Origin: Aquisphaera giovannonii
Lineage (GTDB): Bacteria > Planctomycetota > Planctomycetia > Isosphaerales > Isosphaeraceae
Assembly (NCBI RefSeq): GCF_008087625.1
Contig: NZ_CP042997.1
Coordinates: forward strand, 434,001-498,000
Length of the DNA stretch: 64,000 bases
Direction: 5' to 3'
Position numbers and translations under genes: made by a program. Within the stretch, counting starts at the first letter, position 1. Each line of letters opens with the position of its first letter. Of the stretch, positions 1 through 64,000 are shown one piece after another. The notes under the pieces were generated by a model. That model ran no database searches. It was not told where the DNA came from and saw only the letters and a list, made by a program, of their open reading frames with translations.

Positions 1-1076
1 GCGGCGATGCGGCCGAGCTGGGAGATGAGCATCGGTTCGTCGCCGATCGAACGGGCGACGCCGAGCATGGCCCGGCAGGAATCCATCGCGCCGTCGAGGT
101 CGCCGCCGTGCGCCCGCATCGCCGCGTCGGCCCCCAGCAGCCGCGCGACGAGCCGGCAATCCTGCGTCTCCCTCAGCGGCGTGCTGACGAGGTCCCGCGT
201 CAGCTCCAGCTCGTGCCGGCCGCGACGAAACTCCGCGACCGACCGGGCGAGCCCGACGGCCTCGGCCTGGGCGTCGAGGTATCCCCGCAGCGTGGCGGCC
301 GTCTCGTCGTCCAGTCGCGTGTTCGCGGCGGCGGCGGCCATGCGATCGGCGGCCTCCGCGACCTCATCCTTGCCCGAGGGTGATCCCGGCGCCCGAGCGC
401 CGGGCCATCCTTCCGGCAGCATGGAGACCACCTCGGCAACGACAATCGCGGAATTCTCCTCATCCGGCACCGGCTCGCGGGCGGCCATCAGGTCGTCGAG
501 GCGCCAGTTCGGGTCGTCGCGGTCGCTCGCGGAGATCGCCTGGGCGAGTCGACGATCCACGTAACGCCCCGCGTATACGCCCACGCCGAATGCGATCGTG
601 AGGATGGCCGCAATTGTCGCGGCCGCGACCCAGGGCCACCGCCTCGGCCGGGTTCTCGAGGTGACGTCCGTCCTTCTCCACGGCAGGAGCCGGATCGGCC
701 GCGAGAGGAAGGCCAGCCGGCTCGCCCGGCCGGATTCCGTCGATTTCCGGCGGGCCCTCGCGACGATCGGGCCGAGCACGCCTCCGAGGATCGCCCCGTA
801 CAGCTCGCCGACCGCCAGCATCCCGGCCGCGGAGGCGGCCAGGGGATGCACCCCGAAGCCCCGCCCCGCGCCGAGGCCGAAGGCGGTCCAGGCGAGCCCG
901 GCCGTCCCCAGCAGGAGGGAGATCGGCCCGATGACGAGGGCCACCCGGCGTGCCCCGCTCCGGGCGCCGAGCAGCGACGATTGCCACAGGGACGGGGCCG
1001 CTCCCGCCGGCGGCTCGATCGCCGCCTCGGACCGGGGCGCCTCGTAGGCCTCGAGGCCGGGCTCGGGCGTGTCCAT
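1..1076 (-). CDS. Membrane protein of unknown function, 3' end cut by window edge
   Basis: The frame stays open from an ATG at 1076 to the window edge (358 codons), so the C terminus is missing. The start reads MDTPEPGLEAYEAPRSEA. Two hydrophobic segments follow near residues 45-65 (ALVIGPISLLLGTAGLAW) and 75-105 (a Gly/Ala-rich stretch containing LYGAILGGVLG). After a basic stretch comes a third helix (AATIAAILTIAFGVGVYAG, about 170-190). The rest is a soluble region rich in Asp, Glu and Arg containing REPVPDEENSAIV and, later, helical repeats such as GDLDGAMDSCRAML that resemble a TPR. The topology suggests an envelope protein with a large exposed C-terminal domain. No catalytic motif is visible and I do not recognise the family. 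A strong inverted repeat separates it from the next gene on the same strand, which lies upstream. Confidence 0.7.
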   Translation of the reverse strand, partial: MDTPEPGLEAYEAPRSEAAIEPPAGAAPSLWQSSLLGARSGARRVALVIGPISLLLGTAGLAWTAFGLGAGRGFGVHPLAASAAGMLAVGELYGAILGGVLGPIVARARRKSTESGRASRLAFLSRPIRLLPWRRTDVTSRTRPRRWPWVAAATIAAILTIAFGVGVYAGRYVDRRLAQAISASDRDDPNWRLDDLMAAREPVPDEENSAIVVAEVVSMLPEGWPGARAPGSPSGKDEVAEAADRMAAAAANTRLDDETAATLRGYLDAQAEAVGLARSVAEFRRGRHELELTRDLVSTPLRETQDCRLVARLLGADAAMRAHGGDLDGAMDSCRAMLGVARSIGDEPMLISQLGRIA

Positions 1077-1140
1077 CGTCGGGGCTCCGGCTCCATTTCG
1101 GGATGAGGTCGGCTCCCCCCGATGCTACCGGGCAGGTAGG

Positions 1141-1220
1141 CCTCGTGGGAGCCGGCTCCGCCCGGCGACCGCGCCGGCCGAGGCTCACCCGGTCGCCGGG
1201 CGGAGCCGGCTCCCACGAGG
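1141..1220. repeat. REP-like palindrome, family R1 (GAGCCGGCTCCG)
   Basis: Two perfect 31-base inverted arms (1141-1171 and 1190-1220) flank an 18-base loop. The arm core is GTGGGAGCCGGCTCC followed by GCCCGGCGACCG. Related arms recur at 15594-15630 (one arm), 51695-51825 (three arms) and, degenerate, at 43163-43240, so this is a dispersed family and not only a local terminator. The hairpin lies between two genes on the minus strand and could still act as a terminator or processing site; no T-tract follows. Confidence 0.8.
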
Positions 1221-1257
1221 GGAGCAATCCGAGGCATGAGGAAGCATCCACGGGCTA

Positions 1258-3246
1258 TCAGCGCCGGGTGTCGTCCTGCGCGGTGGCGTAGGCGTCGAGG
1301 ATGCCGGTGCGGCCGGGGTGGATGGCCTCGAGGTGGAGCTTGGACTTCACCGGGTAGGAGGGGCGCTCGCCGGCGCCGGTGAAGAGGATCAGGCGCCGGC
1401 CGTCGGGCTCGGCGAGGAGCTCGTCCACGGTCCTCAGGTCGTGCTGGGCCAGGTGCGGCAGCGCCGTGCGGAGGATGAACCGGAGCCAGCCGCCGGTGAA
1501 GGCCAGGTCCGCGGACCGGGCGGGGTCGGACGCGGCGGCGAGGTCGGAGCGGACGACGGAGAGGCTCTCGAACGGGTGCTCGCGGTTGCGCCTCAGGATC
1601 ATGGTCCGCAGCGCGAGCAGCTCGTGGGTCTCGCTGTGGCGGAAGACGACCTCCTGGACGCCCGTGCCGACGGTGATCGCCAGGACGGTGAGCAGGAAGC
1701 CGGCCAGCACGATGCGGCGGTGGACGTCCTTGCGGCGGGACCAGATCTCCAGCCGCCGGGTCAGGAGGATCGAGACGATCGCCAGGTCGAAGGCGAGGTG
1801 CACGCCCAGGGCGGTCGCCGCGCTGGCCCGGCCGTGGGCCAGGTCGCCCACGGCGCCGCGGAGGTCGGCGCTGGCCCACCACATCACGGAGAAGGCGGTG
1901 GCCGGCGCCAGGGCGATCAGCGCCCGGACCGGGATCCGCCGGTTGACCAGGTCCGCAACGGTCGAGGCGGCCAGCAGGTTCAGGGGCACGAGCAGGAGCA
2001 GGTCCATCGCCCCCCGCGGGCCGGCCGGCCAGAACGCCGGCAGCAGCGCGGCGACGCACAGCCAGAGGAGCCAGAAGGCGCCGCCGACGGTCTCCGGCGT
2101 GTTCTCGTCGTCCATCAGGCCCAGGCGGAAGGCCCGGGCGGCCCCGTACAGGCCCAGCGGCAGCGTCACCGGCGCCAGCTCGAAGAGGCGGGCCGGCAGC
2201 GACGAGGTCTCGCTCCAGGACGGGAACTCCAGCCCGGAGAGCATGTCCCAGCCGTGGGCCCGGAACATCGCGACCTGCCAGGGCACCGCGATCAGGGCCG
2301 CCAGCGCGACCACCAGCAGCGTGTCCACCCAGGCGGCGCCGAGGCGACGCGCCAGCCGTCGCGGCCAGGGCCATCGCCGGGACCGGGACGCGCCCCGGGC
2401 CCCCGGACGCGGCCGGAACGTCGGGTACAGCGACGGATCGGGGCCGATGTAGAGTCGATGCAGCGCGGCGATCGGCACCACGACCAGCCCGAAGCCGTCC
2501 AGGGTCAGCAGCGCGAGGCCCAGGCAGGCCCCCTCGGCGACCGCCCAGAACGCCGGGCGGGCCCAGGGGTCCGACCGGATGAGGTCCCTCGTCGCGCGCA
2601 GGTGCCGCCCGTAGCAGAGCAGCGCCGCGACCGTGGCGGCGACGGCCAGCGTGGTCGGCGTGGCCTCCTGCATCCGCAGGAGCAGGTTGGGGTTGAAGCC
2701 CACCAGCAGGGCCGCGGCGAACCCGACGCCCCCGCCCCGCCAGAGCCGGCCGTGGAGGTACGCGAGCATGACGATGAAGGTGCCGGCGATGTAGCTGGGG
2801 AGGACGCTGCCGATGGGGTCGTGGTCGGCGCTGAGCCCCATCCCGACGGCCGCCAGCCACGCATACAGCGGCGGTTGATAGGACACGGCGCGATACGCCA
2901 TGGCCTCGCCGGCCGGCCCGATCGCGTCGGCCGCGGGCACCTGGTCCACGAGCAGGCCGTCGTCCAGGACCGCGAGCGCCCGCAGGCCCCAGAGGGGCCC
3001 CGGCGGGGTCAGGTCCCACGAGTTCAGGGCCACCAGCCCCGGCAGGATCGCCACCAGGACGACCAGCGGGAAGAAGACCGCCGACCGCGGCGCGGGCCGG
3101 ATCAGCGGCCGGGCCGCCTCGGGCGGGCGCAAGCCCGGCGCGGGCACCGGCCCGGCCGCGGGCGGGACATCGGCCCGCATCTCCAGCCTCCGCATTCGCA
3201 CTCGTCGCGACAGACCTGCGTCCATGATCGACGCCGCTTCCGCCAT
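1258..3246 (-). CDS. Polytopic membrane protein, glycosyltransferase-39/ArnT-like (tentative)
   Basis: This 662-residue protein starts MAEAASIMDAGLSRR and has a long basic, Pro-rich N terminus. About ten hydrophobic helices follow, beginning with VFFPLVVLVAILPGLVAL near residue 60, and then a soluble C-terminal domain of roughly 150 residues. An acidic, aromatic loop follows helix 1 (DDGLLVDQVPAADAIG, then YRAVSYQPPLYAWLAAVGMG). This arrangement is typical of GT-C fold (family 39/ArnT-like) glycosyltransferases that use lipid-linked sugar donors outside the inner membrane. The assignment rests on topology and the loop, not on a decisive catalytic motif. Upstream of 3246 there is only a weak ribosome site (GTGAG), and Met8 is an alternative start. 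The neighbours do not form a recognisable glycan cluster. Confidence 0.6.
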   Translation of the reverse strand: MAEAASIMDAGLSRRVRMRRLEMRADVPPAAGPVPAPGLRPPEAARPLIRPAPRSAVFFPLVVLVAILPGLVALNSWDLTPPGPLWGLRALAVLDDGLLVDQVPAADAIGPAGEAMAYRAVSYQPPLYAWLAAVGMGLSADHDPIGSVLPSYIAGTFIVMLAYLHGRLWRGGGVGFAAALLVGFNPNLLLRMQEATPTTLAVAATVAALLCYGRHLRATRDLIRSDPWARPAFWAVAEGACLGLALLTLDGFGLVVVPIAALHRLYIGPDPSLYPTFRPRPGARGASRSRRWPWPRRLARRLGAAWVDTLLVVALAALIAVPWQVAMFRAHGWDMLSGLEFPSWSETSSLPARLFELAPVTLPLGLYGAARAFRLGLMDDENTPETVGGAFWLLWLCVAALLPAFWPAGPRGAMDLLLLVPLNLLAASTVADLVNRRIPVRALIALAPATAFSVMWWASADLRGAVGDLAHGRASAATALGVHLAFDLAIVSILLTRRLEIWSRRKDVHRRIVLAGFLLTVLAITVGTGVQEVVFRHSETHELLALRTMILRRNREHPFESLSVVRSDLAAASDPARSADLAFTGGWLRFILRTALPHLAQHDLRTVDELLAEPDGRRLILFTGAGERPSYPVKSKLHLEAIHPGRTGILDAYATAQDDTRR

Positions 3247-3495
3247 GTCTCACGCCGCCGGATCGATGCGACCCGGCCGGCCGACGCCCCCCCCGATTCG
3301 CCCCGCAGGCGGACCATAGCACAAGAGGCCCGATGGGGATAGCACGATCGCCCGGACGATCTCCCGGTCGATGGCCCCTCCCATGCGAGGAGCCATCGCC
3401 TCCCGGCGGCGGGGAACGTGGATTGGTTTCCCCGTCTTATCGGCAAGGCTCCCCGCCCGGCCGCAGGATTCCGGACCGTCGCCCCCCGGGCATGC

Positions 3496-5043
3496 TCAGG
3501 GCGTCACGGGCCTGCGATCTCCCGCTCCCTCCGGGGCGATGAGCTGATAGGTCACGAACGCGATCCGCTTCCCGTCCGGCGACCAGCAGGGGACATTGAT
3601 CGTCCCCTGGCCGCCGAAGAGCCGCGCCAGGACGTCCACACGCCGGGTGGCCAGGTCCATCCGTCGCAGGGCCACGTCCTGGTTCTCGGGGTGGCCCTCC
3701 ACACTCCTATCGTAGGTCAGGAACACCATGGTGCGGCCGTCCGGAGAGATGTGCGGGAACCAGTTGTTGAATTCATCATTCGTGACCGGCTGCTGATCGG
3801 AGCCGTCGGCGTTCATCCGCCAGATCTGCATCGAGCCGCCGCGCACGGAGTTGAAGTAGATGCGGCCGTCGGGGGCATACTCCGGCCCGTCGTCGAGCCC
3901 CGGGGCCGTGGTCAGGCGTGTCTCCGCGCCCCCCTCGGCCGGAATCGTGTAGATGTCGAACTCGCCGCCGCGGCTCCCGCAGAAGGCCAGCGTCCTGCCG
4001 TCGGGGGACCAGCCGTGCCAGTACGACGGCCCCTTCTCCGTGATCCGCCGCGGCGTCCCGCCCTCGATCGGCAGTGTGTAAATCAAGGAGTCGCGCCCCC
4101 GCGACTGGTCGCTGATGGCCAGCGTCTTGCCGTCGGGCGAGAGGCCGTGGTCGTTGTTGCAGCGCGTCGCGAACCCGGTGTCGATCGCCGCCGGCTGGCC
4201 GCCGCCCGCCGGGATCCGATAGATTCGCCCGCCGCTGTTGTAGATCAGGTTGTTCCCGTCCGCCAGCCAGTTGGGCGCCTCGATGCGCCCGGGCGTGACG
4301 TAAACGACGCTCCGGTCCGTGGACGACATCGTCATCGTCTCCAGCGTGCTGTGCAGCACCGGCTTGCCGGACGTCGAGGGCAGCGGAGACACCAGTTCCA
4401 CGTTCGAGAAGACGGCCCGCTCCACGACGTCCTTGTTGTGCGAGCAGACGGCGAGGCCCACGTAGAAGGGCTCCTCCAGGACGATCCGAGCCGCCGCGCC
4501 GGTGAAGCCGAGGGCCAGGGGGACGTCCCCGCCGGAGTCGAAGGAGAGGGTCACGTACTTGCCCCGCTTCTCGATCCGCAGCCGTCTCGGTGCCCGGGTC
4601 GAGGCCCGGACCTCCTGCGTCCGCTCGCCCTTCGCGGAGCGGAACTGGAGCGAGGTCAGGCCGTCGCCGTGCACCGCGACGTCCACGTACGCCGAGTCGG
4701 CGTCGAGGCCCTGGCGGATCATCAGGCAGGCCTTGCGGTGCGGGTCGGTCCCCTGCCCCGCGAAGGCGACGTCCGCGGCCAGCGACAGGTCGCCGGAGGC
4801 CCGCTTCCAGGCGAACTGGAAGGCATCGCGGGCGTTCCACATGTTCTCGCCGCTGCCGGCCAGCGTGTACGCATTCCGCCCCGGATCGAACGCGGCCTCC
4901 CCCGCGTGCAGGACCGCGCCGACGTCGCCGTGCCCCTCGAAGATCCCGACCGGGGCATCCGCGGCGGCCGCGGGTGCGGCCATCGGGGCACCCCCGGCAA
5001 AGGCGAGCAGAACAAGACGGATCCGCATCATCGACCGCAGCAT
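3496..5043 (-). CDS. Secreted TolB-like beta-propeller protein with N-terminal jelly-roll domain
   Basis: This 515-residue protein begins [18 protein letters not shown], a signal peptide ending near [10 protein letters not shown]. The start at 5043 has a GGGAGG ribosome site 7-8 bases upstream; the longer open frame back to 5223 is Arg/Pro-rich and not coding. Residues about 30-225 look like a concanavalin-like (DUF1349-type) domain with [16 protein letters not shown] and [15 protein letters not shown]. Residues about 245-510 hold PD40/TolB-type propeller blades: [53 protein letters not shown] and [13 protein letters not shown]. Such proteins are periplasmic or outer-membrane associated in planctomycetes, with unknown ligand. 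It is divergent from the ECF sigma gene across 185 bp. Confidence 0.8.
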
Positions 5044-5228
5044 GCCCGATCCTCCCGGCTGGCCTGGACGTTCCCGAAGGGGCGAACCCTCGCCAGGATA
5101 CCGCCGCCGCGCCGGCCCTGCCCGGAAAATCGCCGCCCGGGTTCGTCCAACCGCCCGCCCCGCGCGTCCTGTATGGTGAGGATCGCGGACGCGACCCGAG
5201 GATTCCCCCCGGCCCGGACACATGGCCG

Positions 5229-5807
5229 ATGACCGACCCGACCGCTGACGACGACGACCCCGACGCCGAACTGGTGGCTCGCCTCCGGCGCGGCGATCGC
5301 GACGCCTTCGCGGCGCTGGTCCGCCGCTGGGACGGGCCGCTGCTGCGGATCGCGGCGCGGGTCACCGGCGACGTCCACGAGGCCGAGGAGGTCCGGCAGG
5401 CCGTCCTCGTCCGCCTCCTCCGCGCGCCCGGGGCGATCCGCGAGCCGGCCCGGCTCGCGGGCTGGCTCCGCCGCGCGGCCGTGAACGAGGCCATCGCCGC
5501 AGTCCGAGGGCGCTCTCGCCGCGAGAAGGCCGCGGGCCGCATCCGGGCCCGCGCCGCCGCCCTCGCCGCGACCGGCCCGGATCCCGCCGACGCCCTGGCG
5601 GCCCTCGACGAATCCGCCCGGCTCGCCGCGGCCCTCCGATCGTTCGAGCCCGACGAGCGGGCCCTGCTCTCGCTCCGCTTCGACGAGGGGCTGACCTTCG
5701 CGGAGATCGCCGACGCGATGGACGCCCCCGCCAGCACCGTCAAGTCCCGCGTGGCCCGGCTCGTCGCCCGGCTCCGCATCCTGCTCGCCGACGACCCAGA
5801 CGGCTGA
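5229..5807 (+). CDS. ECF-type RNA polymerase sigma factor
   Basis: This 192-residue protein starts [19 protein letters not shown]. Region 2 spans about residues 15-85 ([23 protein letters not shown], then [19 protein letters not shown], close to the usual DAEDAxQexFl motif). A charged linker follows. Region 4 spans about 130-185 ([28 protein letters not shown]), a clear sigma-4.2 helix-turn-helix. It directs RNA polymerase to a specific promoter set. The gene immediately downstream (18-bp gap) encodes a membrane protein with a short cytoplasmic N terminus that probably acts as its regulator or output. An ATG at 5222 is out of frame, so 5229 is the start. Confidence 0.88.
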
Positions 5808-5825
5808 TCGAGGCCCGACCCGGCC

Positions 5826-7163
5826 ATGGACACCCCGCACGACTGGACAGGCCCCGATGCCGACGTCGGTCCCGACCCGATCGACGAGGACCTCCTCACC
5901 CTCTTCGCCCGGACCGCGCCCGAGGTGCCGCCGACGGACCTCGACTCGCTCTTCGCGCGGGGATTACCCGAAAGGAGACGCATCATGATCCTCAGGCTCG
6001 CCGCCGGCGCCCTCACCATGGCGGCCACCGCGGTGTTCGCCTTCCTCCTGACCCCCGGGCGCAGCGCCGCGGGGGTCAGCCTGGAGGAGGTCCAGCAGAA
6101 GGTCGCCGCCACGCAGACGCTGACGTGCACGGAGACGACGCTCGTCGACGGCAAGCCGCGGGACTCGTCGCGGATGCTGGTCGTCGCCCCGTCCCTCGTC
6201 CGCGACGAGCGGGACGACGGCTATGCGATCAACGATTTCCGGGCGAGGAGGACGCTCCTCGTCCGGACGAAGGAGAAGACCGCGACGATCCTCGAGGGGG
6301 TCGCGTTCCCGATCCCCGACGAGATGAACTTCTATTCGCTCTTCCGGGAGATCGCCCGCGAGCCGCTGAGGACGCTCCCCGAACGCCATGTCGACGGCAG
6401 GCCGGCGCTCGGATTCGTCGTGAAGGTCTTCGGGCATGAGGCCACGGTCTGGGTGGACCCGGCGACCAAGCTGCCGGTCCGCGTCGAGACCGAATCGGAC
6501 GAGGGCGGGAAGCGGACGACGGGGATCATGAGCGACTTCGTCTTCGACCGCCCGCTCGACCCGTCGCTGTTCGCGATGACCCCCCCAGAAGGCTACAAGG
6601 TGGAGACCCACGGCGTGGCCGAGCTCGCCCCCGAGCCGGCCGAGCAGGACCTGGCGGCGCCGGTACTGACGCCGCTGGTGGGCATCGGCCCGGCGCGGTT
6701 CGGCATGACCGAGGCCCAGGTCGTCAAGGCCCTGGGCAAGCCCGACCGGGCGAGCACGACGGGGACCATGAGGCTCCTGTCCTACTATTCGCGGGGCTTT
6801 GAGCTGATGGTCCTCCCCGAGGGCCGGCCCAAGCACGGCCTGTTCTGGGCCGTCGCCCTCGGAAAGCATGGGTTCATGCTCAAGCTCCGCGAGTTCCGGG
6901 GCAAAACCGACCGGGGCATCGGCCTGGGTGCCACGCGTGATGATGTGGTCAAGGCATACGGCCCGCCCGATCGCGAGCACCTCTCTCGCAACAGGGACGC
7001 CTTCAAGGACGCGGCCGATCCCGACAAGCCGACCGGCCAGGCCGAGATGTCCTACGACAGGCTGCAACTGAGCTTCACCCTCTGGGAGGGCAAGGTCTAC
7101 CAGATCCGGATCATGGCCCCGCCGCCGGCGGGCGTGAAGCCGGAGGGCACGAGGGCGAAGTGA
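5826..7163 (+). CDS. Membrane-anchored LolA-like protein paired with the ECF sigma factor
   Basis: This 445-residue protein has a cytoplasmic N terminus of about 55 residues (DEDLLTLFARTAPEVPPTDLDSLF), one transmembrane helix (ILRLAAGALTMAATAVFAFLL, about 54-75) and a periplasmic part. Residues about 83-265 (VSLEEVQQKVAATQTLTCTET, then VWVDPATKLPVRVE, then MSDFVFDRPLDPSLFAMTPPEGY) match the LolA/LolB-like fold common behind planctomycete ECF sigma genes. Residues about 280-435 contain two similar halves (IGPARFGMTEAQVVKALGKPD and IGLGATRDDVVKAYGPPDRE) that look like SmpA/BamE-type repeats. The position and topology suggest an anti-sigma or sigma-linked sensor; no zinc anti-sigma motif (HxxxCxxC) is present, so that role is inferred. 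Confidence 0.75.
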   Translation: MDTPHDWTGPDADVGPDPIDEDLLTLFARTAPEVPPTDLDSLFARGLPERRRIMILRLAAGALTMAATAVFAFLLTPGRSAAGVSLEEVQQKVAATQTLTCTETTLVDGKPRDSSRMLVVAPSLVRDERDDGYAINDFRARRTLLVRTKEKTATILEGVAFPIPDEMNFYSLFREIAREPLRTLPERHVDGRPALGFVVKVFGHEATVWVDPATKLPVRVETESDEGGKRTTGIMSDFVFDRPLDPSLFAMTPPEGYKVETHGVAELAPEPAEQDLAAPVLTPLVGIGPARFGMTEAQVVKALGKPDRASTTGTMRLLSYYSRGFELMVLPEGRPKHGLFWAVALGKHGFMLKLREFRGKTDRGIGLGATRDDVVKAYGPPDREHLSRNRDAFKDAADPDKPTGQAEMSYDRLQLSFTLWEGKVYQIRIMAPPPAGVKPEGTRAK

Positions 7164-7176
7164 CCGGGGGCCGGGC

Positions 7177-7195
7177 GGCCGCGGCGATCGCGGCC
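7177..7195. terminator. Hairpin between convergent genes
   Basis: A perfect 7-base-pair stem (GGCCGCG and CGCGGCC) with a 5-base loop sits between two convergent stop codons. No T-run follows, so it is at best a weak bidirectional terminator. Confidence 0.3.
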
Positions 7196-7196
7196 C

Positions 7197-7469
7197 TCAG
7201 GCCCTGGGCGCCGGGCCGGCCCCATCGCCGAGGCGGGTGGTGTCCGTGATGTAGCCGACGGCCAGCATGCAGAGGCTGGCGGCGAAGATCATGAGGATCG
7301 CCCCGAGGAGGCGGAGGGACGGATCCGCGGGGTTGTTCGCCGCCGGCCAGGGCCCGAGCTCGCGGCCGCGGAGCGCCGTGCCGCCGAGGGCCCGGCCGCC
7401 GAGCAGGAGGCCCGCGATCGACGGGACGGACGCCACGCGGGCCTTGCGGAGCACGTCGAAACCGGCCAT
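7197..7469 (-). CDS. Small membrane protein
   Basis: This is a 90-residue protein starting MAGFDVLRKARVASVPSIAG. The start at 7469 is set by a GGGAGG ribosome site four bases upstream. It has one weak hydrophobic segment (VPSIAGLLLGGRALGG) and one clear helix near residues 53-73 (LRLLGAILMIFAASLCMLAVGYI). The C terminus is DTTRLGDGAGPAPRA. It lies 65 bp downstream of the coiled-coil gene on the same strand and may be cotranscribed with it. The family is not recognised. Confidence 0.6.
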   Translation of the reverse strand: MAGFDVLRKARVASVPSIAGLLLGGRALGGTALRGRELGPWPAANNPADPSLRLLGAILMIFAASLCMLAVGYITDTTRLGDGAGPAPRA

Positions 7470-7534
7470 GGGACCTCCCCGCGACGGGGCCTGAAGGGGC
7501 GTGACGACGATCCGCGGAGGTGCGGCGAGCCCGC

Positions 7535-8902
7535 TCAATTCATCGAGGGGTGCCGGGCCCCCGTGCCATTCCCCGCGTAGGCCCGGTCCAGGTTGCGCCG
7601 CAGGGCGTCCAGCCGCGGCCCGCCGGCGATGTACCGACGGTAGGGATAGGCCAGGCGGAGCAGGTCCACGTCGCTCGGCCCCGTCTCCGCGACCGATCGG
7701 TCCAGCAGCTCCAGGAACCGCTCCATGCCCTCCTCCGGCAGGTGCGCCCGGGTCATGAACTGCTTCAGGTCGACCAGGGCCCGCGACGCGGTGGCCACGG
7801 CCGTCGAGGCGGAGGAGAGGGACGCCGGCGGCCCCGCCGGCCGGGCCGCGGGCGCCGCGGCGGCCTGCGCCGGGGCGCCCGCCGAGGGCGCGGACGCCGG
7901 GGCCGCGGGTGCGGGCGCGGGCGACGCCGGGGGAGCGGGGGAAGCCGGGGGCGTCGCCGTCGTCGCCGTCGCCGTCGTGGCGGGCGGCGAGGAGGCCGCC
8001 GCGCCGGCCGCCTCGCGGCTGCGACGGCCCGCCTCGATGGCCTGGACGAGCTGCTCCTGGGCCTCCGCCACGTAGGCGTTCCAGTCGGTGGAGAAGTCCT
8101 GGCGGAAGGCCTCGATGTAGCCGGGCTCGTACTGGCGGGACAGCCACTTCAATTGATGGAAGACCCGGTGCCCCAGGGCCTGGAGCTCCTCGGTGGTGTC
8201 GCTGTCGCGCTCGTGGGCCGCCTGGTAGCAGCGGAAGCGGCCGATCCAGACCTTCAGCCGGGCGTACTGCTCCAGCTTGCCGAGGTTCGCATACGCGTTC
8301 AGGCCGGCGTCCACCTCGTGCGCCAGGAGCTGGAGCTGGCCGCCGGGGAAGTGGCCCTCCGCGTCCCAGAGCAGGCGGTCCTCGGCGGCGAACCGCTCGG
8401 CCAGCTCCGGCAGCAGGCGGTCGAGCTCCTTCCGGAGCGCCCGATACTGATCCAGGGCCACCCGCAGCTCGCGCCGGGCCTCGTCCACCTCGCGCGTGAC
8501 CTCCTCGATATCGGCCCGCGACTGCTTGCGGACCCGCTCGATCTCCGCCTGCGAGGTCGAGATCAATTGCTCGGCGTCGCCCTGCGACTCCAGCGACGAC
8601 TTGAACTGGGCGAGCTTCCGGACCAGGTCCTTCAGGAGCTGCTCGTCGGCGTCCGCCTGCTCGAGCGCCTTGAGGCTCGCCGGGCGGACCGTCCTCATCC
8701 GCTCCACGGCCCGGCGGGCCCGCGACTCGGCCGTCCGGAACTGCTCCGCGGCGTGCTGGATCTCACCCTCGATCTTCCGCGCACGGGTCTTCGCCTCGGC
8801 CTGGCGGACTAGCTCCGCCAGCCGTTCCAAGGATGGAGTCATGTTGGATCTCGTCGTTTCGCTAGGAGGGGGAGTAGGTCGCGACGGGCCTCGGGAATCC
8901 AT
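7535..8902 (-). CDS. Long coiled-coil protein of unknown function
   Basis: This 455-residue protein is helical and charged. Residues about 20-190 form an almost uninterrupted coiled coil (LERLAELVRQAEAKTRARKI, then IERVRKQSRADIEEVTREVD). A mixed helical domain follows (about 190-290, with LQALGHRVFHQLKWLSRQYEP), then a low-complexity Ala/Pro/Thr linker (about 295-365), then a C-terminal segment of about 80 residues (DLKQFMTRAHLPEEGMERFLELLD). The start at 8902 has GGGAGG eight bases upstream; Met21 (8842) has none. No signal peptide or membrane helix is visible, so it is probably cytoplasmic. It lies downstream of the sigma-54 activator on the same strand. Confidence 0.75.
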   Translation of the reverse strand: MDSRGPSRPTPPPSETTRSNMTPSLERLAELVRQAEAKTRARKIEGEIQHAAEQFRTAESRARRAVERMRTVRPASLKALEQADADEQLLKDLVRKLAQFKSSLESQGDAEQLISTSQAEIERVRKQSRADIEEVTREVDEARRELRVALDQYRALRKELDRLLPELAERFAAEDRLLWDAEGHFPGGQLQLLAHEVDAGLNAYANLGKLEQYARLKVWIGRFRCYQAAHERDSDTTEELQALGHRVFHQLKWLSRQYEPGYIEAFRQDFSTDWNAYVAEAQEQLVQAIEAGRRSREAAGAAASSPPATTATATTATPPASPAPPASPAPAPAAPASAPSAGAPAQAAAAPAARPAGPPASLSSASTAVATASRALVDLKQFMTRAHLPEEGMERFLELLDRSVAETGPSDVDLLRLAYPYRRYIAGGPRLDALRRNLDRAYAGNGTGARHPSMN

Positions 8903-9052
8903 GGGGGCATCCTCCCGCCGCCATCCCGGCGGCCCGGCTGGGCCGGCGCCGGGGGTCGCGTGATCGTGTTTAATTGCGTAAATATTTTCTCGGTTTTGGG
9001 CAGGCTTGGCCGTGAGGGCCCGCGCCCCGGGCGGGTCGGCTCCACGAATTCA

Positions 9053-10681
9053 TCATACACCCGCGCCCGCGCCAGGTGAACCCAGCGGCGGGGCGGGCGG
9101 GTCGCGTCGCGGGGGGCCCGGGCGGTGCCGGTCCCAGTCGATGCCGAGCTTGCGCATCCGGGACCGGAGGGTGTGTGGGTTGATCCCCAGGCGGTCCGCC
9201 GCGCCGCCGGGGCCCTCGATGCGGCCCCGGGCCAGGGCGAGCACCCGCTCGATGTGCCGGGTCGTGGCCCCGTCCAGGGACAGGTCGGCGTCGGCGCCCG
9301 GCTCGTCCGTGGGCCGGCCCGCGGCCCTCGGGGCGGCCGCGGGCGCCGGCCGTGTCGAGATCCCCAGCGCCCGGGCGACCTCCAGCCGCCGCCCCTCGCC
9401 GAGGATCGCCGCCCGCTCGATCACCGCGGCCAGCTCGCGCACGTTGCCCGGCCAGGGATAGTCGAGCAGCAGGCCCATGTCCTCCGCCGAGGCCACCAGC
9501 GGCGGCAGGCCGAGCCGCCTCGCGGCCCGGAGCGCGAAGTGGGCCGCCAGCGCGGGGATGTCGGATCGACGCTCCCGCAACGGCGGCAGGTGGATCGGGA
9601 AGACCGCCAGCCGGTACCAGAGGTCCTGGCGGAACTCCCCCAGCGCCACGGACCGTTCCAGGTCGCGGTTCGTCGCCGCCACGATCCGGACGTCCACGTG
9701 CCGCGGCTTCTCCCCGCCGACCCGCTCGAACTGGCCGTCCTGGAGGATCCGGAGCAGCCGGACCTGGGCCGCCAGCGGCAGCTCGCCGCATTCGTCCAGG
9801 AAGAGCGTCCCGCCGTCGGCCCGCTCGAACCAGCCCCGGCGGTCGGCCACCGCGCCGGTGAAGCTCCCCCGCTCGTGGCCGAATAGCTCCGAGTCGACGA
9901 GCTCCGTCGGGATCGCCCCGCAGTTGACCCGCAGGAACGGCCCCGACGACCGCCTCGAGCGGGCGTGGATCGCCCGCGCCACGACCTCCTTGCCCGAGCC
10001 CGTCTCCCCCAGGATCAGCACCGGGGCGTCCGACGGCGCGACGAGCTGGATGTGCCCCATCACCTCCTTCAGGCCCGTCTCCGCCCCGATGACCGAGTCC
10101 GAGATGTCGTGCCGCCCCAGCCGGGACAGGAGGGACCGATTCTCGGCCTCCACCGCCTCCCGCAGGGCCACCAGCTCGCGGATCCTCCGGTCATTTTCCA
10201 GGGCCACGGCGAAGGGGTCGATGAGCTCCGCCGCCAGCGCCTCGTGCCCCTCGTCGAACGCCCGCCCCGCGTGCGAGGCCAGGATCAGGGCGCCCAGCAG
10301 CCCCTCCTCCGCCACCAGGGGCGCCGCCAGGCAAGGGCCGTCCAGCCCCGCCGGCACGACCCCCGGCAGCTCCTCCCTCAGCGATCCCGCCGGCCCCCGC
10401 ACGATCCTCCCCGACCGGCACCACGCCACGATCCGGGCCAGGTCGTCGCCCGCGCACTCCGACTTCACCCCGGGCGACGTCCGGCCCGGCCGGACGAGCC
10501 CCATCGCCACCGTCTCCACCACCCCCCGCCCCGCGTCCACCTGCCGGACGATCAGCTCGTCCACCGGCAGGCTGCCCACAAGCAGGGGCGTCACCCGCGT
10601 CGCCGACTCCTCGATCGCGATGTGCCGGCAGACCTCCCGCCAGACCTCCAGCAGGACACTCTGGTAAGGAGGATTCGCCAT
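9053..10681 (-). CDS. GAF-domain sigma-54-dependent transcriptional activator
   Basis: This 542-residue protein has a GAF sensor domain (about 1-190) and a complete AAA+ sigma-54 interaction domain (about 200-420). The Walker A motif is GETGSGKE, the sigma-54 contact loop is GSFTGA in place of GAFTGA, Walker B is GGTLFLDECGELPL, and the arginine-finger/sensor region includes LWYRLAVFPIHLPPLRERR. The C terminus is a Fis-type helix-turn-helix (GGAADRLGINPHTLRSRMRK). It should activate sigma-54 promoters in response to a small ligand bound by the GAF domain; the ligand is unknown. The start at Met 10681 (MANPPYQSVLL) is preferred because the longer frame is Cys/Arg-rich and not conserved in type. 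No receiver domain is present. Confidence 0.88.
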   Translation of the reverse strand: MANPPYQSVLLEVWREVCRHIAIEESATRVTPLLVGSLPVDELIVRQVDAGRGVVETVAMGLVRPGRTSPGVKSECAGDDLARIVAWCRSGRIVRGPAGSLREELPGVVPAGLDGPCLAAPLVAEEGLLGALILASHAGRAFDEGHEALAAELIDPFAVALENDRRIRELVALREAVEAENRSLLSRLGRHDISDSVIGAETGLKEVMGHIQLVAPSDAPVLILGETGSGKEVVARAIHARSRRSSGPFLRVNCGAIPTELVDSELFGHERGSFTGAVADRRGWFERADGGTLFLDECGELPLAAQVRLLRILQDGQFERVGGEKPRHVDVRIVAATNRDLERSVALGEFRQDLWYRLAVFPIHLPPLRERRSDIPALAAHFALRAARRLGLPPLVASAEDMGLLLDYPWPGNVRELAAVIERAAILGEGRRLEVARALGISTRPAPAAAPRAAGRPTDEPGADADLSLDGATTRHIERVLALARGRIEGPGGAADRLGINPHTLRSRMRKLGIDWDRHRPGPPRRDPPAPPLGSPGAGAGV

Positions 10682-10741
10682 CCCTCGCCCCGATCCCCGA
10701 TCGATTCGGATAGAAACACATGGCCATCCGCATGAGCAGTT

Positions 10742-10935
10742 GGTTCGGACGGGCGGAGCTTCCAAGTCACGTGACCACCCGCGTGAGCGGGTGGTTCGGA
10801 CGGGCGAAGCCTCCAGCCTCCGGCGTCAGCCGGACAGCCATGCGGCGATGCCGACCCGCCGGCCCGGTACGCCTGGCCGTCCTGCCCCGGATCGCACTGA
10901 CCTGCGAGGCTGGAGGGCTTCGCCCCGTCCGAACC
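10742..10935. repeat. Inverted and direct repeat, GGTTCGGACGGGCG
   Basis: The element GGTTCGGACGGGCG followed by an AAGC/GAGC stretch occurs twice in direct orientation (from 10742 and from 10793, 51 bases apart). It occurs once inverted at 10906-10935, where it pairs with 10793-10820 over about 28 bases with one insertion. The central ~85 bases carry nothing recognisable. It may be a small non-autonomous repeat element; function unknown. Confidence 0.6.
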
Positions 10936-11000
10936 ACGATCCGACGACCGCGGTCACCCGCCTGGTTGCTTCCTCTCCGCCCTTGGTTCCGCTAGAAGTG

Positions 11001-11057
11001 CCGTGAAATATCACGGCCTCCGTGAAATATCATGGTCTTCGCCATCAAATATCACGG
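11001..11057. promoter_or_regulatory. Three tandem operator-like palindromes upstream of the sulfate operon
   Basis: Three copies of a 16-base inverted repeat begin at 11001 (CCGTGAAATATCACGG), 11020 (CCGTGAAATATCATGG) and 11042 (CCATCAAATATCACGG). They share the core AAATATCA and are 19 and 22 bases apart. The last ends 13 bases before the -35 box of the probable promoter, which suits activator sites. The regulator is not identified; a LysR-type CysB-like or other sulfur regulator is a guess from context. Confidence 0.6.
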
Positions 11058-11070
11058 CTCGCGTCTGGCC

Positions 11071-11099
11071 TGTCCAGATGGTCGACCCCGAATTATAAG
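11071..11099 (+). promoter_or_regulatory. Probable sigma-70 promoter of the sulfate transport operon
   Basis: TGTCCA (11071-11076) and TATAAG (11094-11099) are separated by exactly 17 bases in an otherwise GC-rich region. The predicted transcript would start near 11106, giving a leader of about 170 bases before sbp. Confidence 0.5.
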
Positions 11100-11276
11100 T
11101 AGTCTGATCAGAATTCCGGGTTATCCCCCGGGCAAGGCGAGAGGGGGCTCGGAGCGTGTGATGCCGCGGCATCGATCTTGCTCCGGAGGCGTGGCCTTGC
11201 GGGGAAGGATCTTCCCCGTGGACGCGCGATGAGGCAAGCCGAGGATGGCTCGGCCCGGGACGGATCGGGGAAATCG

Positions 11277-12371
11277 ATGAGCGGTAGCGACTCGCGAGGG
11301 TTGGGGATGACGGGCCGCCTGCTGGCCGCCTCGGCCGCGATGGCCGGGTGCTTGGCGTTGATGATGACGCTCGCGGGCTGCGGCGGCTCGGGCGCGGCGG
11401 ACGCGGACACGGTCAAGATTGGCGCCTACTCGGTGGTCAACGAGGTCTTCCACGACGGCCTGATCCCGGCCTTCAAGGCGAAGTGGAAGGAGAAGACGGG
11501 GAAGGACATCGACTTCCAGGAGTCGTACCAGGCGTCCGGCGCCGCGGCGCGGTCGATCGTGAACGGGTTCGACGCGGACCTCGCGGTGCTCTCGCACGGC
11601 GGCGACATGGAGTCCCTCGCGAAGGCCGGCAAGGTGAGGTCCGACTGGGCCGCCGGGCCGGACAAGGGGATCCTGACGAACAGCCTGGTGGTGATCGGCC
11701 ATCGGGCGGGGAATCCGAAGGGGATCAAGGACTGGGCCGACCTGGCGAAGCCCGGCGTCGGCGTGCTCTACCCCGACCCGAAGACCTCCGGCGGGGCCCG
11801 CTGGAACATCAACGCCCTCTACGGCGGCGCGGCGATCGCGGCCCGCAAGGAGGGCCAGTCGATCGAGCAGGCGACGGCCGACCCCTCGGTCCGCGACCTC
11901 CTGGCGAAGGTCCAGGTGAACGTCGTGAACATGGACCCCTCCGGCCGCCAGAGCATGGCCAACTTCGCCGAGCGGGAGACGGGCGACGCCGTCGTCACCT
12001 ACGAGAACGAAATCCTTCTCCGCGGCAAGCAGGGAAAGCCGATCGAATATGTGGTGCCCCCGGCCACGCTGCTCATCGAGAGCCCCGTGGCGGTCGTGGA
12101 CGGATCGGTGGAGCGGCACGGCAACCGGGCGCTCGTGGAGGCCTTCCTCGAGTTCCTCCGCTCCGCCGAGGGGCAGAAGATCTTCGCGGACTACGGCTTC
12201 CGGCCCGTGAACGCGGACGTCAAGAGGCCGGAGCTGCCGCAGCCGACGACGCTGTTCACGATGGCGGACCTCGGGGGCTGGGCCCGCGTGGAGGACGTGC
12301 TCTACGGGCCCAAGGGCCTCTGGACGACCATCGCCGCCGAGCGGCCCGCCGCAGGCGCCCAGGGAAGGTGA
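11277..12371 (+). CDS. sbp: Sulfate ABC transporter substrate-binding lipoprotein
   Basis: This 364-residue protein begins with a lipoprotein signal (MTGRLLAASAAMAGCLALMM, then TLAGC with Cys35 as the likely lipidated residue). The mature part is a type II periplasmic binding protein of the Sbp/CysP family: GAYSVVNEVFHDGLIPAFKA, FQESYQASGAAARSIVNGFD, DLAVLSHGGDMESLA, PGVGVLYPDPKTSGGARWN and QIFADYGFRP-type ending KIFADYGFRPVN. It captures sulfate (possibly thiosulfate) outside the inner membrane and hands it to CysT/CysW. The start at 11277 has GGGGA upstream; an in-frame ATG at 11230 is an alternative. It is the first gene of a four-gene operon, four bases before cysT. Confidence 0.9.
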   Translation: MSGSDSRGLGMTGRLLAASAAMAGCLALMMTLAGCGGSGAADADTVKIGAYSVVNEVFHDGLIPAFKAKWKEKTGKDIDFQESYQASGAAARSIVNGFDADLAVLSHGGDMESLAKAGKVRSDWAAGPDKGILTNSLVVIGHRAGNPKGIKDWADLAKPGVGVLYPDPKTSGGARWNINALYGGAAIAARKEGQSIEQATADPSVRDLLAKVQVNVVNMDPSGRQSMANFAERETGDAVVTYENEILLRGKQGKPIEYVVPPATLLIESPVAVVDGSVERHGNRALVEAFLEFLRSAEGQKIFADYGFRPVNADVKRPELPQPTTLFTMADLGGWARVEDVLYGPKGLWTTIAAERPAAGAQGR

Positions 12372-12375
12372 CCCG

Positions 12376-13215
12376 ATGGCAAGCCAGGCACCGGCCGTCT
12401 CCCGACGGGCCACGACCTCCGACCTGATCCTCCGGTGGAGCACCCTCTCCTACCTGGCGATCATGGTCGCCCTGCCGATGGTCGCCCTCGGCGTCCAGGC
12501 CGCGCGGCCGGGCCTCCGGCCGTTCTGGGAGGCCGTGACCGACCCGACGGCCTGGCACGCGCTGAAGCTGACGTTCATCACCGCGCTGATCATGGTCGCG
12601 ATCAACGCCGTCACCGGCACGGCCACCGCCTGGGTGCTCGTCCGCTACGACTTCCCCGGCCGGACGATCGTGAACGCCCTGATCGACCTCCCCTTCGCGG
12701 TGCCCACGGTCGTCACCGGCGTGATGCTCGTGATCCTGTACGGCCCGTCCAGCGTCGTCGGCACGGTGCTCGGCAAGTTCGGCTGGGGGGTCATCTACCA
12801 CCAGCCGGGCATCGTCCTGGCGCTCCTGTTCGTCACCTACCCGTTCGTGATCCGGAGCGTCCAGCCGGTCCTCATGGAGCTGGACCGCGCGGAGGAGGAG
12901 GCCGCCACGATCCTCGGCGCCGGGCCGTGGACGACCTTCCGCAAGATCACCCTCCCGGCGCTCTGGCCGTCGATCGTGACCGGCTCGGCCCTCTCGTTCA
13001 GCCGGGCTTTGGGCGAGTTCGGTAGCGTGATCCTGGTCGCCGGGAACCACCCGCTGCTGACCAAGACTGCGCCGCTGTACATCTACGGCGAGATCGAGAG
13101 CGGCAACCGCCACGGGGCCCTCGCGATCTCGGCGGTCCTGCTGGCCAGCTCGCTGACCATCCTCGTCGCGATCAACGCCCTTCAGGGCCGGGGAGGCGTG
13201 GACCATGGCGAGTGA
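12376..13215 (+). CDS. cysT: Sulfate ABC transporter permease subunit CysT
   Basis: This 279-residue protein has six predicted membrane helices and the binding-protein-dependent transport permease fold. Recognisable segments are the helix YLAIMVALPMVALGVQAA, the family stretch IDLPFAVPTVVTGVMLVILY, and the EAA loop that contacts the ATPase (EEEAATILGAGPWTTFRKIT). The ending SFSRALGEFGSVILVAGN is typical of CysT/CysU. With CysW it forms the inner-membrane sulfate channel. It overlaps cysW by 11 bases, indicating translational coupling. Confidence 0.92.
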   Translation: MASQAPAVSRRATTSDLILRWSTLSYLAIMVALPMVALGVQAARPGLRPFWEAVTDPTAWHALKLTFITALIMVAINAVTGTATAWVLVRYDFPGRTIVNALIDLPFAVPTVVTGVMLVILYGPSSVVGTVLGKFGWGVIYHQPGIVLALLFVTYPFVIRSVQPVLMELDRAEEEAATILGAGPWTTFRKITLPALWPSIVTGSALSFSRALGEFGSVILVAGNHPLLTKTAPLYIYGEIESGNRHGALAISAVLLASSLTILVAINALQGRGGVDHGE

Positions 13216-14092
13216 CCTGGGCCTGACGGGGGGCGAGGGCCGGAGGGTGGAGTTCTCGGCCTCGAAGCCCGTCGCGAGGGGCGCCTGGGGGCGCCGGCTG
13301 CTGATCGCGGCGGTGCTCGGCTGGTTCGCCATCCTCGTCCTCGTGCCGACGATCGCCCTGGCCCGGCAGGTCTTCCTGGGCGGGTTCAAGCCGTTCCTGG
13401 ACGCCCTGGCGCTGCCGGAGGTCCGCCGCGCGTTCGGCATGACGATCGGGATCACGGCGATCGCGACGGTCGTGAACACGGTCTTCGGCGTGGCCTTCGC
13501 CCTGGTGCTGACCCGCCAGCGGTTCCTCGGCCGGGCGCTCGCCGACGGCGTGGTGGACCTGCCGTTCGCCATCTCGCCGATCGTCGCCGGGCTCATGCTG
13601 ATCGTCCTGTACGGCCCCGAGGGCTGGATGGGCCGCTGGCTGGAGCCGCACGGCGTCCGGGTCGTGTATGCGGTCCCGGGCATGGTCCTGGCCACGATGT
13701 TCGTCACCGTCCCGTTCGTGGTCCGCGAGCTCGTGCCGGTGCTGCGGGAGCTCGGCGAGGAGTATGAGCAGGCCGCCCACACGCTGGGGGCCGGGCGCTG
13801 GCGGACCTTCTGGAGCGTCACGCTGCCGTCGATCCGCTGGGGCGTCGCCTACGGGGTGACCCTGACCATCGCGCGGTCGCTCGGCGAGTTCGGCGCGGTG
13901 CTCGTGGTCTCCGGCAACGTGATCGGCCACACCCAGACGGCCACGCTCTACATCGAGCAGGGCGTGGAGAGCTTCCGGCCCGAAGGGGCCTACGCCGCCA
14001 GCCTCGTCCTGGCGGCGGTCTCGTTCATCCTCCTCGTGGGCATGGAATACGTCCGCAAGCACGTCGAGGGGGGCAAGGAGACTCGTCCATGA
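13205..14092 (+). CDS. cysW: Sulfate ABC transporter permease subunit CysW
   Basis: This 295-residue permease has a hydrophilic N terminus of about 30 residues, then six helices starting [19 protein letters not shown]. The family region [20 protein letters not shown] and the EAA loop [20 protein letters not shown] are present, followed by [20 protein letters not shown], which is characteristic of CysW. It partners CysT. The C terminus ([14 protein letters not shown]) overlaps a possible upstream ATG for cysA by four bases. Confidence 0.92.
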
Positions 14093-14262
14093 TCGGCGCG
14101 AAACCGACCGTGAGCACGACGACCGCGACCGCGACCACGACCAGGGGACGGTCGGCCGCCCGCACGCCGCACGTGCGCCCGACGGCCTGGGAGCCCCGCC
14201 CCGCGCGGGGGCCCGCCCCCGCGACCATCCCGACCGAGCCGACATCCCAGAAGGAGACCGCG

Positions 14263-15360
14263 GTGGCCATCGAGGTCCGCAACCTGTCCAAGAGGTACGG
14301 CACGTTCCAGGCCGTGAAGGACGTCTCGTTCGAGGTGCCCGCCGGGCAGCTCGTGGCGCTTTTGGGCCCCTCGGGCTCGGGCAAGAGCACGATCCTGCGG
14401 ATGATCGCGGGGCTGGAGACGGCGGACACCGGCAGCGTCGTGCTCACCGGCGAGGACGCCACGAAGATCCCGGTGCAGGAGCGGGGTGTCGGATTCGTCT
14501 TCCAGCATTACGCCCTGTTCCGCCACATGACCGTGCGGGACAACATCGCCTTCGGCCTGAAGGTCCGCAAGGTGCCCAAGGCCGACGTCAAGGCCCGCGT
14601 GGACGAACTCCTGGAGCTGGTGCAGCTCACCGGCTATTCCCGCCGGCTCCCCTCGCAGCTCTCCGGCGGCCAGCGCCAGCGCGTCGCCCTGGCGAGGGCC
14701 CTGGCCCCGCGGCCCAAGGTCCTGCTCCTGGACGAGCCCTTCGGCGCGCTCGACGCCAAGGTCCGCGACGAGCTCCGCGCCTGGCTGCGGAAGCTCCACG
14801 ACGAGGTCCACGTCACGAGCCTGTTCGTCACGCACGACCAGCGCGAGGCGTTCGAGGTCTCCGACCAGCTCGTCGTCCTGAACGAGGGCCGCGTCCAGCA
14901 GGTGGGCACGCCCCAGGAGCTCTACGAGCGGCCGAACAGCCCCTTCGTGGCGCAGTTCCTGGGCCAGGTGAACATCCTCCCCTTGCGGACGATCGCGCCG
15001 CACGCCGCCGCCCCGTCGACCTCGCCGGGCGACCCGCTCCTCCAGGCCGGGGCCGACGCCGCGGCCGACGCCCAGATCTACGTCCGCCCGCACGACCTGG
15101 AGATCCACCGCGAGCGCAACGGCCGCCCCGCCTGGCGTGCCGTCGTCAACCGGGTCACGCACCTCGGCGGCGCCGCGAGGCTGGACCTGACCGTGGACGA
15201 CGCGATGGCCATCCAGCTCGAGCTCCCCAGCGAGCGCCTCGCCATGCTGAACCTCCGCGCCGGCGACGCCGTCTACGTCGTCCCCCGCGTCGCCAACATC
15301 TTCGACCCCAAGTCCCGCACCTTCCTCCCCGTCGGCGGCGGCACCGACGCGGCGCTGTAG
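14263..15360 (+). CDS. cysA: Sulfate ABC transporter ATP-binding protein CysA
   Basis: The protein reads [20 protein letters not shown] at its start. It has Walker [11 protein letters not shown]-loop [14 protein letters not shown], signature [15 protein letters not shown], Walker [13 protein letters not shown] and H-loop FVTHDQ. The C-terminal part (about 245-360) is a TOBE-like regulatory domain. It powers sulfate import through CysT/CysW. The GTG at 14263 is preferred because it has AAGGAGA upstream and gives 365 residues, the normal CysA length. An ATG at 14089 overlapping the cysW stop would add 58 low-complexity Thr/Pro/Arg residues. Confidence 0.92.
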
Positions 15361-15374
15361 GCCCCGGCCCCTCC

Positions 15375-15580
15375 GCCTCCGGCGTGGCTCCACTCGTCGC
15401 GCGACCCTGCTTCGAACGGCTCGCCGCAAATCCTTCTCGTGACGCCCCTTGACCTCGGTTTTCGAACGGCTTCGCCCCCCCCGCGCCGACGCGTTTTCTC
15501 TCCTTTCGCCCGGCTTCGCCAGCCCGGGTGGCTGGGCAAAGCCGGAGGCGATGCTCCGGTCGGGCAGGCCTTCGCCACCG
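15375..15580. repeat. Dispersed repeat R4, copy A
   Basis: This copy contains GGCGTGGCTCC, CTTCGAACGGCTCGCCGCAA and TTGACCTCGGTTTTCGAACG, followed by GGCTTCGCCCCCCC and a GCCCGGGTGGCTGGG segment. It aligns by eye with 15749-16050 and 18810-19043. This copy loses similarity after about 15580, where an R1 arm follows. It has no convincing coding frame. Confidence 0.65.
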
Positions 15581-15593
15581 CATGCGGCCTCCC

Positions 15594-15630
15594 CGTGGGA
15601 GCCGGCTCCGTCCGGCGACCGGGTGAGCCT
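15594..15630 (+). repeat. Single arm of repeat family R1
   Basis: One arm of the family (GTGGGAGCCGGCTCC, then GTCCGGCGACCGGGTGAGCC) is present without its inverted partner. It sits between R4 copies A and B. Confidence 0.65.
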
Positions 15631-15748
15631 CGACCCCCCGCCGGGTCGGAGAGCTGTCGCTGCGGCGCCGGGCTAAGCGCAACCGTCCCGCACGGATCCG
15701 GCCAGCTCGGTTCTCGCAGGCATTCGGGGGCGTTGCCGTCCGTCCCGG

Positions 15749-16050
15749 CCTCGGCGTGGCTCCGCTCGTCGCTCGCCCTTGCTTCGAAAGTCTCGCCGCA
15801 AACCGTTCTCCCAAAATCAACTAACCCTGGTTTTCGATCGGCTTCGCCCCCCCCTTCGCCGACGCTTTTCCCCTCCGTTCGCCCGCCTCTCGCAGCCCGG
15901 GTGACCGGAACGGGGCCGTCGGCGACGCCCCAAGATCGCCGTCGCGCCGGGCAAGGTACGGCCGGCTCGTTCGACCTCGCCCGGCTCGGCTCCCCGCCAT
16001 CGCCGGCCGAGATCCATCCCGCCGCCCCCCCGCTCGGGCCGACATCGACC
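15749..16050. repeat. Dispersed repeat R4, copy B
   Basis: This is the longest copy. It shares GGCGTGGCTCC, CTCGCCGCAAA and GGTTTTCGATCGGCTTCGCC with copy A, and CCATCGCCGGCCGAG and GCTCGGGCCGACATC near its end with copy C. The three copies differ by scattered substitutions and small gaps, so they are old. No terminal inverted repeat or transposase frame is visible. Confidence 0.65.
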
Positions 16051-16577
16051 GGCCCGTCCACCGACTCTCGAAGACCCCGGCCGGGCCCAGGCCCCTCGCC
16101 CCTGTGCCGAGGAGAAACCCCGCCCCGAAATACGATCTGCGCGAGGAGGCCGGCGGTTTCAGAGCCGCGATGAAGGATCGCGCGAGCGTCTCCGCCTCTC
16201 CCGCCTCGTCGCCCCGGTGCGACGGCCGGCGGAAGGCAGGCTCACCACGGACAACCAATCGCATCGACCTCTCCCCGACGGACGCCGGACGAGCGGAACA
16301 CCACGATCCCCCTATAAGAGACTGGCGCTATGCTGGCCCATTTCTGCGTCCGTCCGCTCGATTTCTCAGATTTCGTCGCGGATGAAATGTCCGCAATTGC
16401 CACGATGTGACCTCGGGACGACCCTGAACCGTCTGCTTTTCTCGTGTGGTCGAGATCGCCGGCCTCGGCTCCATCGCGAGGACGACACGGCGGTGGTACG
16501 CCGCCGAAAATAGGTGGCCCGTTCGCCTCTGGCGCAAGGTGATCGGGGCAGCGGGCGGAGTCAACCAACTTCTTTGT
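16051..16577. other. Gene-free stretch
   Basis: No open frame here has a ribosome site plus plausible composition. The stretch is less GC-rich than its surroundings, especially 16310-16440. No RNA gene or repeat was recognised in it. Confidence 0.4.
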
Positions 16578-16650
16578 CCCGAAAGCTGGATGGCCACGTC
16601 CCCGTCTTGCCGAAAGCTGGATGGCCCCGTCCCCGTCGGCCCCGTCCCCG
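16578..16650 (+). repeat. Repeat family R3, two units (CGAAAGCTGGATGGCC)
   Basis: Two direct copies of CCGAAAGCTGGATGGCC followed by CCGTCCCCGTC lie end to end. The same family forms the array at 18462-18785, where GATGG becomes GGTGG. Confidence 0.6.
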
Positions 16651-16674
16651 CCCCTGTTCACTTTCATTTGACTA

Positions 16675-16703
16675 TTGTTTGAAAGATATCACTGCATTAT
16701 GAG
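16675..16703 (+). promoter_or_regulatory. Possible promoter upstream of the cytochrome gene
   Basis: TTGTTT (16675-16680) and TATGAG (16698-16703) are 17 bases apart in an unusually AT-rich patch (about 16655-16800). The distance to the cytochrome start is about 370 bases, so a long leader would be needed. No other gene is evident between them. Confidence 0.3.
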
Positions 16704-17078
16704 TAGTGACGTGCGAGTGTTGTATTATGTGAGGAATTCGGAAGTGTGCCGCGATGGCCCATTGATTTCCCCGAACTGGATGTTTATGTTCTCTCAGGTG
16801 TGAGGCCGGTCCGCGCGAGATCTCTCACATTCACAGCAACGCCGCATCCATCGCGACTACAGTCAATTGCCCGCCGGGGCAGCGGGCCATCGACGAACCT
16901 CATCCCGTCATTCGAGGTTCGTCTTCGAAGGATCGACGCCGAGACGTCATCGCGGCGGGCACGGTCGTTCCTGCCGAACTCGCCGCCATCGTCATGATCT
17001 GGAGCGCCCCCGTCGAGGGCCGAGGGCGTGCGCGGCCCTAGGCCGCCCTCAGATCGGGACGCGAACGGAGGAAATCCA

Positions 17079-18413
17079 ATGCGATCGAGGATCCATTCGC
17101 GACACGACACGCTGCGCTCGCTGCTGATACTGGGCGCGTTCGCCTGTATCCTGGCGCTGGCCATGGTGGGGCCCGGCCATGGCCCCGTGAGCGGCCGCGC
17201 CGAGGGGGCCGCCCCCCCTCCCAAAAGGAGCCTTGCCCCCGGCCCGCAGGTGGTGCTGAGAGCTGCGGCCAGGAAGCCGAAGAAGAAGCCGAAGCGATCG
17301 GCGACCCAGACGTCATCCGTCGTCACGACCCCATGGGTTGTGCTCGGTTACAACGACCTGGGCATGCACTGCATGAACCAGGATTTCTCGGAGATCTGCA
17401 TCCTGCCGCCGTATAACAACCTGCACGCGCAGGTCATTCGCCGAGGGCCCGAGCCGCAGATCATGGCCCTGGGAGCGGTCGTCCGGTATTCGATACCGGG
17501 CAACACGATCTCGTCCAACAAGACCAACTTCTGGACCTACGCGAGGGCGCTGTTCGGGGTCAATCTGGCACCCGACGTCGGGCTGACCGGCAACCGGCTC
17601 TCCGGCACGATGACCCCCACCCTCTCTCGCGACTGGCAGGCCACCGGGATACCCCTCACGCCGATCATGGACAACGGGGCGCTCAACCCCTACGCCCTCG
17701 CGACGATCGACGCCTACGATACGGGGGGCAGGAAGATGGCCACCACGAGGGCCGTGGTACCCGTCTCCTGGGAGATCAGCTGCGACCTCTGCCACGGCGT
17801 CACGAACACGGCCTCCAACATCCTCCAGGCCCACGATCGGCTCCATCATACGAACCTTCACAACAACAAGCCCGTCCTGTGCTCGGGTTGTCATGCCGAT
17901 CCGGCGCTCGGGAAGCCGGGAGTCGCCGGCGTGCCCACGCTCTCCGCGTCGATGCACACGGCCCACGCCAGTCGCTTCACCCCCGCGGTGATGAACGCCG
18001 TCGGCGGGATCAACTGCTACGCCTGCCATCCGGGCATCCAGACCCACTGCCAGCGCGACGTCCACCTCGCGAACGGGATCCACTGCGGCGATTGCCACGG
18101 GTCCATGGCCGCGGTCGGCAACCCCCTCCGCACGCCGTGGGTCGACGAGCCGAAATGCTCGAACTGCCACCACGTCCCGGGGCATCAGTACGAGGAGCCC
18201 GGCAAGCTCTACAAGCAGTCGAGGGGCCACAACGGGGTGATGTGCGCCGCATGCCACGGCTCGCCGCACGCCATCACGCCCACCGTCACCCCCAACGACA
18301 ACGTCCAGGCGCTCGCGATCCAGGGCCACGCCGGCACCATCGACCGTTGCGTCGTCTGCCACAAATCGACGCCCGAGGACGGCTTCAACCACTCGTTCGA
18401 CGGCGGCGACTGA
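17079..18413 (+). CDS. Heptaheme c-type cytochrome
   Basis: This 444-residue exported protein starts MRSRIHSRHDTLRSLLILGA and has a hydrophobic signal segment (LLILGAFACILALAMVGP). GGAGGAA lies six bases upstream of the ATG. A Lys-rich stretch is followed by a conserved-looking domain at about 85-230 (VVLGYNDLGMHCMNQDFSEI). Seven CxxCH heme motifs then follow: CDLCH 235, CSGCH 268, CYACH 313, CGDCH 336, CSNCH 360, CAACH 389 and CVVCH 424. It is likely a periplasmic electron carrier or a subunit of a respiratory or metal-reducing chain. No partner quinol oxidase or reductase gene is adjacent. The gene is isolated within a repeat island. Confidence 0.88.
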   Translation: MRSRIHSRHDTLRSLLILGAFACILALAMVGPGHGPVSGRAEGAAPPPKRSLAPGPQVVLRAAARKPKKKPKRSATQTSSVVTTPWVVLGYNDLGMHCMNQDFSEICILPPYNNLHAQVIRRGPEPQIMALGAVVRYSIPGNTISSNKTNFWTYARALFGVNLAPDVGLTGNRLSGTMTPTLSRDWQATGIPLTPIMDNGALNPYALATIDAYDTGGRKMATTRAVVPVSWEISCDLCHGVTNTASNILQAHDRLHHTNLHNNKPVLCSGCHADPALGKPGVAGVPTLSASMHTAHASRFTPAVMNAVGGINCYACHPGIQTHCQRDVHLANGIHCGDCHGSMAAVGNPLRTPWVDEPKCSNCHHVPGHQYEEPGKLYKQSRGHNGVMCAACHGSPHAITPTVTPNDNVQALAIQGHAGTIDRCVVCHKSTPEDGFNHSFDGGD

Positions 18414-18461
18414 CGATCGGCCGCGTCGACGCCTCGAGAGGTGCGGTCGCCCGCGCCTCCG

Positions 18462-18785
18462 CGAGCGGTCGGGGCCGAGCGGTCGGGGCCACCCACCTTC
18501 TGGCGAGCGGTCGCGAGCGGTCGGGGCCACCCACCTTCTGGCGAGCGGTCGGGGCGAGCGGTCGGGGCGGAGCGGTCGGGGCCACCCACCTTCTGGGGCC
18601 GAGCGGTCGGGGCCACCCACCTTCTGCGGCGATCGCCCGGAGCGGTCGGGGCGGAGCGGTCGGGGCCACCCACCTTCTGCGGCGATCGCCCGAAAGCTGG
18701 GTGGCCCCGTTTGCCGGCCCGAAAGCTGGGTGGCCCCGTTTGCCGCCCGCCCCGTTTGCCGCTCGCCCCGTTTGCCGCCCGCCCC
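18462..18785. repeat. Repeat family R3 array, five units facing two
   Basis: Five minus-oriented units (GGGGCCACCCACCTTCTG) between about 18484 and 18680 are separated by variable GAGCGGTCGGGGC spacers. They face two plus-oriented units (CGAAAGCTGGGTGGCCCCG, 18690-18745), followed by repeated GCCCCGTTTGCC. The inward junction near 18675-18700 could form a cruciform. There are no unique spacers, so this is not a CRISPR array. Confidence 0.7.
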
Positions 18786-18809
18786 GTTTGCCGCCCCTCG
18801 CGACATCTC

Positions 18810-19043
18810 TTGACCTCGGTTTTCGAACGGCTTCGCCCCCCCCCGCGCCGAGGGCTTTTACTCCCTTTTGCCCGTACCCCACAGCCCGGGTGGCTGGGGC
18901 AGAGCCGCAGGCGATGCCCCGGGATCGCCGCGGCGCCGGGCGAGGCGCGGCCTGCCCGCCCGGTCCCTCCCGGCCCGGTTCCCCGCCATCGCCGGCCGAG
19001 TCCCATCCTGCCCCTGGCGCGCTCCGCTCGGGCCGACATCCAC
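18810..19043. repeat. Dispersed repeat R4, copy C
   Basis: This copy begins TTGACCTCGGTTTTCGAACG like copy A and ends GCTCGGGCCGACATCCACC like copy B. It lacks the roughly 70-base upstream part seen in A and B. It directly precedes the tandem array. Confidence 0.65.
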
Positions 19044-19110
19044 CTCGATGTCGGCCCGAGCACCGACCTCCGAATTGCCAAACCGGGCCCGAGCGACCCG
19101 CCCGCCTGGG

Positions 19111-19711
19111 AAAGCCGTCGGTGTCAGGAAAGCCGTCGGAAAGCCGTCGGTGTCGGAAAGCCGTCGGTGTCAGAAAGCCGTCGGTGTCAGAAAGCCGTCG
19201 GTGTCAAGAAAGCCGTCGGTGTCAAGAAAGCCGTCGGTGTCAGATCTATTTCCCCCACCACTGAGAAAGCCGTCGGTGTCAGATCTATTTCCCCCACCAC
19301 TGGAGAAAGCCGTCGGTGTCAGATCTATTTCCCCCACCACTGAGAAAGCCGTCGGTGTCAAAAGCCGTCGGCAAAAGCCGTCGGTGTCAGATCTATTTCC
19401 CCCACCACTGCAGAAAGCCGTCGGTGTCAGATCTATTTCCCCCACCACTGAAAGCCGTCGGTGTCAGATCTATTTCCCCCACCACTGAGAAAGCCGTCGG
19501 GAAAGCCGTCGGTGTCAAAGCCGTCGGTGTCAGATCTATTTCCCCCACCACTGAAAGCCGTCGGCAAAGCCGTCGGTGTCAGATCTATTTCCCCCACCAC
19601 TGAAAGCCGTCGGTGTCAGCCGTCGGTGTCAGATCTATTTCCCCCACCACTGGAAAGCCGTCGGTGTCAGATCGAAAGCCGTCGGTGTCAGATCTATTTC
19701 CCCCACCACTG
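19111..19711. repeat. Two-module tandem repeat array
   Basis: Module A is AAAGCCGTCGGTGTCA (16 bases) and module B is GATCTATTTCCCCCACCACT plus G (21 bases). I count 20 full A modules, four A modules truncated after GTCGG, ten full B modules and one B stub (GATC). B never occurs without A before it, whereas the first six A modules have no B. Junctions vary (CAGG, CAAG, CTGAG, CTGGAG, CTGCAG). The array ends in the palindrome CCACCACTGTGGTGG. All reading frames stay largely open simply because neither module contains frequent stops; there is no ribosome site or start. Confidence 0.9.
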
Positions 19712-19750
19712 TGGTGGAAAAATATGCCGGGGCATCGATGGAATTGGGCG

Positions 19751-20140
19751 TCAGCACTCGTAGCCCGTCGCGACCCAGTAGTGCCAGTCCTCGACCGCCT
19801 GGCGGGTCTCGTCGTCGCCGTGGACAACCTCCAATTGCGACAGGGGCACAGCCAGCGTCCGCTTCTTCGCCCAGGATATCTCCACGAACATCTCCCGCAT
19901 GCACTCGTCTTCGGGGGCCATTCCGACGACCTCGACCTCGTCGCCGGTCCCCAGGGGTGAGATCGCCCGCTCCTTGATGCAGCGGGCCGGGAACGGGAAG
20001 TTTAGCTTCTCCTCCAGGTAGCAGTACCACCCGGCCGCCCGCTCGGACTCGTCGTAAGCGTCCACGACGATTTCCATGGTGATCCGATTCTCGCGGGCCT
20101 CGTCCCTCTTCGGCTTCTTCGGCTTCTTCGGCCTGGCCAT
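19751..20140 (-). CDS. CcbP-like calcium-binding protein
   Basis: This 129-residue protein starts MARPKKPKKPKRDEARENR; GGAGA lies upstream of the ATG at 20140. The core is acidic: WYCYLEEKLNFPFPARCI, ISPLGTGDEVEVVGMAPEDE, FVEISWAKKRTLAVPLSQLE and DWHYWVATGYEC. This pattern matches the CcbP (Calci_bind) family, whose Anabaena member binds Ca2+ through acidic surface residues and buffers calcium during heterocyst formation. Here the role is probably calcium or divalent-ion binding. The Lys/Pro-rich N terminus is an added feature. The 3' end lies 40 bp from the tandem array. Confidence 0.75.
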   Translation of the reverse strand: MARPKKPKKPKRDEARENRITMEIVVDAYDESERAAGWYCYLEEKLNFPFPARCIKERAISPLGTGDEVEVVGMAPEDECMREMFVEISWAKKRTLAVPLSQLEVVHGDDETRQAVEDWHYWVATGYEC

Positions 20141-20340
20141 GAGAATCTCCTCGATCGAAGACCATTTCTCACGAAGGTTGCCCGCATGCTCGGGCTTCAG
20201 CCCCGCACGGCAGGATACCAGGGGGCCTCGGATCCCAGGGGCAGGAGCCATTTGAGATGGCATTCGACCCTATCGTACTTTTCGCTGCCTGTCTCTCTTG
20301 TGCTACCCAACCCAGCCGAGGACTCATGCCGCGCTCGACG

Positions 20341-20358
20341 AAGCCCGGCCCCGGGCTT
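20341..20358 (-). terminator. Hairpin downstream of the HTH gene
   Basis: The sequence AAGCCCGGCCCCGGGCTT is a strong short inverted repeat located 26 bases past the stop of the minus-strand HTH gene. There is no U-tract, so confidence is low. Confidence 0.3.
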
Positions 20359-20384
20359 TGCGCCGGGCGACCGACTCACGACGC

Positions 20385-20966
20385 CTAACTGGCCGGCCCC
20401 GTTTCGTCGCCACCGACGTCGCTTTCGACGACCCGACCGCGCCAGTGCGTCGGGTCCCCCTCGATCTCGCCGAGGAATCTCCGGACCATCGCGCTCGGGG
20501 GGCGGTTCCCCTGCTTGCAGGGCCGGACCGTACCCGCCTCGACGCCCAGGGAGGACGCGAACACGGCCTGGCTCATGCCGAGCAGGCCACGCATCCGCCG
20601 CACATCGTCCGGGCCGTATTCCCTCGTCGTGAAGTCGGCCTTGTACGTGCGCACGGTGAGTTGCCGCACCGTTGGCTCGCCGGAGCGCATCGCCTCGATC
20701 GCCTCCTCATTCTTCTCACCGGCCGGCGTTCGCTTCGTGGAGCCCCCCCCGGACGAGGCCGATCGCCTCGCCGCGGCCCCATTCGTCTCAGCCCCGCTCG
20801 TCCTGCCCATCGCCCCTGCTCTTCGCCCCTGCCCCGGCCAATCCGGCCTCCGACCCAACTCCCTCTCGAGTTCGGCTCGAGAGGCCCGGACGACCGCCGC
20901 GATCGCGTTGCGGTCCGCCTGCGTGAGGTCGCTCTTCTCGTTCTTCCCGAGGACGACGACCAGCAT
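20385..20966 (-). CDS. HigA-like HTH antitoxin, fused in frame to a toxin remnant
   Basis: The frame encodes 193 residues. The C-terminal half (about 115-165) is an XRE-type helix-turn-helix (DVRRMRGLLGMSQAVFASSL, then VEAGTVRPCKQGNRPPSA). The preceding region (EEAIEAMRSGEPTVRQLTVR) is typical of HigA-2/MqsA-like antitoxins. Residues 1-45 (MLVVVLGKNEKSDLTQADRN) match the C-terminal end of HigB/RelE-type toxins (usual LLxVYGKNEKxDLT). An in-frame TGA lies 11 codons upstream, and the toxin body is missing. The antitoxin itself would start at Met53 (20810). The usual SWEQG after the recognition helix reads PCKQG, suggesting decay. DNA binding may therefore be impaired. Confidence 0.6.
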   Translation of the reverse strand: MLVVVLGKNEKSDLTQADRNAIAAVVRASRAELERELGRRPDWPGQGRRAGAMGRTSGAETNGAAARRSASSGGGSTKRTPAGEKNEEAIEAMRSGEPTVRQLTVRTYKADFTTREYGPDDVRRMRGLLGMSQAVFASSLGVEAGTVRPCKQGNRPPSAMVRRFLGEIEGDPTHWRGRVVESDVGGDETGPAS

Positions 20967-21000
20967 CCGCGATCGGGGCCGTCCACTCCGGGTGACTCAC
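20811..21000 (-). pseudogene. Remnant of HigB/RelE-type toxin
   Basis: Only the last roughly 55 codons of a toxin are recognisable, ending with GKNEKSDLT and an Ala/Arg-rich helix. The stop-containing frame upstream (TGA about 33 bases before the first Met) and the mmsA stop at 21080 leave no space for the catalytic core. This is a partial deletion, not a simple frameshift. Confidence 0.45.
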
Positions 21001-21079
21001 CTTGCGGGCGGCCCACCTGCCTTGCCTCGGAGGATGGGCGGCGCCGTCCCTGCCGGGCCCTTTCCGGCCGCCCGTTCGA

Positions 21080-22615
21080 TCAGAGCCATCCTCCCTCCGG
21101 CGCCTCGGCACCGGGCCAGCGGTCCGTGATCACCTTCTTTCGCGTGTAGAAGGCCACGGCGTCGGCACCCTGCGTATTGTGATAGCCATAGATCGAATCC
21201 TTCCAGCCGCCGAACGGGAAGAACCCCATCGGCGCCGGCACGGCGACATTGATGCCCAGCATCCCGGCCTGGATGCGTTCGCGGAAGATGCGGGCCGACG
21301 CCCCGGATTGCGTGAATAGGCAGGCGGTGTTGCCGTATCGGCTGCGGTTCGCCATCGTGATCGCCGCGTCCAGGTCCGGCGCACGCATCACGCTCACCAC
21401 CGGGCCGAAGATCTCCTCCCGGCCGACGAACATCTCCGGCGTCACGTCGTCGAGGACGGTCGCCCCGAGGAAGCAGCCCCTCGGCCTCTGCGGCGCGGCC
21501 CGGGAGCGGCCGTCGAGGCGGAGGCGGGCCCCCTCCCCCACCCCTCGCTCGATCGCGGCCCGGATCCGCTCCAACGCCTCCGGGTTCACCACGGGGCAGA
21601 GCGTCGCGGCCTCGTCCAGGCCGTCCCCCGGGGTGAGCTCACCGGCCGCGCGGAGGAAGGCGTCGACGACGGCGTGCTGCCGCGCCCGATCGCCGACCAC
21701 CACGAGCACGCTCACGGCGAGGCAGCGCTGGCCCGCGGAGCCGAAGCACGATCCGATCATCTCGGGCAGGATGCGCCCCAGGTCGGCGTCGGGCAGGACG
21801 AGCAGGTGGTTCTTCGCACCTCCGTGCGCCTGGACGCGCTTGCCGTGGGCCGCCGCGATGCGGTAGGCCGACCCCGCCACGGCGGACGTGCCGACGAAGG
21901 AGACCGCCTGGACGTGCGGGTCGGCGATGAGCCGTTCGCTGACTTCCCGGCCCCCCTGCACCACGCCGACGACGCCCGGCGGCAGGCCGGCATCGGCGAA
22001 CATCTCCGCGAGCCCGGTGCCGGTGAGCGGCGCCTTCTCGGCGGGTTTGAGGAGGAACGTGTTCCCGCAGGCGACGGCGACCGACATCATCCAGAGCGGG
22101 ATCAGGGCCGGGAAATTGAACGGCGGGATGCCGACCACCACGCCCATGGGTTCTCGGAAGGTGAGGCAGTCGACATCGCGCGAGACGTCGGACAGGGCCT
22201 GGCCCATCATCTGGGACGGGATGCCGCAGGCGAAGTCGACGACATCGATCCCGCGCCGGAGCTCGGCACGCGCCTCCCGCAGCAGCTTGCCGTTCTCGCG
22301 GACGATGCCGCGAGCCACGTCCTCGAAGCTCCTCTCGAGCCGCTCACGGAACCGGAACAGGACGTGGGCCCGATCCGGCGCCGGGGTGGCGCGCCAGCCG
22401 GGGAAGGCGCGGGCGGCGGCGGCGCACGCCTCCGTCACCTGATCCGGCGCGGCCTCGCGCACTGGCGCCAGCAGCTCGGCCGTGTCCGCCGGATTGAAGA
22501 TGTCGCGGCTCGCGTCTCCCCGCCCCTCGACCCAGGTCCCGCCGATCAGGTTCGGCGCAAGGGCCCGGCGCGAGGATGTCGCGGGCGGCCGATCCTGGGC
22601 GGCGATCGCGCTCAT
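21080..22615 (-). CDS. mmsA: CoA-acylating methylmalonate-semialdehyde dehydrogenase
   Basis: This 511-residue aldehyde dehydrogenase superfamily protein oxidises (methyl)malonate semialdehyde with NAD+ and CoA to propionyl-CoA or acetyl-CoA, in valine, thymine or inositol breakdown. Family features include NLIGGTWVEGRGDASRDIFN, the cofactor region VVVGIPPFNFPALIPLWMMS, HGGAKNHLLVLPDADL, the catalytic cysteine in FGSAGQRCLAVSV, and the MmsA-type ending PFGGWKDSIYGYHNTQGADA. Length is normal. It is not accompanied by mmsB or iol genes. The next gene upstream on the same strand is an aldo/keto reductase 55 bp away, so the pair may form an operon. Confidence 0.9.
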   Translation of the reverse strand: MSAIAAQDRPPATSSRRALAPNLIGGTWVEGRGDASRDIFNPADTAELLAPVREAAPDQVTEACAAAARAFPGWRATPAPDRAHVLFRFRERLERSFEDVARGIVRENGKLLREARAELRRGIDVVDFACGIPSQMMGQALSDVSRDVDCLTFREPMGVVVGIPPFNFPALIPLWMMSVAVACGNTFLLKPAEKAPLTGTGLAEMFADAGLPPGVVGVVQGGREVSERLIADPHVQAVSFVGTSAVAGSAYRIAAAHGKRVQAHGGAKNHLLVLPDADLGRILPEMIGSCFGSAGQRCLAVSVLVVVGDRARQHAVVDAFLRAAGELTPGDGLDEAATLCPVVNPEALERIRAAIERGVGEGARLRLDGRSRAAPQRPRGCFLGATVLDDVTPEMFVGREEIFGPVVSVMRAPDLDAAITMANRSRYGNTACLFTQSGASARIFRERIQAGMLGINVAVPAPMGFFPFGGWKDSIYGYHNTQGADAVAFYTRKKVITDRWPGAEAPEGGWL

Positions 22616-22670
22616 GATGCCCTCCGCAAGCCGGAGAATCCGCCCCGCGTCCGAGCGCAGGGTGCCGCGG

Positions 22671-23663
<993 letters not shown>

Positions 23664-24595
23664 GGCGAGGCCTCCTCCGTTCATTCGGGTTGGCCGCGTG
23701 ATCCGGGGCGGCGCCCCGAACGCCCGGCACATCGCGCAGGAGCACGGGGGGATCGGGCCGGAGGATCAGGCGAACCGGGCGCCGCCGCAGGGCAGACTCG
23801 TCCGGCGGGACGGACGCCCCAAGGATATCCCCAGGTGATGATTCGAGCAATGCCTGGGCCCGGGGCGGGAGCGCCAATGCTCCGCGGGGCCGCTGGCGGA
23901 TCTCCGCCCGCCGGTAACGATCCCCGTCGCGACCAAGCCCGGCGGATTCACAGGCCGGGGTGAGAAGCCGAGCCGCATTCGGGGCCACCCTGCCGTTCGA
24001 GCCGCGGAAGTTGTGTGGCCCGGATGGGGCCCCGAAGTTGTGTGGCCCGGATGTGGCCCTTCCTGGACGGCGAGGCCCGGCGGGGAGTTTGGGGCCCCAT
24101 CGCTGGGCATGGAAGGCGGGTGGCCGGGATGGCCGGTGGACCCGACAGCCGCTGCGACGACTCGGTCACTCCGGTGACACATGCCGACGTGGGCGATCTG
24201 GCCTCTTCCCTCCCGGCGGCCGGCGCGTTATGCCATGTCAACGGCGGCCTGCACGTCGATCGTCGGCCGGGCGAATCTCGTCCTCACGAGCGGGTCCTGG
24301 GATGGGTGCGAGAGCCACTCTCCGGGCTCGGGGCTCACCCGTGCCGAGGGGGCGCGTTTCGTCGCCGCCGGGAATTCGGGTCCAAATCTCGGGAGGGCGA
24401 GGCTCCAGCCGAGCCCCCGCGCGGCTCGGCTGGAGCCTCGCCCTCCCGAGAATCGAGCCGTGACAGGGCCAGAGCCCCTCGCCGCGGCGGGCCCGGCCGC
24501 CGGCCTCGACTGTCGCCTGGTCGTCGCTCGGCGCACGTGGCCGGGGCCACCGAGCCGGGTCGTTCGGCGTGGGGAACCACCGAGGGGGGGACGCG
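23664..24595. other. Gene-free stretch with short repeats
   Basis: No supported gene is present in this 930-bp divergent region. It holds two tandem copies of GAAGTTGTGTGGCCCGGATG near 24006-24057, which resemble degenerate R3 units, and the R5 palindrome at 24388-24450. Open frames on both strands are compositional shadows. Confidence 0.5.
24388..24450. repeat. Palindromic repeat R5 (GAGGCTCCAGCCGAGCC)
   Basis: Two perfect inverted 28-base arms (24388-24415 and 24423-24450) flank a 7-base loop; each arm contains GGGAGGGCGAGGCTCCAGCC. A partial related arm occurs near 30960. This element recurs widely in planctomycete intergenic DNA (family knowledge, not tested here). Confidence 0.75.
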
Positions 24596-25783
24596 ATGCC
24601 GAGGTGCGAGAACTGTGGCGTCGAGCTCTCACTCCCGACGGACCGGTGCCAGGAGTGCGGCCACCCGCTGCAACTGACGTTCGACCCGATGGGGACGAGC
24701 ACCGATCTCGGCCCGGGTGGCCACGCCCACACGCCGACGCCGCAGGGGACGCTCCCCGACGACGACGCGGCGAAGGTCGAGCGGCTCCTCGGCCACATCG
24801 CCGGGCAGTCCCACTTCGAGGAGCGATACATCCTGCGCGGCGAGCTCGCGCGGGGCGGGATGGGGCAGGTCCACCGCGGGTATGACCAGATCCTCCGGCG
24901 GGAAGTCGCCGTCAAGATGATGCACGAGCGGTACGGAGGGTCCTCCGAGAGCGCGGCCATCCGGGGGCAGTTCCTGAAGGAGGCGCGGGTCGGCGGGCGG
25001 CTCCTGCACCCGAACATCCTCGCCGTGTTCGACCTGGGGGTGAACCGGGCCGGCCGCATCTATTACACCATGAGGCTGGTGGACGGGGCGTCGCTGCAGC
25101 ACTGCCTGGACGCGGTGGACAAGGGGGTGGTGACGAAGCTGATCTCGTACCCGCTCCGCCGGATCGTCGAGGCGTTCGTGGGCGCCTGCCAGGGGGTCGA
25201 TTACGCGCACCAGCAGGGGGTCATCCACCTGGACCTCAAGCCGCACAACATCCTGGTCTCGGGCTTCAACGAGGTGTTCGTCATCGACTGGGGGCTGGCC
25301 CGGGTGGACGAGAGGGACGACACCGAGGAGCTCGCGGACCTCTACCGGAGCGGGGGCGCCGGCCACAACACGGCCTCCAACACCGGGGTGTTCGGCGAGC
25401 GGGTCATCGGGACGCCGGGGTACATGGCGCCCGAGCAGACGCGGGGCGAGGTGGCCGCGTTCGACCCCGCCACGGACGTCTACGGCCTGGGCGGGATCCT
25501 CCACTTCATCCTGTATGGCATCGCCCCGAACCAGGGGCGCGGCCTCCAGGAGGTCATGCAGGCCAGCGCGCAGCCCAAGCAGCGGGGCAAGCTGCGGGGC
25601 GGCATCCTGCCGCGAGGCCAGCGCGTCCGGAAGGAGGCGAGGGCCGCCCTGGAGGCCCTCGAGGCGACCTGCCTCAAGGCGCTCGAGCCCCGGCAGGAGG
25701 ATCGCTACGCCTCGGTCGAGGCCATGATCGTGGAGCTGGGCGAGTGGCTCTCGGCGACGCCCGGGCCGCCGCTGGGTTTCTGA
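24596..25783 (+). CDS. Zinc-ribbon Ser/Thr protein kinase
   Basis: This 395-residue protein starts MPRCENCGVE after a GAGGGGGGG ribosome site. Cys4, Cys7, Cys18 and Cys21 form a zinc ribbon. The kinase domain spans about 80-385: glycine loop ELARGGMGQVHRG, invariant Lys in REVAVKMMHERY, catalytic loop HLDLKPHN (usual HRD Arg replaced by Leu), DWGLARVD for DFG, and GTPGYMAPEQTRGE. There is no membrane helix, so it is a soluble cytoplasmic kinase. HLD and DWG variants are frequent in planctomycete kinases and do not by themselves imply inactivity. No substrate is indicated by the neighbours. Confidence 0.88.
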   Translation: MPRCENCGVELSLPTDRCQECGHPLQLTFDPMGTSTDLGPGGHAHTPTPQGTLPDDDAAKVERLLGHIAGQSHFEERYILRGELARGGMGQVHRGYDQILRREVAVKMMHERYGGSSESAAIRGQFLKEARVGGRLLHPNILAVFDLGVNRAGRIYYTMRLVDGASLQHCLDAVDKGVVTKLISYPLRRIVEAFVGACQGVDYAHQQGVIHLDLKPHNILVSGFNEVFVIDWGLARVDERDDTEELADLYRSGGAGHNTASNTGVFGERVIGTPGYMAPEQTRGEVAAFDPATDVYGLGGILHFILYGIAPNQGRGLQEVMQASAQPKQRGKLRGGILPRGQRVRKEARAALEALEATCLKALEPRQEDRYASVEAMIVELGEWLSATPGPPLGF

Positions 25784-26335
25784 GAGGCCACGACCCGGGC
25801 CAGGCCGAGTGCCGAATTCGCCCCGAACCCAGGGCGGGCGAACGGGGCCTCCCTCGCCTGCGGGGGAACGAGGCCTGGGCGAGCGGGGCCGGGCGGACGA
25901 GGCCATACAGGTTCGCGATCAGGACGACTCACTTTCGCAGGCGGCGGGGCGACTCACGTTCCATGCCGCGAAAGATGGGTGGCCCCGTTCGACGCCGTTC
26001 GACGCCCTCCGTTCGACGCGCCCTGTTCGCGGCCCATATCCCGCCCGCGGCCCTCGGAAGCTCGGCTCGGCCTCGAGACTAACCCGAACGGATCGAGGCC
26101 GCTCTCGGATTGCGACAGCATCGGATCGCACGCAAATCGTGCTGGGGAGAATAGGCCCGGAGCGATCGTCGTTCGCCGTGATCGGGTGAACGATAGATGG
26201 AAAGTTCACATCGCCCGCGGCCATGTCCTATCTTCGCCACAGGCGCTCGCAGCGCCGTGCCTGCCGAGGATCGTCGCAATGCCGGCATGGGGCCTCGGCG
26301 CGAGGCCCGAGCCCATACCGAAGGGGAATCGCCCG
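25784..26335. other. Gene-free stretch before the YDG gene
   Basis: No gene is supported in these 550 bases. One degenerate R3 unit (CGAAAGATGGGTGGCCCCG) is at about 25968-25986, followed by short repeats of GTTCGACGCC. The long frame upstream of 26336 continues through here but lacks coding character. Confidence 0.5.
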
Positions 26336-29300
26336 ATGTGGAAGATCCGGACGTTCGTCGGCGAATGGCTGCTGCCCGGACGAGAGGCGCGGAGCGGCTC
26401 GACGCGGAGGCCGTCGCGGCGAGCCTCGGTCGGCAAGCGGCCCGAGCTCGAGCCGGTCGAGGCGCGAATCCTCCTCAGCACGGCCGAGGTCGCGACGATC
26501 CGGGCCACGCCGCTCCTGGTCGATTCGCAGGCGAAGGCCTCGGTGGAGGTCAGCGAGGTCGGCGGCATCGCGCTGAGGAACAGGCGGGGGGACCTCACGG
26601 CCTCGCTGACTTCGAACGGCCGGCCGGTCGAGGGGCTGGCGGTGATCTTCCGGATCGGCAATCGCGTCGTCGGCACGGCGAGGACCGACGCCGACGGCGT
26701 GGCGACGCTGAGTAACGTCAGGGTGGGCAGGCTGAAGGTCAGGAACTATGCCGCCAGGACGGTCGTCGTCTTCAAGGGTAACTCGCAGCTGATGCCGGTC
26801 GTCCGGCGCGGGCCGCTGACGGTCAGCCGGACGGCCTCCGCGCTGTCCGGCGTGACGGCCACCGGCGTCTACGGCGGCGCGGCGACGTTGTCGGCCGTGC
26901 TCGGCTCGAAGCGGGGCGAGGCGGCCGGCAAGCCGGTCCTCTTCGCGCTGGATGGCAGGGCCGTCGGCGTCGCCACGACGGACGCCCAGGGCGTGGCCAC
27001 GCTCCCCGGCGTCAGCCTCGCCGGCCTGAACGCCGGTGCCCACGGCGTCACGGCCAGGTTCGCCGGCGATATCGACTACTACAAGGCGACCGCCACCGGC
27101 ACGCTGACGATCGCCAGGGCCACGACCTCGATCACCCTCGGCAACCTGTCGCAGACGTACGGTGCCACGACGCAGCCCACGGCCACGACCGGGCAGCCCG
27201 GCCTGCCGGTCGAACTCTCCTACACCGACGCCAGCGGCCATGCGGCTGCCCAGCCGTTCAGGGCGGGCACCTACACCGTCACGGCGAGGATCGCCGACCC
27301 GAATTACATCGGCAGCGCCGTCGGGACGCTGGTCGTGGCGCCGGCGGCGGTGGGCATCTCCCGCATCGACGCCATGAGCAAGGCCTATGACGGGACGACC
27401 GCCGCGACGGTCGACTCCGGCAGCGTCGTCCTGACCGGCGTGGTCGCCGGAGACTCGGTGTCGATCGACGCCTCGCACGCGACCGCGAGCTTCGCCAGCG
27501 ACCACGTCGGCGCGGATCAGGCCGTCACGATCGCCGGCCTGGCGCTGACCGGCCCCGACGCGAGCAATTACGTCCTCTCCCAGTCCTCGGCGACCGCCAC
27601 CGCGTCGATCACGCCCAGGGCTCTGACCGTCGCCGGCATCGCCGCGGACGACAAGGTCTACGACGGGACGACCGCCGCCACGTTCTCGCTCTCGCCCGGC
27701 GCGGGGCTGGACGGCGTGGTCGGCGCCGACGACGTCTCGCTCGTGAGCGGCCTCGTCACGGCGTCGTTCGACTCGAAGTCGGCCGGCCAGGGCAAGGCCG
27801 TGACGTTCGACGGCTTCTCCCTGTCGGGCGGCGACTCGGGCAACTACGTCCTCTCGCCGGTGACGGCCGCCGCCGACATCACCAGGGCCACCTTGACCGT
27901 CGCCGGCATCGCCGCGGCCGACAAGGTCTACGACGGCACGGCCGCGGCCACGCTCGACGCGAGCGGCGCCTCGCTCGGCGGCGTCATCGGCGCCGACGAC
28001 GTGTCGCTGGACGCCTCGGCGGCCACCGGTTCCTTCGACACGAAGGACGCCGACAACTCGTCCAAGGCCGTGACGATCTCCGGCCTCGCCCTCGCCGGCG
28101 CCGACGCGGGCAACTATCAACTGGCTGGCGCGTCGGCGTTCGCGTACATCTCGCCCAAGGTCCTGGCCGTCACGGGGGTCACGGCGGGCAGCAGGGTGTA
28201 CGACGCCACGACGGCCGCCTCGCTGGACGCCTCGGCCGCCTCGCTGGTCGGCGTGGTCCCGGGCGACGACGTGGCGCTCAATACCGCGGGCGTCTCCGGC
28301 TCGTTCGTCGACAGGAACGTCGGCACGGCCAAGGCGGTCATCGTCTCCGGCCTGGCCCTCGCGGGCCCCGGCGCGGGCAACTACATCATCGCGGCCCCGG
28401 GCGTCACCGCCGACGTCACGCCCCTGACGCTGACCATGTCGCCGACGAGCACGGCGACCAAGACCTACGACGGCACCACGTCGGCCCCGCCCCCGATCGC
28501 TCCGTCGCTCGCGGGCGTCATCGGCGGCGACAGCGTGGCGCTGGACGCCTCCGGGGCGACGGGGGCCACGCTCGCCGACAAGAACGTCGGGACGAACAAG
28601 GTCGCGACCGAGCACGGCCTGGCGCTCTCGGGCGTCGACGCCGGCAACTACCTCCTGGACCCGACGTACCTCGTCAACGTCACCCCCGCTTCGGTCTCCG
28701 TCACGGGGATCACGGCGCCAGGCAAGGTGTACGACGGCACGACGGCCGCCACGCTGGACACGAGCGGCGTCTCGTTCGCCGGCGTCGTCATCGGCGACGA
28801 CGTGACGTTCGACGCCTCCTCGGCCGTCGGCAGCTTCGCCGACAGGGACGCCGGGACGGGCAAGACGGTGACGGTCACCGGCCTGACCAAGTCCGGCGCC
28901 GACGCCGGGAATTACGCCTTCGCCTTCCCCACGCCGGTCACGGCCACCATCACGCCCAAGGCCCTGACCGTGACGGGCATGCAGGTCGACGGCAAGGTGT
29001 ACGACGGCACGACGGCCGCCACGATCGCCGCGCTCCCCGGCGGCGTGATCTCCGGGCTGGTCAACGGGGACGACGTCTCGATCGACCAGGCCGCGACCTC
29101 GGCCGGCGCCACCGCCGCGTTCGCCGACAAGGACGCCGGCACCGGCAAGACCGTGACGGTCACCGGCGTGCAGTTGACCGGCGCCGACGCCGGCAATTAC
29201 ACGGTCTCCTCGGCGACCGGCTCGGCCGACATCAGCAAGGCGACGATCACGCTCTCGGGCGTCGCGGCGAGCAAGACCTACGACGGCACGACCGACGTCA

Positions 29301-30055
29301 GCTTCAACCTGGGCGGCGCCTCGCTCGGCGGCGTGATCGGTGCCGACGACGTGTCGCTGGACGCCTCGGCGGCGACCGGCTCGTACGCCGACAAGGACGT
29401 CGGCACGGGCAAGGCGATCACGGCCAACGGCTTCGCCCTGGCCGGCGCCGACGCCGGCAACTACACGCTCGCCGTCGATCCGATCACCGGCGACATCGCC
29501 TCGAAGATCCTGTCCATCGAGGGCTTCACCGCGACGGATCGGACCTACGACGGCACGACGGGCGTCACCGTCGGCGCCGCGGGGGTCAACTTCCACGCGG
29601 GCGATCTCGTCGCCGGCGAAGACGTCGCCTTCGATTATTCGTCGCTCGCCGCCGCCGCCGGCAGCATGGCGGACAAGAACGCGGGCGTCGGCAAGGCGGT
29701 GACGATCACCGGCCTGAGCGTCACCGGCGCGGACGCCGGCAACTACAAGGTCGTGGCGTCCACCACGGTCAACATCGCGAAGGCGACCCTCACCGTCACG
29801 GGGATCCCGAACCTCACCAAGAGTTACGACGAAAACCAGTACTTCGTCTCGATCAACACCTCCGGTGCGGCGCTCAGCGGGATCATCGGCGCCGACACGG
29901 TCACTCTCAATACGTCCGGGATTTTCGGCGTGTCCACCTCGGCGAACGTCGGCACGTGGAACGTCTACATCAACGGCCTGGCGCTCGGCGGGACGGACGC
30001 CGGGAATTACAACCTCGGCACCGTCATCGTGAGCGGCACGATCCAGGGCCCCTGA
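26336..30055 (+). CDS. Giant surface protein with Ig-like and ten YDG repeats
   Basis: This 1239-residue protein starts MWKIRTFVGEWLLPGREARS after AAGGGG. It carries the planctomycete N-terminal motif LEPVEARILLS near residue 43, thought to mark export of large surface proteins. Two bacterial Ig-like domains (about 60-265) contain YGGAATLSAVLGSKRGEAAG and TTDAQGVATLPG. An MBG-type segment follows (about 265-345). Ten YDG repeats of about 90 residues then run to the end; starts read AYDGTTAAT, VYDGTTAATF, VYDGTAAATL, VYDATTAAS, TYDGTTSAP, VYDGTTAATL, VYDGTTAATI, TYDGTTDVS, TYDGTTGVT and SYDENQYF. YDG/MBG repeats occur in filamentous adhesins. The role is probably cell-surface adhesion or matrix; no enzymatic domain is present. 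Confidence 0.85.
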   Translation: MWKIRTFVGEWLLPGREARSGSTRRPSRRASVGKRPELEPVEARILLSTAEVATIRATPLLVDSQAKASVEVSEVGGIALRNRRGDLTASLTSNGRPVEGLAVIFRIGNRVVGTARTDADGVATLSNVRVGRLKVRNYAARTVVVFKGNSQLMPVVRRGPLTVSRTASALSGVTATGVYGGAATLSAVLGSKRGEAAGKPVLFALDGRAVGVATTDAQGVATLPGVSLAGLNAGAHGVTARFAGDIDYYKATATGTLTIARATTSITLGNLSQTYGATTQPTATTGQPGLPVELSYTDASGHAAAQPFRAGTYTVTARIADPNYIGSAVGTLVVAPAAVGISRIDAMSKAYDGTTAATVDSGSVVLTGVVAGDSVSIDASHATASFASDHVGADQAVTIAGLALTGPDASNYVLSQSSATATASITPRALTVAGIAADDKVYDGTTAATFSLSPGAGLDGVVGADDVSLVSGLVTASFDSKSAGQGKAVTFDGFSLSGGDSGNYVLSPVTAAADITRATLTVAGIAAADKVYDGTAAATLDASGASLGGVIGADDVSLDASAATGSFDTKDADNSSKAVTISGLALAGADAGNYQLAGASAFAYISPKVLAVTGVTAGSRVYDATTAASLDASAASLVGVVPGDDVALNTAGVSGSFVDRNVGTAKAVIVSGLALAGPGAGNYIIAAPGVTADVTPLTLTMSPTSTATKTYDGTTSAPPPIAPSLAGVIGGDSVALDASGATGATLADKNVGTNKVATEHGLALSGVDAGNYLLDPTYLVNVTPASVSVTGITAPGKVYDGTTAATLDTSGVSFAGVVIGDDVTFDASSAVGSFADRDAGTGKTVTVTGLTKSGADAGNYAFAFPTPVTATITPKALTVTGMQVDGKVYDGTTAATIAALPGGVISGLVNGDDVSIDQAATSAGATAAFADKDAGTGKTVTVTGVQLTGADAGNYTVSSATGSADISKATITLSGVAASKTYDGTTDVSFNLGGASLGGVIGADDVSLDASAATGSYADKDVGTGKAITANGFALAGADAGNYTLAVDPITGDIASKILSIEGFTATDRTYDGTTGVTVGAAGVNFHAGDLVAGEDVAFDYSSLAAAAGSMADKNAGVGKAVTITGLSVTGADAGNYKVVASTTVNIAKATLTVTGIPNLTKSYDENQYFVSINTSGAALSGIIGADTVTLNTSGIFGVSTSANVGTWNVYINGLALGGTDAGNYNLGTVIVSGTIQGP

Positions 30056-30405
30056 GCCGGCCGCTCGATCGCCACGGCCCGCCCGCGATCGCGACGCCGG
30101 CGGGCCGTCGCCCCGACCGTTCGGAGGCGGTTCACCAGCTCAGCGGGGGGACCTCGGTGGGGGGCTCATGATCGGAGCCACCCGCCTTCCTCCACGAACG
30201 CGGGAAGGACACGTCGGCCGGGGTGGCCCCGTTCGTGCCATCCGGAACGGGCAGCCAAGGGCATGGCGGCGAATCACCGGCGATCTCGACCGCCGGCCGA
30301 ATTCCGGTGGCTGCCCGTTGGCCGGCTCGCCCCTCTCGCGGGACAATAGACCCCCACCGATGCTTCGTCGCGGTCGCCATGGAACCGGTCCCACGAGGTG
30401 AGACG
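30056..30405. other. Gene-free stretch
   Basis: No gene is supported between the YDG gene and the next ORF. At 30175-30235 there are two facing, degenerate R3-like segments (GAGCCACCCGCCTTCC and GGGGTGGCCCCGTTCG). Confidence 0.4.
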
Positions 30406-30897
30406 ATGCCGAATCCTCCGCTCCGCCGCGTGAACTACTTCACGGGAAGGGTGCTCACGGCGAACGACCTGAAGGCCGAGCAGGACTATTTCCGCGAACG
30501 TCTCCGGCGGCACAATCTCCTCTTCCACGGCCCCGGCGTCGTCTCCGGCCTGGAAGTCGAAGTCGAGGGCGACTCGGCCCGGGTCGGCCCCGGCGTGGCG
30601 GTCGACGCGAACGGCGAGGAGCTGGTGGTGCCGTCGCTGGAGATCGTCCCGATCCCGCATCTGGCGGAGGCGATGTTCGTCACTCTCCGGTTCGTGGAAA
30701 AGCCCGCGGAGCCCATGCCGGGTGCCGGGGGCGACGGCGGCCCGGCGGAGTTCGCCTTCACCGAAGAATCGGCGGTCGTGGGAGTCGTGGCCGAAGGCGG
30801 GGACGGCGTGGTGCTGGCCCGGCTTGTCAGGGAAGGTGACGGCTGGGCGGTGGACCCGGGGCACGCCCCCGAAGTGAGCGGGACCTTCATCGGCTGA
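30406..30897 (+). CDS. Small conserved protein of the YFTGR-HN-HGxGVVSGLEV type
   Basis: This 163-residue protein starts MPNPPLRRVNYFTGRVLTAN with GAGGTGAG upstream. The N-terminal part includes LKAEQDYFRERLRRHNLLFH and GPGVVSGLEVEVEGD, followed by a beta-rich domain (VGPGVAVDANGEELVVPSLE). Proteins with this N-terminal pattern are common near phage-tail-like or contractile injection loci and in planctomycete and cyanobacterial genomes, but no tail gene is adjacent here. There is no signal peptide. Function is unknown. Confidence 0.7.
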   Translation: MPNPPLRRVNYFTGRVLTANDLKAEQDYFRERLRRHNLLFHGPGVVSGLEVEVEGDSARVGPGVAVDANGEELVVPSLEIVPIPHLAEAMFVTLRFVEKPAEPMPGAGGDGGPAEFAFTEESAVVGVVAEGGDGVVLARLVREGDGWAVDPGHAPEVSGTFIG

Positions 30898-31508
30898 AAC
30901 CGCATCCCGACGGTCCCCATACGCATCCGGTCCTCGAGCACGGCGGGCGCGGGACCGCTCCGGGAAGGCGAGGCTCCCGCCCGGGCCCGGCGGTGGGCGA
31001 CGGAGTTAGATCAGGAACGGACCGCCCGGACCGACACATTCTTGAAATCGGCTCGCCCGGCCCGGGGCCGCGATCCCGGCTTCCCTCGCCCTCGCCGGAC
31101 GCAAGTGTTTCGCTTGCAGGGGATTGAGGGGGATGCCGCCTCGCCGTTCGGGCGGCCCCGGTCGGCGAAATCGTCGCCGCGGAGGCGCCCCCGCAGGCCC
31201 GGGAGCCTATTCTTCACTCAGGGAGCCGAGGCCGGGCCCGGCATCGTCCCGCGGCGTCGGCCGGTTCGAATGGTTCGCCGCGGATGAAATCGCGGCCGGG
31301 GCGGCCCCGGCCGGGGAGGGTCATGGACAGTCCCGGCGGGGGGAGGGAGAATTCAACCGAGGGGCGCGCCACCGAGGCCCGCGCGACGCGGCGCGAGACG
31401 CAACGACCGGCGAACGCTGGCCGACCGTGACGGCGGCCCGCGGGAGAAGACGGGGTCAAATCGTCGGCCCCCGCGCGTGGGGCCGGCTCAAGGGACGAGG
31501 GATCCGCC
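30898..31508. other. Gene-free stretch
   Basis: No gene, RNA or strong promoter was recognised in these 610 bases. A partial R5 arm (GGGAAGGCGAGGCTCCCGCC) occurs near 30960. Confidence 0.4.
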
Positions 31509-34259
31509 ATGTGTGCCGCCGTCGCCTCGACCGTGCACGCCGCCCCGGATGGCGACGGGGAGAGCCGCCTGCCCCTGGACGCGATCTTCGCGCCCCGCAC
31601 GGTGGCCGTCATCGGCGCGACCGACAAGCAGGGGAGCGTCGGCCGGGCGGTGCTCTGGAACCTGATCAGCAACCCGTTCGGCGCCACCGTCTACCCGATC
31701 AACGCGCATCGCCCCAACGTCCTGGGGATCAAGGCATATCCGAGCGTCGCGGAGGCCCCCGGCGCGGTGGACCTCGCGGTCGTGGCCACGCCGGCGCCGA
31801 CGGTGCCCGGCGTGATCGCGGAGTGCGTCGACGCCGGGGTCGGCGGGGCCGTCATCATCTCCGCCGGCTTCAAGGAGATCGGCGCGGAGGGGGCGCGGCT
31901 CGAGCGCGAGGTCCTGGAGCAGGCCGCGCGCGGCCGGATGCGGATCATCGGCCCCAACTGCGTGGGCGTCATGCGGCCGTACTCGGGCATGAACGCCACG
32001 TTCGCCGCGCGGCTCGCCCGGCCGGGCTCGGTGGGCTTCATCAGCCAGAGCGGCGCCCTCTGCACGGCGATCCTCGACTGGAGCTTCCGCGAGAACGTCG
32101 GCTTCAGCGCGTTCATCTCCGTGGGCTCGATGCTCGACGTGGGCTGGGGCGACCTGATCGACTACCTAGGGGACGACCCCTACACCAAGTGCATCGTGAT
32201 CTACATGGAGTCGATCGGCGACGCCCGGTCGTTCCTCTCGGCCTCGCGCGAGGTGGCGCTGGCCAAGCCGATCGTCGTGATCAAGGCCGGCCGCACGGAG
32301 GCCGCGGCGAAGGCCGCCGCCTCGCACACCGGCTCGCTGACCGGCAGCGACGAGGTCCTGGACGCCGCCTTCCGCCGCGTGGGCGTGCTCCGCGTGGACA
32401 GCATCTCGCAGGTCTTCGACATGGCGGAGGTCCTCTCCAAGCAGCCCCGGCCCCGGGGGCCGCGGCTCGCGATCCTCACGAACGCGGGGGGCCCCGGCGT
32501 CCTCGCCACCGACACCCTCATCGAGGACGGCGGCGAGCTCGCCGCGCTCTCGCCGGAGACCCTCGCCGCGCTCGACGGCTTCCTGCCCCCGGCCTGGAGC
32601 CGCGGGAACCCCATCGACATCCTCGGCGACGCCGACCCGGGGCGCTACGACAGGGCCCTGGCCGTCACGGCGAAGGATCCCGGGATCGACGGCCTGCTCG
32701 CCATCCTGACGCCCCAGGCGATGACCGACCCGACGGCCACCGCCGAGCTCCTCCGCCAGCACGCGAAGATCAGCGGCAAGCCCATCCTGGCGAGCTGGAT
32801 GGGGGGCGACGCGGTCGAGGCCGGCGAGCAGATCCTCAACCGGGCCGGCATCCCCACCTACCGGTATCCGGACACCGCCGCCGCCGCCTTCACGATGATG
32901 TGGCGGTCGTCGTACAACCTCCAGGGCCTCTACGAGACGCCCAACCTGCCGGCCGACGGCGAGACCGCCGCCCTCGCCCGCGACCGGGCCGAGGCCGTCG
33001 TCGCCGCGGCCCGCAGGGAGGGCCGCTCGCTGCTCACCGAGGCCGAGTCCAAGAGGCTCCTCGCCGCCTACGGCATCCCGACGGCGCGGGCGATCGTCGC
33101 CGACTCGCCGGCCGCGGCGGTCGCGGCCGCCGGGGAGATCGGCTACCCGGTCGTCCTCAAGCTCCACTCCCGGACGATCACCCACAAGACCGACGTGGGC
33201 GGCGTCCAGCTCAACCTCCGCGACGCCGACGCCGTCCGCGACGCCTATCGCGCCATCGAGGCCGCCGTCCGCCGGGCCGCGGCGGCCGCCCCGGGCGCCT
33301 TCGAGGGGGTGACCGTCCAGCCGATGATCAAGGTCGAGGGCTACGAGCTGATCCTCGGCAGCAGCCTGGATCCCCAGTTCGGCCCGGTCCTCCTCTTCGG
33401 CACCGGGGGCCAGCTCGTGGAGGTCTTCAAGGACCGCGCCCTGGGCCTCCCGCCGCTGAACACGACGCTCGCCCGGCGCATGATCGAGCAGACCCGCATC
33501 CACCGGGCCCTCCGCGGCGTCCGCGGCCGCAGGGCCGTGGACCTCGCCGCGCTGGAGCAGCTCCTCGTCCGCTTCAGCCGCCTGGTGATCGAGCAGCCCT
33601 CCGTCCGCGAGATCGACATCAACCCCCTGCTCGCCTCCCCCGAGCAGCTCATCGCCCTGGACGCCCGCGTCATCCTCCACGCCCCGGGCGTGGACCTGGG
33701 CTCGCTGCCGAGGCCCGCCATCCGGCCCTATCCGACCCAGTACGCCTCCGCCTGGACCGCCGAGGACGGCACGGCGTTCACCCTCCGGCCGATCCGCCCG
33801 GAGGACGAGCCGCTGCTGGTGAAGTTCCACGGCACGCTCTCGGAGCGGAGCGTCTCGCTGCGGTATTTCCACGCGATGAAGTACACCGCCCGCGTCGCCC
33901 ACGAGCGGCTGACGCGGATCTGCTTCATCGACTACGACCGCGAGATGGCCCTCGTCGCCGACCGCAAGGACCCGTCCACCGGCGAGCACGAGATCCTAGG
34001 CGTCGGCCGCCTGAGCAAGGTCCGCGGCACCGACGAGGCCGAGTTCGCGCTGGTCGTCTCCGACCCCTACCAGGGCCTGGGCCTGGGCACGGAGTTCCTC
34101 AGCCGCCTCGTCCGCGTCGGCCGCGAGGAGGGCATCCGCCGCATCTTCGGCGACATCCTGCCGGAGAACATCGAGATGCAGCGCATCTGCGAGAAGCTGG
34201 GCTTCAAGATGACCCACAACATCCAGGAGTCGGTCATCCGGGCGACGCTCGTGCTCTGA
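31509..34259 (+). CDS. NDP-forming acyl-CoA synthetase fused to GNAT acetyltransferase (Pat-like)
   Basis: This 916-residue protein has four domains: CoA-binding Rossmann (about 20-150, [20 protein letters not shown]), succinyl-CoA-ligase-like (about 160-470), ATP-grasp (about 500-735, [20 protein letters not shown]), and C-terminal GNAT (about 755-916, [14 protein letters not shown] and [20 protein letters not shown]). The order equals protein lysine acetyltransferase Pat/YfiQ, which acetylates and silences acetyl-CoA synthetase. His273 in [13 protein letters not shown] sits where ADP-forming synthetases have the phosphohistidine, so the ligase half may be active. GAGGG lies upstream of the start. 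It is a single-gene unit. Confidence 0.87.
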
Positions 34260-34397
34260 GGGGCACGGAGGACGACGAGATGGCCGAGGAGCTTCGCCGG
34301 CTCTCCGTCTCCCGAGGGCCCTGCCTTGGCGACTGGCGGAAGTCCCGCCACGAACCAGCAAATTCGCACCCCATCGTTCCGGGAGCGAAATCTCTCT

Positions 34398-34561
34398 CCC
34401 TCTCCCGCTCGGCGGGAGAGGGGCGGGGTGAGGGTGGAGTGAGGCTGGGATGACGAGCGGTCCGAAGTTACGAGGCAGGGTTTCCCCGGAAGCCGGCGAG
34501 TGCCGGGTGGCTTGGCCCGGGAGGCCCTCACCCTAGCCCTCTCCCGCCGAGCGGGAGAGGG
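34398..34561. repeat. Two REP-like hairpins, family R2 (CCCTCTCCCGC)
   Basis: Hairpins at 34398-34422 and 34537-34561 have 10-11 base-pair stems (CCCTCTCCCGC and GCGGGAGAGGG) with 3-5 base loops. They are flanked by GGGTGAGGG or its complement and face each other. The same family is at 59538-59659. They lie between two convergent genes; termination or mRNA protection is possible. The whole 34260-34639 interval has no gene. Confidence 0.75.
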
Positions 34562-34639
34562 GACAGGGAATCGCAACGCCGCTCAACGGTCATGACAAGC
34601 CTCGTCGGAGAGGGCATGGGAAGCCACTGCCCTCAAGGC

Positions 34640-37600
34640 TCATCGGCTCCTCGGCCCGTCCGGCCCCGGGGGCGGCCCGACCGCCGCGGCCACGGCAGAC
34701 CTGAGGGCCTCGCCGCGCAGGCCCGTCGCGAGGACCTCGCCGTCGGGGCCGATCAGGAACGTGGCCGGGATCGAGGTCGCGCCGTACGCGGCGACCGCCG
34801 GGGACTCGGGGCCGACGTGCCCCTGCCGCCACGCCCATTTCTCCGCCTTCGCCGCGTACGCGGCCTCGGCCGCCTTGTCGTCGAGGCTCACCGAGATCAA
34901 CGCGAATCGGGGATCGAGGCCGTACGCCTCGTGAATCGCCGCCAGGTTCGGCATCTCGGCGAGGCACGGTGCGCACCAGGTCGCCCAGAAGTCCAGCAGC
35001 ACGAACTTGCCCCGGAAGTCCGCCAGCTTCATGTCCTTCCCGTCGAGCGTCCGGAAGGGCAAGTCGGGGGCGACGTCCCCGACCGCGAGCGTCCGCCCGG
35101 CCACCTCGACCGGCCGCAGCGTCCCCAGGTCCAGCGGACCGTCATCGGCCGTCCCGTCGACTGTGAAGGTGTGTTCATGCGAGGCGATGAGACGGCCCCA
35201 GCCGCAGGCGTCTGCCGGCGGCGGCTCGTGAATCGCGATCCGGAGCCGGTAATCTCCGGGCCGGAGGTCCTGGGCCCGGATGCGCCCGTCTTGCAGCACC
35301 TCGACGCCGATGGCGGGCATGGGCTCCTTCCCCTTGGAGTCCTTCGCCACGATCTCGGCCTTCCGGATCATCCACACGCCGTCGCCGGGGATCTCGAGCC
35401 GCCCCGCGACCCGCCGCCCGCTCCGGCCGATCGCGAGGTCGTAGGCCTTGCCGCTCTCGACGTCGATCGTCGCCAGGCTGACGAACCAGATCCGGCGCTC
35501 CACGCCGTTGGGCACCCACCGCCCGAGCTGCAAATGCCCCGGCATGACCCGGCGGAATTCGAAGCGGCCCTCGGCGTCGGTCTTGACGTAGTACCGAGCG
35601 TCGATGCGAGGCTCGCCCGGGATCGGCAGCGGCCGATCGGGATCCTGCGACTGGATCGCGAGGCCTGCGGCCGGCTTGCCGTCGAGCGTCACCGAGCCGG
35701 AGACCCGGGCCCAGGGCGTGAGGCGGATCGCGGCCTCGCCCCGGATGTCGCGGCGGTGCACGATCGCGAACCCGGCGTCGCAGAGGGCCACGAGCGCGAA
35801 GTTCCCCTCCCTCGGCGGGAGGGTGATCCGGCCGTCGGGGCCGATCTTCGCGGTCTCCTCGGCCGAGCGCTCCCCGTCGCGGATCTCGCCGTTCTCGATG
35901 CTGAGGTACTCGATGGAATCGGCCTCCTCCGGCGGCACGAGGTACACGAGACCTCCGGCGGCCGGCGAGCCGTCCGCCCGAAGGACGCGGCCTCGGATCG
36001 GCCCGGCGCGGCGGAGCCGGAATGTGAGCGCGTGGGGCGTGCCGTCGGGCGCGAACAGCCCGCTTTCGCCCGGCAGGTATCCCTCGACGGAGACCCGCAG
36101 GGCGTACCGATCGGCCGGCTGGTGGAAAGTGAGTTCGAAGGATCCGGGGGCCTTCTTCGCCTCCCGATCGATGTCGTCGCCCCTCTGCCAGATGAGAGGG
36201 TCCCCGCGATTCCAGGCGGCGCCATGGGTCAGGGTGAAGCCAGATATGGGCCGGCCCGTCTCGGCATCGACCACGGAGCCCTTCACATGGGTCGGGGTCG
36301 TCATGAGGATCTCGTGCTCGATCGCGGCGTCGGCGTCGAGGATCGGGCTCCGATCGGCGGTGAATCCGCCCGCGGCGACGGACACGTGAATCCCGTTCGC
36401 CGGGGCCTCGTTCCAGGCGAATCGGCCCTCGGCGTCGGTGGACCGTTCCAGTGCAATGGCCTCGCCGCCGCGGTCCTCGCCCGCTCGGGCCGCCGGGCCG
36501 TCCCACGACAGGTGGACCGTTGCGCCGGCGATCGGCTTGCGGGTGGGATCGAGGACCCGCCCCTTGAGCACGTGGGGGGCGGGCAGCGCCAGCTCGACGC
36601 GGAGCGGCCGATCCCCGACGCGGATCGCCTCCTTCGCGGGTCCGAATCCCGGCGCCCGGGCGGTGAGGCTCGATGCCGTCCCGGGCTTGATGCCGAGCGT
36701 CAGCCTGCCCCGGTCGTCCGTCCTGGCCGGCGGGAGCGCGTTGCCGAATCGCCGGCCGAGGCCGTAGAAGACCTCGGCCCCCGCGACCGGCCGGCCCTCG
36801 GCCGACCGGACCGTGACCTCGACCGGCGTCCCGCGACGGAGGCGGAGGGCCGCCGAGCCGTCGCGGAGCGCGGAGTGCGGCTTGAACTCCTCCGGCATGT
36901 AGGCGTTGTTCTCCGTGAGGTACTGGAGGTGGTAGGCCGTCAGCTTGACCGAATCGGGCTCGGCGGGCACGCCATCGAACGACCACCGGCCGTTCGCGTC
37001 GGCCCGCGTGTCCTCCCACTTGAGGTCGACCCACTGGCCCGATTTCGGATAGCGCTTCGAGACGTCGATGACGACCGTGGCGCCGGCGACCGGCCTGTCG
37101 TCCTGATCGACGACGTGGCCCCTCACGGTCGTCGCCTTCTCCATCTGGAAGAGGAAGCGGTCCGGCGGGGCCGGGGCGTTGGCGTCGTAATCCCATCGCA
37201 TCGCCTGCGGGACGTAGCCCGGCCGCCGGGCGGTCAGGTGGAGGTAGCGGGCCTCGCCCGAGAGCGAGAACCGGGAGACGCCCGGGCCGTCGGCATTCGA
37301 CGTGAATCCCACCTTCGAGCCCGAGCCGTCCGTCGCCTTCAGCTCGATGCGGACATCCGGCATCAGGGCGTCGGTGGCCAGGTCGCGGGCCTCCACGGTG
37401 AAGCGGCTCCCGCGGCCCTCCGTGGCGGGGGGCGGGCTCGCGGCCCGGGGCGGAGGCGGTGTGGGCGTCGGCGTCGCCGAGGGCGCCGGCTCCGGCCGCG
37501 CCGCGGCCAGGGCGACGACGCCCGCGGAGATCATCGCGCCGAGGGCGAGGATGCCGACGGCCATTGTCTTGATGCGGGACATGAGCAGGCTCCGGATCAG

Positions 37601-38344
37601 GGAATGCGCCAATGACGCCACCGCGGGCGGGACGGTCCCGCCGGCCCCGGCGGCGACCGCGGCCGACGCCCACGCCGCCGGGACCGCGGCCGAGGCCGTG
37701 GCCCGCGAGGCCTCGATCGTGGTGCCCGCGGCCGCGGCCGTCAGCCCGCGCCGGACCAGGCGGTCGCGGAGCCGCTTCCGCCCCTTCGCCAGCCGGTGAT
37801 AGAGGGCCGGGGCGGTGCACCGCAGCCGCCCGGCGGCCTGCTCGTAGGTCAGCCCCTCCAGGTCGCACAGGACGACCGGCAGGCGCAGGGCCTCGGGCAG
37901 CCGATCGATCTCCTGATGGAGCATCGAGCACGCCTCGAAATCGGCCGCGGCGGGGCCGCGATCGGGGACCTCCATCGGTCGCGCCTCCACCTCGGCCCGC
38001 CGCCTCCGCCCGACCTCGATCCTCCGCTGCACCGCGGCCCGGTACGCCACGCGATGCAGCCAGCCGCCGAGGGCCTCCCCGGCGCGGACCGAGCCGGCCT
38101 TGCGGGCGAGCACCAGGAACGTGGCCTGGAAGGCGTCCTCGGCGTCGTGGTGGTCGCGGAGTACCGCCCGGCACGTCGCCGCGACCATCGGCCCGTGCCG
38201 GGCCACCAGCGCCGCGAAGGCAGCCTCGTCGCCCGAACCGGCATACCGCCGCAGCAGCTCCGCGTCGCCGAGCCCGACCGCCGTGCCGCCCCCGAACAGG
38301 TCGCGGAGCGGCATCGGGCTCGCCCCCAGTGTCCCGCTGGCCAT
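34640..38344 (-). CDS. ECF sigma factor fused to a periplasmic TlpA-thioredoxin receptor
   Basis: This single 1234-residue frame starts at 38344 ([20 protein letters not shown]) with GGGAGGAG eight bases upstream. Residues about 25-210 are a complete ECF sigma factor: region 2 ([40 protein letters not shown]) and region 4 ([20 protein letters not shown]). After an Ala-rich linker, one membrane helix lies at about 262-281 ([20 protein letters not shown]). Outside follow repeated carboxypeptidase-regulatory-like Ig domains (about 310-1040; [39 protein letters not shown]). A TlpA-type thioredoxin completes it (about 1090-1225) with WCAPC near 1124-1128. Topology puts sigma inside and the redox site outside. 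Release by proteolysis or direct tethering is inferred. No anti-sigma gene is adjacent. Confidence 0.87.
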
Positions 38345-38523
38345 CGTCGATCTCCTCCCGGGGAGCATCCTGTTCGCCTCCCAGGAGTGTAAGAGGGCCG
38401 GCCCGACGGGCGCGCACCGATTTTTCGGCGAATTGCCCCGACGCCATGGCACCTATTCGCGAGTCGGCTTCTTGCTAGAATGATGGATGCTTGTCGATCA
38501 ACGGAATGAGCGCGCTGTAAACC

Positions 38524-38970
38524 ATGAGCACGGGTGAGAGCGCGAGTCCCGGTCCGGAGCATCCGGTGCGGACACTCAGGCGAGGACTTCGCTACTTCTT
38601 CTATACCAAGCATCATAAGAGCGGGCCTTCGGAAGACGCCCAGTGATGCATCGGACCGGCGGACGAGTTCGCCGTCTTCGACGAGGCCGACGAGCATGAC
38701 CTTTCGGACGAGAAGGGGGATCTTTATGGCGTGTTGAGACGTGGTGATGACGAGTTTGGGCAGCTCGGCACACGGGGCGAGCAGGTCGCCGAATTCCCGT
38801 TGACCCTGGGCGATCATCCCTGGCACGGCTACCCGCTCTGGCCGATTCGCCGTCACGCCGATGGAGATCGGAAGGTTCGCCCGCCTGCACGGGCCCTCGA
38901 ACGAATGGTCGACGTCGGCATCCTGAACCGCAAGCAGAGGTCGCGATTTGCGGGAGGAAAGTCCATATGA
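38524..38970 (+). pseudogene. Small ORF interrupted by an in-frame TGA
   Basis: One frame runs from ATG 38524 to TGA 38970 with a single internal stop at 38644-38646 (codon 41). The two parts fit together as one protein: TLRRGLRYFFYTKHHKSG before the stop, and DEFAVFDEADEHDLSDEKGD plus PWHGYPLWPIRRHADGDRKV after it. The final codons overlap the next gene (ATGA), so the pair was built as a unit. A GTG at 38731 could restart a 79-residue C-terminal protein. Nonsense mutation is the simplest reading; UGA recoding cannot be excluded from sequence alone. There is no strong ribosome site at 38524. The family is not recognised. Confidence 0.5.
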
Positions 38971-40088
38971 CTCGGATCCTGCGGGCCGAGATGTATGGCG
39001 TGGACCATGGCGAGCCTTTGAGCTGGGCCGGCGAATGCCCCTGGACCGGTGGCCTCTGCCTGGGAAGCGAGAGAGGCGGAGTCTATTTCCCCGCGCCGAG
39101 CGGCTGTCGCTCGGAAATCAAGCCGGTGGAGTTCTCCTCGGACGCCATCAATGGAGTGGCTTTCCAGGGAAAGCACATCGCCGTAACGTCGAGGAATGAG
39201 GTCGAAATCGGCATGCTAGTGGATGTCACGGATCCCGAGAAGCCCATCATCTCGCCGTGTGAGCACTCCTTCCGGGGAGGTGCTCATGGCGTGATCGCCG
39301 TGGGCCGGGATGCGTTCGTCGCACCGATCGGGATCGATGGGGTGCTGATCACCAGGATTCTCGGCGATCGGACGATTGAGACGGGCGTCGCGCGACTGTC
39401 CGAGGCCCCGCTGAATTTCTATCGGCTTGCTCGCCTCGGCCATGCCCCCGACAGCGAGGTCCTGGCCTGTGCCGCGAGGAGAGACGGTCTGCTCGCCTTC
39501 AAACACGCCGACGGACATCTCCAGGGCCAGTTCGTTCAGCATAAGTTCGGTGACTCGGACCTCGTCGACGTCTGCCCTATAGGTGATACGGCCCATCCGC
39601 TGGCCGTGGCCTGCCTGAGTCGCAGCCGGGGCGTCCTTCTGGTCAGGAATGTCCTCGAGGAGGAACCGCCGATCGAGCTAGGTTTCGCCGATTTGAAGGG
39701 CTCGGCTTACTCACTCCTCTCGGCTCGCGGCAGCTTGTTTCTGCTCACGGATCGATACCTTGCTACGCTTCCCGACCTGGCGACACGGTTCCTCAACGGC
39801 GAATCCCTGGACATCCGGGCCGATGTGGCGTTGATGCCCACGGACGCCGACGAGATCTTCCTCCGAGGAGATCGGTCCTTGCTCCTTGCCGAGGATGTCG
39901 TGGCCGAGTTCGCCATCGATGACCTGCTGAGCGGCCTTTCGGGGCGAGGATCGGTCACGCCCCGAGGCCACAATGGCGCGGAGTCGCGAGACTTCGAATA
40001 CTCCGTCGTCGAGACCCGCATGCGCCCGGCCGCGGCGCGAGCAGCTTCCACCCGAGGGCTCAGCTTCCAGCCCGAACGGGCCGCGTGA
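38967..40088 (+). CDS. Unknown 373-residue protein, possibly beta-propeller
   Basis: The ATG at 38967 overlaps the stop of the preceding broken ORF by four bases, and GGGAGGAAAG precedes it, so translation was coupled. The protein reads MTRILRAEMYGVDHGEPLSW and consists of short beta-strand-like blocks (GVAFQGKHIAVTSRNEVEIG, GGAHGVIAVGRDAFVAPIGI, YRLARLGHAPDSEVLACAAR). These suggest a propeller with irregular blades. There is no signal peptide, membrane helix or catalytic motif. Codon use is less GC-biased than in the flanking genes, hinting at transfer. The role is unknown. Confidence 0.65.
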   Translation: MTRILRAEMYGVDHGEPLSWAGECPWTGGLCLGSERGGVYFPAPSGCRSEIKPVEFSSDAINGVAFQGKHIAVTSRNEVEIGMLVDVTDPEKPIISPCEHSFRGGAHGVIAVGRDAFVAPIGIDGVLITRILGDRTIETGVARLSEAPLNFYRLARLGHAPDSEVLACAARRDGLLAFKHADGHLQGQFVQHKFGDSDLVDVCPIGDTAHPLAVACLSRSRGVLLVRNVLEEEPPIELGFADLKGSAYSLLSARGSLFLLTDRYLATLPDLATRFLNGESLDIRADVALMPTDADEIFLRGDRSLLLAEDVVAEFAIDDLLSGLSGRGSVTPRGHNGAESRDFEYSVVETRMRPAAARAASTRGLSFQPERAA

Positions 40089-40137
40089 TAGTCCCAGTGA
40101 TGCCCGGCCCGAGTCCGCCCGTCGGGCCCGCTGGCCG

Positions 40138-41028
40138 TCAGCCGAACCGCTCCTCGATCGCCCGCCAGCCGGGGAGGCCGACGATGTCCTCGAAGGCGTC
40201 CAGGGTCACGCCGTCGCGAGGGGGCATGGGGCGGCCGGACTTGAGGCGATCCAGGGCCCGTTCCATGGCCTTCGTGATCTGGAAGAGGAGCGTGGTCGGG
40301 TACATGATCATGGCGAATCCCAGCTCGTGGATCTCCGCCGGGGAGAGCCAGTCCATCTGGCCGCCGCCCTCCATCATGGTGGTGGCCAGCGGGGTGCCGG
40401 CCAGGGCCTTGCCCACGCGCCCGAGCTCGGAGGGGCCGCGCAGGCCCTCGATGTAGAGGCCGTCGGCGCCGGCGTCGCGGTAGGCCTTGCCGCGGCGGAT
40501 GGCCTCGTCCAGGCCCTTGGCGCTGCGGCCGTCGGTCCGGGCCAGGATGAAGGTGTCGGTGTCGCGCCGGGCGGCGAGCGCGGCCTTCACCTTGCCGACC
40601 ATCTCGCGGACCGACACGACCTCCCGCTTGCCCATCTGGCCGCAGGTGATGGGGGACTTCTGGTCCTCGACGAAGATGGCGGAGACGCCCAGCTCCTCGT
40701 AGCCGCGGACGGTCCGCGTCACGTTCTTCACGTCGCCGAAGCCGTTGCCCGCGTCCACGACCACCGGCAGCGGCGAGGCCGCCACGATCTGCCGGATCGC
40801 CTCGTTCTCCTCGTAGAAGTGCACCAGGTCGATGTCCGGGTAGCCATACCGCGCCCCCGCCAGCGCGAACCCCCCCACCTGGTAGGCGCGGAACCCCGCC
40901 CGCGCGATCAGCCGCGCGGCCAGGGCGTCGTGGGCCGCGGGGAGGATCAGCGGCCCCGGCTCGAGCAGCAGGGTGCGCCACGCGGCGCGGGTGGCGGGCG
41001 AGAGCGAGGGGAGTTCTTCGGTCGACAA
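40138..41028 (-). CDS. Isocitrate lyase/PEP mutase family enzyme (long form)
   Basis: The protein folds as a TIM barrel of the isocitrate lyase/phosphoenolpyruvate mutase superfamily. Visible elements are PLILPAAHDALAARLIARAG, the metal-binding region PVVVDAGNGFGDVKNVTRTV, the catalytic loop VEDQKSPITCGQMGKREVVS (equivalent to the family KxCGH loop), and FILARTDGRSAKGLDEAIRR. Likely reactions are C-C lyase chemistry on 2-methylisocitrate-like or dimethylmalate-like acids, but the substrate cannot be assigned. A TTG start at 41028 has GGAGG eight bases upstream and gives 296 residues. An ATG at 41118 would add 30 Pro/Arg-rich residues without a ribosome site. It is divergent from the isochorismatase-fold gene. 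Confidence 0.82.
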   Translation of the reverse strand: MSTEELPSLSPATRAAWRTLLLEPGPLILPAAHDALAARLIARAGFRAYQVGGFALAGARYGYPDIDLVHFYEENEAIRQIVAASPLPVVVDAGNGFGDVKNVTRTVRGYEELGVSAIFVEDQKSPITCGQMGKREVVSVREMVGKVKAALAARRDTDTFILARTDGRSAKGLDEAIRRGKAYRDAGADGLYIEGLRGPSELGRVGKALAGTPLATTMMEGGGQMDWLSPAEIHELGFAMIMYPTTLLFQITKAMERALDRLKSGRPMPPRDGVTLDAFEDIVGLPGWRAIEERFG

Positions 41029-41216
41029 GGCGCGGGCCTCCGGCGTCCTCGGTGATGGGTCCGCTGGCGCAGGTGCATCTGGCGTGCCGGGCCGGCACCG
41101 CCGGAACGGCGTTTGCATGAAGATGCCCTGTTGCGTCCCCCTCGCGGCGCCTCGGTCGAGCGGGGCGGCGCGGGCCTGTCGACCGTCCCCATGTCCCGGA
41201 TCGAGGATCGGAGAGC

Positions 41217-41855
41217 ATGAGCACGAAGCCCTCGCCGCGAGGCGACGCCGCGTCCTTCCGGGGCCGCAACGAGGACCTGCACGGCAACGCGCCGGACAAG
41301 TCCAGGACCGCCCTGCTGCTGATCGACGTGATCAACGACCTGGAGTTCCCCGAGGGGGATCAACTGCTGGAGCACGCCCTGCCGATGGCGGACCGGATCG
41401 TGGAGCTGAAGCGGCGGGCGAAGGCGGCGGGCGTCCCGGCGGTCTACGTCAACGACAACTTCGGCCGCTGGCAGTCCAACTTCCAGGCCCAGGTCGAGCA
41501 CTGCCTGCGGGACGGGGTCAGGGGCCGGCCGATCGTCGAGCGGCTCGTCCCCGAGGAGGACGACTACTTCGTCCTCAAGCCCAAGCACTCCGGGTTCTTC
41601 TCCACGACCCTGGACATCCTGCTCGAGTACCTGGGCGCAACGTCGCTCATCCTGACCGGCGTCGCGGGGAACATCTGCGTCCTCTTCACGGCCAACGAGG
41701 CCTACATGCGCGACTTCACGCTCTTCGTCCCGGGGGATTGCGTGGCCTCCAACACGGCGGACGTGAACCGCTATGCGCTGGACCAGATGCGGGAGGTGCT
41801 GAAGGCCGACACGCGGCCCGCGGCGGAGCTCGACCTGGCCGCCCTGGCGGGTTGA
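41217..41855 (+). CDS. Isochorismatase-fold cysteine hydrolase
   Basis: This 212-residue protein has the nicotinamidase/isochorismatase triad: Asp37 in TALLLIDVINDLEFPEGDQL, a Lys in FVLKPKHSGFFSTTLDILL, and Cys154 in LTGVAGNICVLFTANEAYMR, with the preceding cis-peptide region typical of amidases. It probably hydrolyses a small amide such as nicotinamide or a ureidoacrylate-like compound. The start has GGAGAG close upstream. It is followed 28 bp later by the small permease-family gene on the same strand. Confidence 0.83.
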   Translation: MSTKPSPRGDAASFRGRNEDLHGNAPDKSRTALLLIDVINDLEFPEGDQLLEHALPMADRIVELKRRAKAAGVPAVYVNDNFGRWQSNFQAQVEHCLRDGVRGRPIVERLVPEEDDYFVLKPKHSGFFSTTLDILLEYLGATSLILTGVAGNICVLFTANEAYMRDFTLFVPGDCVASNTADVNRYALDQMREVLKADTRPAAELDLAALAG

Positions 41856-41883
41856 CTCCATCCGACCGTGCGGAGGCGGAATC

Positions 41884-42408
41884 GTGGCGAAGGGCGTCGA
41901 GGCCAAGAAGCGGGAGGCTGCCGCGAAGCTGGTGGCGCTGGAGAAGGCGCACTGGCGGACGCCGGATCGGTTCGAAGGGCTGGCGAGGCGCGCCTCGCAG
42001 TTCGCGAGCAGCCCGTGGGGCACCCACGTGGCGTTCGGCCTGCTGGCCTTCTGGCTGGGGGCGAGCGTCGTGGTGGGCTGGAGGAACGCATACGACATGG
42101 TGGAGGAGGTCGCGACGATGTCGTCGTTCCTGCTCCTCTTCCTCCTCCAGCGCGCCCAGGCCAAGGACACGCTGGCCATGCAGGCGAAGCTGAACGAGCT
42201 GCTCGCCGCGGTGAACAAGGCGAGCCCGCAGCTCATCAATCTGGAGGACCGCAGCGAGGAGGAGGTCCGCGAGGTCCACGACCTCTACCAGGAGCTCCGC
42301 ACGGCCAGGTCCGAGTCCCACTCGATCGAGGAGGTCCGCGAGCAGGTGCTGGAAGACCTCGCCGAGGAGGGGGTCGCGTCGGCGGAGGCGGCCAACGGGA
42401 AGAGTTGA
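41884..42408 (+). CDS. Low-affinity iron permease-family small membrane protein
   Basis: This 174-residue protein starts at a GTG with GGAGG seven bases upstream. Two membrane helices are present (WGTHVAFGLLAFWLGASVVV and VATMSSFLLLFLLQRAQAKD). The stretch LLFLLQRAQAKDTLAMQAKL, followed by NELLAAVNKAS, matches the PF04120 family signature (usual FLIQNTQNRDTxAxQxKLDEL). The acidic C-terminal helix is EEEVREVHDLYQELRTARSE. Despite the family name, transport activity is unproven and the protein is small. It may instead be a membrane accessory protein. Confidence 0.75.
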   Translation: MAKGVEAKKREAAAKLVALEKAHWRTPDRFEGLARRASQFASSPWGTHVAFGLLAFWLGASVVVGWRNAYDMVEEVATMSSFLLLFLLQRAQAKDTLAMQAKLNELLAAVNKASPQLINLEDRSEEEVREVHDLYQELRTARSESHSIEEVREQVLEDLAEEGVASAEAANGKS

Positions 42409-42440
42409 GCCCCGCCCGGCCCGGCTCGCCCGAATCCGGG

Positions 42441-43070
42441 TCAGCGGGCGCCTCGCAGACGCTCCTCCATAATCCGGGCGACGGCCCGAGAATCCTCGTC
42501 CGCCTGCACGGCGAGGGCCAGGGCAGCCTTCCTCCGCCGCCCTTCCGGGTGGTTCTGGCCGAGCTTCCACTTGCCCTCGAGCCGGGTGATGGCGATCCGG
42601 AACCCGACGATCGCCCGGAGCATGTTCTCGACATGCGGGGCCGACTCGTCGAACCGCCAGGGCTCGGGCCGCGGACCCTCGTAGGCGGCGACCGATCGGC
42701 GGAGGATGTCGAGCAGGCCGTCGCGGTCCTCCACGAGCTCGAGCGTCCCGTACGCGTGCACCGCCGCGTAGTTCCAGGTGGGGACGGTCCCCTCCTCCTC
42801 GTACCACGACGGCGAGACGTACGCGTGCGGCCCGGAGAAGATCGCCAACACCTCGCCCTCGACCCCCTTCCACTGCGTATTGGCCCGGGCCATGTGGCCG
42901 AGGAGCCGCCCGTTCGGCCCGGCGTCGGGGCCGTCCTCGAGGACCAGCGGCAGGTGGCTTGCGACCAGCCCGGCCGGGCCCCGCGAGGCCAGCACGGCGA
43001 AGCTGTGCCGCCGCATGAAATCGTGGAGCGTGGGCAGGTCGGCCTCGGCGAAGGCGCTGGGGACGTACAT
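42441..43070 (-). CDS. FMN-binding PaiB-like protein
   Basis: This 209-residue protein starts MYVPSAFAEADLPTLHDFMR. It shows the PaiB family pattern of a split-barrel flavin-binding fold: MRRHSFAVLASRGPAGLVAS, HMARANTQWKGVEGEVLAIF, SGPHAYVSPSWYEEEGTVPT and WNYAAVHAYGTLELV. The end KWKLGQNHPEGRRRKAALAL is also typical. In Bacillus, PaiB is described as a negative regulator of sporulation and protease genes; many homologues are probably flavin enzymes. Met at 43070 is used because the longer frame upstream has no family similarity. Confidence 0.85.
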   Translation of the reverse strand: MYVPSAFAEADLPTLHDFMRRHSFAVLASRGPAGLVASHLPLVLEDGPDAGPNGRLLGHMARANTQWKGVEGEVLAIFSGPHAYVSPSWYEEEGTVPTWNYAAVHAYGTLELVEDRDGLLDILRRSVAAYEGPRPEPWRFDESAPHVENMLRAIVGFRIAITRLEGKWKLGQNHPEGRRRKAALALAVQADEDSRAVARIMEERLRGAR

Positions 43071-43162
43071 GGCTGGGCGAGCTCCTCCTCGACGGTGGCC
43101 GCGAATCCGATGCGCCTGGATTCTACATCGCATCCCGGTTCCATGGCTTCGGGGACTGCCCT

Positions 43163-43240
43163 CCGCGGGAGCCGGTCCCGTCCAGCGACGGGGTGAACCG
43201 GGCTCGGCATGTTCGCCGGGCGGGGCCAGCGGTCCCGCGG
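43163..43240. repeat. Degenerate R1 repeat
   Basis: CGCGGGAGCCGGTCCCGTCC, AGCGACGGGGTGAACC and, inverted, GCCGGGCGGGGCCAGCGG with TCCCGCGG resemble the R1 pair with many substitutions. The surrounding 300-base interval (43071-43370) has no gene. Confidence 0.4.
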
Positions 43241-43370
43241 TTTCCCACTCTCGGACGCCATGCATCCGTCATGCGGTATCGCTTCGTCGATCACGGGCGT
43301 CAGCTTGGCGAAAGCCCTCCGGCCCGCTAACCTGGACTGATCAGGAACGTGCCTACCCGGAGATGTTGCC

Positions 43371-43790
43371 ATGACGCTCTCGGAAGTCGTCGGAGAGATC
43401 ATCCGGCTTGGTGACGCGAGCCGGGCTTACTGGGATAGGGAGTTGCCCAAGGACCATCCCCACTACCCGCTGATCCTCGACGGAGAGAAGCAAACACCCC
43501 CGCCGCCTGAGGACGCTCAGATCCTCTCAATCCTGGAAAGCCTGCCCGAAGCGCAGATCTACGCCGTGGCTCTGCTCATGTACCTGGGCCGCGGCGACTT
43601 CGCGGCCGACCGAATCCCTTCGGCGATCCCCAGGGTCAAGAAGATGCTCCCGACGAAGGACCTCGCGATCGACCAGATCATGTCACAGACTGCGCTCGCC
43701 GAATATCTCGCGGACGCGGTTGCGGAGGCCCGGCGACGCCGCATCGATCTGGACGACCTCGCTTCCTGCGACGCCGTGGCGGTGAATTGA
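43371..43790 (+). CDS. DUF3775-like protein, partner of the HEPN gene
   Basis: This 139-residue protein starts MTLSEVVGEIIRLGDASRAY with GGAGAT upstream. The central part (AQIYAVALLMYLGRGDFAAD) resembles the DUF3775 pattern (a MWLGRGD-like motif), and the C terminus reads MSQTALAEYLADAVAEARRR. It is predicted all-helical, soluble and acidic. The downstream HEPN-domain gene begins 12 bp after the stop, so the two are probably one transcript. Its function is unknown; an antidote or partner role for the HEPN protein is a hypothesis. Confidence 0.7.
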   Translation: MTLSEVVGEIIRLGDASRAYWDRELPKDHPHYPLILDGEKQTPPPPEDAQILSILESLPEAQIYAVALLMYLGRGDFAADRIPSAIPRVKKMLPTKDLAIDQIMSQTALAEYLADAVAEARRRRIDLDDLASCDAVAVN

Positions 43791-43802
43791 AGGAGCGTCT
43801 CC

Positions 43803-44375
43803 TTGCCCTCGAACGCGCTCTCGGTTCACCTGGATCAGCTCCTGGGAGATGCCGGCGAACTGGACACGATCCATTACCAATTGAGGACGGGACTGCCCGG
43901 TAGGCAGTACGGGCTCGCGTCCTTGAATCGAGCCGCGGTCGTGATCAGCGTCTCGGCGTGGGAGTCGTATATCGAGGAGCTCATGCGCGAGTCGTTGCAG
44001 GCCCTCCGCCCTGCGGTTCCGCCCCTCGGCAATTGGCCCGCGTTGAGCGCGTTCATCCGCGGAGAAGTCGGAAGATTCAACACGCCCAACGCCCAGAACG
44101 TCGCGAATCTGATGAACCGGTGCCTGGGTCTTCCCGATGTGCGGGCCTCATGGGGATGGCGAAACTGCACCTCGACGCAGGCGGCAGATCTTCTCAACCG
44201 TGCCTTGGACCTGCGTCATCAGATCGCTCACGGCGTGAACCCGCGTCCTGTCATCCACAATCATTATTCAAACTGGCTTCCGGGCTTCATTCGGCGTTTG
44301 GCCCGATGCACCGACGACGCCGTTCGTAACCACCTCGTTGCGACTCACGCGGTCTCAAGCCCATGGCCGGCATGA
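43803..44375 (+). CDS. RiboL-PSP-HEPN-type HEPN domain protein
   Basis: This 190-residue protein starts at TTG with AAGGAGC six bases upstream. Visible features are AAVVISVSAWESYIEELMRE, TPNAQNVANLMNRCLGLPDV, GWRNCTSTQAADLLNRALDL and RHQIAHGVNPRPVIHNHYSN. RHQIAH is the R-x4-H motif that forms the RNase site in many HEPN proteins, and the overall pattern fits the RiboL-PSP-HEPN family. HEPN nucleases act in toxin-antitoxin, abortive infection and RNA processing systems. The product is likely cytoplasmic. Base composition is lower in GC than the flanks. Confidence 0.75.
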   Translation: MPSNALSVHLDQLLGDAGELDTIHYQLRTGLPGRQYGLASLNRAAVVISVSAWESYIEELMRESLQALRPAVPPLGNWPALSAFIRGEVGRFNTPNAQNVANLMNRCLGLPDVRASWGWRNCTSTQAADLLNRALDLRHQIAHGVNPRPVIHNHYSNWLPGFIRRLARCTDDAVRNHLVATHAVSSPWPA

Positions 44376-44447
44376 TGGTCGGGCATCTCCTCCGGGAATC
44401 ACCGCACCGAGAGGCTCGCCGGCGCATGTGAAAACACCGAGTTCACC

Positions 44448-45233
44448 ATGCCCATCAGCGTCCGGCAGAAGCGCAAGGCCTTCGCGAAGCTCCACGAGGA
44501 GGGCTGCTTCGTGCTGCCCAATCCCTGGGACCTCGGCAGCCTGCGGCGGCTCGAGAGGTTGGGATTCCCGGCGGTCGCGACGACGAGCGCCGGGCTCGCG
44601 TGGTCGCGGGGCAAGGAGGACTACGGGATCACGCGGGACGAGGCGATGGAGCAACTGCATACGATCTGCCCCGCGACGGACCTGCCCGTGAACGCCGACT
44701 TCGAGAACGGGTTCGCCGACGAGCCCGAGGCGGTCGCGCGGAACGTCCAGTACGCCGCGATCGAGGGGGTCGCCGGCCTGTCGATCGAGGACTGGGGGCC
44801 GGCCGGCCTCTACGAGAAGCCGCTCGCGGCGGAACGCATCCGCGCGGCCCGCGAGGCGCTCGACGAGGACGAGGACGACCGGCATGTCCTCCTCGTCGGC
44901 CGGTGCGAGGCCATGCTGCACGGCGAGGCTCGCATCGGGCCGGTGATCGAGCGCCTGACGGCCTACGCGGAGGCCGGCGCGGACTGCCTGTACGCGCCGG
45001 GCGTGCGGCAGCCGGACCACATCCGGGCCATCGTCCGGGCCGTGGCGCCGAAGCCGGTCAACGTGCTGCTGATGGGGCCCGAGATGAAGGTGGCCGACCT
45101 CGCCGCGCTCGGCGTGCGGCGGGTCAGCGTCGGCGGCCGGCTGGCGGCCGCGGCCTGGAAGGCGTTCGACGACGCGGCCCGGCACCTCGCCGAGCTCGGA
45201 TGCCTGCCCGCGTCGATCTACGGCCGAGGCTGA
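44448..45233 (+). CDS. Isocitrate lyase/PEP mutase family enzyme (short form)
   Basis: This 261-residue TIM-barrel protein includes FVLPNPWDLGSLRRLERLGF, FPAVATTSAGLAWSRGKEDY, DLPVNADFENGFADEPEAVA and VAGLSIEDWGPAGLYEKPLA, the usual substrate and Mg2+ elements of the PEP mutase-like subgroup. The loop that carries KxCGH in isocitrate lyases is absent; the short DWGPAGLYEK form replaces it. Substrate unknown, possibly an oxaloacetate or phosphonate derivative. It is a distant paralogue of the enzyme at 40138-41028. The ribosome site is weak. Confidence 0.85.
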   Translation: MPISVRQKRKAFAKLHEEGCFVLPNPWDLGSLRRLERLGFPAVATTSAGLAWSRGKEDYGITRDEAMEQLHTICPATDLPVNADFENGFADEPEAVARNVQYAAIEGVAGLSIEDWGPAGLYEKPLAAERIRAAREALDEDEDDRHVLLVGRCEAMLHGEARIGPVIERLTAYAEAGADCLYAPGVRQPDHIRAIVRAVAPKPVNVLLMGPEMKVADLAALGVRRVSVGGRLAAAAWKAFDDAARHLAELGCLPASIYGRG

Positions 45234-45270
45234 ACCGGCGGGCGGCGTGCCCCGCGATCCGGAGGGTGCG

Positions 45271-45546
45271 ATGTCGAAGCTCCCGTTCATCCTCGGCCCG
45301 CTACTGATCCTGGCCGGGGGCTGGATGATCCTGCTGTTCGTGGGCTTCTCGACGATGGTCGAACCCGACCTCGAGGGCTGGGCCCGGTGGCGCAAGATCC
45401 TGACGCAGGCGTCCGCGGTCGATCTCTCGTGGCTGGCCGTCGGCGTCGTCCTGGTCGCGGCCGGATTCCGCGTCGCCGCATCCGGCGGGCGGGGGCGGGA
45501 GACGCCGCATGCCGTCAACGACGGGGCGGGTCGGGATGGATTTTGA
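45271..45546 (+). CDS. Small membrane protein with two helices
   Basis: This 91-residue protein starts MSKLPFILGPLLILAGGWMI with GGAGGG upstream, so it is preferred over the GTG at 45247. It has two hydrophobic helices (ILGPLLILAGGWMILLFVGF and LSWLAVGVVLVAAGFRVAAS) and a short loop (VEPDLEGWARWRKILTQASA). It lies 37 bp after the PEP mutase-like gene on the same strand. No function is recognised. Confidence 0.6.
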   Translation: MSKLPFILGPLLILAGGWMILLFVGFSTMVEPDLEGWARWRKILTQASAVDLSWLAVGVVLVAAGFRVAASGGRGRETPHAVNDGAGRDGF

Positions 45547-45597
45547 CCCGCGTCCTCGTGCGCATGATTAAGATTGTTGATCAATTTCCCCGCCCTG

Positions 45598-45626
45598 TTG
45601 ACGTTCGTCGTACGCCTCCTTATCGT
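45598..45626 (+). promoter_or_regulatory. Probable sigma-70 promoter
   Basis: TTGACG (45598-45603) and TATCGT (45621-45626) are separated by exactly 17 bases. A TTGATCAA palindrome lies just upstream at 45577-45584. The next gene starts at 45696, giving a leader of about 60 bases. Confidence 0.45.
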
Positions 45627-45695
45627 GATGCCCCTGACAGATCGCTGAATTCACTCATCGGGGGGCGGATGATGGGCCAGGAGACGCGCACCTAG

Positions 45696-46352
45696 GTGTG
45701 CCCGGCGGACAAGAAGACGATCGTCCTCGCCCTGCGGGGTGATATGGTCCATCGCCTGACGGTCAAGGCGATGATGCTCAAGAAGAAGACCAACGAGGTG
45801 GTGGAGGCGTTGCAGGCCGGGGCGGACCTGGACTCGGTCGGCGCCAAGGGCGTGGAGAGCCTGGACGCCCGGTCGATCGTCAAGGCGACGGTCGCGCCGG
45901 GCAACGGCGTGCTGACGGTCCACGGCGGGCCGGACGGCGCCACGAAGCTGTCGTTCACGACGCCGGGGAGCGACGCGGACGCGATCCTGGCGGAGATCCT
46001 CGGCCGGTCGGGCCGGTCGTTCGAGACGGCGACGGAGGAGATCGGCGTGGGGGAGGCGATCGTGCCCCCGCTGATCGTCGGGGCGTTCGCCGGGCTGATC
46101 TGGGCGGTCGTCTACGGCATGGCGGGCCAGCTCGCCTCCGGCAAGGAGGTCGAGATCAAGGGCCGGCGGCAGGGGATGCAGCAGATGGCCCTCTGGGTCG
46201 CCGAGCTGCTCGGCTACAACGGCACGCTGGCCGTCGGCGCGGTCCTCGGCCTCCTGATCGTCGGCTGGCTTGTGGCCCGACTCGTCAAGCGTCCGCAGCG
46301 TACGGTCTGGCTGCCGGCCGGCGCGGCCGCGACCGGCGTGGCATCGGCGTAG
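45696..46352 (+). CDS. Membrane protein of unknown function
   Basis: This 218-residue protein starts at a GTG (MCPADKKTIVLALRGDMVHR). The soluble N-terminal part (about 1-115) is alpha/beta (KKKTNEVVEALQAGADLDSV, VAPGNGVLTVHGGPDGATKL). Two membrane helices follow (IVPPLIVGAFAGLIWAVVYG and GTLAVGAVLGLLIVGWLVAR). The start is uncertain: an ATG at 45744 with GGGGTGAT upstream would remove 16 residues. No enzyme motif was recognised. Confidence 0.6.
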   Translation: MCPADKKTIVLALRGDMVHRLTVKAMMLKKKTNEVVEALQAGADLDSVGAKGVESLDARSIVKATVAPGNGVLTVHGGPDGATKLSFTTPGSDADAILAEILGRSGRSFETATEEIGVGEAIVPPLIVGAFAGLIWAVVYGMAGQLASGKEVEIKGRRQGMQQMALWVAELLGYNGTLAVGAVLGLLIVGWLVARLVKRPQRTVWLPAGAAATGVASA

Positions 46353-46374
46353 GGATGGTGGCGGAGCCGCCCCG

Positions 46375-46956
46375 TCACGCGCGGCCGGAGGGCCGCGACA
46401 CGTATCGGTTCCCGGCGATCGAGAACCGATACGGCCGGGCGGCCCAGTCGCCCGCGTAATCGACGCCGACCCTCGGGCCGGCGACGACGTCGAAGGCCGG
46501 GGCCGGATCGTCGGGCTCGGCGATGATCAGGCCGCCCCGCGTCAGGTCGTGGCCGTTGAGCGTGCGGTCGATGTTCAGGGCCCGGCAGAGCCGGCCGGGC
46601 CCGCTGGTGCTGGCCTCGACGTTCTCGACCGGCTCGAGCGCCCGCAGCAGGACGGCCGAGGCGTGGTTGCCCGGGCCGGTCACGGCGTTCAGGCAGTGGT
46701 GCATGCCGTAGATCAGATAGACGTACGCATACCCGGGCGGCCCGAACATGACCTCGGTCCGCGCCGTGCGGCCCTTGGACGAATGTGCCGCCAGGTCGTG
46801 CGGGCCGAGGTACGCCTCCGCCTCCACGATCCGGCCCATCCGCCTGGGCTTGCCGCCCCCCTCCCGGCGGACCAGCAGCTTGCCGAGCAGCTCCGGCGCG
46901 ACGTCCTCCGCGGGCCGGTCGTAGAACGAATGCGGGAGGGGCTTCATGGGGGCCAT
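46375..46956 (-). CDS. 3-methyladenine DNA glycosylase (AAG/MPG family)
   Basis: This 193-residue protein begins MAPMKPLPHSFYDRPAEDVA. It has the monofunctional alkyladenine glycosylase pattern: GRIVEAEAYLGPHDLAAHSS (general base Glu in the EAEAYLG motif), RTARTEVMFGPPGYAYVYLI, YGMHHCLNAVTG and GRLCRALNIDRTLNGHDLTR. It excises alkylated purines and starts base excision repair. Length is normal. It is convergent with the preceding membrane-protein gene. Confidence 0.92.
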   Translation of the reverse strand: MAPMKPLPHSFYDRPAEDVAPELLGKLLVRREGGGKPRRMGRIVEAEAYLGPHDLAAHSSKGRTARTEVMFGPPGYAYVYLIYGMHHCLNAVTGPGNHASAVLLRALEPVENVEASTSGPGRLCRALNIDRTLNGHDLTRGGLIIAEPDDPAPAFDVVAGPRVGVDYAGDWAARPYRFSIAGNRYVSRPSGRA

Positions 46957-47053
46957 GATACCAGCCCGCCGGCCGTCGCGCCAGCCTCGGTATGTGCGTC
47001 GGCCGACCCCGGATCCCTAGCCCGAGGGCGGGAGGGCCCCAGCCTCCCCCGGT

Positions 47054-50005
47054 TCAGGGGACGAACGGGTTCGCCGGGAAGCCGGGCGTGAGGAGGCGGG
47101 CGATGAGGTCGCGAAAATCGGCCCGCGGGCGGAGCGGGTCCAGGTCGTCGTCGCGGAGGTAGGCGTCCACGTTCGTGAAGCCGGCGGCGACCGCGCGGCG
47201 GAGCGAGGCGACCGCGCGGGCGGCGCGGGACTCGATCTCGAGGCGCTCAGCCGGGGTCGGGTGGGCGGGGTCGGCGGCGACGAGGCGGAGGCCCAGGGCG
47301 AGGTTGCAGGCGGCGTTGTAGTGGTGCGTCGGGAACTGGCCGGGCGGGTCGTCCACGAGGGCGGCGGCGTGGTCGAAGGCGGCGAGGGCCTCCCTCCGAT
47401 GCGGGGCGCCGGGCCGGGCGGCGAGCCTCCCGGTGACGTTCCAGGCCTGGGAGAGGGACTCGCGGTAGTCGGTGTCGCCCGGGTGCTCGCGGAGCAGGCC
47501 TTCGAACAGCTCGCGCGCCGCGGCGGCGTGCCGCGCGGCGGCCTCCGGGCGGCCGCCCCGGCGCTCCAGGTTGGCCAGCATGTTGTCGACCGCCCCCTGG
47601 GACGCGCGGTACTCGACGGCGCGCGGGCTCCCCTGCACGAGCCCCGCGACCAGGTCGCGGGCCCGGCCCAGGCATCGCCGCGCCGGCTCGATCTCGCCGG
47701 AGTAATAGTGCATGCGGCCGAGGTCGTCCAGGGCCGTGCTGAGCAGCAGGGCGTAGCGGGCCGCCTCCGGCCGGTCGCGGTGCAGCCCGTCGAGGATCCC
47801 GACCGCCCGCTCCATCACCTCGCGGGCCCTGGAGGCGGGCCCGACCTGCTGGTAGAGCAGCGACAGGTTCGTGAGCATGCGCGCCAGGCCGAGGCGGAGG
47901 GCCGGGTCGGCCGGGGCCTCGCGCACCAGGCCCTCGCGCATCGCGACGCCGCGGAGCATCAGCGGCAGCCCCTCGCCGGCGCGGCCCTCGAGCTGGCTGA
48001 GCGTGCCGAGGTTGGCGCAGGCGCCGGCCAGCGCGTCCCGCACGAGCGCCCGATCGCCGCCGTCGCCGTCGCCGAGGGCCTCGAGCATCGCGATCGAGCG
48101 CTCGGCGAGCGCCCTCGCCCGGGGCAGGTCCGCCCGGCCCTCCCGCAGGGCGACGCCGAGGTGGTCCAGGTCGACGGCCAGCGCCAGCCGTTCCGGGCGG
48201 CCCCCGTCCCCGCCCCGCTCCCGCTCGCGGGCGAGCGATTCGCGGATGCGGACGGCCGCCTCGTACTCCGCCACGACCTCGTCGCCCCGGCCCAGGGCGC
48301 GCGCGATCTCGGCCAGGCGGGCGTGGGTCCGGGCGAGCTCGTCGCGGAGGCCCGGGTCGTCGCCCCGGTCGCGGGCGAATTCCTCGTAGAAGCCCCGGGC
48401 GGAGGCGAGCAGGTCCCTGCGGAGCGGCTGGAGGCCCGGGACGTCCAGCAGGACGTCCTGGCTGACGCGGGTGAACGAGTCCTCGACGGCCCGCCGGGCG
48501 CGGGCGAACTCGCGCTCGGCCCGGTCGTGCTCGCGGCGGGCGTTGTCGCGCTCGGCCACGGCGACGGCCCGCTCGCGGTCGATGGCCCAGGCGCCGACGG
48601 CCAGCGCGACGACCGCGGCGGCCAGGGCCGCGGACACCGCGGTGACGATCGCGCCGTGCCGCCGGCGCCAGCGTGCCAGGCGGGCGGCCCAGGGCTCCTG
48701 GTAGGCGGAGACCGGCTCGTCGGCGAGCCAGCGCTCCAGGTCGTCGGCCAGGGCCAGGGCGGACTCGTAGCGGTCCTCGGGGCGGAGGGCCATCGCCTTC
48801 AGGCAGACCGCCTCGAGCGCCGGGGGGACGTCGGCCCTGGCGGACCGCGGGGGGACGACCTCGCCGCGGCGAGCCCGGTCCAGGATGGCGGCCGCCGGCA
48901 GGGCCTCGCCGAGGGGCGCCCGGCCGGTCAGCAGGACGTAGAGGATCGCCCCCAGGCCGTAGACGTCCGACGCCGGGCCGACCCGATCGACCTCGCCGCG
49001 GGCCTGCTCCGGGCTCATGAACGCCGGCGTGCCGGAGACCGACCCGGCGGCCGTCCGCGAGCCGTCCGCGGCCGAGGCGATCAGCGGGCCCTCGGGGTCC
49101 TCGGCGGATTCGGCCGCGGGCGCCTCCATGCCGCGGGCCCGGGCCAGGCCCCAGTCCACGACGAGGGTCTCGCCGAAGCCGCCGAGCATGACGTTGCTGG
49201 GCTTCAGGTCGCGGTGGAGGACGCCCCGGCTGTGCGCGTACGCGACGGCCTGGCAGGCGGCGATGAGCCGGCCGAGCAGCTTCCGGAGGGCGAGGGCCCG
49301 CCCGCCCGGCGGGAGGTCGGCCCGGTGGAAGCCTTCGATCGCCTCGTGGAACGTCTCCCCGCGGATCAGCCGCATCGCGTAGTAGGGGCGCCCGTCCGGG
49401 CCGGCGCCCAGGCTGTAGACCGGCACGACGCCCGGGTGCTCCAGGCGGCCGGTGACCTCGGCCTCGACCAGGAACCGGGCCCGGTGGCCGGGCCGGTCGG
49501 CGTAGCGGGCCTGGAGGCGCTTCAGCGCCACCTCGCGGTTCAGCTCCTCGTCGCGGGCGACGAAGACCTCGCCGAGGCCCCCGCGCGCATGCAGCCGGAG
49601 CACGCGGAACCGCCCTGCCCCGCCCTCCCCCGCCCCCGCCCCCGGTGCGTCGGCATCCTCGGCGTCTCCTCCCGGGAGGGGCCCCTCCGCCCCGTCCCGC
49701 CTCCGGGCGATGGACGCCATGCCGCTGGCGATCAACGAATCCCACCCCGACCAGCCCGCCACGGCCTCGAACCCGGCCAGGGCGCTCCCGGCGTCCCCCC
49801 CCGCGGTCGTCAGGGTCAACTCGGCCAGCCGCTGGAGCAGCGTGCAAGCTTCCTCGTCGAGGTCCCCCCGCTCGACCAGCGTGTCCCCGAGCGGCCGGGC
49901 CCCCCGCTCCTCCAGCGCCGCACGCACGGCAACGGACGACGCCAGCCCGGTCCGCGTCGCCAGCTCGGCCAGGATGCGGTCCCTCTCGATCTCGGACGTC
50001 GGCAC
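47054..50005 (-). CDS. Transmembrane Ser/Thr kinase with TPR sensor region
   Basis: This 983-residue protein starts at a GTG (50005) with GGAGA eight bases upstream. The N-terminal part (about 1-125) is helical. The kinase domain (about 130-410) has HARGGLGEVFVARDEELNRE, VALKRLQARY, HRDLKPSNVMLGGFG, VVDWGLARARG and GTPAFMSPEQARGE. One membrane helix is at about 452-476 (IVTAVSAALAAAVVALAVGA). The periplasmic C-terminal region (about 480-983) is helical with TPR-like repeats (LRDELARTHARLAEIARALG, LGLARMLTNLSLLYQQVG). Such receptors are abundant in planctomycetes. The signal and substrate are unknown. Confidence 0.88.
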   Translation of the reverse strand: MPTSEIERDRILAELATRTGLASSVAVRAALEERGARPLGDTLVERGDLDEEACTLLQRLAELTLTTAGGDAGSALAGFEAVAGWSGWDSLIASGMASIARRRDGAEGPLPGGDAEDADAPGAGAGEGGAGRFRVLRLHARGGLGEVFVARDEELNREVALKRLQARYADRPGHRARFLVEAEVTGRLEHPGVVPVYSLGAGPDGRPYYAMRLIRGETFHEAIEGFHRADLPPGGRALALRKLLGRLIAACQAVAYAHSRGVLHRDLKPSNVMLGGFGETLVVDWGLARARGMEAPAAESAEDPEGPLIASAADGSRTAAGSVSGTPAFMSPEQARGEVDRVGPASDVYGLGAILYVLLTGRAPLGEALPAAAILDRARRGEVVPPRSARADVPPALEAVCLKAMALRPEDRYESALALADDLERWLADEPVSAYQEPWAARLARWRRRHGAIVTAVSAALAAAVVALAVGAWAIDRERAVAVAERDNARREHDRAEREFARARRAVEDSFTRVSQDVLLDVPGLQPLRRDLLASARGFYEEFARDRGDDPGLRDELARTHARLAEIARALGRGDEVVAEYEAAVRIRESLARERERGGDGGRPERLALAVDLDHLGVALREGRADLPRARALAERSIAMLEALGDGDGGDRALVRDALAGACANLGTLSQLEGRAGEGLPLMLRGVAMREGLVREAPADPALRLGLARMLTNLSLLYQQVGPASRAREVMERAVGILDGLHRDRPEAARYALLLSTALDDLGRMHYYSGEIEPARRCLGRARDLVAGLVQGSPRAVEYRASQGAVDNMLANLERRGGRPEAAARHAAAARELFEGLLREHPGDTDYRESLSQAWNVTGRLAARPGAPHRREALAAFDHAAALVDDPPGQFPTHHYNAACNLALGLRLVAADPAHPTPAERLEIESRAARAVASLRRAVAAGFTNVDAYLRDDDLDPLRPRADFRDLIARLLTPGFPANPFVP

Positions 50006-50218
50006 GCGCAGGTCTCCTATCCGGGAGGACTCGCCATAGATTGCGGTCCGGAGGAATACTCCATGATGGCATGTTGCGGGGCTGTCGTCGATGCTTGAAC
50101 AGGTGGCAGGCGAGCCGCGGAGAGGAGGAGCAGCCTCTGCGGGGGCCGGCCGGGCCGGGCCGAAGGCTACGCACCGGGATTGCCTCGGCTCGCGGCGATG
50201 TGCGGGGCGCATGCCCGA

Positions 50219-51853
50219 TCAGCGGCCGGCGGCCGCCGGGGTATCTGCCCTCGCTGGGGGGCCGGGAGGCAGCACCCGGCGGAGGGCGTCCAGGGTCTCC
50301 GGGGAGGGCTTGAAGTTGCCCGGGCGGTGGCCCTCGGCGATGGACAGCGGCGTCCAGTCGTGGGCGTCGGGACGGTTCCAGATCTCGGGCTTCGCGCCGT
50401 GGGCGGCCAGGAAGGAGACGACGCGCGGGAAGTTCTTGTAGGCCGCGCCGTGCATGGCGGTCTCGCCGTCGAGATCGACGGCGTTGACGTCGTTGCCGAG
50501 GGAGAGGAGGAGCTCGACGGCCTCCAACGCCTCGTCCTCGGTGCCGGCCTCCTCGTCGGGGGCCAGGCAGCCGAGGCCGGCGGCGGCCATGAGCGGGGTG
50601 CTGCCCCGGGCGTTGGGCATCCGCGGATCCGCGCCCAGGCGGAGCAGCTCCTTCATGTAGGGGACGTCGGCCGTCATGCAGGCGAGCAGGAACGGCGTGG
50701 CCCCGGCGCGGCCGAGGACGCCCTTGCCGGAGGCGCCCCGCTTCAGCCGAGCGTTGACGTCGGCGCCGTGCCTCGCGAGCACCTCGACGAGCTGGAGGCT
50801 CGTCAGCTTGCCGGAGCCGATCGGCGGCGGGTCGCCGGCCGCGTCGTCGCCCCGGGGGGGCTTGCGGACCCAGGTGAGCATGTGCAAGGGCGTGAATCCG
50901 GACCGCTGGTCGTTCGGGTCGGCGCCGGCGTCCAGGAGCATGGCGGCCAGCTCGAAGTGGCCGTTCTCGACGGCCAGGATCAGGGGCGTCGTGCCCTTCG
51001 CCGGGGACCGCTCCCCGCCCTTCTCGCGGGGCTGCATGGGCTCGTTGACGTCGGCCCCGGCCTTGATGAGGGCGAGGGCGGCGCCGATGCGGCCCTCGCG
51101 GGCGGCGAAGGCCAGCGGCGTGAAGCCGGAGGCGAGCGGCGTCCGGAAGTCGGCCTTCGCGGCCAGCAGGATCTGGACGACCTCCTCGTGCCCCTCCGCG
51201 GCCGCCCACATCAGGGCCGTCTGCCCGCGACGCTCCTTCGCGTCCACGCCCGCCCCGCGGGCGAGCAGCGCCTTGACGGGCCCCGGCCGGCCGGCGCGGG
51301 CGGCGGTCATCAGCGGCGTCTCGCCGCCGCGGAGTGGGGCGTTGGGATCGGCCCCGGCGTCGAGGAGGAGGGCGACGATCGCCTCGTCGCCGTTCTCGCA
51401 GGCCAGGGACAGCGGCGTGACGCCGTAGCGGTTGGCGGCCTTCGCGTCCGCCCCGGCGAGCACCAGCAGACGGGCCATCTCCGGGTCGTCGCGACGGGCG
51501 GCCCAGTGGAGGGCCGTCATGCCGTCCGCCTGCGATCGGTCCGGGTCCTCGCGGCGATCGAGCAGGGCGCGGACGGCCGCGCGGTCGCCCCGCTCGGCGG
51601 CGTCGGCCAAAGGGGCGTCGGCGGCGAGCGCCCCGGGCGCGAGCAGCAGTACGAGGATCGCCAGCCCGAAAACGCCAGGGGGGCGCACCTCTCTCGTGGG
51701 AGCCGGCTCCGTCCGGCGACCGCGCGGGCCTCGGCTCACCCGGTCGCCGGACGGAGCCGGCTCCCACGGGAAGACCTCCGCTCGGCGAAGGCTCACCCGG
51801 TCGCCGGGCGGAGCCGGCTCCCACGGGGCTCGCTCCACTCCATTCGGGGGCAT
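50219..51853 (-). CDS. Ankyrin-repeat protein with repeat-derived N-terminal extension
   Basis: This 544-residue frame contains about nine ankyrin repeats, for example MTALHWAARRDDPEMARLLV, GVTPLSLACENGDEAIVALL, QTALMWAAAEGHEEVVQILL, TTPLILAVENGHFELAAMLL and GSTPLMAAAGLGCL. A signal sequence (VRPPGVFGLAILVLLLAPGA) precedes LADAAERGDRAAV. The ATG at 51853 has GGAGG eight bases upstream, but its first 50 or so codons are three R1 repeat arms (peptide WEPAPPGDRVS repeated). An internal GTG just before VRPPGV would give a normal exported protein but lacks a well-spaced ribosome site. It is probably a periplasmic protein-interaction scaffold. It follows the DUF1552 gene by 32 bp. Confidence 0.8.
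   Translation of the reverse strand: MPPNGVERAPWEPAPPGDRVSLRRAEVFPWEPAPSGDRVSRGPRGRRTEPAPTREVRPPGVFGLAILVLLLAPGALAADAPLADAAERGDRAAVRALLDRREDPDRSQADGMTALHWAARRDDPEMARLLVLAGADAKAANRYGVTPLSLACENGDEAIVALLLDAGADPNAPLRGGETPLMTAARAGRPGPVKALLARGAGVDAKERRGQTALMWAAAEGHEEVVQILLAAKADFRTPLASGFTPLAFAAREGRIGAALALIKAGADVNEPMQPREKGGERSPAKGTTPLILAVENGHFELAAMLLDAGADPNDQRSGFTPLHMLTWVRKPPRGDDAAGDPPPIGSGKLTSLQLVEVLARHGADVNARLKRGASGKGVLGRAGATPFLLACMTADVPYMKELLRLGADPRMPNARGSTPLMAAAGLGCLAPDEEAGTEDEALEAVELLLSLGNDVNAVDLDGETAMHGAAYKNFPRVVSFLAAHGAKPEIWNRPDAHDWTPLSIAEGHRPGNFKPSPETLDALRRVLPPGPPARADTPAAAGR
51695..51825. repeat. R1 repeat cluster, three arms
   Basis: Arms lie at 51695-51722 (one orientation) and at 51741-51768 and about 51792-51825 (the other). 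The first two pair perfectly over 28 bases. They share GGAGCCGGCTCC and CCGGCGACCG with 1141-1220. The cluster sits between the ribosome site and the signal-sequence codons of the ankyrin gene. Confidence 0.75.
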
Positions 51854-51885
51854 CGCGGTCGCCTCCAGGGTCGATCGGCGTCCGT

Positions 51886-53232
51886 TCATATGGAGATCGG
51901 CTCGAACAGCCCGTCGATCTTGCCGCGGCTGTCGGCGAAGGCGTCCAGGCGGACGCCGACCTTGTCCAGCAGGGTCAGGTGGAGGTTCGCCAGCGGGACG
52001 GGCTCCTCGAAGCGGATGTGGCGGTTGCCCCGCATCCTGCCGGCGGCGCCGCCGGCCACGAGGATCGGCAGGTTGGTGTGGTCGTGGACGTTGGGGTTGC
52101 CCATGCCGCTGCCGTAGAGGTAGAGCGAGTGGTCCAGGAGCGAGCCGTCCCCCTCGGGCGTGGCGGCGAGCTTCTCGAGGAAGCCGGCGAAGAGCGAGAC
52201 GTGGAAGGCGTTGATCTTCGCCATCCGCGCGACCTTGGCCGGGTCGTTGCCGTGGTGGGTCAGCGGGTGGTGCGAGTCCGGGACGCCGATCTCCGGATAC
52301 GTCCGGCCGCTCGTCTCGCGGGCGAGCTGGAAGGTGATGACGCGGGTGACGTCGCCCTGGAGGGCCAGGGCCTGGAGGTCGAACATCAGCCGGGCGTGCT
52401 CGGCGTACGAGGCGGGGACGCCCGCCGGCCGGTCCAGGTCCGGCAGGGCGCCGTCCTTCGCGGCGAGCTCCGCCCTGCGGATCCGCCGCTCGACCTCGCG
52501 GACGGTGTCCAGGTAACGCCCCACGCGGTCGCGGTCGGCCGGGCCGAGCCGGCCGCGGAGGCGGGCCAGGTCGTCGGTGACCGCGTCCAGCAGGCTGGCC
52601 CGCCGCCTCAGCGCGGCGCGGCGGTCGGCGGCGCTGCCCCCCTCGCCGAAGAGGCGCTCGAAGACGATCCGCGGGTGGGCCTCCGCCGGCAGGGGCGTCG
52701 TCGGCGAGGACCATGAAAGATTGTTCTGATAGACGCACGCATATCCGTTGTCGCACTGGCCGACCACGGAGAGCAGGTCCATGGCCATCTCGAGCGAGGG
52801 GAGCGGCGTCTCGCCGCCGATCGCCTTCGCCGCGACCTGGTCCACGGTCGTGCCCAGGTAATAGTCCGTGCTCTCGGTGTGCTTCGCGCGGGCGGCGCTG
52901 AGGAAGGCGCAGTTGGACGTGGCGTGGGTGCCGGGATACGCGTTCCGCAGCTCCAGGTTGGTGATCGCCGCGACGTGCCGCCGCACCGGCTTCAGGGACG
53001 CGAGGGTCGGCGAGAGCTCGTCGAGCGTCTCCCCAAGGGGCGTCCAGCGGGCGACGTCGCAGCCCATCGGCATGTAGACGAAGCCGAGCCGGCGGAGCTT
53101 CGCGGGGCTCGCGGGGGTCTCCGCGGCGGCGGTCATCGCGGGGACCATCGCGTCCAGCAAGGGGAGCGAGACGGCCGCCCCCAGGCCGCGGAGGAACGTC
53201 CGCCGCGGCAGGGCCTTCTTCGTGACGATCAT
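51886..53232 (-). CDS. DUF1552 family secreted protein
   Basis: This 448-residue protein starts MIVTKKALPRRTFLRGLGAA, a Tat-like signal (RRTFLRG) ending near AAAETP. The body reads LGFVYMPMGCDVARWTPLGE, HATSNCAFLSAARAKHTEST and SLYLYGSGMGNPNVHDHTNL, all typical of DUF1552. Members always travel with DUF1592-type cytochrome proteins in planctomycetes. They are exported and probably metal-dependent, with no proven reaction. It overlaps the DUF1592 stop by four bases, so the pair is translationally coupled. Confidence 0.9.
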   Translation of the reverse strand: MIVTKKALPRRTFLRGLGAAVSLPLLDAMVPAMTAAAETPASPAKLRRLGFVYMPMGCDVARWTPLGETLDELSPTLASLKPVRRHVAAITNLELRNAYPGTHATSNCAFLSAARAKHTESTDYYLGTTVDQVAAKAIGGETPLPSLEMAMDLLSVVGQCDNGYACVYQNNLSWSSPTTPLPAEAHPRIVFERLFGEGGSAADRRAALRRRASLLDAVTDDLARLRGRLGPADRDRVGRYLDTVREVERRIRRAELAAKDGALPDLDRPAGVPASYAEHARLMFDLQALALQGDVTRVITFQLARETSGRTYPEIGVPDSHHPLTHHGNDPAKVARMAKINAFHVSLFAGFLEKLAATPEGDGSLLDHSLYLYGSGMGNPNVHDHTNLPILVAGGAAGRMRGNRHIRFEEPVPLANLHLTLLDKVGVRLDAFADSRGKIDGLFEPISI

Positions 53233-55634
53233 CGGGCGCTCCTCATCCGGAAGGGCGTGCTGGTGGCGATGCCCACGATCAGGGAAGACAGCCGGTAGCC
53301 GCCCGCGCGGGCCTCGCGGACGATCTTGCGGACGGCCGGCGCGTCCGACGGCTCCACGCCGCGGCCCAGCGCGAATGTCAGCAGCTTCTCGGTCAGGGCC
53401 GTGGCGAAGACCTCCGGCCGCGCCATCAGCGCCCGCTCCAGGCCGGCGACGCCCTCGAACGAGCGTCCGTCGGGCAGCCCGCCGGTCGCGTCGATCGGCC
53501 GGCCGTCCTCGGCGGATCGCCAGCGGCCGACGGCGTCGTAGTTCTCCAGGGAGAAGCCCGGCGGGTCCATCAGCGTATGACAGCCGGCGCAGGCGACGTT
53601 CGCTCGGTGCTCCGCCAGCCGGTCCCGGACGGAGAGGGACGCCGAGACGGTCCTGTCCTTGAGCGCCGGGACGTTGGCCGGCTGCGGGGGCGGCGGCGTG
53701 CCCAGGAGGTTCTCCAGGACCCACTTGCCGCGGATCACCGGCGAGGTCCGCGTGGCGTAGGAGGTGACCGTCAGGACGCTCCCCTGGCGGAGCAGGCCGC
53801 CGCGCGTGGTGCCCGAATCGGCCCCGTCCTGGCTGCCGGCCCCGGCCAGGTCCACGGGGCGGAAGCGGCTGCCCAGGACGTTGGGGATGCCGTAGTGCCG
53901 GGCGAGCCGCTCGTTGAGGTAGGTCCGGCCGGGCCGGATCAGGTCCAGGACGCTGCGGTCCTCGCGGAGGACGTCCTCGAAGAGGAGCTCGGTCTCGCGG
54001 CGGAAGGCCTGGCGGAGGTTGTCGTCGAAGTCCGGGAAGAGGCGGAGGTCCGGCGTGATCGCGTCCAGGTTCCGCAGGTGCAGCCACTGGGCGGCGAAGT
54101 TCGTCACCAGGCTGGACGAGCGGGGGTCGGCCAGCATCCGGCGGGCCTGGGCGGCGACCGCCTCGGGATCGGCCAGCTTGCCGGCCTCGGCGAGGCCCAG
54201 CAGCTCGTCGTCGGGGATGCTGCTCCAGAGGAAGAACGAGAGCCGCGACGCGAGCTCGACGTCGGGCACCCGGTAGGCCGATCCGGCGGGAACGCCCGGC
54301 GGGTCGGGCTCGATCCGGAAGAGGAACTCCGGGCTCACGAGCACGCCGGCCAGGGCCATCTCGATCCCGGCGTCGAAGCCCCCCTCGGCGCGGCCGGACC
54401 GGAACAGCTCCATCGGCTTGCGGAAGTCGTCCTCGACGACCGGCCGGCGGTAGGCCCGCCGCATGAGCGCGGCGAGGATGGCCCGGGCGCAGGGCTCCTC
54501 GTCGCCCGGCCCGGCCGGCTCGCGGACGAAGACTCGGCGGCGGCTGGGCGTGTCCCCGTGCCCGGAGGACACGTAAGGCCCGGCGAGCGTGGCCTGGAAG
54601 AGGGCCGGCGCCTGCCGGGGATGCCGGTGGGTGTTGAAGTGGGCCTGGTAGGGCTGCCGCTTCGTCTCCATCAGGGAGGACGACTCCTTGATGAACGTCA
54701 CGCCGAGCGTGTGCGGGCCGGCCGTGGCGTGGAAGCGGGCCTTCAGGTGGGCGTCCGCGGTCATGTGCTCCCCCTCGGACCGCGGGGCCTTGACCGTGAA
54801 GATCGCCTTGCGCTCGCGGTCCAGGAGGACCTCGACCTCGTGGGCCCGGCGGAGCCCCTCGACGTGCTCGTTGCGGTCGCGGGCCAGGCGGAGCTGGACC
54901 TCGTACTCCCCGTCGCGGGGGAGGGTGCAGGCGAAGACGGCCCCGCCGCGGGTGCCCGGCGGCAGGCCCTCGACGTGCTCCTCCTGGGTGATGTCGGCGC
55001 GGACCCGGAACGTCTGGACGTCCGGCGAGCGGCCCGCGGTGCCCACGGCCAGCCGGCCGATCCGCTGGGCGGCGGCGATGTAACGATCCAGGAGGGTCGG
55101 CGAGAGGTCGCCCACGGTGATGTTGTCGAATCCCCGGCTGGACTCGTCGGGCGGGAGGAGGGCCGCGGCGTCGACCTCCAGCGCCAGCAGGTCGCGGACC
55201 GCGTTCTGGTACTCGGTGCGGTTGAGCCGGCGGAAGGTGTCGGCCCGGCCGGGGCGGGGATGGGCCTCGGCCTCGCGGTCGAGCGCGCCGACCAGGGCGG
55301 CCAGGGCCTTCTCGAAGGAGCGTTCGGAGGGGCGGATGGACGATGGCGGGGGCATCTGGCGGGTGGCGAGCTTGCGGACGACCTTCTCCCAGTCCTTCGC
55401 GTCCCGGGCGGGATCGCGGGCGTCCAGCTCGTCGAGCGCCAGCCCCCCCGCCGGTTTCTGGTCCTCGCGGGTGTGGCACTCGACGCAGAAGAGGCCGACG
55501 AACCGGCCGACCTCGCCCCGGCCGTCGGCGGGCGGCTCGTCCGGCCGCGCCGTCGCGGGCGAGGGCGCCGCCAGGGCGCCGGCCGCGAGCAGGACCGGCA
55601 CCGCGAGGAGGCGGCGGGATCCGCGTCGTGTCAT
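53229..55634 (-). CDS. DUF1592/DUF1588/DUF1585 planctomycete cytochrome protein
   Basis: This 801-residue exported protein has a signal peptide (RRLLAVPVLLAAGALAAPSP). A cytochrome-like motif CVECH lies near residue 50. Domains follow in family order: DUF1587 (FRRLNRTEYQNAVRDLLALE), a carbohydrate-binding-like central part, DUF1595 (YRRPVVEDDFRKPMELFRSG), DUF1592 (ASRLSFFLWSSIPDDELLGL), DUF1588 (ANVACAGCHTLMDPPGFSLE, with a second CxxCH) and DUF1585 (LTEKLLTFALGRGVEPSDAP). Planctomycete cytochrome proteins of this type are thought to act in periplasmic electron transfer linked to polysaccharide or polyol oxidation; no substrate is proven. GGAGAG lies upstream of 55634. Confidence 0.9.
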   Translation of the reverse strand: MTRRGSRRLLAVPVLLAAGALAAPSPATARPDEPPADGRGEVGRFVGLFCVECHTREDQKPAGGLALDELDARDPARDAKDWEKVVRKLATRQMPPPSSIRPSERSFEKALAALVGALDREAEAHPRPGRADTFRRLNRTEYQNAVRDLLALEVDAAALLPPDESSRGFDNITVGDLSPTLLDRYIAAAQRIGRLAVGTAGRSPDVQTFRVRADITQEEHVEGLPPGTRGGAVFACTLPRDGEYEVQLRLARDRNEHVEGLRRAHEVEVLLDRERKAIFTVKAPRSEGEHMTADAHLKARFHATAGPHTLGVTFIKESSSLMETKRQPYQAHFNTHRHPRQAPALFQATLAGPYVSSGHGDTPSRRRVFVREPAGPGDEEPCARAILAALMRRAYRRPVVEDDFRKPMELFRSGRAEGGFDAGIEMALAGVLVSPEFLFRIEPDPPGVPAGSAYRVPDVELASRLSFFLWSSIPDDELLGLAEAGKLADPEAVAAQARRMLADPRSSSLVTNFAAQWLHLRNLDAITPDLRLFPDFDDNLRQAFRRETELLFEDVLREDRSVLDLIRPGRTYLNERLARHYGIPNVLGSRFRPVDLAGAGSQDGADSGTTRGGLLRQGSVLTVTSYATRTSPVIRGKWVLENLLGTPPPPQPANVPALKDRTVSASLSVRDRLAEHRANVACAGCHTLMDPPGFSLENYDAVGRWRSAEDGRPIDATGGLPDGRSFEGVAGLERALMARPEVFATALTEKLLTFALGRGVEPSDAPAVRKIVREARAGGYRLSSLIVGIATSTPFRMRSAR

Positions 55635-55867
55635 CAGGCGGCTCTCCGTCGTGTGAGGCCCGCGGACTGGACCCGGGCGGGCGGGGGGACGGATCGTCTG
55701 TGGGAGGCGTTCTACGCTTGATCTTACCGGCCGCGGCCGCGGGATGCACGGGCGTTTCCGGCCTTGGAGGATGCTGGCAGGCGACCGGGCCGGGGGGCTG
55801 GGCGGTTTAATCCGCGAAAACCGGGCAGGCTTTGCGGGTCGAGGACGCCCCGGCGGCGTGCGTGGGA

Positions 55868-55873
55868 TATAAT
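55868..55873 (+). promoter_or_regulatory. -10 element of the chemosensory operon promoter
   Basis: A perfect TATAAT occurs here, rare in DNA this GC-rich, in the divergent region between the DUF1592 gene and the substrate-binding protein gene. No good -35 box is seen at 17 bases (ACGCCC), so an activator may be needed. The leader would be about 50 bases. Confidence 0.4.
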
Positions 55874-55930
55874 CAGGGCGCATAGTCTTGCGCAACGACG
55901 ACGGGGTCCGGGAAGGATGTGGGGCGAGGC

Positions 55931-57346
55931 ATGAGACGCTCGTTGATCGGCCTGGTCGGTCTCGGCGTGCTGGCCGCGGCGGGGTGGTGGGGCGTTCCCT
56001 ACCTGCTCTGGCGGGCCGAGGCGCCCATCAAGGTGGGGCTGCTCCATTCGAGGACCGGCCCGCTGGAGATCAGCGAGCGGTCGATGATCGAGGCGGAGCT
56101 GCTCGCGATCGAGGACATCAACGCCGAGGGGGGCATCGCGGGGCGACGGGTCCTGGCGGTGGTCGCCGACGGCCGGTCCGACCCGTCGGTGTTCGCCCAG
56201 GAGGCGCGGCGGCTGATCGAGGCGGACAGGGTCAGCGTGATCGTCGGCTGCTGGTCCGGGCTGAGCCGGCGGAAGGTCCGGGACGTGGTGCAGGCGAGCG
56301 GCCACCTCCTGATCTTCCCCTCGAATTACGAGGGGATGGACACCGCCCCGGGGGTCGTCTGCACCGGCCCGATCCCCAACCAGCAGGTGATCCCGGCGGT
56401 CAACTGGTGCTCCGAGAAGCTGAGGGCCCGGAAGTTCTTCCTGGCCGGCTCGCAGGACGTGCAGTCGTACTCCTCGAACGCCCTGATCAAGGACCAGCTC
56501 AAGGCGATCGGCGCGGAGGGCGTGGGGGAGAAGTACGTCGGCCTGGACGGCTCGGGCATGGCGGAGATGGTCGCGGCGATCAAGGCGGCGGCGCCCGACG
56601 TTGTCCTCAGCACGGTGGTCGGCGACGGCAACAAGCCGTTCTACCAGCAGCTCGCCGCGGCGGGGCTGACGCCCTCGAAGGTGCCGGTGCTCTCGTTCAC
56701 GATCGGCGAGGAGGAGCTGCGGTCGCTCCCGGCCAAGGACATGGTCGGGGACTACGCGGCGTGGAGCTACTTCCAGTCGCTGGACACCGAGGAGAACCGC
56801 AGGTTCGTGGAGCGGTTCCGGGCGAAGTACGGCGAGGACCGGGTGACCTCCGACGGGATCGTGGCCGCCTACAACGCGATCCGGCTGTGGGCGCTGGCGG
56901 TGGACGAGGCGGGGACCGACGCCACCGCGGAGGTCCGCAAGTCGATCCAGCGGGAGAGCCGGTTCGGCCCCGAGGGGATCGTTTCGATCGACCCCGCCAC
57001 GCTGCACACGTTCCGGCCGTTCCGGATGGGGAAGGTCCGGGCGGACGGCCAGTTCGACGTCGTCTGGAGCCTGGAAAAGCCCGTGCGGCCGGTGCCGTTC
57101 CCGATGCTGCGGACCCGGGCGCAGTGGACCGAGTTCGTGGACCGGCTGTACACGACGTGGGGGACGAAGGAATTCAACCCCCAGGCCCTGGGCGATCCGG
57201 CCTCCGGCCCGCCCTCCGCCCCGCCGGCGGTGGCGAGGCGCCCGGGGCCCGGGCCGAGGCCGTTGGCCCCGGCCGCGGCCGCGCGGGCCGCCGCGGACGC
57301 GGCCTCGACGGCGGGGACTCGTCGAAACGGAACCTATCAGCGGTAG
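55931..57346 (+). CDS. UrtA/amide-type substrate-binding protein, membrane-anchored
   Basis: This 471-residue protein starts [20 protein letters not shown] (ATG 55931; a GTG at 55919 is an alternative). The N-terminal helix [20 protein letters not shown] lacks a clear cleavage site and probably anchors it in the inner membrane. The body is a type I periplasmic binding fold like UrtA/Ami[60 protein letters not shown] and [20 protein letters not shown]. Ligands of this group are urea, short amides or branched amino acids. A Pro/Ala-rich C-terminal tail is unusual. It is four bases from the MCP gene and no ABC permease is nearby, so it probably presents ligand to the chemoreceptor. Confidence 0.85.
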
Positions 57347-57350
57347 GTGG

Positions 57351-59456
57351 ATGTCCATGAACTGGAACTGGCTGTCCCTGGATCGCTTGAGCATCAAGTT
57401 CAGGCTGATGCTCTGGTTCCTGGCGATCTCGCTCATCCCGTGCCTCATCCTGACGCTCATCAATAATTACCTGAGCGTGCGGTCGCTGGAGCGCTCGGTG
57501 CGGAGCCAGCTCCTGTCGGTCGCGGCGTCCAAGATCACGCAGCTCGACAACTTCATCCGGGAGCGGCGCGGGGACATCGCGGTCATCAGCCAGGCCCCGC
57601 GGACGGTCCAGGTGACGGAGGAGCTGTCCACGGCCCTGGCCAGGGGGACGCTCGCGGAGCCGGCCCGGCGCGAGAAGGAGGCGCTCTTCCGGCAGTCGGC
57701 GGGCCACTACATGGAGGCGTACGGGTACGCCAACCTCTACCTGTTCGACGCCGAGAGCCGGCTGCTCTTCCGCGCGAAGGCCGACCTGGACGTGGGCGAC
57801 CGGCTGCTCGCCGGGCCGCTCAAGGACACGGAGCTGGCGGAGGCCTTCACGCGGTCGAAGAGCCTCTTCCAGTCCGTGGTGTCGGACTACCAGACGTATC
57901 CCGGGCTGAGCGAGCCGGCGGTCTTCGTGGCGCAGCCGGTGCTGAAGGAGGGGTCGATCGTCGGTGTGATCATCCTCCAGCTCGGCAACGCCGAGCTCTA
58001 CCGGATCTTCAGCGACTACAGCGGACTGGGCGAGACGGGCGAGACCGTCGCGGTGAGCCTCAGGGGCGACGAGGTGGTCTTCGTGAACCCGACGCGCAAG
58101 GACCCCGCCGCGGCCTTCCGGCGCAAGGCCCGGCTGGGCGAGGAGCGTTCGCCGGCGGTCCAGCGGGCCGTCCGGGGCGACCGCGGCTACGGCCAGACGG
58201 TCGACTACATGGGCACGCCCATCCTCTCCGCCTGGGCGTACGTCCCGGCGTTCCGCTGGGGGCTCCAGGTCAAGCAGGACCGGGACGAGGCCTACGCCAC
58301 CATCTACAACCAGCGGCTGGCGAGCACCCTCCTCCTGGCCCTGACCACCGCCATCGTCGCGTGGGTCGCGTGGCGGATCGCCCGCTCGATCACCGGCCCG
58401 GTCCGCGAGGCCGCCCTGATCGCCGACCGCGTGGCCGAGGGCGACCTGACGGCCGTCTGCGCCGACCTCAAGGCGGGCGGCGAGGCCGGCGTCCTGCTCC
58501 AGGCGATCCGCAAGATGACCACGGACCTCCGCTCGCTGATCGGCCGGATCCAGAAGTCCAGCGTGGCGCTGATGTCCACCGCGACGGAGATCGCCGCCAC
58601 CAGCAAGCAGCAGGAGCAGACCGTCTACGACTACGGCGCCTCCACCAACGAGGCGGCCGCGGCGGTCAACGAGATCTCGGCGACGAGCCGGGACCTGCTC
58701 CAGACGATGAACGAGGTCAACCAGCTCGCCCGGGAGGCCTCGCAGATGGCCAGCAAGGGGCAGCAGAGCCTCGGCGGCATGGACAGGACGATGCGCCAGC
58801 TCGCCGAGAGCACCAGCTCGATCGGCTCCAAGCTGTCGGTGATCAGCGAGCGCGCGGCGAACATCAACCTGGTCGTGACGACGATCACCAAGGTGGCGGA
58901 CCAGACGAACCTCCTGTCGATCAACGCGGCCATCGAGGCGGAGAAGGCCGGCGAGTACGGCCTCGGGTTCCTCGTCGTGGCGCGGGAGATCCGCCGGCTG
59001 GCGGACCAGACGGCGGTGGCGACGCTGGACATCGAGCGGATGGTCAAGGAGATGCAGTACAGCGTCTCCGCGGGCGTGATGGAGATGGACAAGTTCAGCG
59101 AGCAGGTGCGGAACGTCGTCAGCGAGGTGCAGAACATCGGCGGCCAGCTCGGCCAGATCATCGGCTCGGTGCAGGGCCTGGACGAGCGGTTCGACGCCGT
59201 CACCGAGGGCATGCGCGTCCAGTCCCAGGGGGCCGAGCAGATCCGCGAGGCCATGGTCCGGCTGAGCGAGGGCGCCCAGCAGACCTCGGTCTCGCTCCGC
59301 GAGTTCAACAAGGCGACCGACCACCTGCGCGAGGCCGTCGGCGGCCTGAAGGAGGAGGTCTCCCGCTTCACCGTGGGCCAGTCGGCCGAGGTCACGCCGG
59401 GCCCGCCGGCGGGCGGCGGCACGGGCGGCGGCGGGTCCTTCCTCTCGCGGGCGTGA
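57351..59456 (+). CDS. Methyl-accepting chemotaxis protein (WspA position)
   Basis: This 701-residue receptor has a first membrane helix at about 18-40 ([20 protein letters not shown]), a periplasmic dCache-like sensor (about 45-320) and a second helix at about 322-345 ([18 protein letters not shown]). A HAMP domain (about 345-400, [20 protein letters not shown]) and a long cytoplasmic signalling coiled coil follow. The tip that binds CheW/CheA reads [20 protein letters not shown], then [20 protein letters not shown]. There is no C-terminal CheR-binding pentapeptide; the tail is Gly-rich. It senses either a ligand directly or the preceding binding protein. Confidence 0.92.
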
Positions 59457-59537
59457 GCCATGCGTGATCCACGAGCCGGGATGCATTGCTGCCCGTCGAC
59501 CCTCGACACGACCTCGATCGGCGAGGCGACCCTTGTC

Positions 59538-59659
59538 CCCTCTCCCGCTCTGCGGGAGAGGGCTAGGGTGAGGGCCTCCAGGACCGGGCCTCCAGGCCCT
59601 TCGTCATCCCCGGCCCGCTCCGCCCTCACCCCACCCCTCTCCCGCCGAGCGGGAGAGGG
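59538..59659. repeat. Two REP-like hairpins, family R2
   Basis: Hairpins at 59538-59562 and 59635-59659 have 11-base-pair stems CCCTCTCCCGC/GCGGGAGAGGG with TCT and CGA loops. They are flanked by CTAGGGTGAGGG and CCCTCACCCCA and face each other as at 34398-34561. Confidence 0.75.
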
Positions 59660-59859
59660 AGATGTCTTCTCGCTCGCCGCTCGAGGTGACGGCACCGTCA
59701 GCATCCCCCGGCCCCGGGTGGCCGTGGCGGCGCGAAGCGACGCCATCGTGCGCGGGCTCCTGCCTTCGACGGAGTCGGTCCCCTCGCCGCGGCGGTCCCG
59801 TGGCGTCGCCGCTCTCCGCCTCGGGCGCGAGGCGCCTTCGGGGCCGGAGCCCTCCGGTT

Positions 59860-60021
59860 CCCTCCCCCCACCGCGGGGGAGGGTTAGGGAGAGGGGGCCG
59901 GGCGAGGCTCGGAGTGGAACACCGGCCGGTGATTGGAACCTGCCCGGATCGAGCATGCCTCCCCATTATGTCCGAGGCGGTCGCCCCCTCTCCCTGGCCC
60001 TCCCCCGCGAGGGGGGAGGGG
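59860..60021. repeat. Second REP pair, variant of R2
   Basis: Hairpins CCCTCCCCCCACCGCGGGGG, continuing AGGG (59860-59883), and CCCTCCCCCGCGAGGGGGGA, continuing GGG (59998-60020), are flanked by TTAGGGAGAGG and CCTCTCCCTGG. With the R2 pair they fill the 59457-60160 gap inside the chemosensory operon, which otherwise contains no gene. Confidence 0.6.
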
Positions 60022-60160
60022 ACCATGAGACGCGTCCCCCCTCATGGGGGGGGCGAGGTGCGGAGGGGCGCGGAGTCGATCGCGCAACAGGCGTAGGAGG
60101 GCCCCATCGCGTGCGGGCCATCGCAACCCCGGAGGGCGGCCCGCGCGGGCCGTTGAAGCC

Positions 60161-60745
60161 ATGCTGCTGCTGACCTTCCGGGCGGCGGGGAGCCGGTACG
60201 CGGTGGACGTGTCGCGGATCGTCGAGGTCGTGCCGCGGGTCGAGCTGCGGGCGCTGCCCCACGCGCCGGGGTTCCTGCTCGGGGTGTTCGACTTCCGGGG
60301 CCGGGTCGTGCCGGTCGTGGACCTCGGCCTGCTGCTGGGGGGCCCGGGCTCCTCCGACCGGCTGAGCACGCGGGTCGTCCTCGTGGACGCGCGGCCGCCC
60401 GGCTCGGAGCCCGCCGGCGCCCCGGGGGCCGGGCCGGAGCCCGGGCACGACGACGCCCCCGAGGCCGACGGGAGCGACGCCCTGACCGTCCTGCGGCGCC
60501 GCGCCGGGCGGCGGAGCTGGCTGCTCGGCCTCCTCGCCGAGCACGTCATCGACGTGGCGGCGGTGAAGCCCTCCCAGACGATCTCCGCGCGGATGCAGCT
60601 CCCGCAGTCGCCCTACCTCGGGCCGATCGTCGAGGTGGACCAGGAGATGGTGCAGCTCGTCGCGGCGGAGCACGTCCTCGGGCCGGCGCTCCGCGACGCC
60701 TTCTTCGCCGGCGAGGGCGCCGGCGGCGGGGGGCCGGGAGCATGA
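60161..60745 (+). CDS. cheW: CheW adaptor (WspB position)
   Basis: This 194-residue CheW-fold protein starts MLLLTFRAAGSRYAVDVSRI. The pattern IVEVVPRVELRALPHAPGFL, then LGVFDFRGRVVPVVDL, is diagnostic for CheW. It has an acidic Pro/Gly-rich insertion (about 75-110) and the second half LLGLLAEHVIDVAAVKPSQT. It links the receptor to CheA. A roughly 700-bp gap with REP elements separates it from the MCP gene, unusual within such an operon. It overlaps the CheR gene by four bases. Confidence 0.88.
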   Translation: MLLLTFRAAGSRYAVDVSRIVEVVPRVELRALPHAPGFLLGVFDFRGRVVPVVDLGLLLGGPGSSDRLSTRVVLVDARPPGSEPAGAPGAGPEPGHDDAPEADGSDALTVLRRRAGRRSWLLGLLAEHVIDVAAVKPSQTISARMQLPQSPYLGPIVEVDQEMVQLVAAEHVLGPALRDAFFAGEGAGGGGPGA

Positions 60746-62124
60746 CGCCGCCCGCCGCCATGGGACGCATCGAGGCCCTGCTCGCGGCCCGGATCGGCCT
60801 GGATACGGCGACGGTCGGCGCCAACCTCGTCTCCCGCGCCGTCAGGCAGCGGATGGCCGAGCGGGGCGTGGCCGACGCCGACCGCTACGTCGAGCTCCTG
60901 GAGCGCTCCGAGGAGGAGGCCCAGGCGCTCGTCGAGGTCGTCGTCATCCCCGAGAGCTGGTTCTTCCGCGACGACGCCCCCTTCCGCCTCTTCCGCGAGC
61001 ACGCGCGGGCGGGCTGGGTCGCGCAGCCGGGGCGAGCCCCGTTGCGGGCGATGAGCATCCCCTGCGCGGGGGGCGAGGAGCCGTACTCGCTCGCCATCGC
61101 GATGGCGGAGGTCGGCCTGCCGCCGGAGCGGCACCGGCTGGACGCCGTGGACGTCAGCCTCCGCCGGCTCGACGCCGCGCGGGAGGGCGTCTACTCGGCC
61201 AACGCCTTCCGCGGGGGCGACCTCGCCTACCGCGACCGGTACTTCCGCCGCCACCCGCGTGGCTTCGAGATCGACCCGGCGCTCCGCGGCCGCGTCCGGT
61301 TCCTGGGCGGGAGCATCCTCGACCCGGCCTTGCTGAAGCACGAGCCCCCCTACGACGTGATCTTCTGCCGGAACCTGCTCATCTACCTGGGCGATGCCGC
61401 GCGGGCCGCCGCGATGGCGACGCTCGACCGGCTGCTGGCGGCCGACGGCCTGCTCGTCATCGGCCACGCGGACCGCCTGGGCCTCGCCGGGCGCGGGCCG
61501 CTGTTCGCCCCCGTCGGCGAGCCCCGCGCCTTCGCCTACCGCCGGGCCCTGTCCCTCCCCGCGCCGTCGCGGGCGATGCCCCGCCTGCCGTCGCCGCCGC
61601 CGACATCCCGGCGTCCGCCCCCGAAGGCCTCCCCGCATCCCACCGTGGTCGGAGGGGAATCGCGCAATCCGGACCTGCCCCTCACCAAGGTTGAGCTGGA
61701 TGGGGTCCCGAGGCCGGACACCCGGGCCCGTTGGATTGGGCCTTCGTCACCGCCCGGGCCGCCCACCGCTCCCCCTGCCCCGCCCTCGCCACCCGCGGCG
61801 GAGGAGGTCGATTCCCTGCTCGCCCGGGCGACCGAGCTGGCGAACGCGAACCGGGCGGACGAGGCGATCGCGGCCTGCAACGAGTACCTGAAGGGCCCGC
61901 GGCGGTCGGCCGCCGTGTACGCGATGCTCGGGGTGCTCTACCAGTCGATCGGCAATCGCCGGGGCGCCGAGGACTCCTTCAAGAAGGCCGCGTACCTGGA
62001 CCCCGACCACGACGAGGCCCACCTGGCCCTCGCCCTGATCGCCGAGCGCCGCGGCGAGAAGGCGGAGGCGGCCGCCCATCGCCGGCGGGCGGAGCGGGCC
62101 AGGCTGAAGAAGGGAGGGGCGTGA
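60742..62124 (+). CDS. CheR methyltransferase with TPR tail (WspC-like)
   Basis: This 460-residue protein has a CheR N-terminal helical domain (MGRIEALLAARIGLDTATVG) and a SAM-dependent methyltransferase domain (about 60-280). Motifs include VIPESWFFRDDAPFRLFREH, the SAM loop MSIPCAGGEEPYSLAIAMAE, DAVDVSLRRLDAAREGVYSA and PYDVIFCRNLLIYLG. A Pro-rich linker (about 275-355) leads to TPR units (RATELANANRADEAIAACNE, SIGNRRGAEDSFKKAAYLDP). CheR methylates glutamates on the MCP for adaptation. The TPR tail is the feature of WspC/FrzF-type enzymes. Confidence 0.92.
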   Translation: MTPPAAMGRIEALLAARIGLDTATVGANLVSRAVRQRMAERGVADADRYVELLERSEEEAQALVEVVVIPESWFFRDDAPFRLFREHARAGWVAQPGRAPLRAMSIPCAGGEEPYSLAIAMAEVGLPPERHRLDAVDVSLRRLDAAREGVYSANAFRGGDLAYRDRYFRRHPRGFEIDPALRGRVRFLGGSILDPALLKHEPPYDVIFCRNLLIYLGDAARAAAMATLDRLLAADGLLVIGHADRLGLAGRGPLFAPVGEPRAFAYRRALSLPAPSRAMPRLPSPPPTSRRPPPKASPHPTVVGGESRNPDLPLTKVELDGVPRPDTRARWIGPSSPPGPPTAPPAPPSPPAAEEVDSLLARATELANANRADEAIAACNEYLKGPRRSAAVYAMLGVLYQSIGNRRGAEDSFKKAAYLDPDHDEAHLALALIAERRGEKAEAAAHRRRAERARLKKGGA

Positions 62125-62125
62125 G

Positions 62126-62920
62126 ATGCCCGACCGCGACGACGACCGCGATCAGCCGGGGGCCCCCTCGCCGTCCCCGCCCGCCCCCTCGCCCGCGCCG
62201 CGCATCGTCCCGCTGCCGGGCGCCGACTGCTGGAACGTGATCGGCACCGGCGGCGACAAGAGCTGCCCGGAGCTGGAGCCGCACGTCCACTGCCGCAACT
62301 GCCCGGTGTACGCCTCCGCCGCGAGGCGGTTCTTCGACCGCCCCGCGCCGGAGGGGTACCTCGCCGAGTGGACGCGATGGCTGGGCGGCTCGGCGTCGGC
62401 CGAGGGCGGGGGCGGCCAGGGCGGCGTCGAGGCGGAGGACGACGCGGCGTTCACGGCCGGCGAGCGGGACCGGCTCAGCGTCCTGATCTTCCGCCTGGGC
62501 CCGGAGTGGCTGGCCTTCCGGACGACCGCGGTGGCCGAGGTCACGACCCCGCGCCCGGTGCACCGGATCCCGCACCGGTCCGACGACATCCTCATGGGGC
62601 TGGTGAACCTCCGCGGGCAGCTCCAGCTCTGCGTCTCGCTCCACGGCCTGCTCGGCGTCTCGACCCCGGAGGACCCGGCCGCGTCGCGGTCGCGCCTGGT
62701 GGTCCTCCGCGACCGCGCGCGGTCCGAGGCGTGGGTCTTCGCCGCCGACGAGGTGCTGGGCGTGCATCGGCTGGCGAAGGCCCAGGTGCTGGGCGTCTCG
62801 TCCAGCCTGGCCAACCCCGAGGTCAGCTTCAGCCAGGCGATCCTCTCCTGGCAGGGCCGCAGCGTCAGCTTCCTGGACGAGCAGCGGGTCTTCGCCGCGC
62901 TCGGGAGTCTCGGCGAATGA
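62126..62920 (+). CDS. CheW adaptor with Cys-rich N terminus (WspD-like)
   Basis: This 264-residue protein starts with a Pro/Asp-rich tail. A Cys-rich segment follows, DCWNVIGTGGDKSCPELEPH, then VHCRNCPVYASAARRFFDR, seen in WspD-type adaptors. The CheW domain occupies about 105-260 (LSVLIFRLGPEWLAFRTTAV, DDILMGLVNLRGQLQLCVSL). The four cysteines may bind metal, but that is not established. It is the second CheW of the operon. The stop overlaps the CheA start by three to four bases. Confidence 0.9.
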   Translation: MPDRDDDRDQPGAPSPSPPAPSPAPRIVPLPGADCWNVIGTGGDKSCPELEPHVHCRNCPVYASAARRFFDRPAPEGYLAEWTRWLGGSASAEGGGGQGGVEAEDDAAFTAGERDRLSVLIFRLGPEWLAFRTTAVAEVTTPRPVHRIPHRSDDILMGLVNLRGQLQLCVSLHGLLGVSTPEDPAASRSRLVVLRDRARSEAWVFAADEVLGVHRLAKAQVLGVSSSLANPEVSFSQAILSWQGRSVSFLDEQRVFAALGSLGE

Positions 62921-64000
62921 GCGACGACCTCAGCGGCTTCTCGATGATGGACCTGTTCCGCATGGAGGCGGAGGAGCGCCTGGCCGTCCTCTCCGAGGGC
63001 CTCGTCGCCCTGGAGGGCGGCGGCGCCTCGGCGGCGACGATCGAGCCCCTGATGCGCGCCGCGCACTCGCTCAAGGGCGCCGCGCGGATCGTCAACATGG
63101 ACGCCGCCGTCCGCGTCGCCCACGCGATGGAGGACTGCCTCGTCGCCGCCCAGAAGGGGGCCATCACGCTCTCCCCGCCGGACATCGACGTCCTCCTCCG
63201 CGGCGTCGACTTCCTCACCCAGATCTCCAAGGTCGCCGAGCCCGAAATCGAGGCCTGGCAGGCCGCACGCGCCGGCGACGTCGAGGCGCTCGCCGCCGAG
63301 CTCTCGAAGATCGAGCAGGGCATGACCGCGGAGCCCAGCCCGCCCCCCGCGCGGCCGGCGCCGGCCCCCGAGGCACCTCCGGCCCCGCCCCCTGCACCGC
63401 CTCCGGCCGAATCCCCGGCCCCGCCGCCTCCGGCCGAGCCCCCTGCCCGGCCGCCCGTCGTCGAGGCCGCCCCGGCGGCGAAGTCGGCACCCGCGCCCAC
63501 GCCGCCGGCCCCGGCCCCGTCTCCCTCGCCCGCCCCCGCGGCCGCCGCGGCGGAGCCCGCCGACCGGGTGGTCCGGGTGACGGCGGAGAGCCTGACGCGG
63601 CTGATGGGGCTGGCGGGCGAGTCGCTCGTGCAGACGAGGCGGATCCGGCCGTTCGTCGATTCCTTGCTGGACCTCCGGGGGCGTCAGTCGAGGCTGCTGG
63701 AGACCTTGCAGCGGCTGGAGGACCGGCTCTCGGGCGTCGGCGACGCCCTGCCCGCGGCCGACCGCGAATTGCTCGCCACGGCGCGGGGGCAGGCGGCGCG
63801 TTGCCTGGAGGGGCTGGGGACGACGGTGGAGACGATCGAGGAGTTCGCGCGCGGCAGCGAGGACCTCTCGGGCCGGCTCCATCACGAGGTGCTGGCCAGC
63901 CGGATGCGGCCCTTCGCCGACGGCACCCGCGGGTTCGCGAGGCTCGTCCGCGACGTGGCCAAGCAGCTCGGCAAGCGGGCGAAGCTTGAGGTCGTCGGCG
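62917..64000 (+). CDS. cheA: CheA histidine kinase (WspE position), 5' part
   Basis: The window ends after 361 codons. The N-terminal Hpt domain (about 1-110) contains the phospho-acceptor His50 in MRAAHSLKGAARIVNMDAAV. A long Pro/Ala-rich linker follows (about 130-205). Then comes the start of the CheA signal-transducing dimer region (RVVRVTAESLTRLMGLAGES, LHHEVLASRMRPFADGTRGF), a pattern typical of WspE/FrzE-type CheA. The ATPase, CheW-like and any receiver domain lie beyond the window. It overlaps the preceding CheW gene. Confidence 0.9.
   Translation, partial: MSDDLSGFSMMDLFRMEAEERLAVLSEGLVALEGGGASAATIEPLMRAAHSLKGAARIVNMDAAVRVAHAMEDCLVAAQKGAITLSPPDIDVLLRGVDFLTQISKVAEPEIEAWQAARAGDVEALAAELSKIEQGMTAEPSPPPARPAPAPEAPPAPPPAPPPAESPAPPPPAEPPARPPVVEAAPAAKSAPAPTPPAPAPSPSPAPAAAAAEPADRVVRVTAESLTRLMGLAGESLVQTRRIRPFVDSLLDLRGRQSRLLETLQRLEDRLSGVGDALPAADRELLATARGQAARCLEGLGTTVETIEEFARGSEDLSGRLHHEVLASRMRPFADGTRGFARLVRDVAKQLGKRAKLEVVG

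Follow-up and report, generated by a model that had tools for sequence, protein, structure and literature searches.

A 601-base repeat array in the genome of Aquisphaera giovannonii raises the question of how repeats that obey a strict order of parts could have arisen. The array lies in the window, that is, the whole stretch of 64,000 nucleotides that was analysed, and the first-pass annotation had described it as a tandem array of two modules, A (16 bp) and B (21 bp), at 19111–19711. Parsing reproduced these coordinates exactly, together with the tallies of 20 full A units, four truncated A units, ten B units, and one B stub. However, the two-module view had to be replaced by that of one prefix-nested 37-nt unit, and the array was resolved as follows.

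19111–19711, plus strand: nested-prefix array, 24 exact prefixes of AAAGCCGTCGGTGTCAGATCTATTTCCCCCACCACTG, parsed from the sequence
19675–19711, plus strand: rightmost full unit, which runs into unique downstream DNA
19695–19724, no strand assigned: inverted repeat TATTTCCCCCACCAC/TGTGGTGGAAAAATA, located where the last unit ends on its inner side, from the sequence

The left end of the units was fixed, the right end varied (11, 15–18, 20, or 37 nt), and 0–3 filler nucleotides lay between units. Among the 24 anchors, four ended at 11 nt (AAAGCCGTCGG) and 20 reached the end of A; ten full B units and one GATC stub at 19670–19673 were parsed. Accordingly, the order "B always follows A" stood, since B is the continuation of A in a single unit truncated from the right, while its reading as two modules did not. 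One unit was without the first two A's. Not a single substitution was found over the 24 units, which suggests recent growth or homogenisation. Chance would give 2.7 copies of AGCCGTCGG in the window and none of the 21-nt B unit, but 26 and 10 were counted, 24 of the former inside the array; a chance origin of the repeats was thus excluded. TRF also detected the array, and a 108-bp period was seen. As the first-pass annotation had held, plain slippage was rejected, and so was CRISPR, because the linkers measured 0–3 nt and there were no unique spacers of regular length. Two regular arrays whose 32-nt repeats (GTCGCCCCC-[AC/AT]GCGGGGGCGTGGATTGAAAC) alternate with unique spacers were observed elsewhere in A. 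giovannonii, at L071:11304-11511 and 12898-13438, and are CRISPR arrays.

In the rightmost full unit, the GGTGTCA core was located at 19684–19690, 9 nt inside the fixed boundary. The inverted repeat beyond it may be the core of a decayed pair of terminal inverted repeats (TIRs), and the DNA fold of 19675–19735, which covers the last unit and the inverted repeat, was not significant (z -1.35). The 37-nt unit itself folded no better than shuffled sequences (z 0.39). The array sits between two convergent genes, and further arrays were found in the same intergenic region and nearby.

17028–18413, plus strand: multihaem cytochrome c-like open reading frame, left neighbour (Pfam Cytochrome_C7)
19751–20263, minus strand: CcbP-like calcium-binding protein, right neighbour (gene call and domain match)
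18461–18680, plus strand: second nested-prefix array, 10 units, GAGCGGTC then GGGGCCACCCACCTTCTG.., identical prefix rule
18688–18796, minus strand: convergent partner array, 5 units, CGGCAAAC then GGGGCCACCCAGCTTTCG..
16579–16646, minus strand: small nested array of the same terminal-repeat type, GACGGGG..CCATCCAGCTTTCGG
24007–24053, minus strand: duplicated CATCCGGGCCACACAACTTC, of a related terminal-repeat type
25969–26019, minus strand: three-unit nested array, GCGTCGAACGG / GCGTCGAACGG / CGTCGAACGGGGCCACCCATCTTTCG

The two convergent arrays at 18461–18796 are based on GGGGCCACCCA, their innermost copies form an inverted pair, and the fold of this pair (18647–18715) gave a z of -2.0. As a side observation, five separate nested or duplicated terminal-repeat sites fell within about 9.5 kb (16579–26019), a local hotspot. 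The synteny of the neighbouring genes around the main array was not conserved in the relatives compared, where no orthologous empty site was comparable. Elsewhere in the genome, the unit itself had weak matches only, and none of the 39 relatives searched shared an exact 20-mer with it.

The prefix rule was not confined to this sequence. It held in 22 other parsed arrays from A. giovannonii and four relatives, with other sequences, and rule-free arrays, which the first-pass annotation had named as evidence against its A-before-B rule, did not turn up. The further arrays of A. giovannonii came from a sampled 1.6 Mb of the genome, in regions picked partly by motif or transposase, so array density is not readable from them; among systematically placed 20-kb chunks, nested arrays occurred in L050 only. 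The clearest array (L050:1449-2543) comprised more than 40 units that begin at GACAAACGG, and its last units reached up to about 70 nt into unique downstream sequence. This showed that every event copies a local stretch whose left end is fixed and whose right end varies. By-eye reading of the translation at L050:1350-1450 showed the left array abutting, and seemingly interrupting, an IS630-like transposase frame.

Triple GGGGTCAG arrays were present in 9 of 45 family genomes (40 matches, against 10 for a reversed control pattern), and G042, another of the family genomes that carry such arrays, also followed the prefix rule. The rule was clear in a locus from Lentisphaerota (L191) and in one from Kiritimatiellota (L192), and loosely present in one from Verrucomicrobiota (L219); the 8-kb locus in Kiritimatiellota contained a gene for a REP-associated tyrosine transposase (RAYT, of the Y1/HUH type), as did the locus in Verrucomicrobiota. 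These three loci suggest a wider spread of prefix-nested arrays in related phyla. A scan of named genomes for three copies of GGTGTCAG returned mostly heptamer (GGTGTCA)n or coding repeats, and a strict nesting test was passed by 4 of the 80 loci. One of the four, L241, was set aside as a heptamer-type repeat rather than a nested array. Two other loci (L209 and L256) each carried plain (GGTGTCA)n arrays and a RAYT gene, which may be core-only expansions or coincidence.

The positions of the core and of the unit ends were compared. In 20 of 23 parsed arrays, a count biased by the motif-based selection of many loci, a GGKGNCA core started 3–11 nt (mostly 8–11) inside the fixed boundary, against 0.4% at random positions. 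The outer anchor was specific to each locus and no sequence was common to the fixed boundaries; hence, either a distance or a guide would have to define the boundary. The right ends, pooled from 13 arrays and counted from the core start, lay at +1–2 (16), +4–8 (70), +9–15 (9), +16–22 (50), +23–27 (0), and +28–31 (13); these counts are descriptive only, because units in one array are not independent. The clusters lie approximately where the core stops, where the roughly 20-nt terminal repeat stops, and farther inward; given this match with the core and TIR ends, no helical spacing of the inner ends is claimed. Fillers were mostly 0–5 nt, and most junctions had filler and no microhomology.

RAYT genes were repeatedly bordered by such arrays. 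The A. giovannonii genome contained six Y1_Tnp genes, and the long RAYT type made up two further loci. Both long RAYT genes (L050:2739-3887 and L061:8434-9732, the latter on the minus strand) were below the curated Pfam and NCBIfam cut-offs, and each was flanked on both sides by convergent nested arrays. At C1:8353160, a short RAYT scored above both cut-offs (Pfam Y1_Tnp, 57.4 bits; NCBIfam NF047646, REP_Tyr_transpos, 87.6 bits). Its GGTGTCAGTTCATTTTTC, 5' of the ATG, is of the window's end type (GGTGTCAG..TC..TTT), and GGTGTCAGTTCATTTTTCTTG before the same ATG matches the window core GGTGTCAGATCTATTTCC in type. The neighbouring RAYT had a nested array directly upstream. Among the relatives, nested copies occurred at RAYT ends in seven loci (L123, L133, L150, L153, L155, L157, and L158), and the longest units in L157 reached into the RAYT start codon region. 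In G010, the related GGTGTCAGATCATAATxTTTCC lay on both sides of the RAYT. Nested TIR pairs within 600 nt were detected at 5 of 19 RAYT loci, compared with 0.1% of random control stretches, and the test behind this count missed the nested copies of L150. The main array adjoins no RAYT, and the nearest Y1 gene, one of another type, is about 58 kb distant; the array is a solo or relic end and not a whole TIRtron. As most terminal repeats of its type are solo, expansion would be occasional.

Two other Y1 loci were also observed. In L041 (the C1:511168 region), a Y1 transposase gene lies between inverted GTAGGGTGCGTC-type repeats, like a classical GTAG REPtron, and the genome may thus hold more than one RAYT class. 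At L042:6066-6403 and 7019-7504, palindromic GTGGGAGCCGGCTCC..GTCCGGCGAC repeats are reiterated to either side of a Y1 transposase gene, in inverted orientation.

Taken as a whole, the array is best explained, with moderate confidence, as a run of one-ended tandem duplications at the TIR of a RAYT (or TIRYT) element. Cleavage by HUH enzymes yields a 3'-OH able to prime replication, and strand transfer can resolve their 5'-phosphotyrosine link (PMC8266576). A fixed outer end and a variable inner end with filler are what would be expected from a site-specific nick, displacement synthesis, and rejoining. In the proposed sequence of events, an HUH nuclease would bind the TIR and nick the strand just outside it, and the old strand would be displaced as the 3'-OH primed short synthesis across the TIR. 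Once this synthesis had halted within the protein-bound TIR or on reaching it, the new 3' end would be joined to the 5'-phosphotyrosine end, by which one prefix copy would be added leftward. Repeated rounds, with later unequal exchange of multi-unit blocks, would then build the array. Ku was found in neither A. giovannonii nor 29 relatives (30 genomes), which makes Ku-dependent end joining unlikely, and it was discarded as unsupported. The window array would be a footprint of possibly past transposase activity, as a solo end or a REPIN-like relic, and no functional role is needed. Among the origins offered by the first-pass annotation (an unstable recombination substrate, a protein-binding array, or a scar of repeated insertions), the last came near, with repeated one-ended duplications at a transposase end-sequence in place of insertions.

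The strongest rival, which we consider rather unlikely, is replication slippage or template switching without a transposase, in which the TIR, an inverted repeat, or a bound protein would stall the polymerase, which would then restart at the upstream anchor and leave prefix copies. Such a process could yield similar products. The inverted repeat after the last unit and the fold of the innermost convergent pair are consistent with stalling, the inner ends cluster as polymerase stops would, and the 108-bp period implies that multi-unit blocks must come from unequal exchange. However, the 37-nt unit lacks a fold better than that of shuffles, most junctions carry filler instead of microhomology, and both ends of an element expand toward each other, so that growth is not tied to one replication strand. 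Slippage also leaves the set distance of the boundary outside the transposase end-sequence unexplained.

Serial insertion, in which a RAYT would move short single-stranded TIR pieces into the same target beside an existing TIR, is improbable. The location of the arrays at RAYT ends fits it, and the literature supports the mobility of RAYTs and REPINs (PMC3116915), but the units carry the outer flank of their own locus and the longest ones its unique inner flank (L050, L061, and L157). The copies are therefore local, since insertion from elsewhere would bring foreign flanks. An array under selection as a decoy, operator, or nucleoid site, with a protein-binding or regulatory role, is very improbable: multiple identical sites and the position of some arrays directly 5' of RAYT start codons would suit it, but the spacing is irregular, units are truncated, anchors are locus-specific, and the main array lies between convergent genes that are not conserved with it in relatives. 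Although repeats are error-prone in assembly, an artefact in this three-contig assembly can practically be dismissed, as like architecture with other sequences recurred in independent assemblies, including large contigs.

The duplication reading with a transposase at its TIR carries a further claim, which is put forward tentatively and may well not hold: that RAYTs or TIRYTs perform a reaction not described before, in which the DNA at their own terminal repeat is repeatedly nicked, copied by short displacement synthesis, and rejoined, so that one-ended nested arrays grow while the element stays in place. If true, this reaction would be the missing "second mechanism" behind REP and TIR clusters. 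The arrays would then serve as its fossil record and bear on how RAYTs spread and cluster repeats, with the nick side, the preferred stop points, and the junction fillers readable directly from the array sequence. The predicted cut lies 5' of AAAGCC, about 9 nt outside GGTGTCAG, and is testable in vitro on AAAGCCGTCGGTGTCAGATCTATTTCC. Moreover, the arrays would offer a natural example of nickase-driven, locally targeted DNA amplification.

Several known systems resemble these arrays in part. GTAG- or CGTC-tagged REP clusters and BIMEs share clustered repeats, variable flank lengths, and a link to Y1 transposases. However, REPs are tagged stem-loops, whereas the window unit does not fold and is without GTAG, and the CGTC in the window anchor is not kept across arrays of its type; an identity with tagged stem-loops of 20–40 nt was thus ruled out. 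In IS91-like one-ended transposition, an HUH rolling-circle process, one end is likewise fixed by the nick and the other is variable. IS91 transposases are of the Y2 type and give long replicative products at new sites, whereas the enzymes here are Y1 and the duplications local and 10–90 nt long.

Also close are the TIRtrons or TIRYTs, RAYT-like transposase genes between terminal inverted repeats with the consensus GGGGWSAS (Di Nocera 2013, PMC3733652). The transposase family is shared, the ends occur singly, paired, or grouped, and the terminal motifs found here (GGGGTCAG, GGGGACA, GGTGTCAG, and GGGGCCAC) are of the same kind (PMC3733652). The GGGGTCAG/GGGGACA arrays elsewhere match the consensus, and the window core GGTGTCAG agrees with it at 7 of 8 positions, one base off. 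Unlike TIRtrons, the window array has no adjoining transposase gene, and the paper, as far as could be found, describes grouped TIRs without prefix-nested arrays of fixed outer boundary (PMC3733652).

In Pseudomonas fluorescens SBW25, tandem REPIN clusters adjoin RAYT genes, and Bertels and Rainey (2011) inferred a second, unknown mechanism for their formation (PMC3116915). These clusters likewise show tandem copies of a 5' flank, a repeat, and a shorter 3' flank with short non-repeated separators, but they consist of whole REPINs, with at most four in the largest (PMC3116915), whereas the arrays here consist of single ends, up to about 50 per array, with several inner truncation points. As for the hairpin of two inverted ends that defines a REPIN, the pair at 18647–18715 folded, and the main array had a partial inverted partner only. 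No published description of prefix-nested, one-ended arrays was found in the literature searched. Thus, TIRtrons or TIRYTs with GGGGWSAS ends and grouped TIRs (PMC3733652) and tandem REPIN clusters beside RAYTs (PMC3116915) are already known, and the one-ended, nested, filler-joined form of cluster is, as far as could be found, new.

What the first reader, a model, noticed from the sequence alone, without database searches (positions are those of the whole stretch)
43371..44375. DUF3775-HEPN gene pair as a candidate defence or toxin-antitoxin module
A small helical protein and a HEPN protein with RHQIAH (R-x4-H RNase motif) are 12 bp apart, in a pocket with different base composition from the flanks and with a degenerate R1 repeat upstream. 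HEPN RNases commonly need an adjacent neutraliser.
Basis: inference. Interest (0 to 1): 0.5.

Follow-up and report, generated by a model that had tools for sequence, protein, structure and literature searches.

The report
Mobile HEPN–DUF3775 candidate toxin–antitoxin pair
A planctomycete chromosome carries a compact two-gene cassette, a probable RNA-cutting HEPN protein preceded by a small helical partner of unknown function, that recurs as a pair in different genome neighbourhoods of related bacteria and looks like a toxin–antitoxin (or phage-defence) module with an undescribed type of partner.

Summary
A DUF3775 protein (139 aa, ATG, 43371-43790) and a RiboL-PSP-type HEPN protein (190 aa, TTG, 43803-44375) lie 12 bp apart in a lower-GC pocket, with a degenerate dispersed repeat upstream. 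The pair is a conserved cassette: of 8 intact close HEPN loci (window included), 7 have DUF3775 directly upstream, with different adjacent genes in each. A same-genus genome has the flanking genes without the pair. Distances of the two proteins correlate, and DUF3775 is the more diverged in 21 of 21 comparisons. The R-x4-H motif is kept, and the modelled fold aligns best to solved HEPN proteins. The partner is predicted as a helical domain without a significant Foldseek match. Against an obligate pair: one intact close relative is solo, 17 more distant HEPN loci lack DUF3775, and DUF3775 also occurs without this HEPN. Distant relatives include one beside a DRT4/6-like defence reverse transcriptase and others in viral and plasmid records. 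Best reading: a HEPN RNase toxin or abortive-infection effector held by a co-inherited DUF3775 neutraliser. Toxicity, RNase activity and binding are untested.

The parts
43164..43239 (.).
   Evidence: Repeat family D7; local alignment score 78, 0 of 500 shuffles and 0 of 412 other segments as high
43358..43362 (+). Shine-Dalgarno-like CGGAG ahead of the DUF3775 ATG
   Evidence: Direct reading
43371..43790 (+). DUF3775 protein, 139 aa, ATG start; candidate neutraliser (antitoxin) or regulator
   Evidence: Pfam PF12616 E 1e-5, 7 of 7 aligned members match; model pLDDT 86.8, pTM 0.80, all-helical
43790..43795 (+). Shine-Dalgarno-like AAGGAG ahead of the HEPN start, its first base being the last of the DUF3775 stop codon
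   Evidence: Direct reading
43803..44375 (+). RiboL-PSP-type HEPN protein, 190 aa, TTG start; candidate RNase toxin/effector, motif R138-H-Q-I-A-H143
   Evidence: Pfam PF18735 E 4.9e-11; R138, H139, H143 invariant in 9 aligned sequences; HEPN fold in the model

Best explanation
This is a small, mobile two-gene toxin–antitoxin-like module. The second gene encodes a HEPN endoribonuclease (R-x4-H active site) that would cut cellular or phage RNA and stop growth. The first gene encodes a helical DUF3775 protein, made first and from a stronger start codon, which holds the HEPN protein inactive, most likely by direct binding, since I know of no enzymatic motif in it. Loss or displacement of DUF3775, for example in infection or stress, would free the HEPN RNase. 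Shown here: the genes, the motif and modelled fold of HEPN, the conserved order and linkage, the variable location of the cassette, and correlated divergence. Inferred: RNase activity, toxicity, neutralisation by binding, and the trigger.
For: DUF3775 lies directly upstream of HEPN in 6 of 8 relatives found by searching with HEPN alone, 7 of 9 with the window; the two exceptions are solo L013 and a 5'-truncated, frameshifted HEPN remnant, L015. Gaps between the two genes are 1-42 nt. Taking the homologous starts, DUF begins with ATG in 7 of 7 pairs and HEPN with TTG or GTG in 5 of 7, with the putative antitoxin first, as PMC3710099 describes for several type II systems (passages). The adjacent genes differ from genome to genome, and the same-genus G294 keeps the flanking genes without the pair (no HEPN or DUF3775 match in G294). 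The DUF-paired HEPNs plus L013 form a clade with 100/99 support. DUF is more diverged in 21 of 21 comparisons and the distance matrices correlate (r 0.88; 12 of 5040 permutations as high). NG86 dN is below dS in 7 of 8 comparisons; the eighth gave no dS. R138 and H143 are invariant in 9 of 9 aligned sequences. The HEPN part of the model aligns best to HEPN structures, including the HepT toxin (7bxo Z 9.1).
Against: L013 is an intact close relative without DUF3775, so this HEPN can exist without it. None of 17 distant RiboL-PSP-HEPN loci has DUF3775. DUF3775 matches occur in G405 (two copies, one over the curated cut-off) and G424 (partial, below it) without an inclusion-level HEPN match nearby. 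The relatives were found by a HEPN search, so the pairing is not an unbiased count for DUF3775. The read-through model gave no coordinates or PAE, so no interface was tested. Toxicity and RNase activity were not measured.
Confidence: 0.58

Rival explanations
1. Abortive-infection pair rather than addiction module: HEPN is an effector that is quiet by itself, and DUF3775 is a sensor or activator that switches it on when a phage component appears.
For: Distant HEPN relatives occur in 4 viral contigs, on 7 plasmid records, and 11 nt behind a reverse transcriptase scoring E 1e-143 to PADLOC Drt6 and 1.6e-132 to Drt4 (L036); solo L013 is intact. PMC3710099 links the family distantly to AbiF and AbiD (passages). 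The faster divergence of DUF3775 also fits a sensor.
Against: In the window the neighbours are metabolic genes, not recognised defence genes. The partner-first order with weak HEPN start codons is more typical of toxin–antitoxin pairs.
Confidence: 0.27
2. The two genes are co-transcribed but functionally independent, or the HEPN is a non-toxic RNA-processing or RNA-binding protein.
For: Both components are found apart (L013; G405; 17 distant loci).
Against: The same order and adjacency persist down to 22% DUF identity between pairs, beside different genes, with correlated divergence; the catalytic motif is invariant in 9 aligned sequences.
Confidence: 0.13
3. DUF3775 is the toxin and HEPN the antitoxin, or HEPN is a substrate-binding partner, as was first proposed for HEPN–MNT (PMC3710099, passages).
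For: Function of DUF3775 is unknown; the only paper found holding the name is an insect study (listing).
Against: The R-x4-H motif is kept in the 9 aligned copies and present in 16 of 16 distant loci inspected for it, as expected of an active RNase; the degraded locus L015 lacks DUF3775.
Confidence: 0.02

Closest known systems
RiboL-PSP-HEPN family (Pfam PF18735; Anantharaman et al. 2013, PMC3710099)
   Same: Profile match above the curated cut-off, R-x4-H motif, HEPN-like modelled fold
   Different: The paper lists fusion to endoRNase L-PSP and operons with ParB (passages); 'DUF3775' does not occur in its main text. This clade is paired with DUF3775.
HEPN–MNT (HepT–MntA) toxin–antitoxin system (PMC7641770, start of abstract in listing)
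   Same: Two-gene operon with the partner gene 5' of HEPN (PMC3710099, passages); modelled HEPN aligns to HepT at Z 9.1
   Different: The partner is DUF3775, not a nucleotidyltransferase; neutralisation by adenylylation is therefore not expected
DRT4/DRT6-type defence reverse transcriptase with a downstream HEPN (L036, G191)
   Same: A HEPN 37-38% identical to the window's (33% by tblastn), also ending in PWPA, begins 11 nt after the RT gene
   Different: The partner is a reverse transcriptase. A 2026 article describes DRT6 as single-gene (PMC13213688, passages). The only other such RT found in 392 genomes has no HEPN or DUF3775 profile match in the 3.5 kb held.
AbiF/AbiD abortive-infection HEPN proteins
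   Same: Said in PMC3710099 to be distantly related to this HEPN family (passages)
   Different: Not compared by sequence here; no Abi family was returned by Pfam for the window protein

Membership tests
HEPN superfamily, RiboL-PSP-HEPN family | Profile match above curated cut-off | tested here: met
   PF18735 43.3 bits against 28.4
HEPN superfamily, RiboL-PSP-HEPN family | R-x4-6-H motif conserved | tested here: met
   R138 and H143 invariant in 9 of 9 aligned sequences; an R-x4-H string also in 16 of 16 distant loci inspected
HEPN superfamily, RiboL-PSP-HEPN family | HEPN helical fold | tested here: met
   Top five VIA-align rows all HEPN proteins, Z 8.3-9.2; Foldseek itself had no hit at E <= 0.001
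HEPN superfamily, RiboL-PSP-HEPN family | Metal-independent endoribonuclease activity | not testable with these tools
   Needs biochemistry
DUF3775 (PF12616) | Profile match | tested here: met
   Window 25.8 bits, just under 27; 27.1 in the genome search; 7 of 7 alignment members match at E <= 0.1, best 1.1e-9
Type II toxin–antitoxin module | Two adjacent co-directional genes conserved as a pair | tested here: met
   7 of 8 intact close loci, window included
Type II toxin–antitoxin module | Occurrence in different genomic contexts / mobility | tested here: met
   Different adjacent genes; absent between the same flanking genes in G294
Type II toxin–antitoxin module | Toxin inhibits growth, antitoxin relieves it by binding | not testable with these tools
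   Experiment required; the model gave no interface data
Type II toxin–antitoxin module | Autoregulation by a DNA-binding antitoxin | not tested
   Only a sigma-70-type promoter and terminator scan was run (none found)
HEPN–MNT (type VII) module | Partner is a minimal nucleotidyltransferase | tested here: not met
   Partner matches DUF3775 and no nucleotidyltransferase family in Pfam
Known anti-phage system in PADLOC 2.0.0 | Protein matches a PADLOC model | tested here: not met
   0 families for either window protein at E <= 1

The most novel reading that the evidence does not exclude
DUF3775 is a new family of protein neutraliser (or phage-responsive regulator) for HEPN RNases, and one HEPN lineage acts as a portable effector whose controller is exchanged between systems: DUF3775 in planctomycete cassettes, a DRT4/6-like reverse transcriptase in another, none recognised in phage-borne copies.
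Probability: 0.35. Interest if true: 0.62.

Novelty: new variant of a known kind. Interest (0 to 1): 0.45.

Why it matters
If true, a domain of unknown function gets a first testable role, and the set of partners that can restrain a HEPN RNase grows beyond nucleotidyltransferases. The pair is compact, with a defined active site and natural solo and degraded relatives for comparison, so the test is simple: a co-expression assay with R138/H143 mutants. It also flags one HEPN/DRT reverse-transcriptase operon.

Tried and rejected
Fold of DUF3775: Foldseek against PDB (63 matches at E <= 10, none at E <= 0.001), VIA-align second look (best Z 4.1; a di-AMPylated HEPN toxin chain at Z 3.3 among unrelated rows) and BFVD (none at E <= 0.001) gave nothing usable; this shows neither a new fold nor a lack of relatives. 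Sequence search of solved structures gave only BICD coiled coils (E 0.016-0.043) for DUF3775 and one ribosomal protein at E 0.86 for HEPN. Weak Pfam rows taken as chance: STAS_2 (E 0.1) for DUF3775 and PhdYeFM_antitox (E 0.089) for HEPN.

DUF3775 elsewhere: no match with the window protein in plasmids or with the L014 protein in plasmids and phages; in viral contigs 23 stretches matched a pattern and none was a relative. HEPN in annotated phages: none. The pair's DNA in plasmids: none. NCBIfam, PADLOC and PHROGs: nothing for the window proteins. Rfam: nothing in 42400-45300. Sigma-70-type promoter and terminator scan: none, weak evidence in a planctomycete.

RT–HEPN as a general pairing: 2 of 392 phylum genomes have the RT at E <= 1e-40, with at most 3 candidates scored per genome. 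L045 (G214) shows no HEPN match, but only about 450 bp downstream of its RT are held.

Literature: 'DUF3775' gave one irrelevant paper (listing); 'RiboL-PSP' none (the paper prints it 'Ribo L-PSP'); 'DRT6' with 'HEPN' none. PMC8934634 was seen in passages, without this pairing in them. Other HEPN/TA searches were seen as listings.

Rows dropped: L006 was left out of the distant HEPN count (E 0.15); L007 and L040 are the same places as L004 and L029; L020/L034 is the same contig as L008. L038 is a near-copy of L018, and L023 has a stop inside its match; both are counted.

DUF3775 itself was sought only in planctomycete genomes, 14 control genomes (0 hits), plasmids, phages and viral contigs, so other phyla, where I recall it being common, were not examined.

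Full report
What is there. On the + strand of the window, a 139-aa ATG-started ORF (43371-43790) and a 190-aa TTG-started ORF (43803-44375) are separated by 12 bp. The first matches Pfam DUF3775 (E 1e-5, 25.8 bits, cut-off 27), the second HEPN_RiboL-PSP (E 4.9e-11, 43.3 bits, cut-off 28.4). The DUF3775 match is marginal for the window protein alone but holds for 7 of 7 homologues, best 1.1e-9. PADLOC and NCBIfam have no model for either. Each is single-copy in the 10.5-Mb genome. Direct reading shows a Shine-Dalgarno-like AAGGAG before the TTG start; the six paired relatives use GTG or ATG at the homologous place.

Composition and repeat. DUF has GC3 0.81 and HEPN 0.74, against a mean of 0.89 (sd 0.09) for 43 mechanically chosen window ORFs and 0.93-0.97 for the two flanking genes. 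HEPN is the fourth lowest, so the pocket is real but not unique. A degenerate copy of a dispersed palindromic repeat lies at 43164-43239; its score is reached by 0 of 500 shuffles and 0 of 412 other segments. Nothing ties the repeat to the function of the pair.

Conservation of the pair. A scan of genome contigs with HEPN alone gave 8 related loci, all in assemblies labelled as Planctomycetota or groups within it. Six have DUF3775 directly upstream, same strand (L008, L009, L010, L011, L012, L014), with 1-42 nt between the genes. L013 has an intact, AT-rich HEPN (GC3 0.46) without DUF3775; a gene that looks by eye like a serine recombinase and a DUF2924 gene lie nearby. L015 is a remnant lacking the HEPN 5' part, with a frameshift and no DUF3775. 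L020/L034 from G319 is the same contig as L008 by length and protein sequence and is not counted again. With the window this makes 7 of 8 intact and 7 of 9 in all. Taking homologous starts, all 7 DUF genes begin with ATG; HEPN starts are TTG 1, GTG 4, ATG 2.

Different neighbourhoods. Eight adjacent or near proteins of L008-L011 and five more of L010-L012 and L014 are planctomycete cytochrome/PSD proteins, kinases, a peptidase, an ABC-type ATPase, Omp85, a cupin protein and unknowns. No gene recurs in the same place and orientation, but common planctomycete families do recur (DUF7133/cytochrome c in L008 and L012, protein kinases in L008 and L011). In the window the neighbours are an FMN-binding protein and a PEP-mutase-like protein. 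In the same-genus genome G294, the iron-permease and PEP-mutase genes are collinear (75% and 79% identity) with about 0.5 kb between the matches instead of about 2.1 kb; the FMN-binding, DUF and HEPN genes had no match in the 18 kb fetched, and G294 has no HEPN or DUF3775 match at all. So the site is variable; gain in the window or loss in G294 was not resolved.

Rarity. With the HEPN profile, 4 of 45 order genomes match at E <= 0.001, two of them (G000, G319) with the close pair. In 392 phylum genomes HEPN matches at E <= 1e-20 in 2 (G000, G191) and the DUF alignment at E <= 0.001 in 1 (G000); only the best 8 and 10 candidates per genome were scored. With Pfam DUF3775, 4 of 136 class genomes match: G000 and G319 (paired), G405 (two copies, one over the cut-off) and G424 (partial, under it). 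The stretches around the last two hold no inclusion-level HEPN match. The G405 proteins score only E 0.03-0.05 with the pair's own DUF profile, so they are distant. DUF3775 is therefore not exclusive to this HEPN.

Evolution. A tree of 20 HEPN proteins puts the 7 paired ones and L013 together with 100/99 support; the pairing label needs 2 changes, against a shuffled mean of 6, so one gain and one loss (L013) is a simple account. In 21 of 21 pairwise comparisons DUF3775 is more diverged (mean identity 0.36 against 0.61), and the distances correlate (r 0.88; 12 of 5040 permutations as high). That is expected of a co-inherited pair with a fast-evolving partner, as an antitoxin or a sensor would be. 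NG86 dN is below dS in the 7 of 8 comparisons that gave a dS value, several near saturation, so both are genes under constraint.

Wider HEPN family. Seventeen more distant HEPN loci (L003/L036, L004, L005, L016, L017, L018, L021, L022, L023, L029, L030, L031, L032, L038, L041, L042, L043) have no inclusion-level DUF3775 match; several are held with only 1.5 kb of flank. An R-x4-H string is present in 16 of 16 inspected for it. Four are in viral contigs and seven on plasmid records. In G191 the HEPN (37-38% identical to the window's) begins 11 nt after a reverse transcriptase that scores E 1e-143 to PADLOC Drt6 and 1.6e-132 to Drt4. A second such RT, in G214, has no HEPN match in the 3.5 kb held. 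A 2026 article calls DRT4 and DRT6 single-gene systems (PMC13213688, passages).

Structure. DUF3775 alone is predicted with pLDDT 86.8 and pTM 0.80 as a bundle of six main helices, with no usable match in PDB or BFVD. A read-through chain of both proteins has pLDDT 81.2 and pTM 0.73. Its HEPN part aligns best to HEPN proteins: 2hsb Z 9.2, HepT 7bxo Z 9.1, 4nqf Z 8.3. Foldseek alone had no match at E <= 0.001, and the tool warns that Z under about 13 for helical bundles can be a common arrangement; but the top five rows are all HEPN and agree with the sequence match. Neither coordinates nor PAE were available, and the short artificial linker could bias docking, so I draw no conclusion on the interface.

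Mechanism. The best-supported account is a HEPN RNase restrained by DUF3775. Shown: HEPN family, motif and modelled fold; an ordered, relocating, co-diverging pair. Inferred: RNase activity (from the family, PMC3710099), toxicity, and neutralisation by binding. The main rival is an abortive-infection pair with DUF3775 as sensor or activator, favoured by the intact solo relative and by the phage, plasmid and DRT contexts of distant relatives. The two differ on whether HEPN alone is toxic.

Known or new. HEPN toxins with a 5' partner are known (HEPN–MNT, passages), and RiboL-PSP-HEPN is a known family. The word DUF3775 occurs in one paper of the library, an unrelated one; the library holds open-licence PMC papers only. 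I rate the pair a new variant of a known kind.

Noticed in passing
L036 (G191:C353) 2919-5092, minus strand: A DRT4/DRT6-like reverse transcriptase gene is followed after 11 nt by a RiboL-PSP-HEPN gene 37-38% identical to the window's; a possible RT–HEPN defence operon.
   Followed up: partly
L013 4416-5567: Intact AT-rich solo HEPN with no + strand ORF of 60 aa or more in the 585 bp upstream; a natural test of what the HEPN does without DUF3775.
   Followed up: partly
L051 (G405:C1 4115500-4122500) and L052 (G405:C1 885500-892500): Two similar stand-alone DUF3775 proteins of about 141 aa in one genome, with no HEPN match nearby.
   Followed up: partly
window 1142-1217, 15592-15667, 43164-43239, 51693-51825: Dispersed palindromic repeat with core GTGGGAGCCGGCTCC, several copies in the window, in part as inverted pairs.
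   Followed up: partly
window 19110-19711: Dense irregular array of a roughly 40-nt unit containing AAAGCCGTCGGTGTCAGATCTATTTCCCCCACCACTG.
   Followed up: no
window 27331-30017: About ten degenerate repeats of roughly 270 nt inside what looks like a long repetitive protein gene.
   Followed up: no
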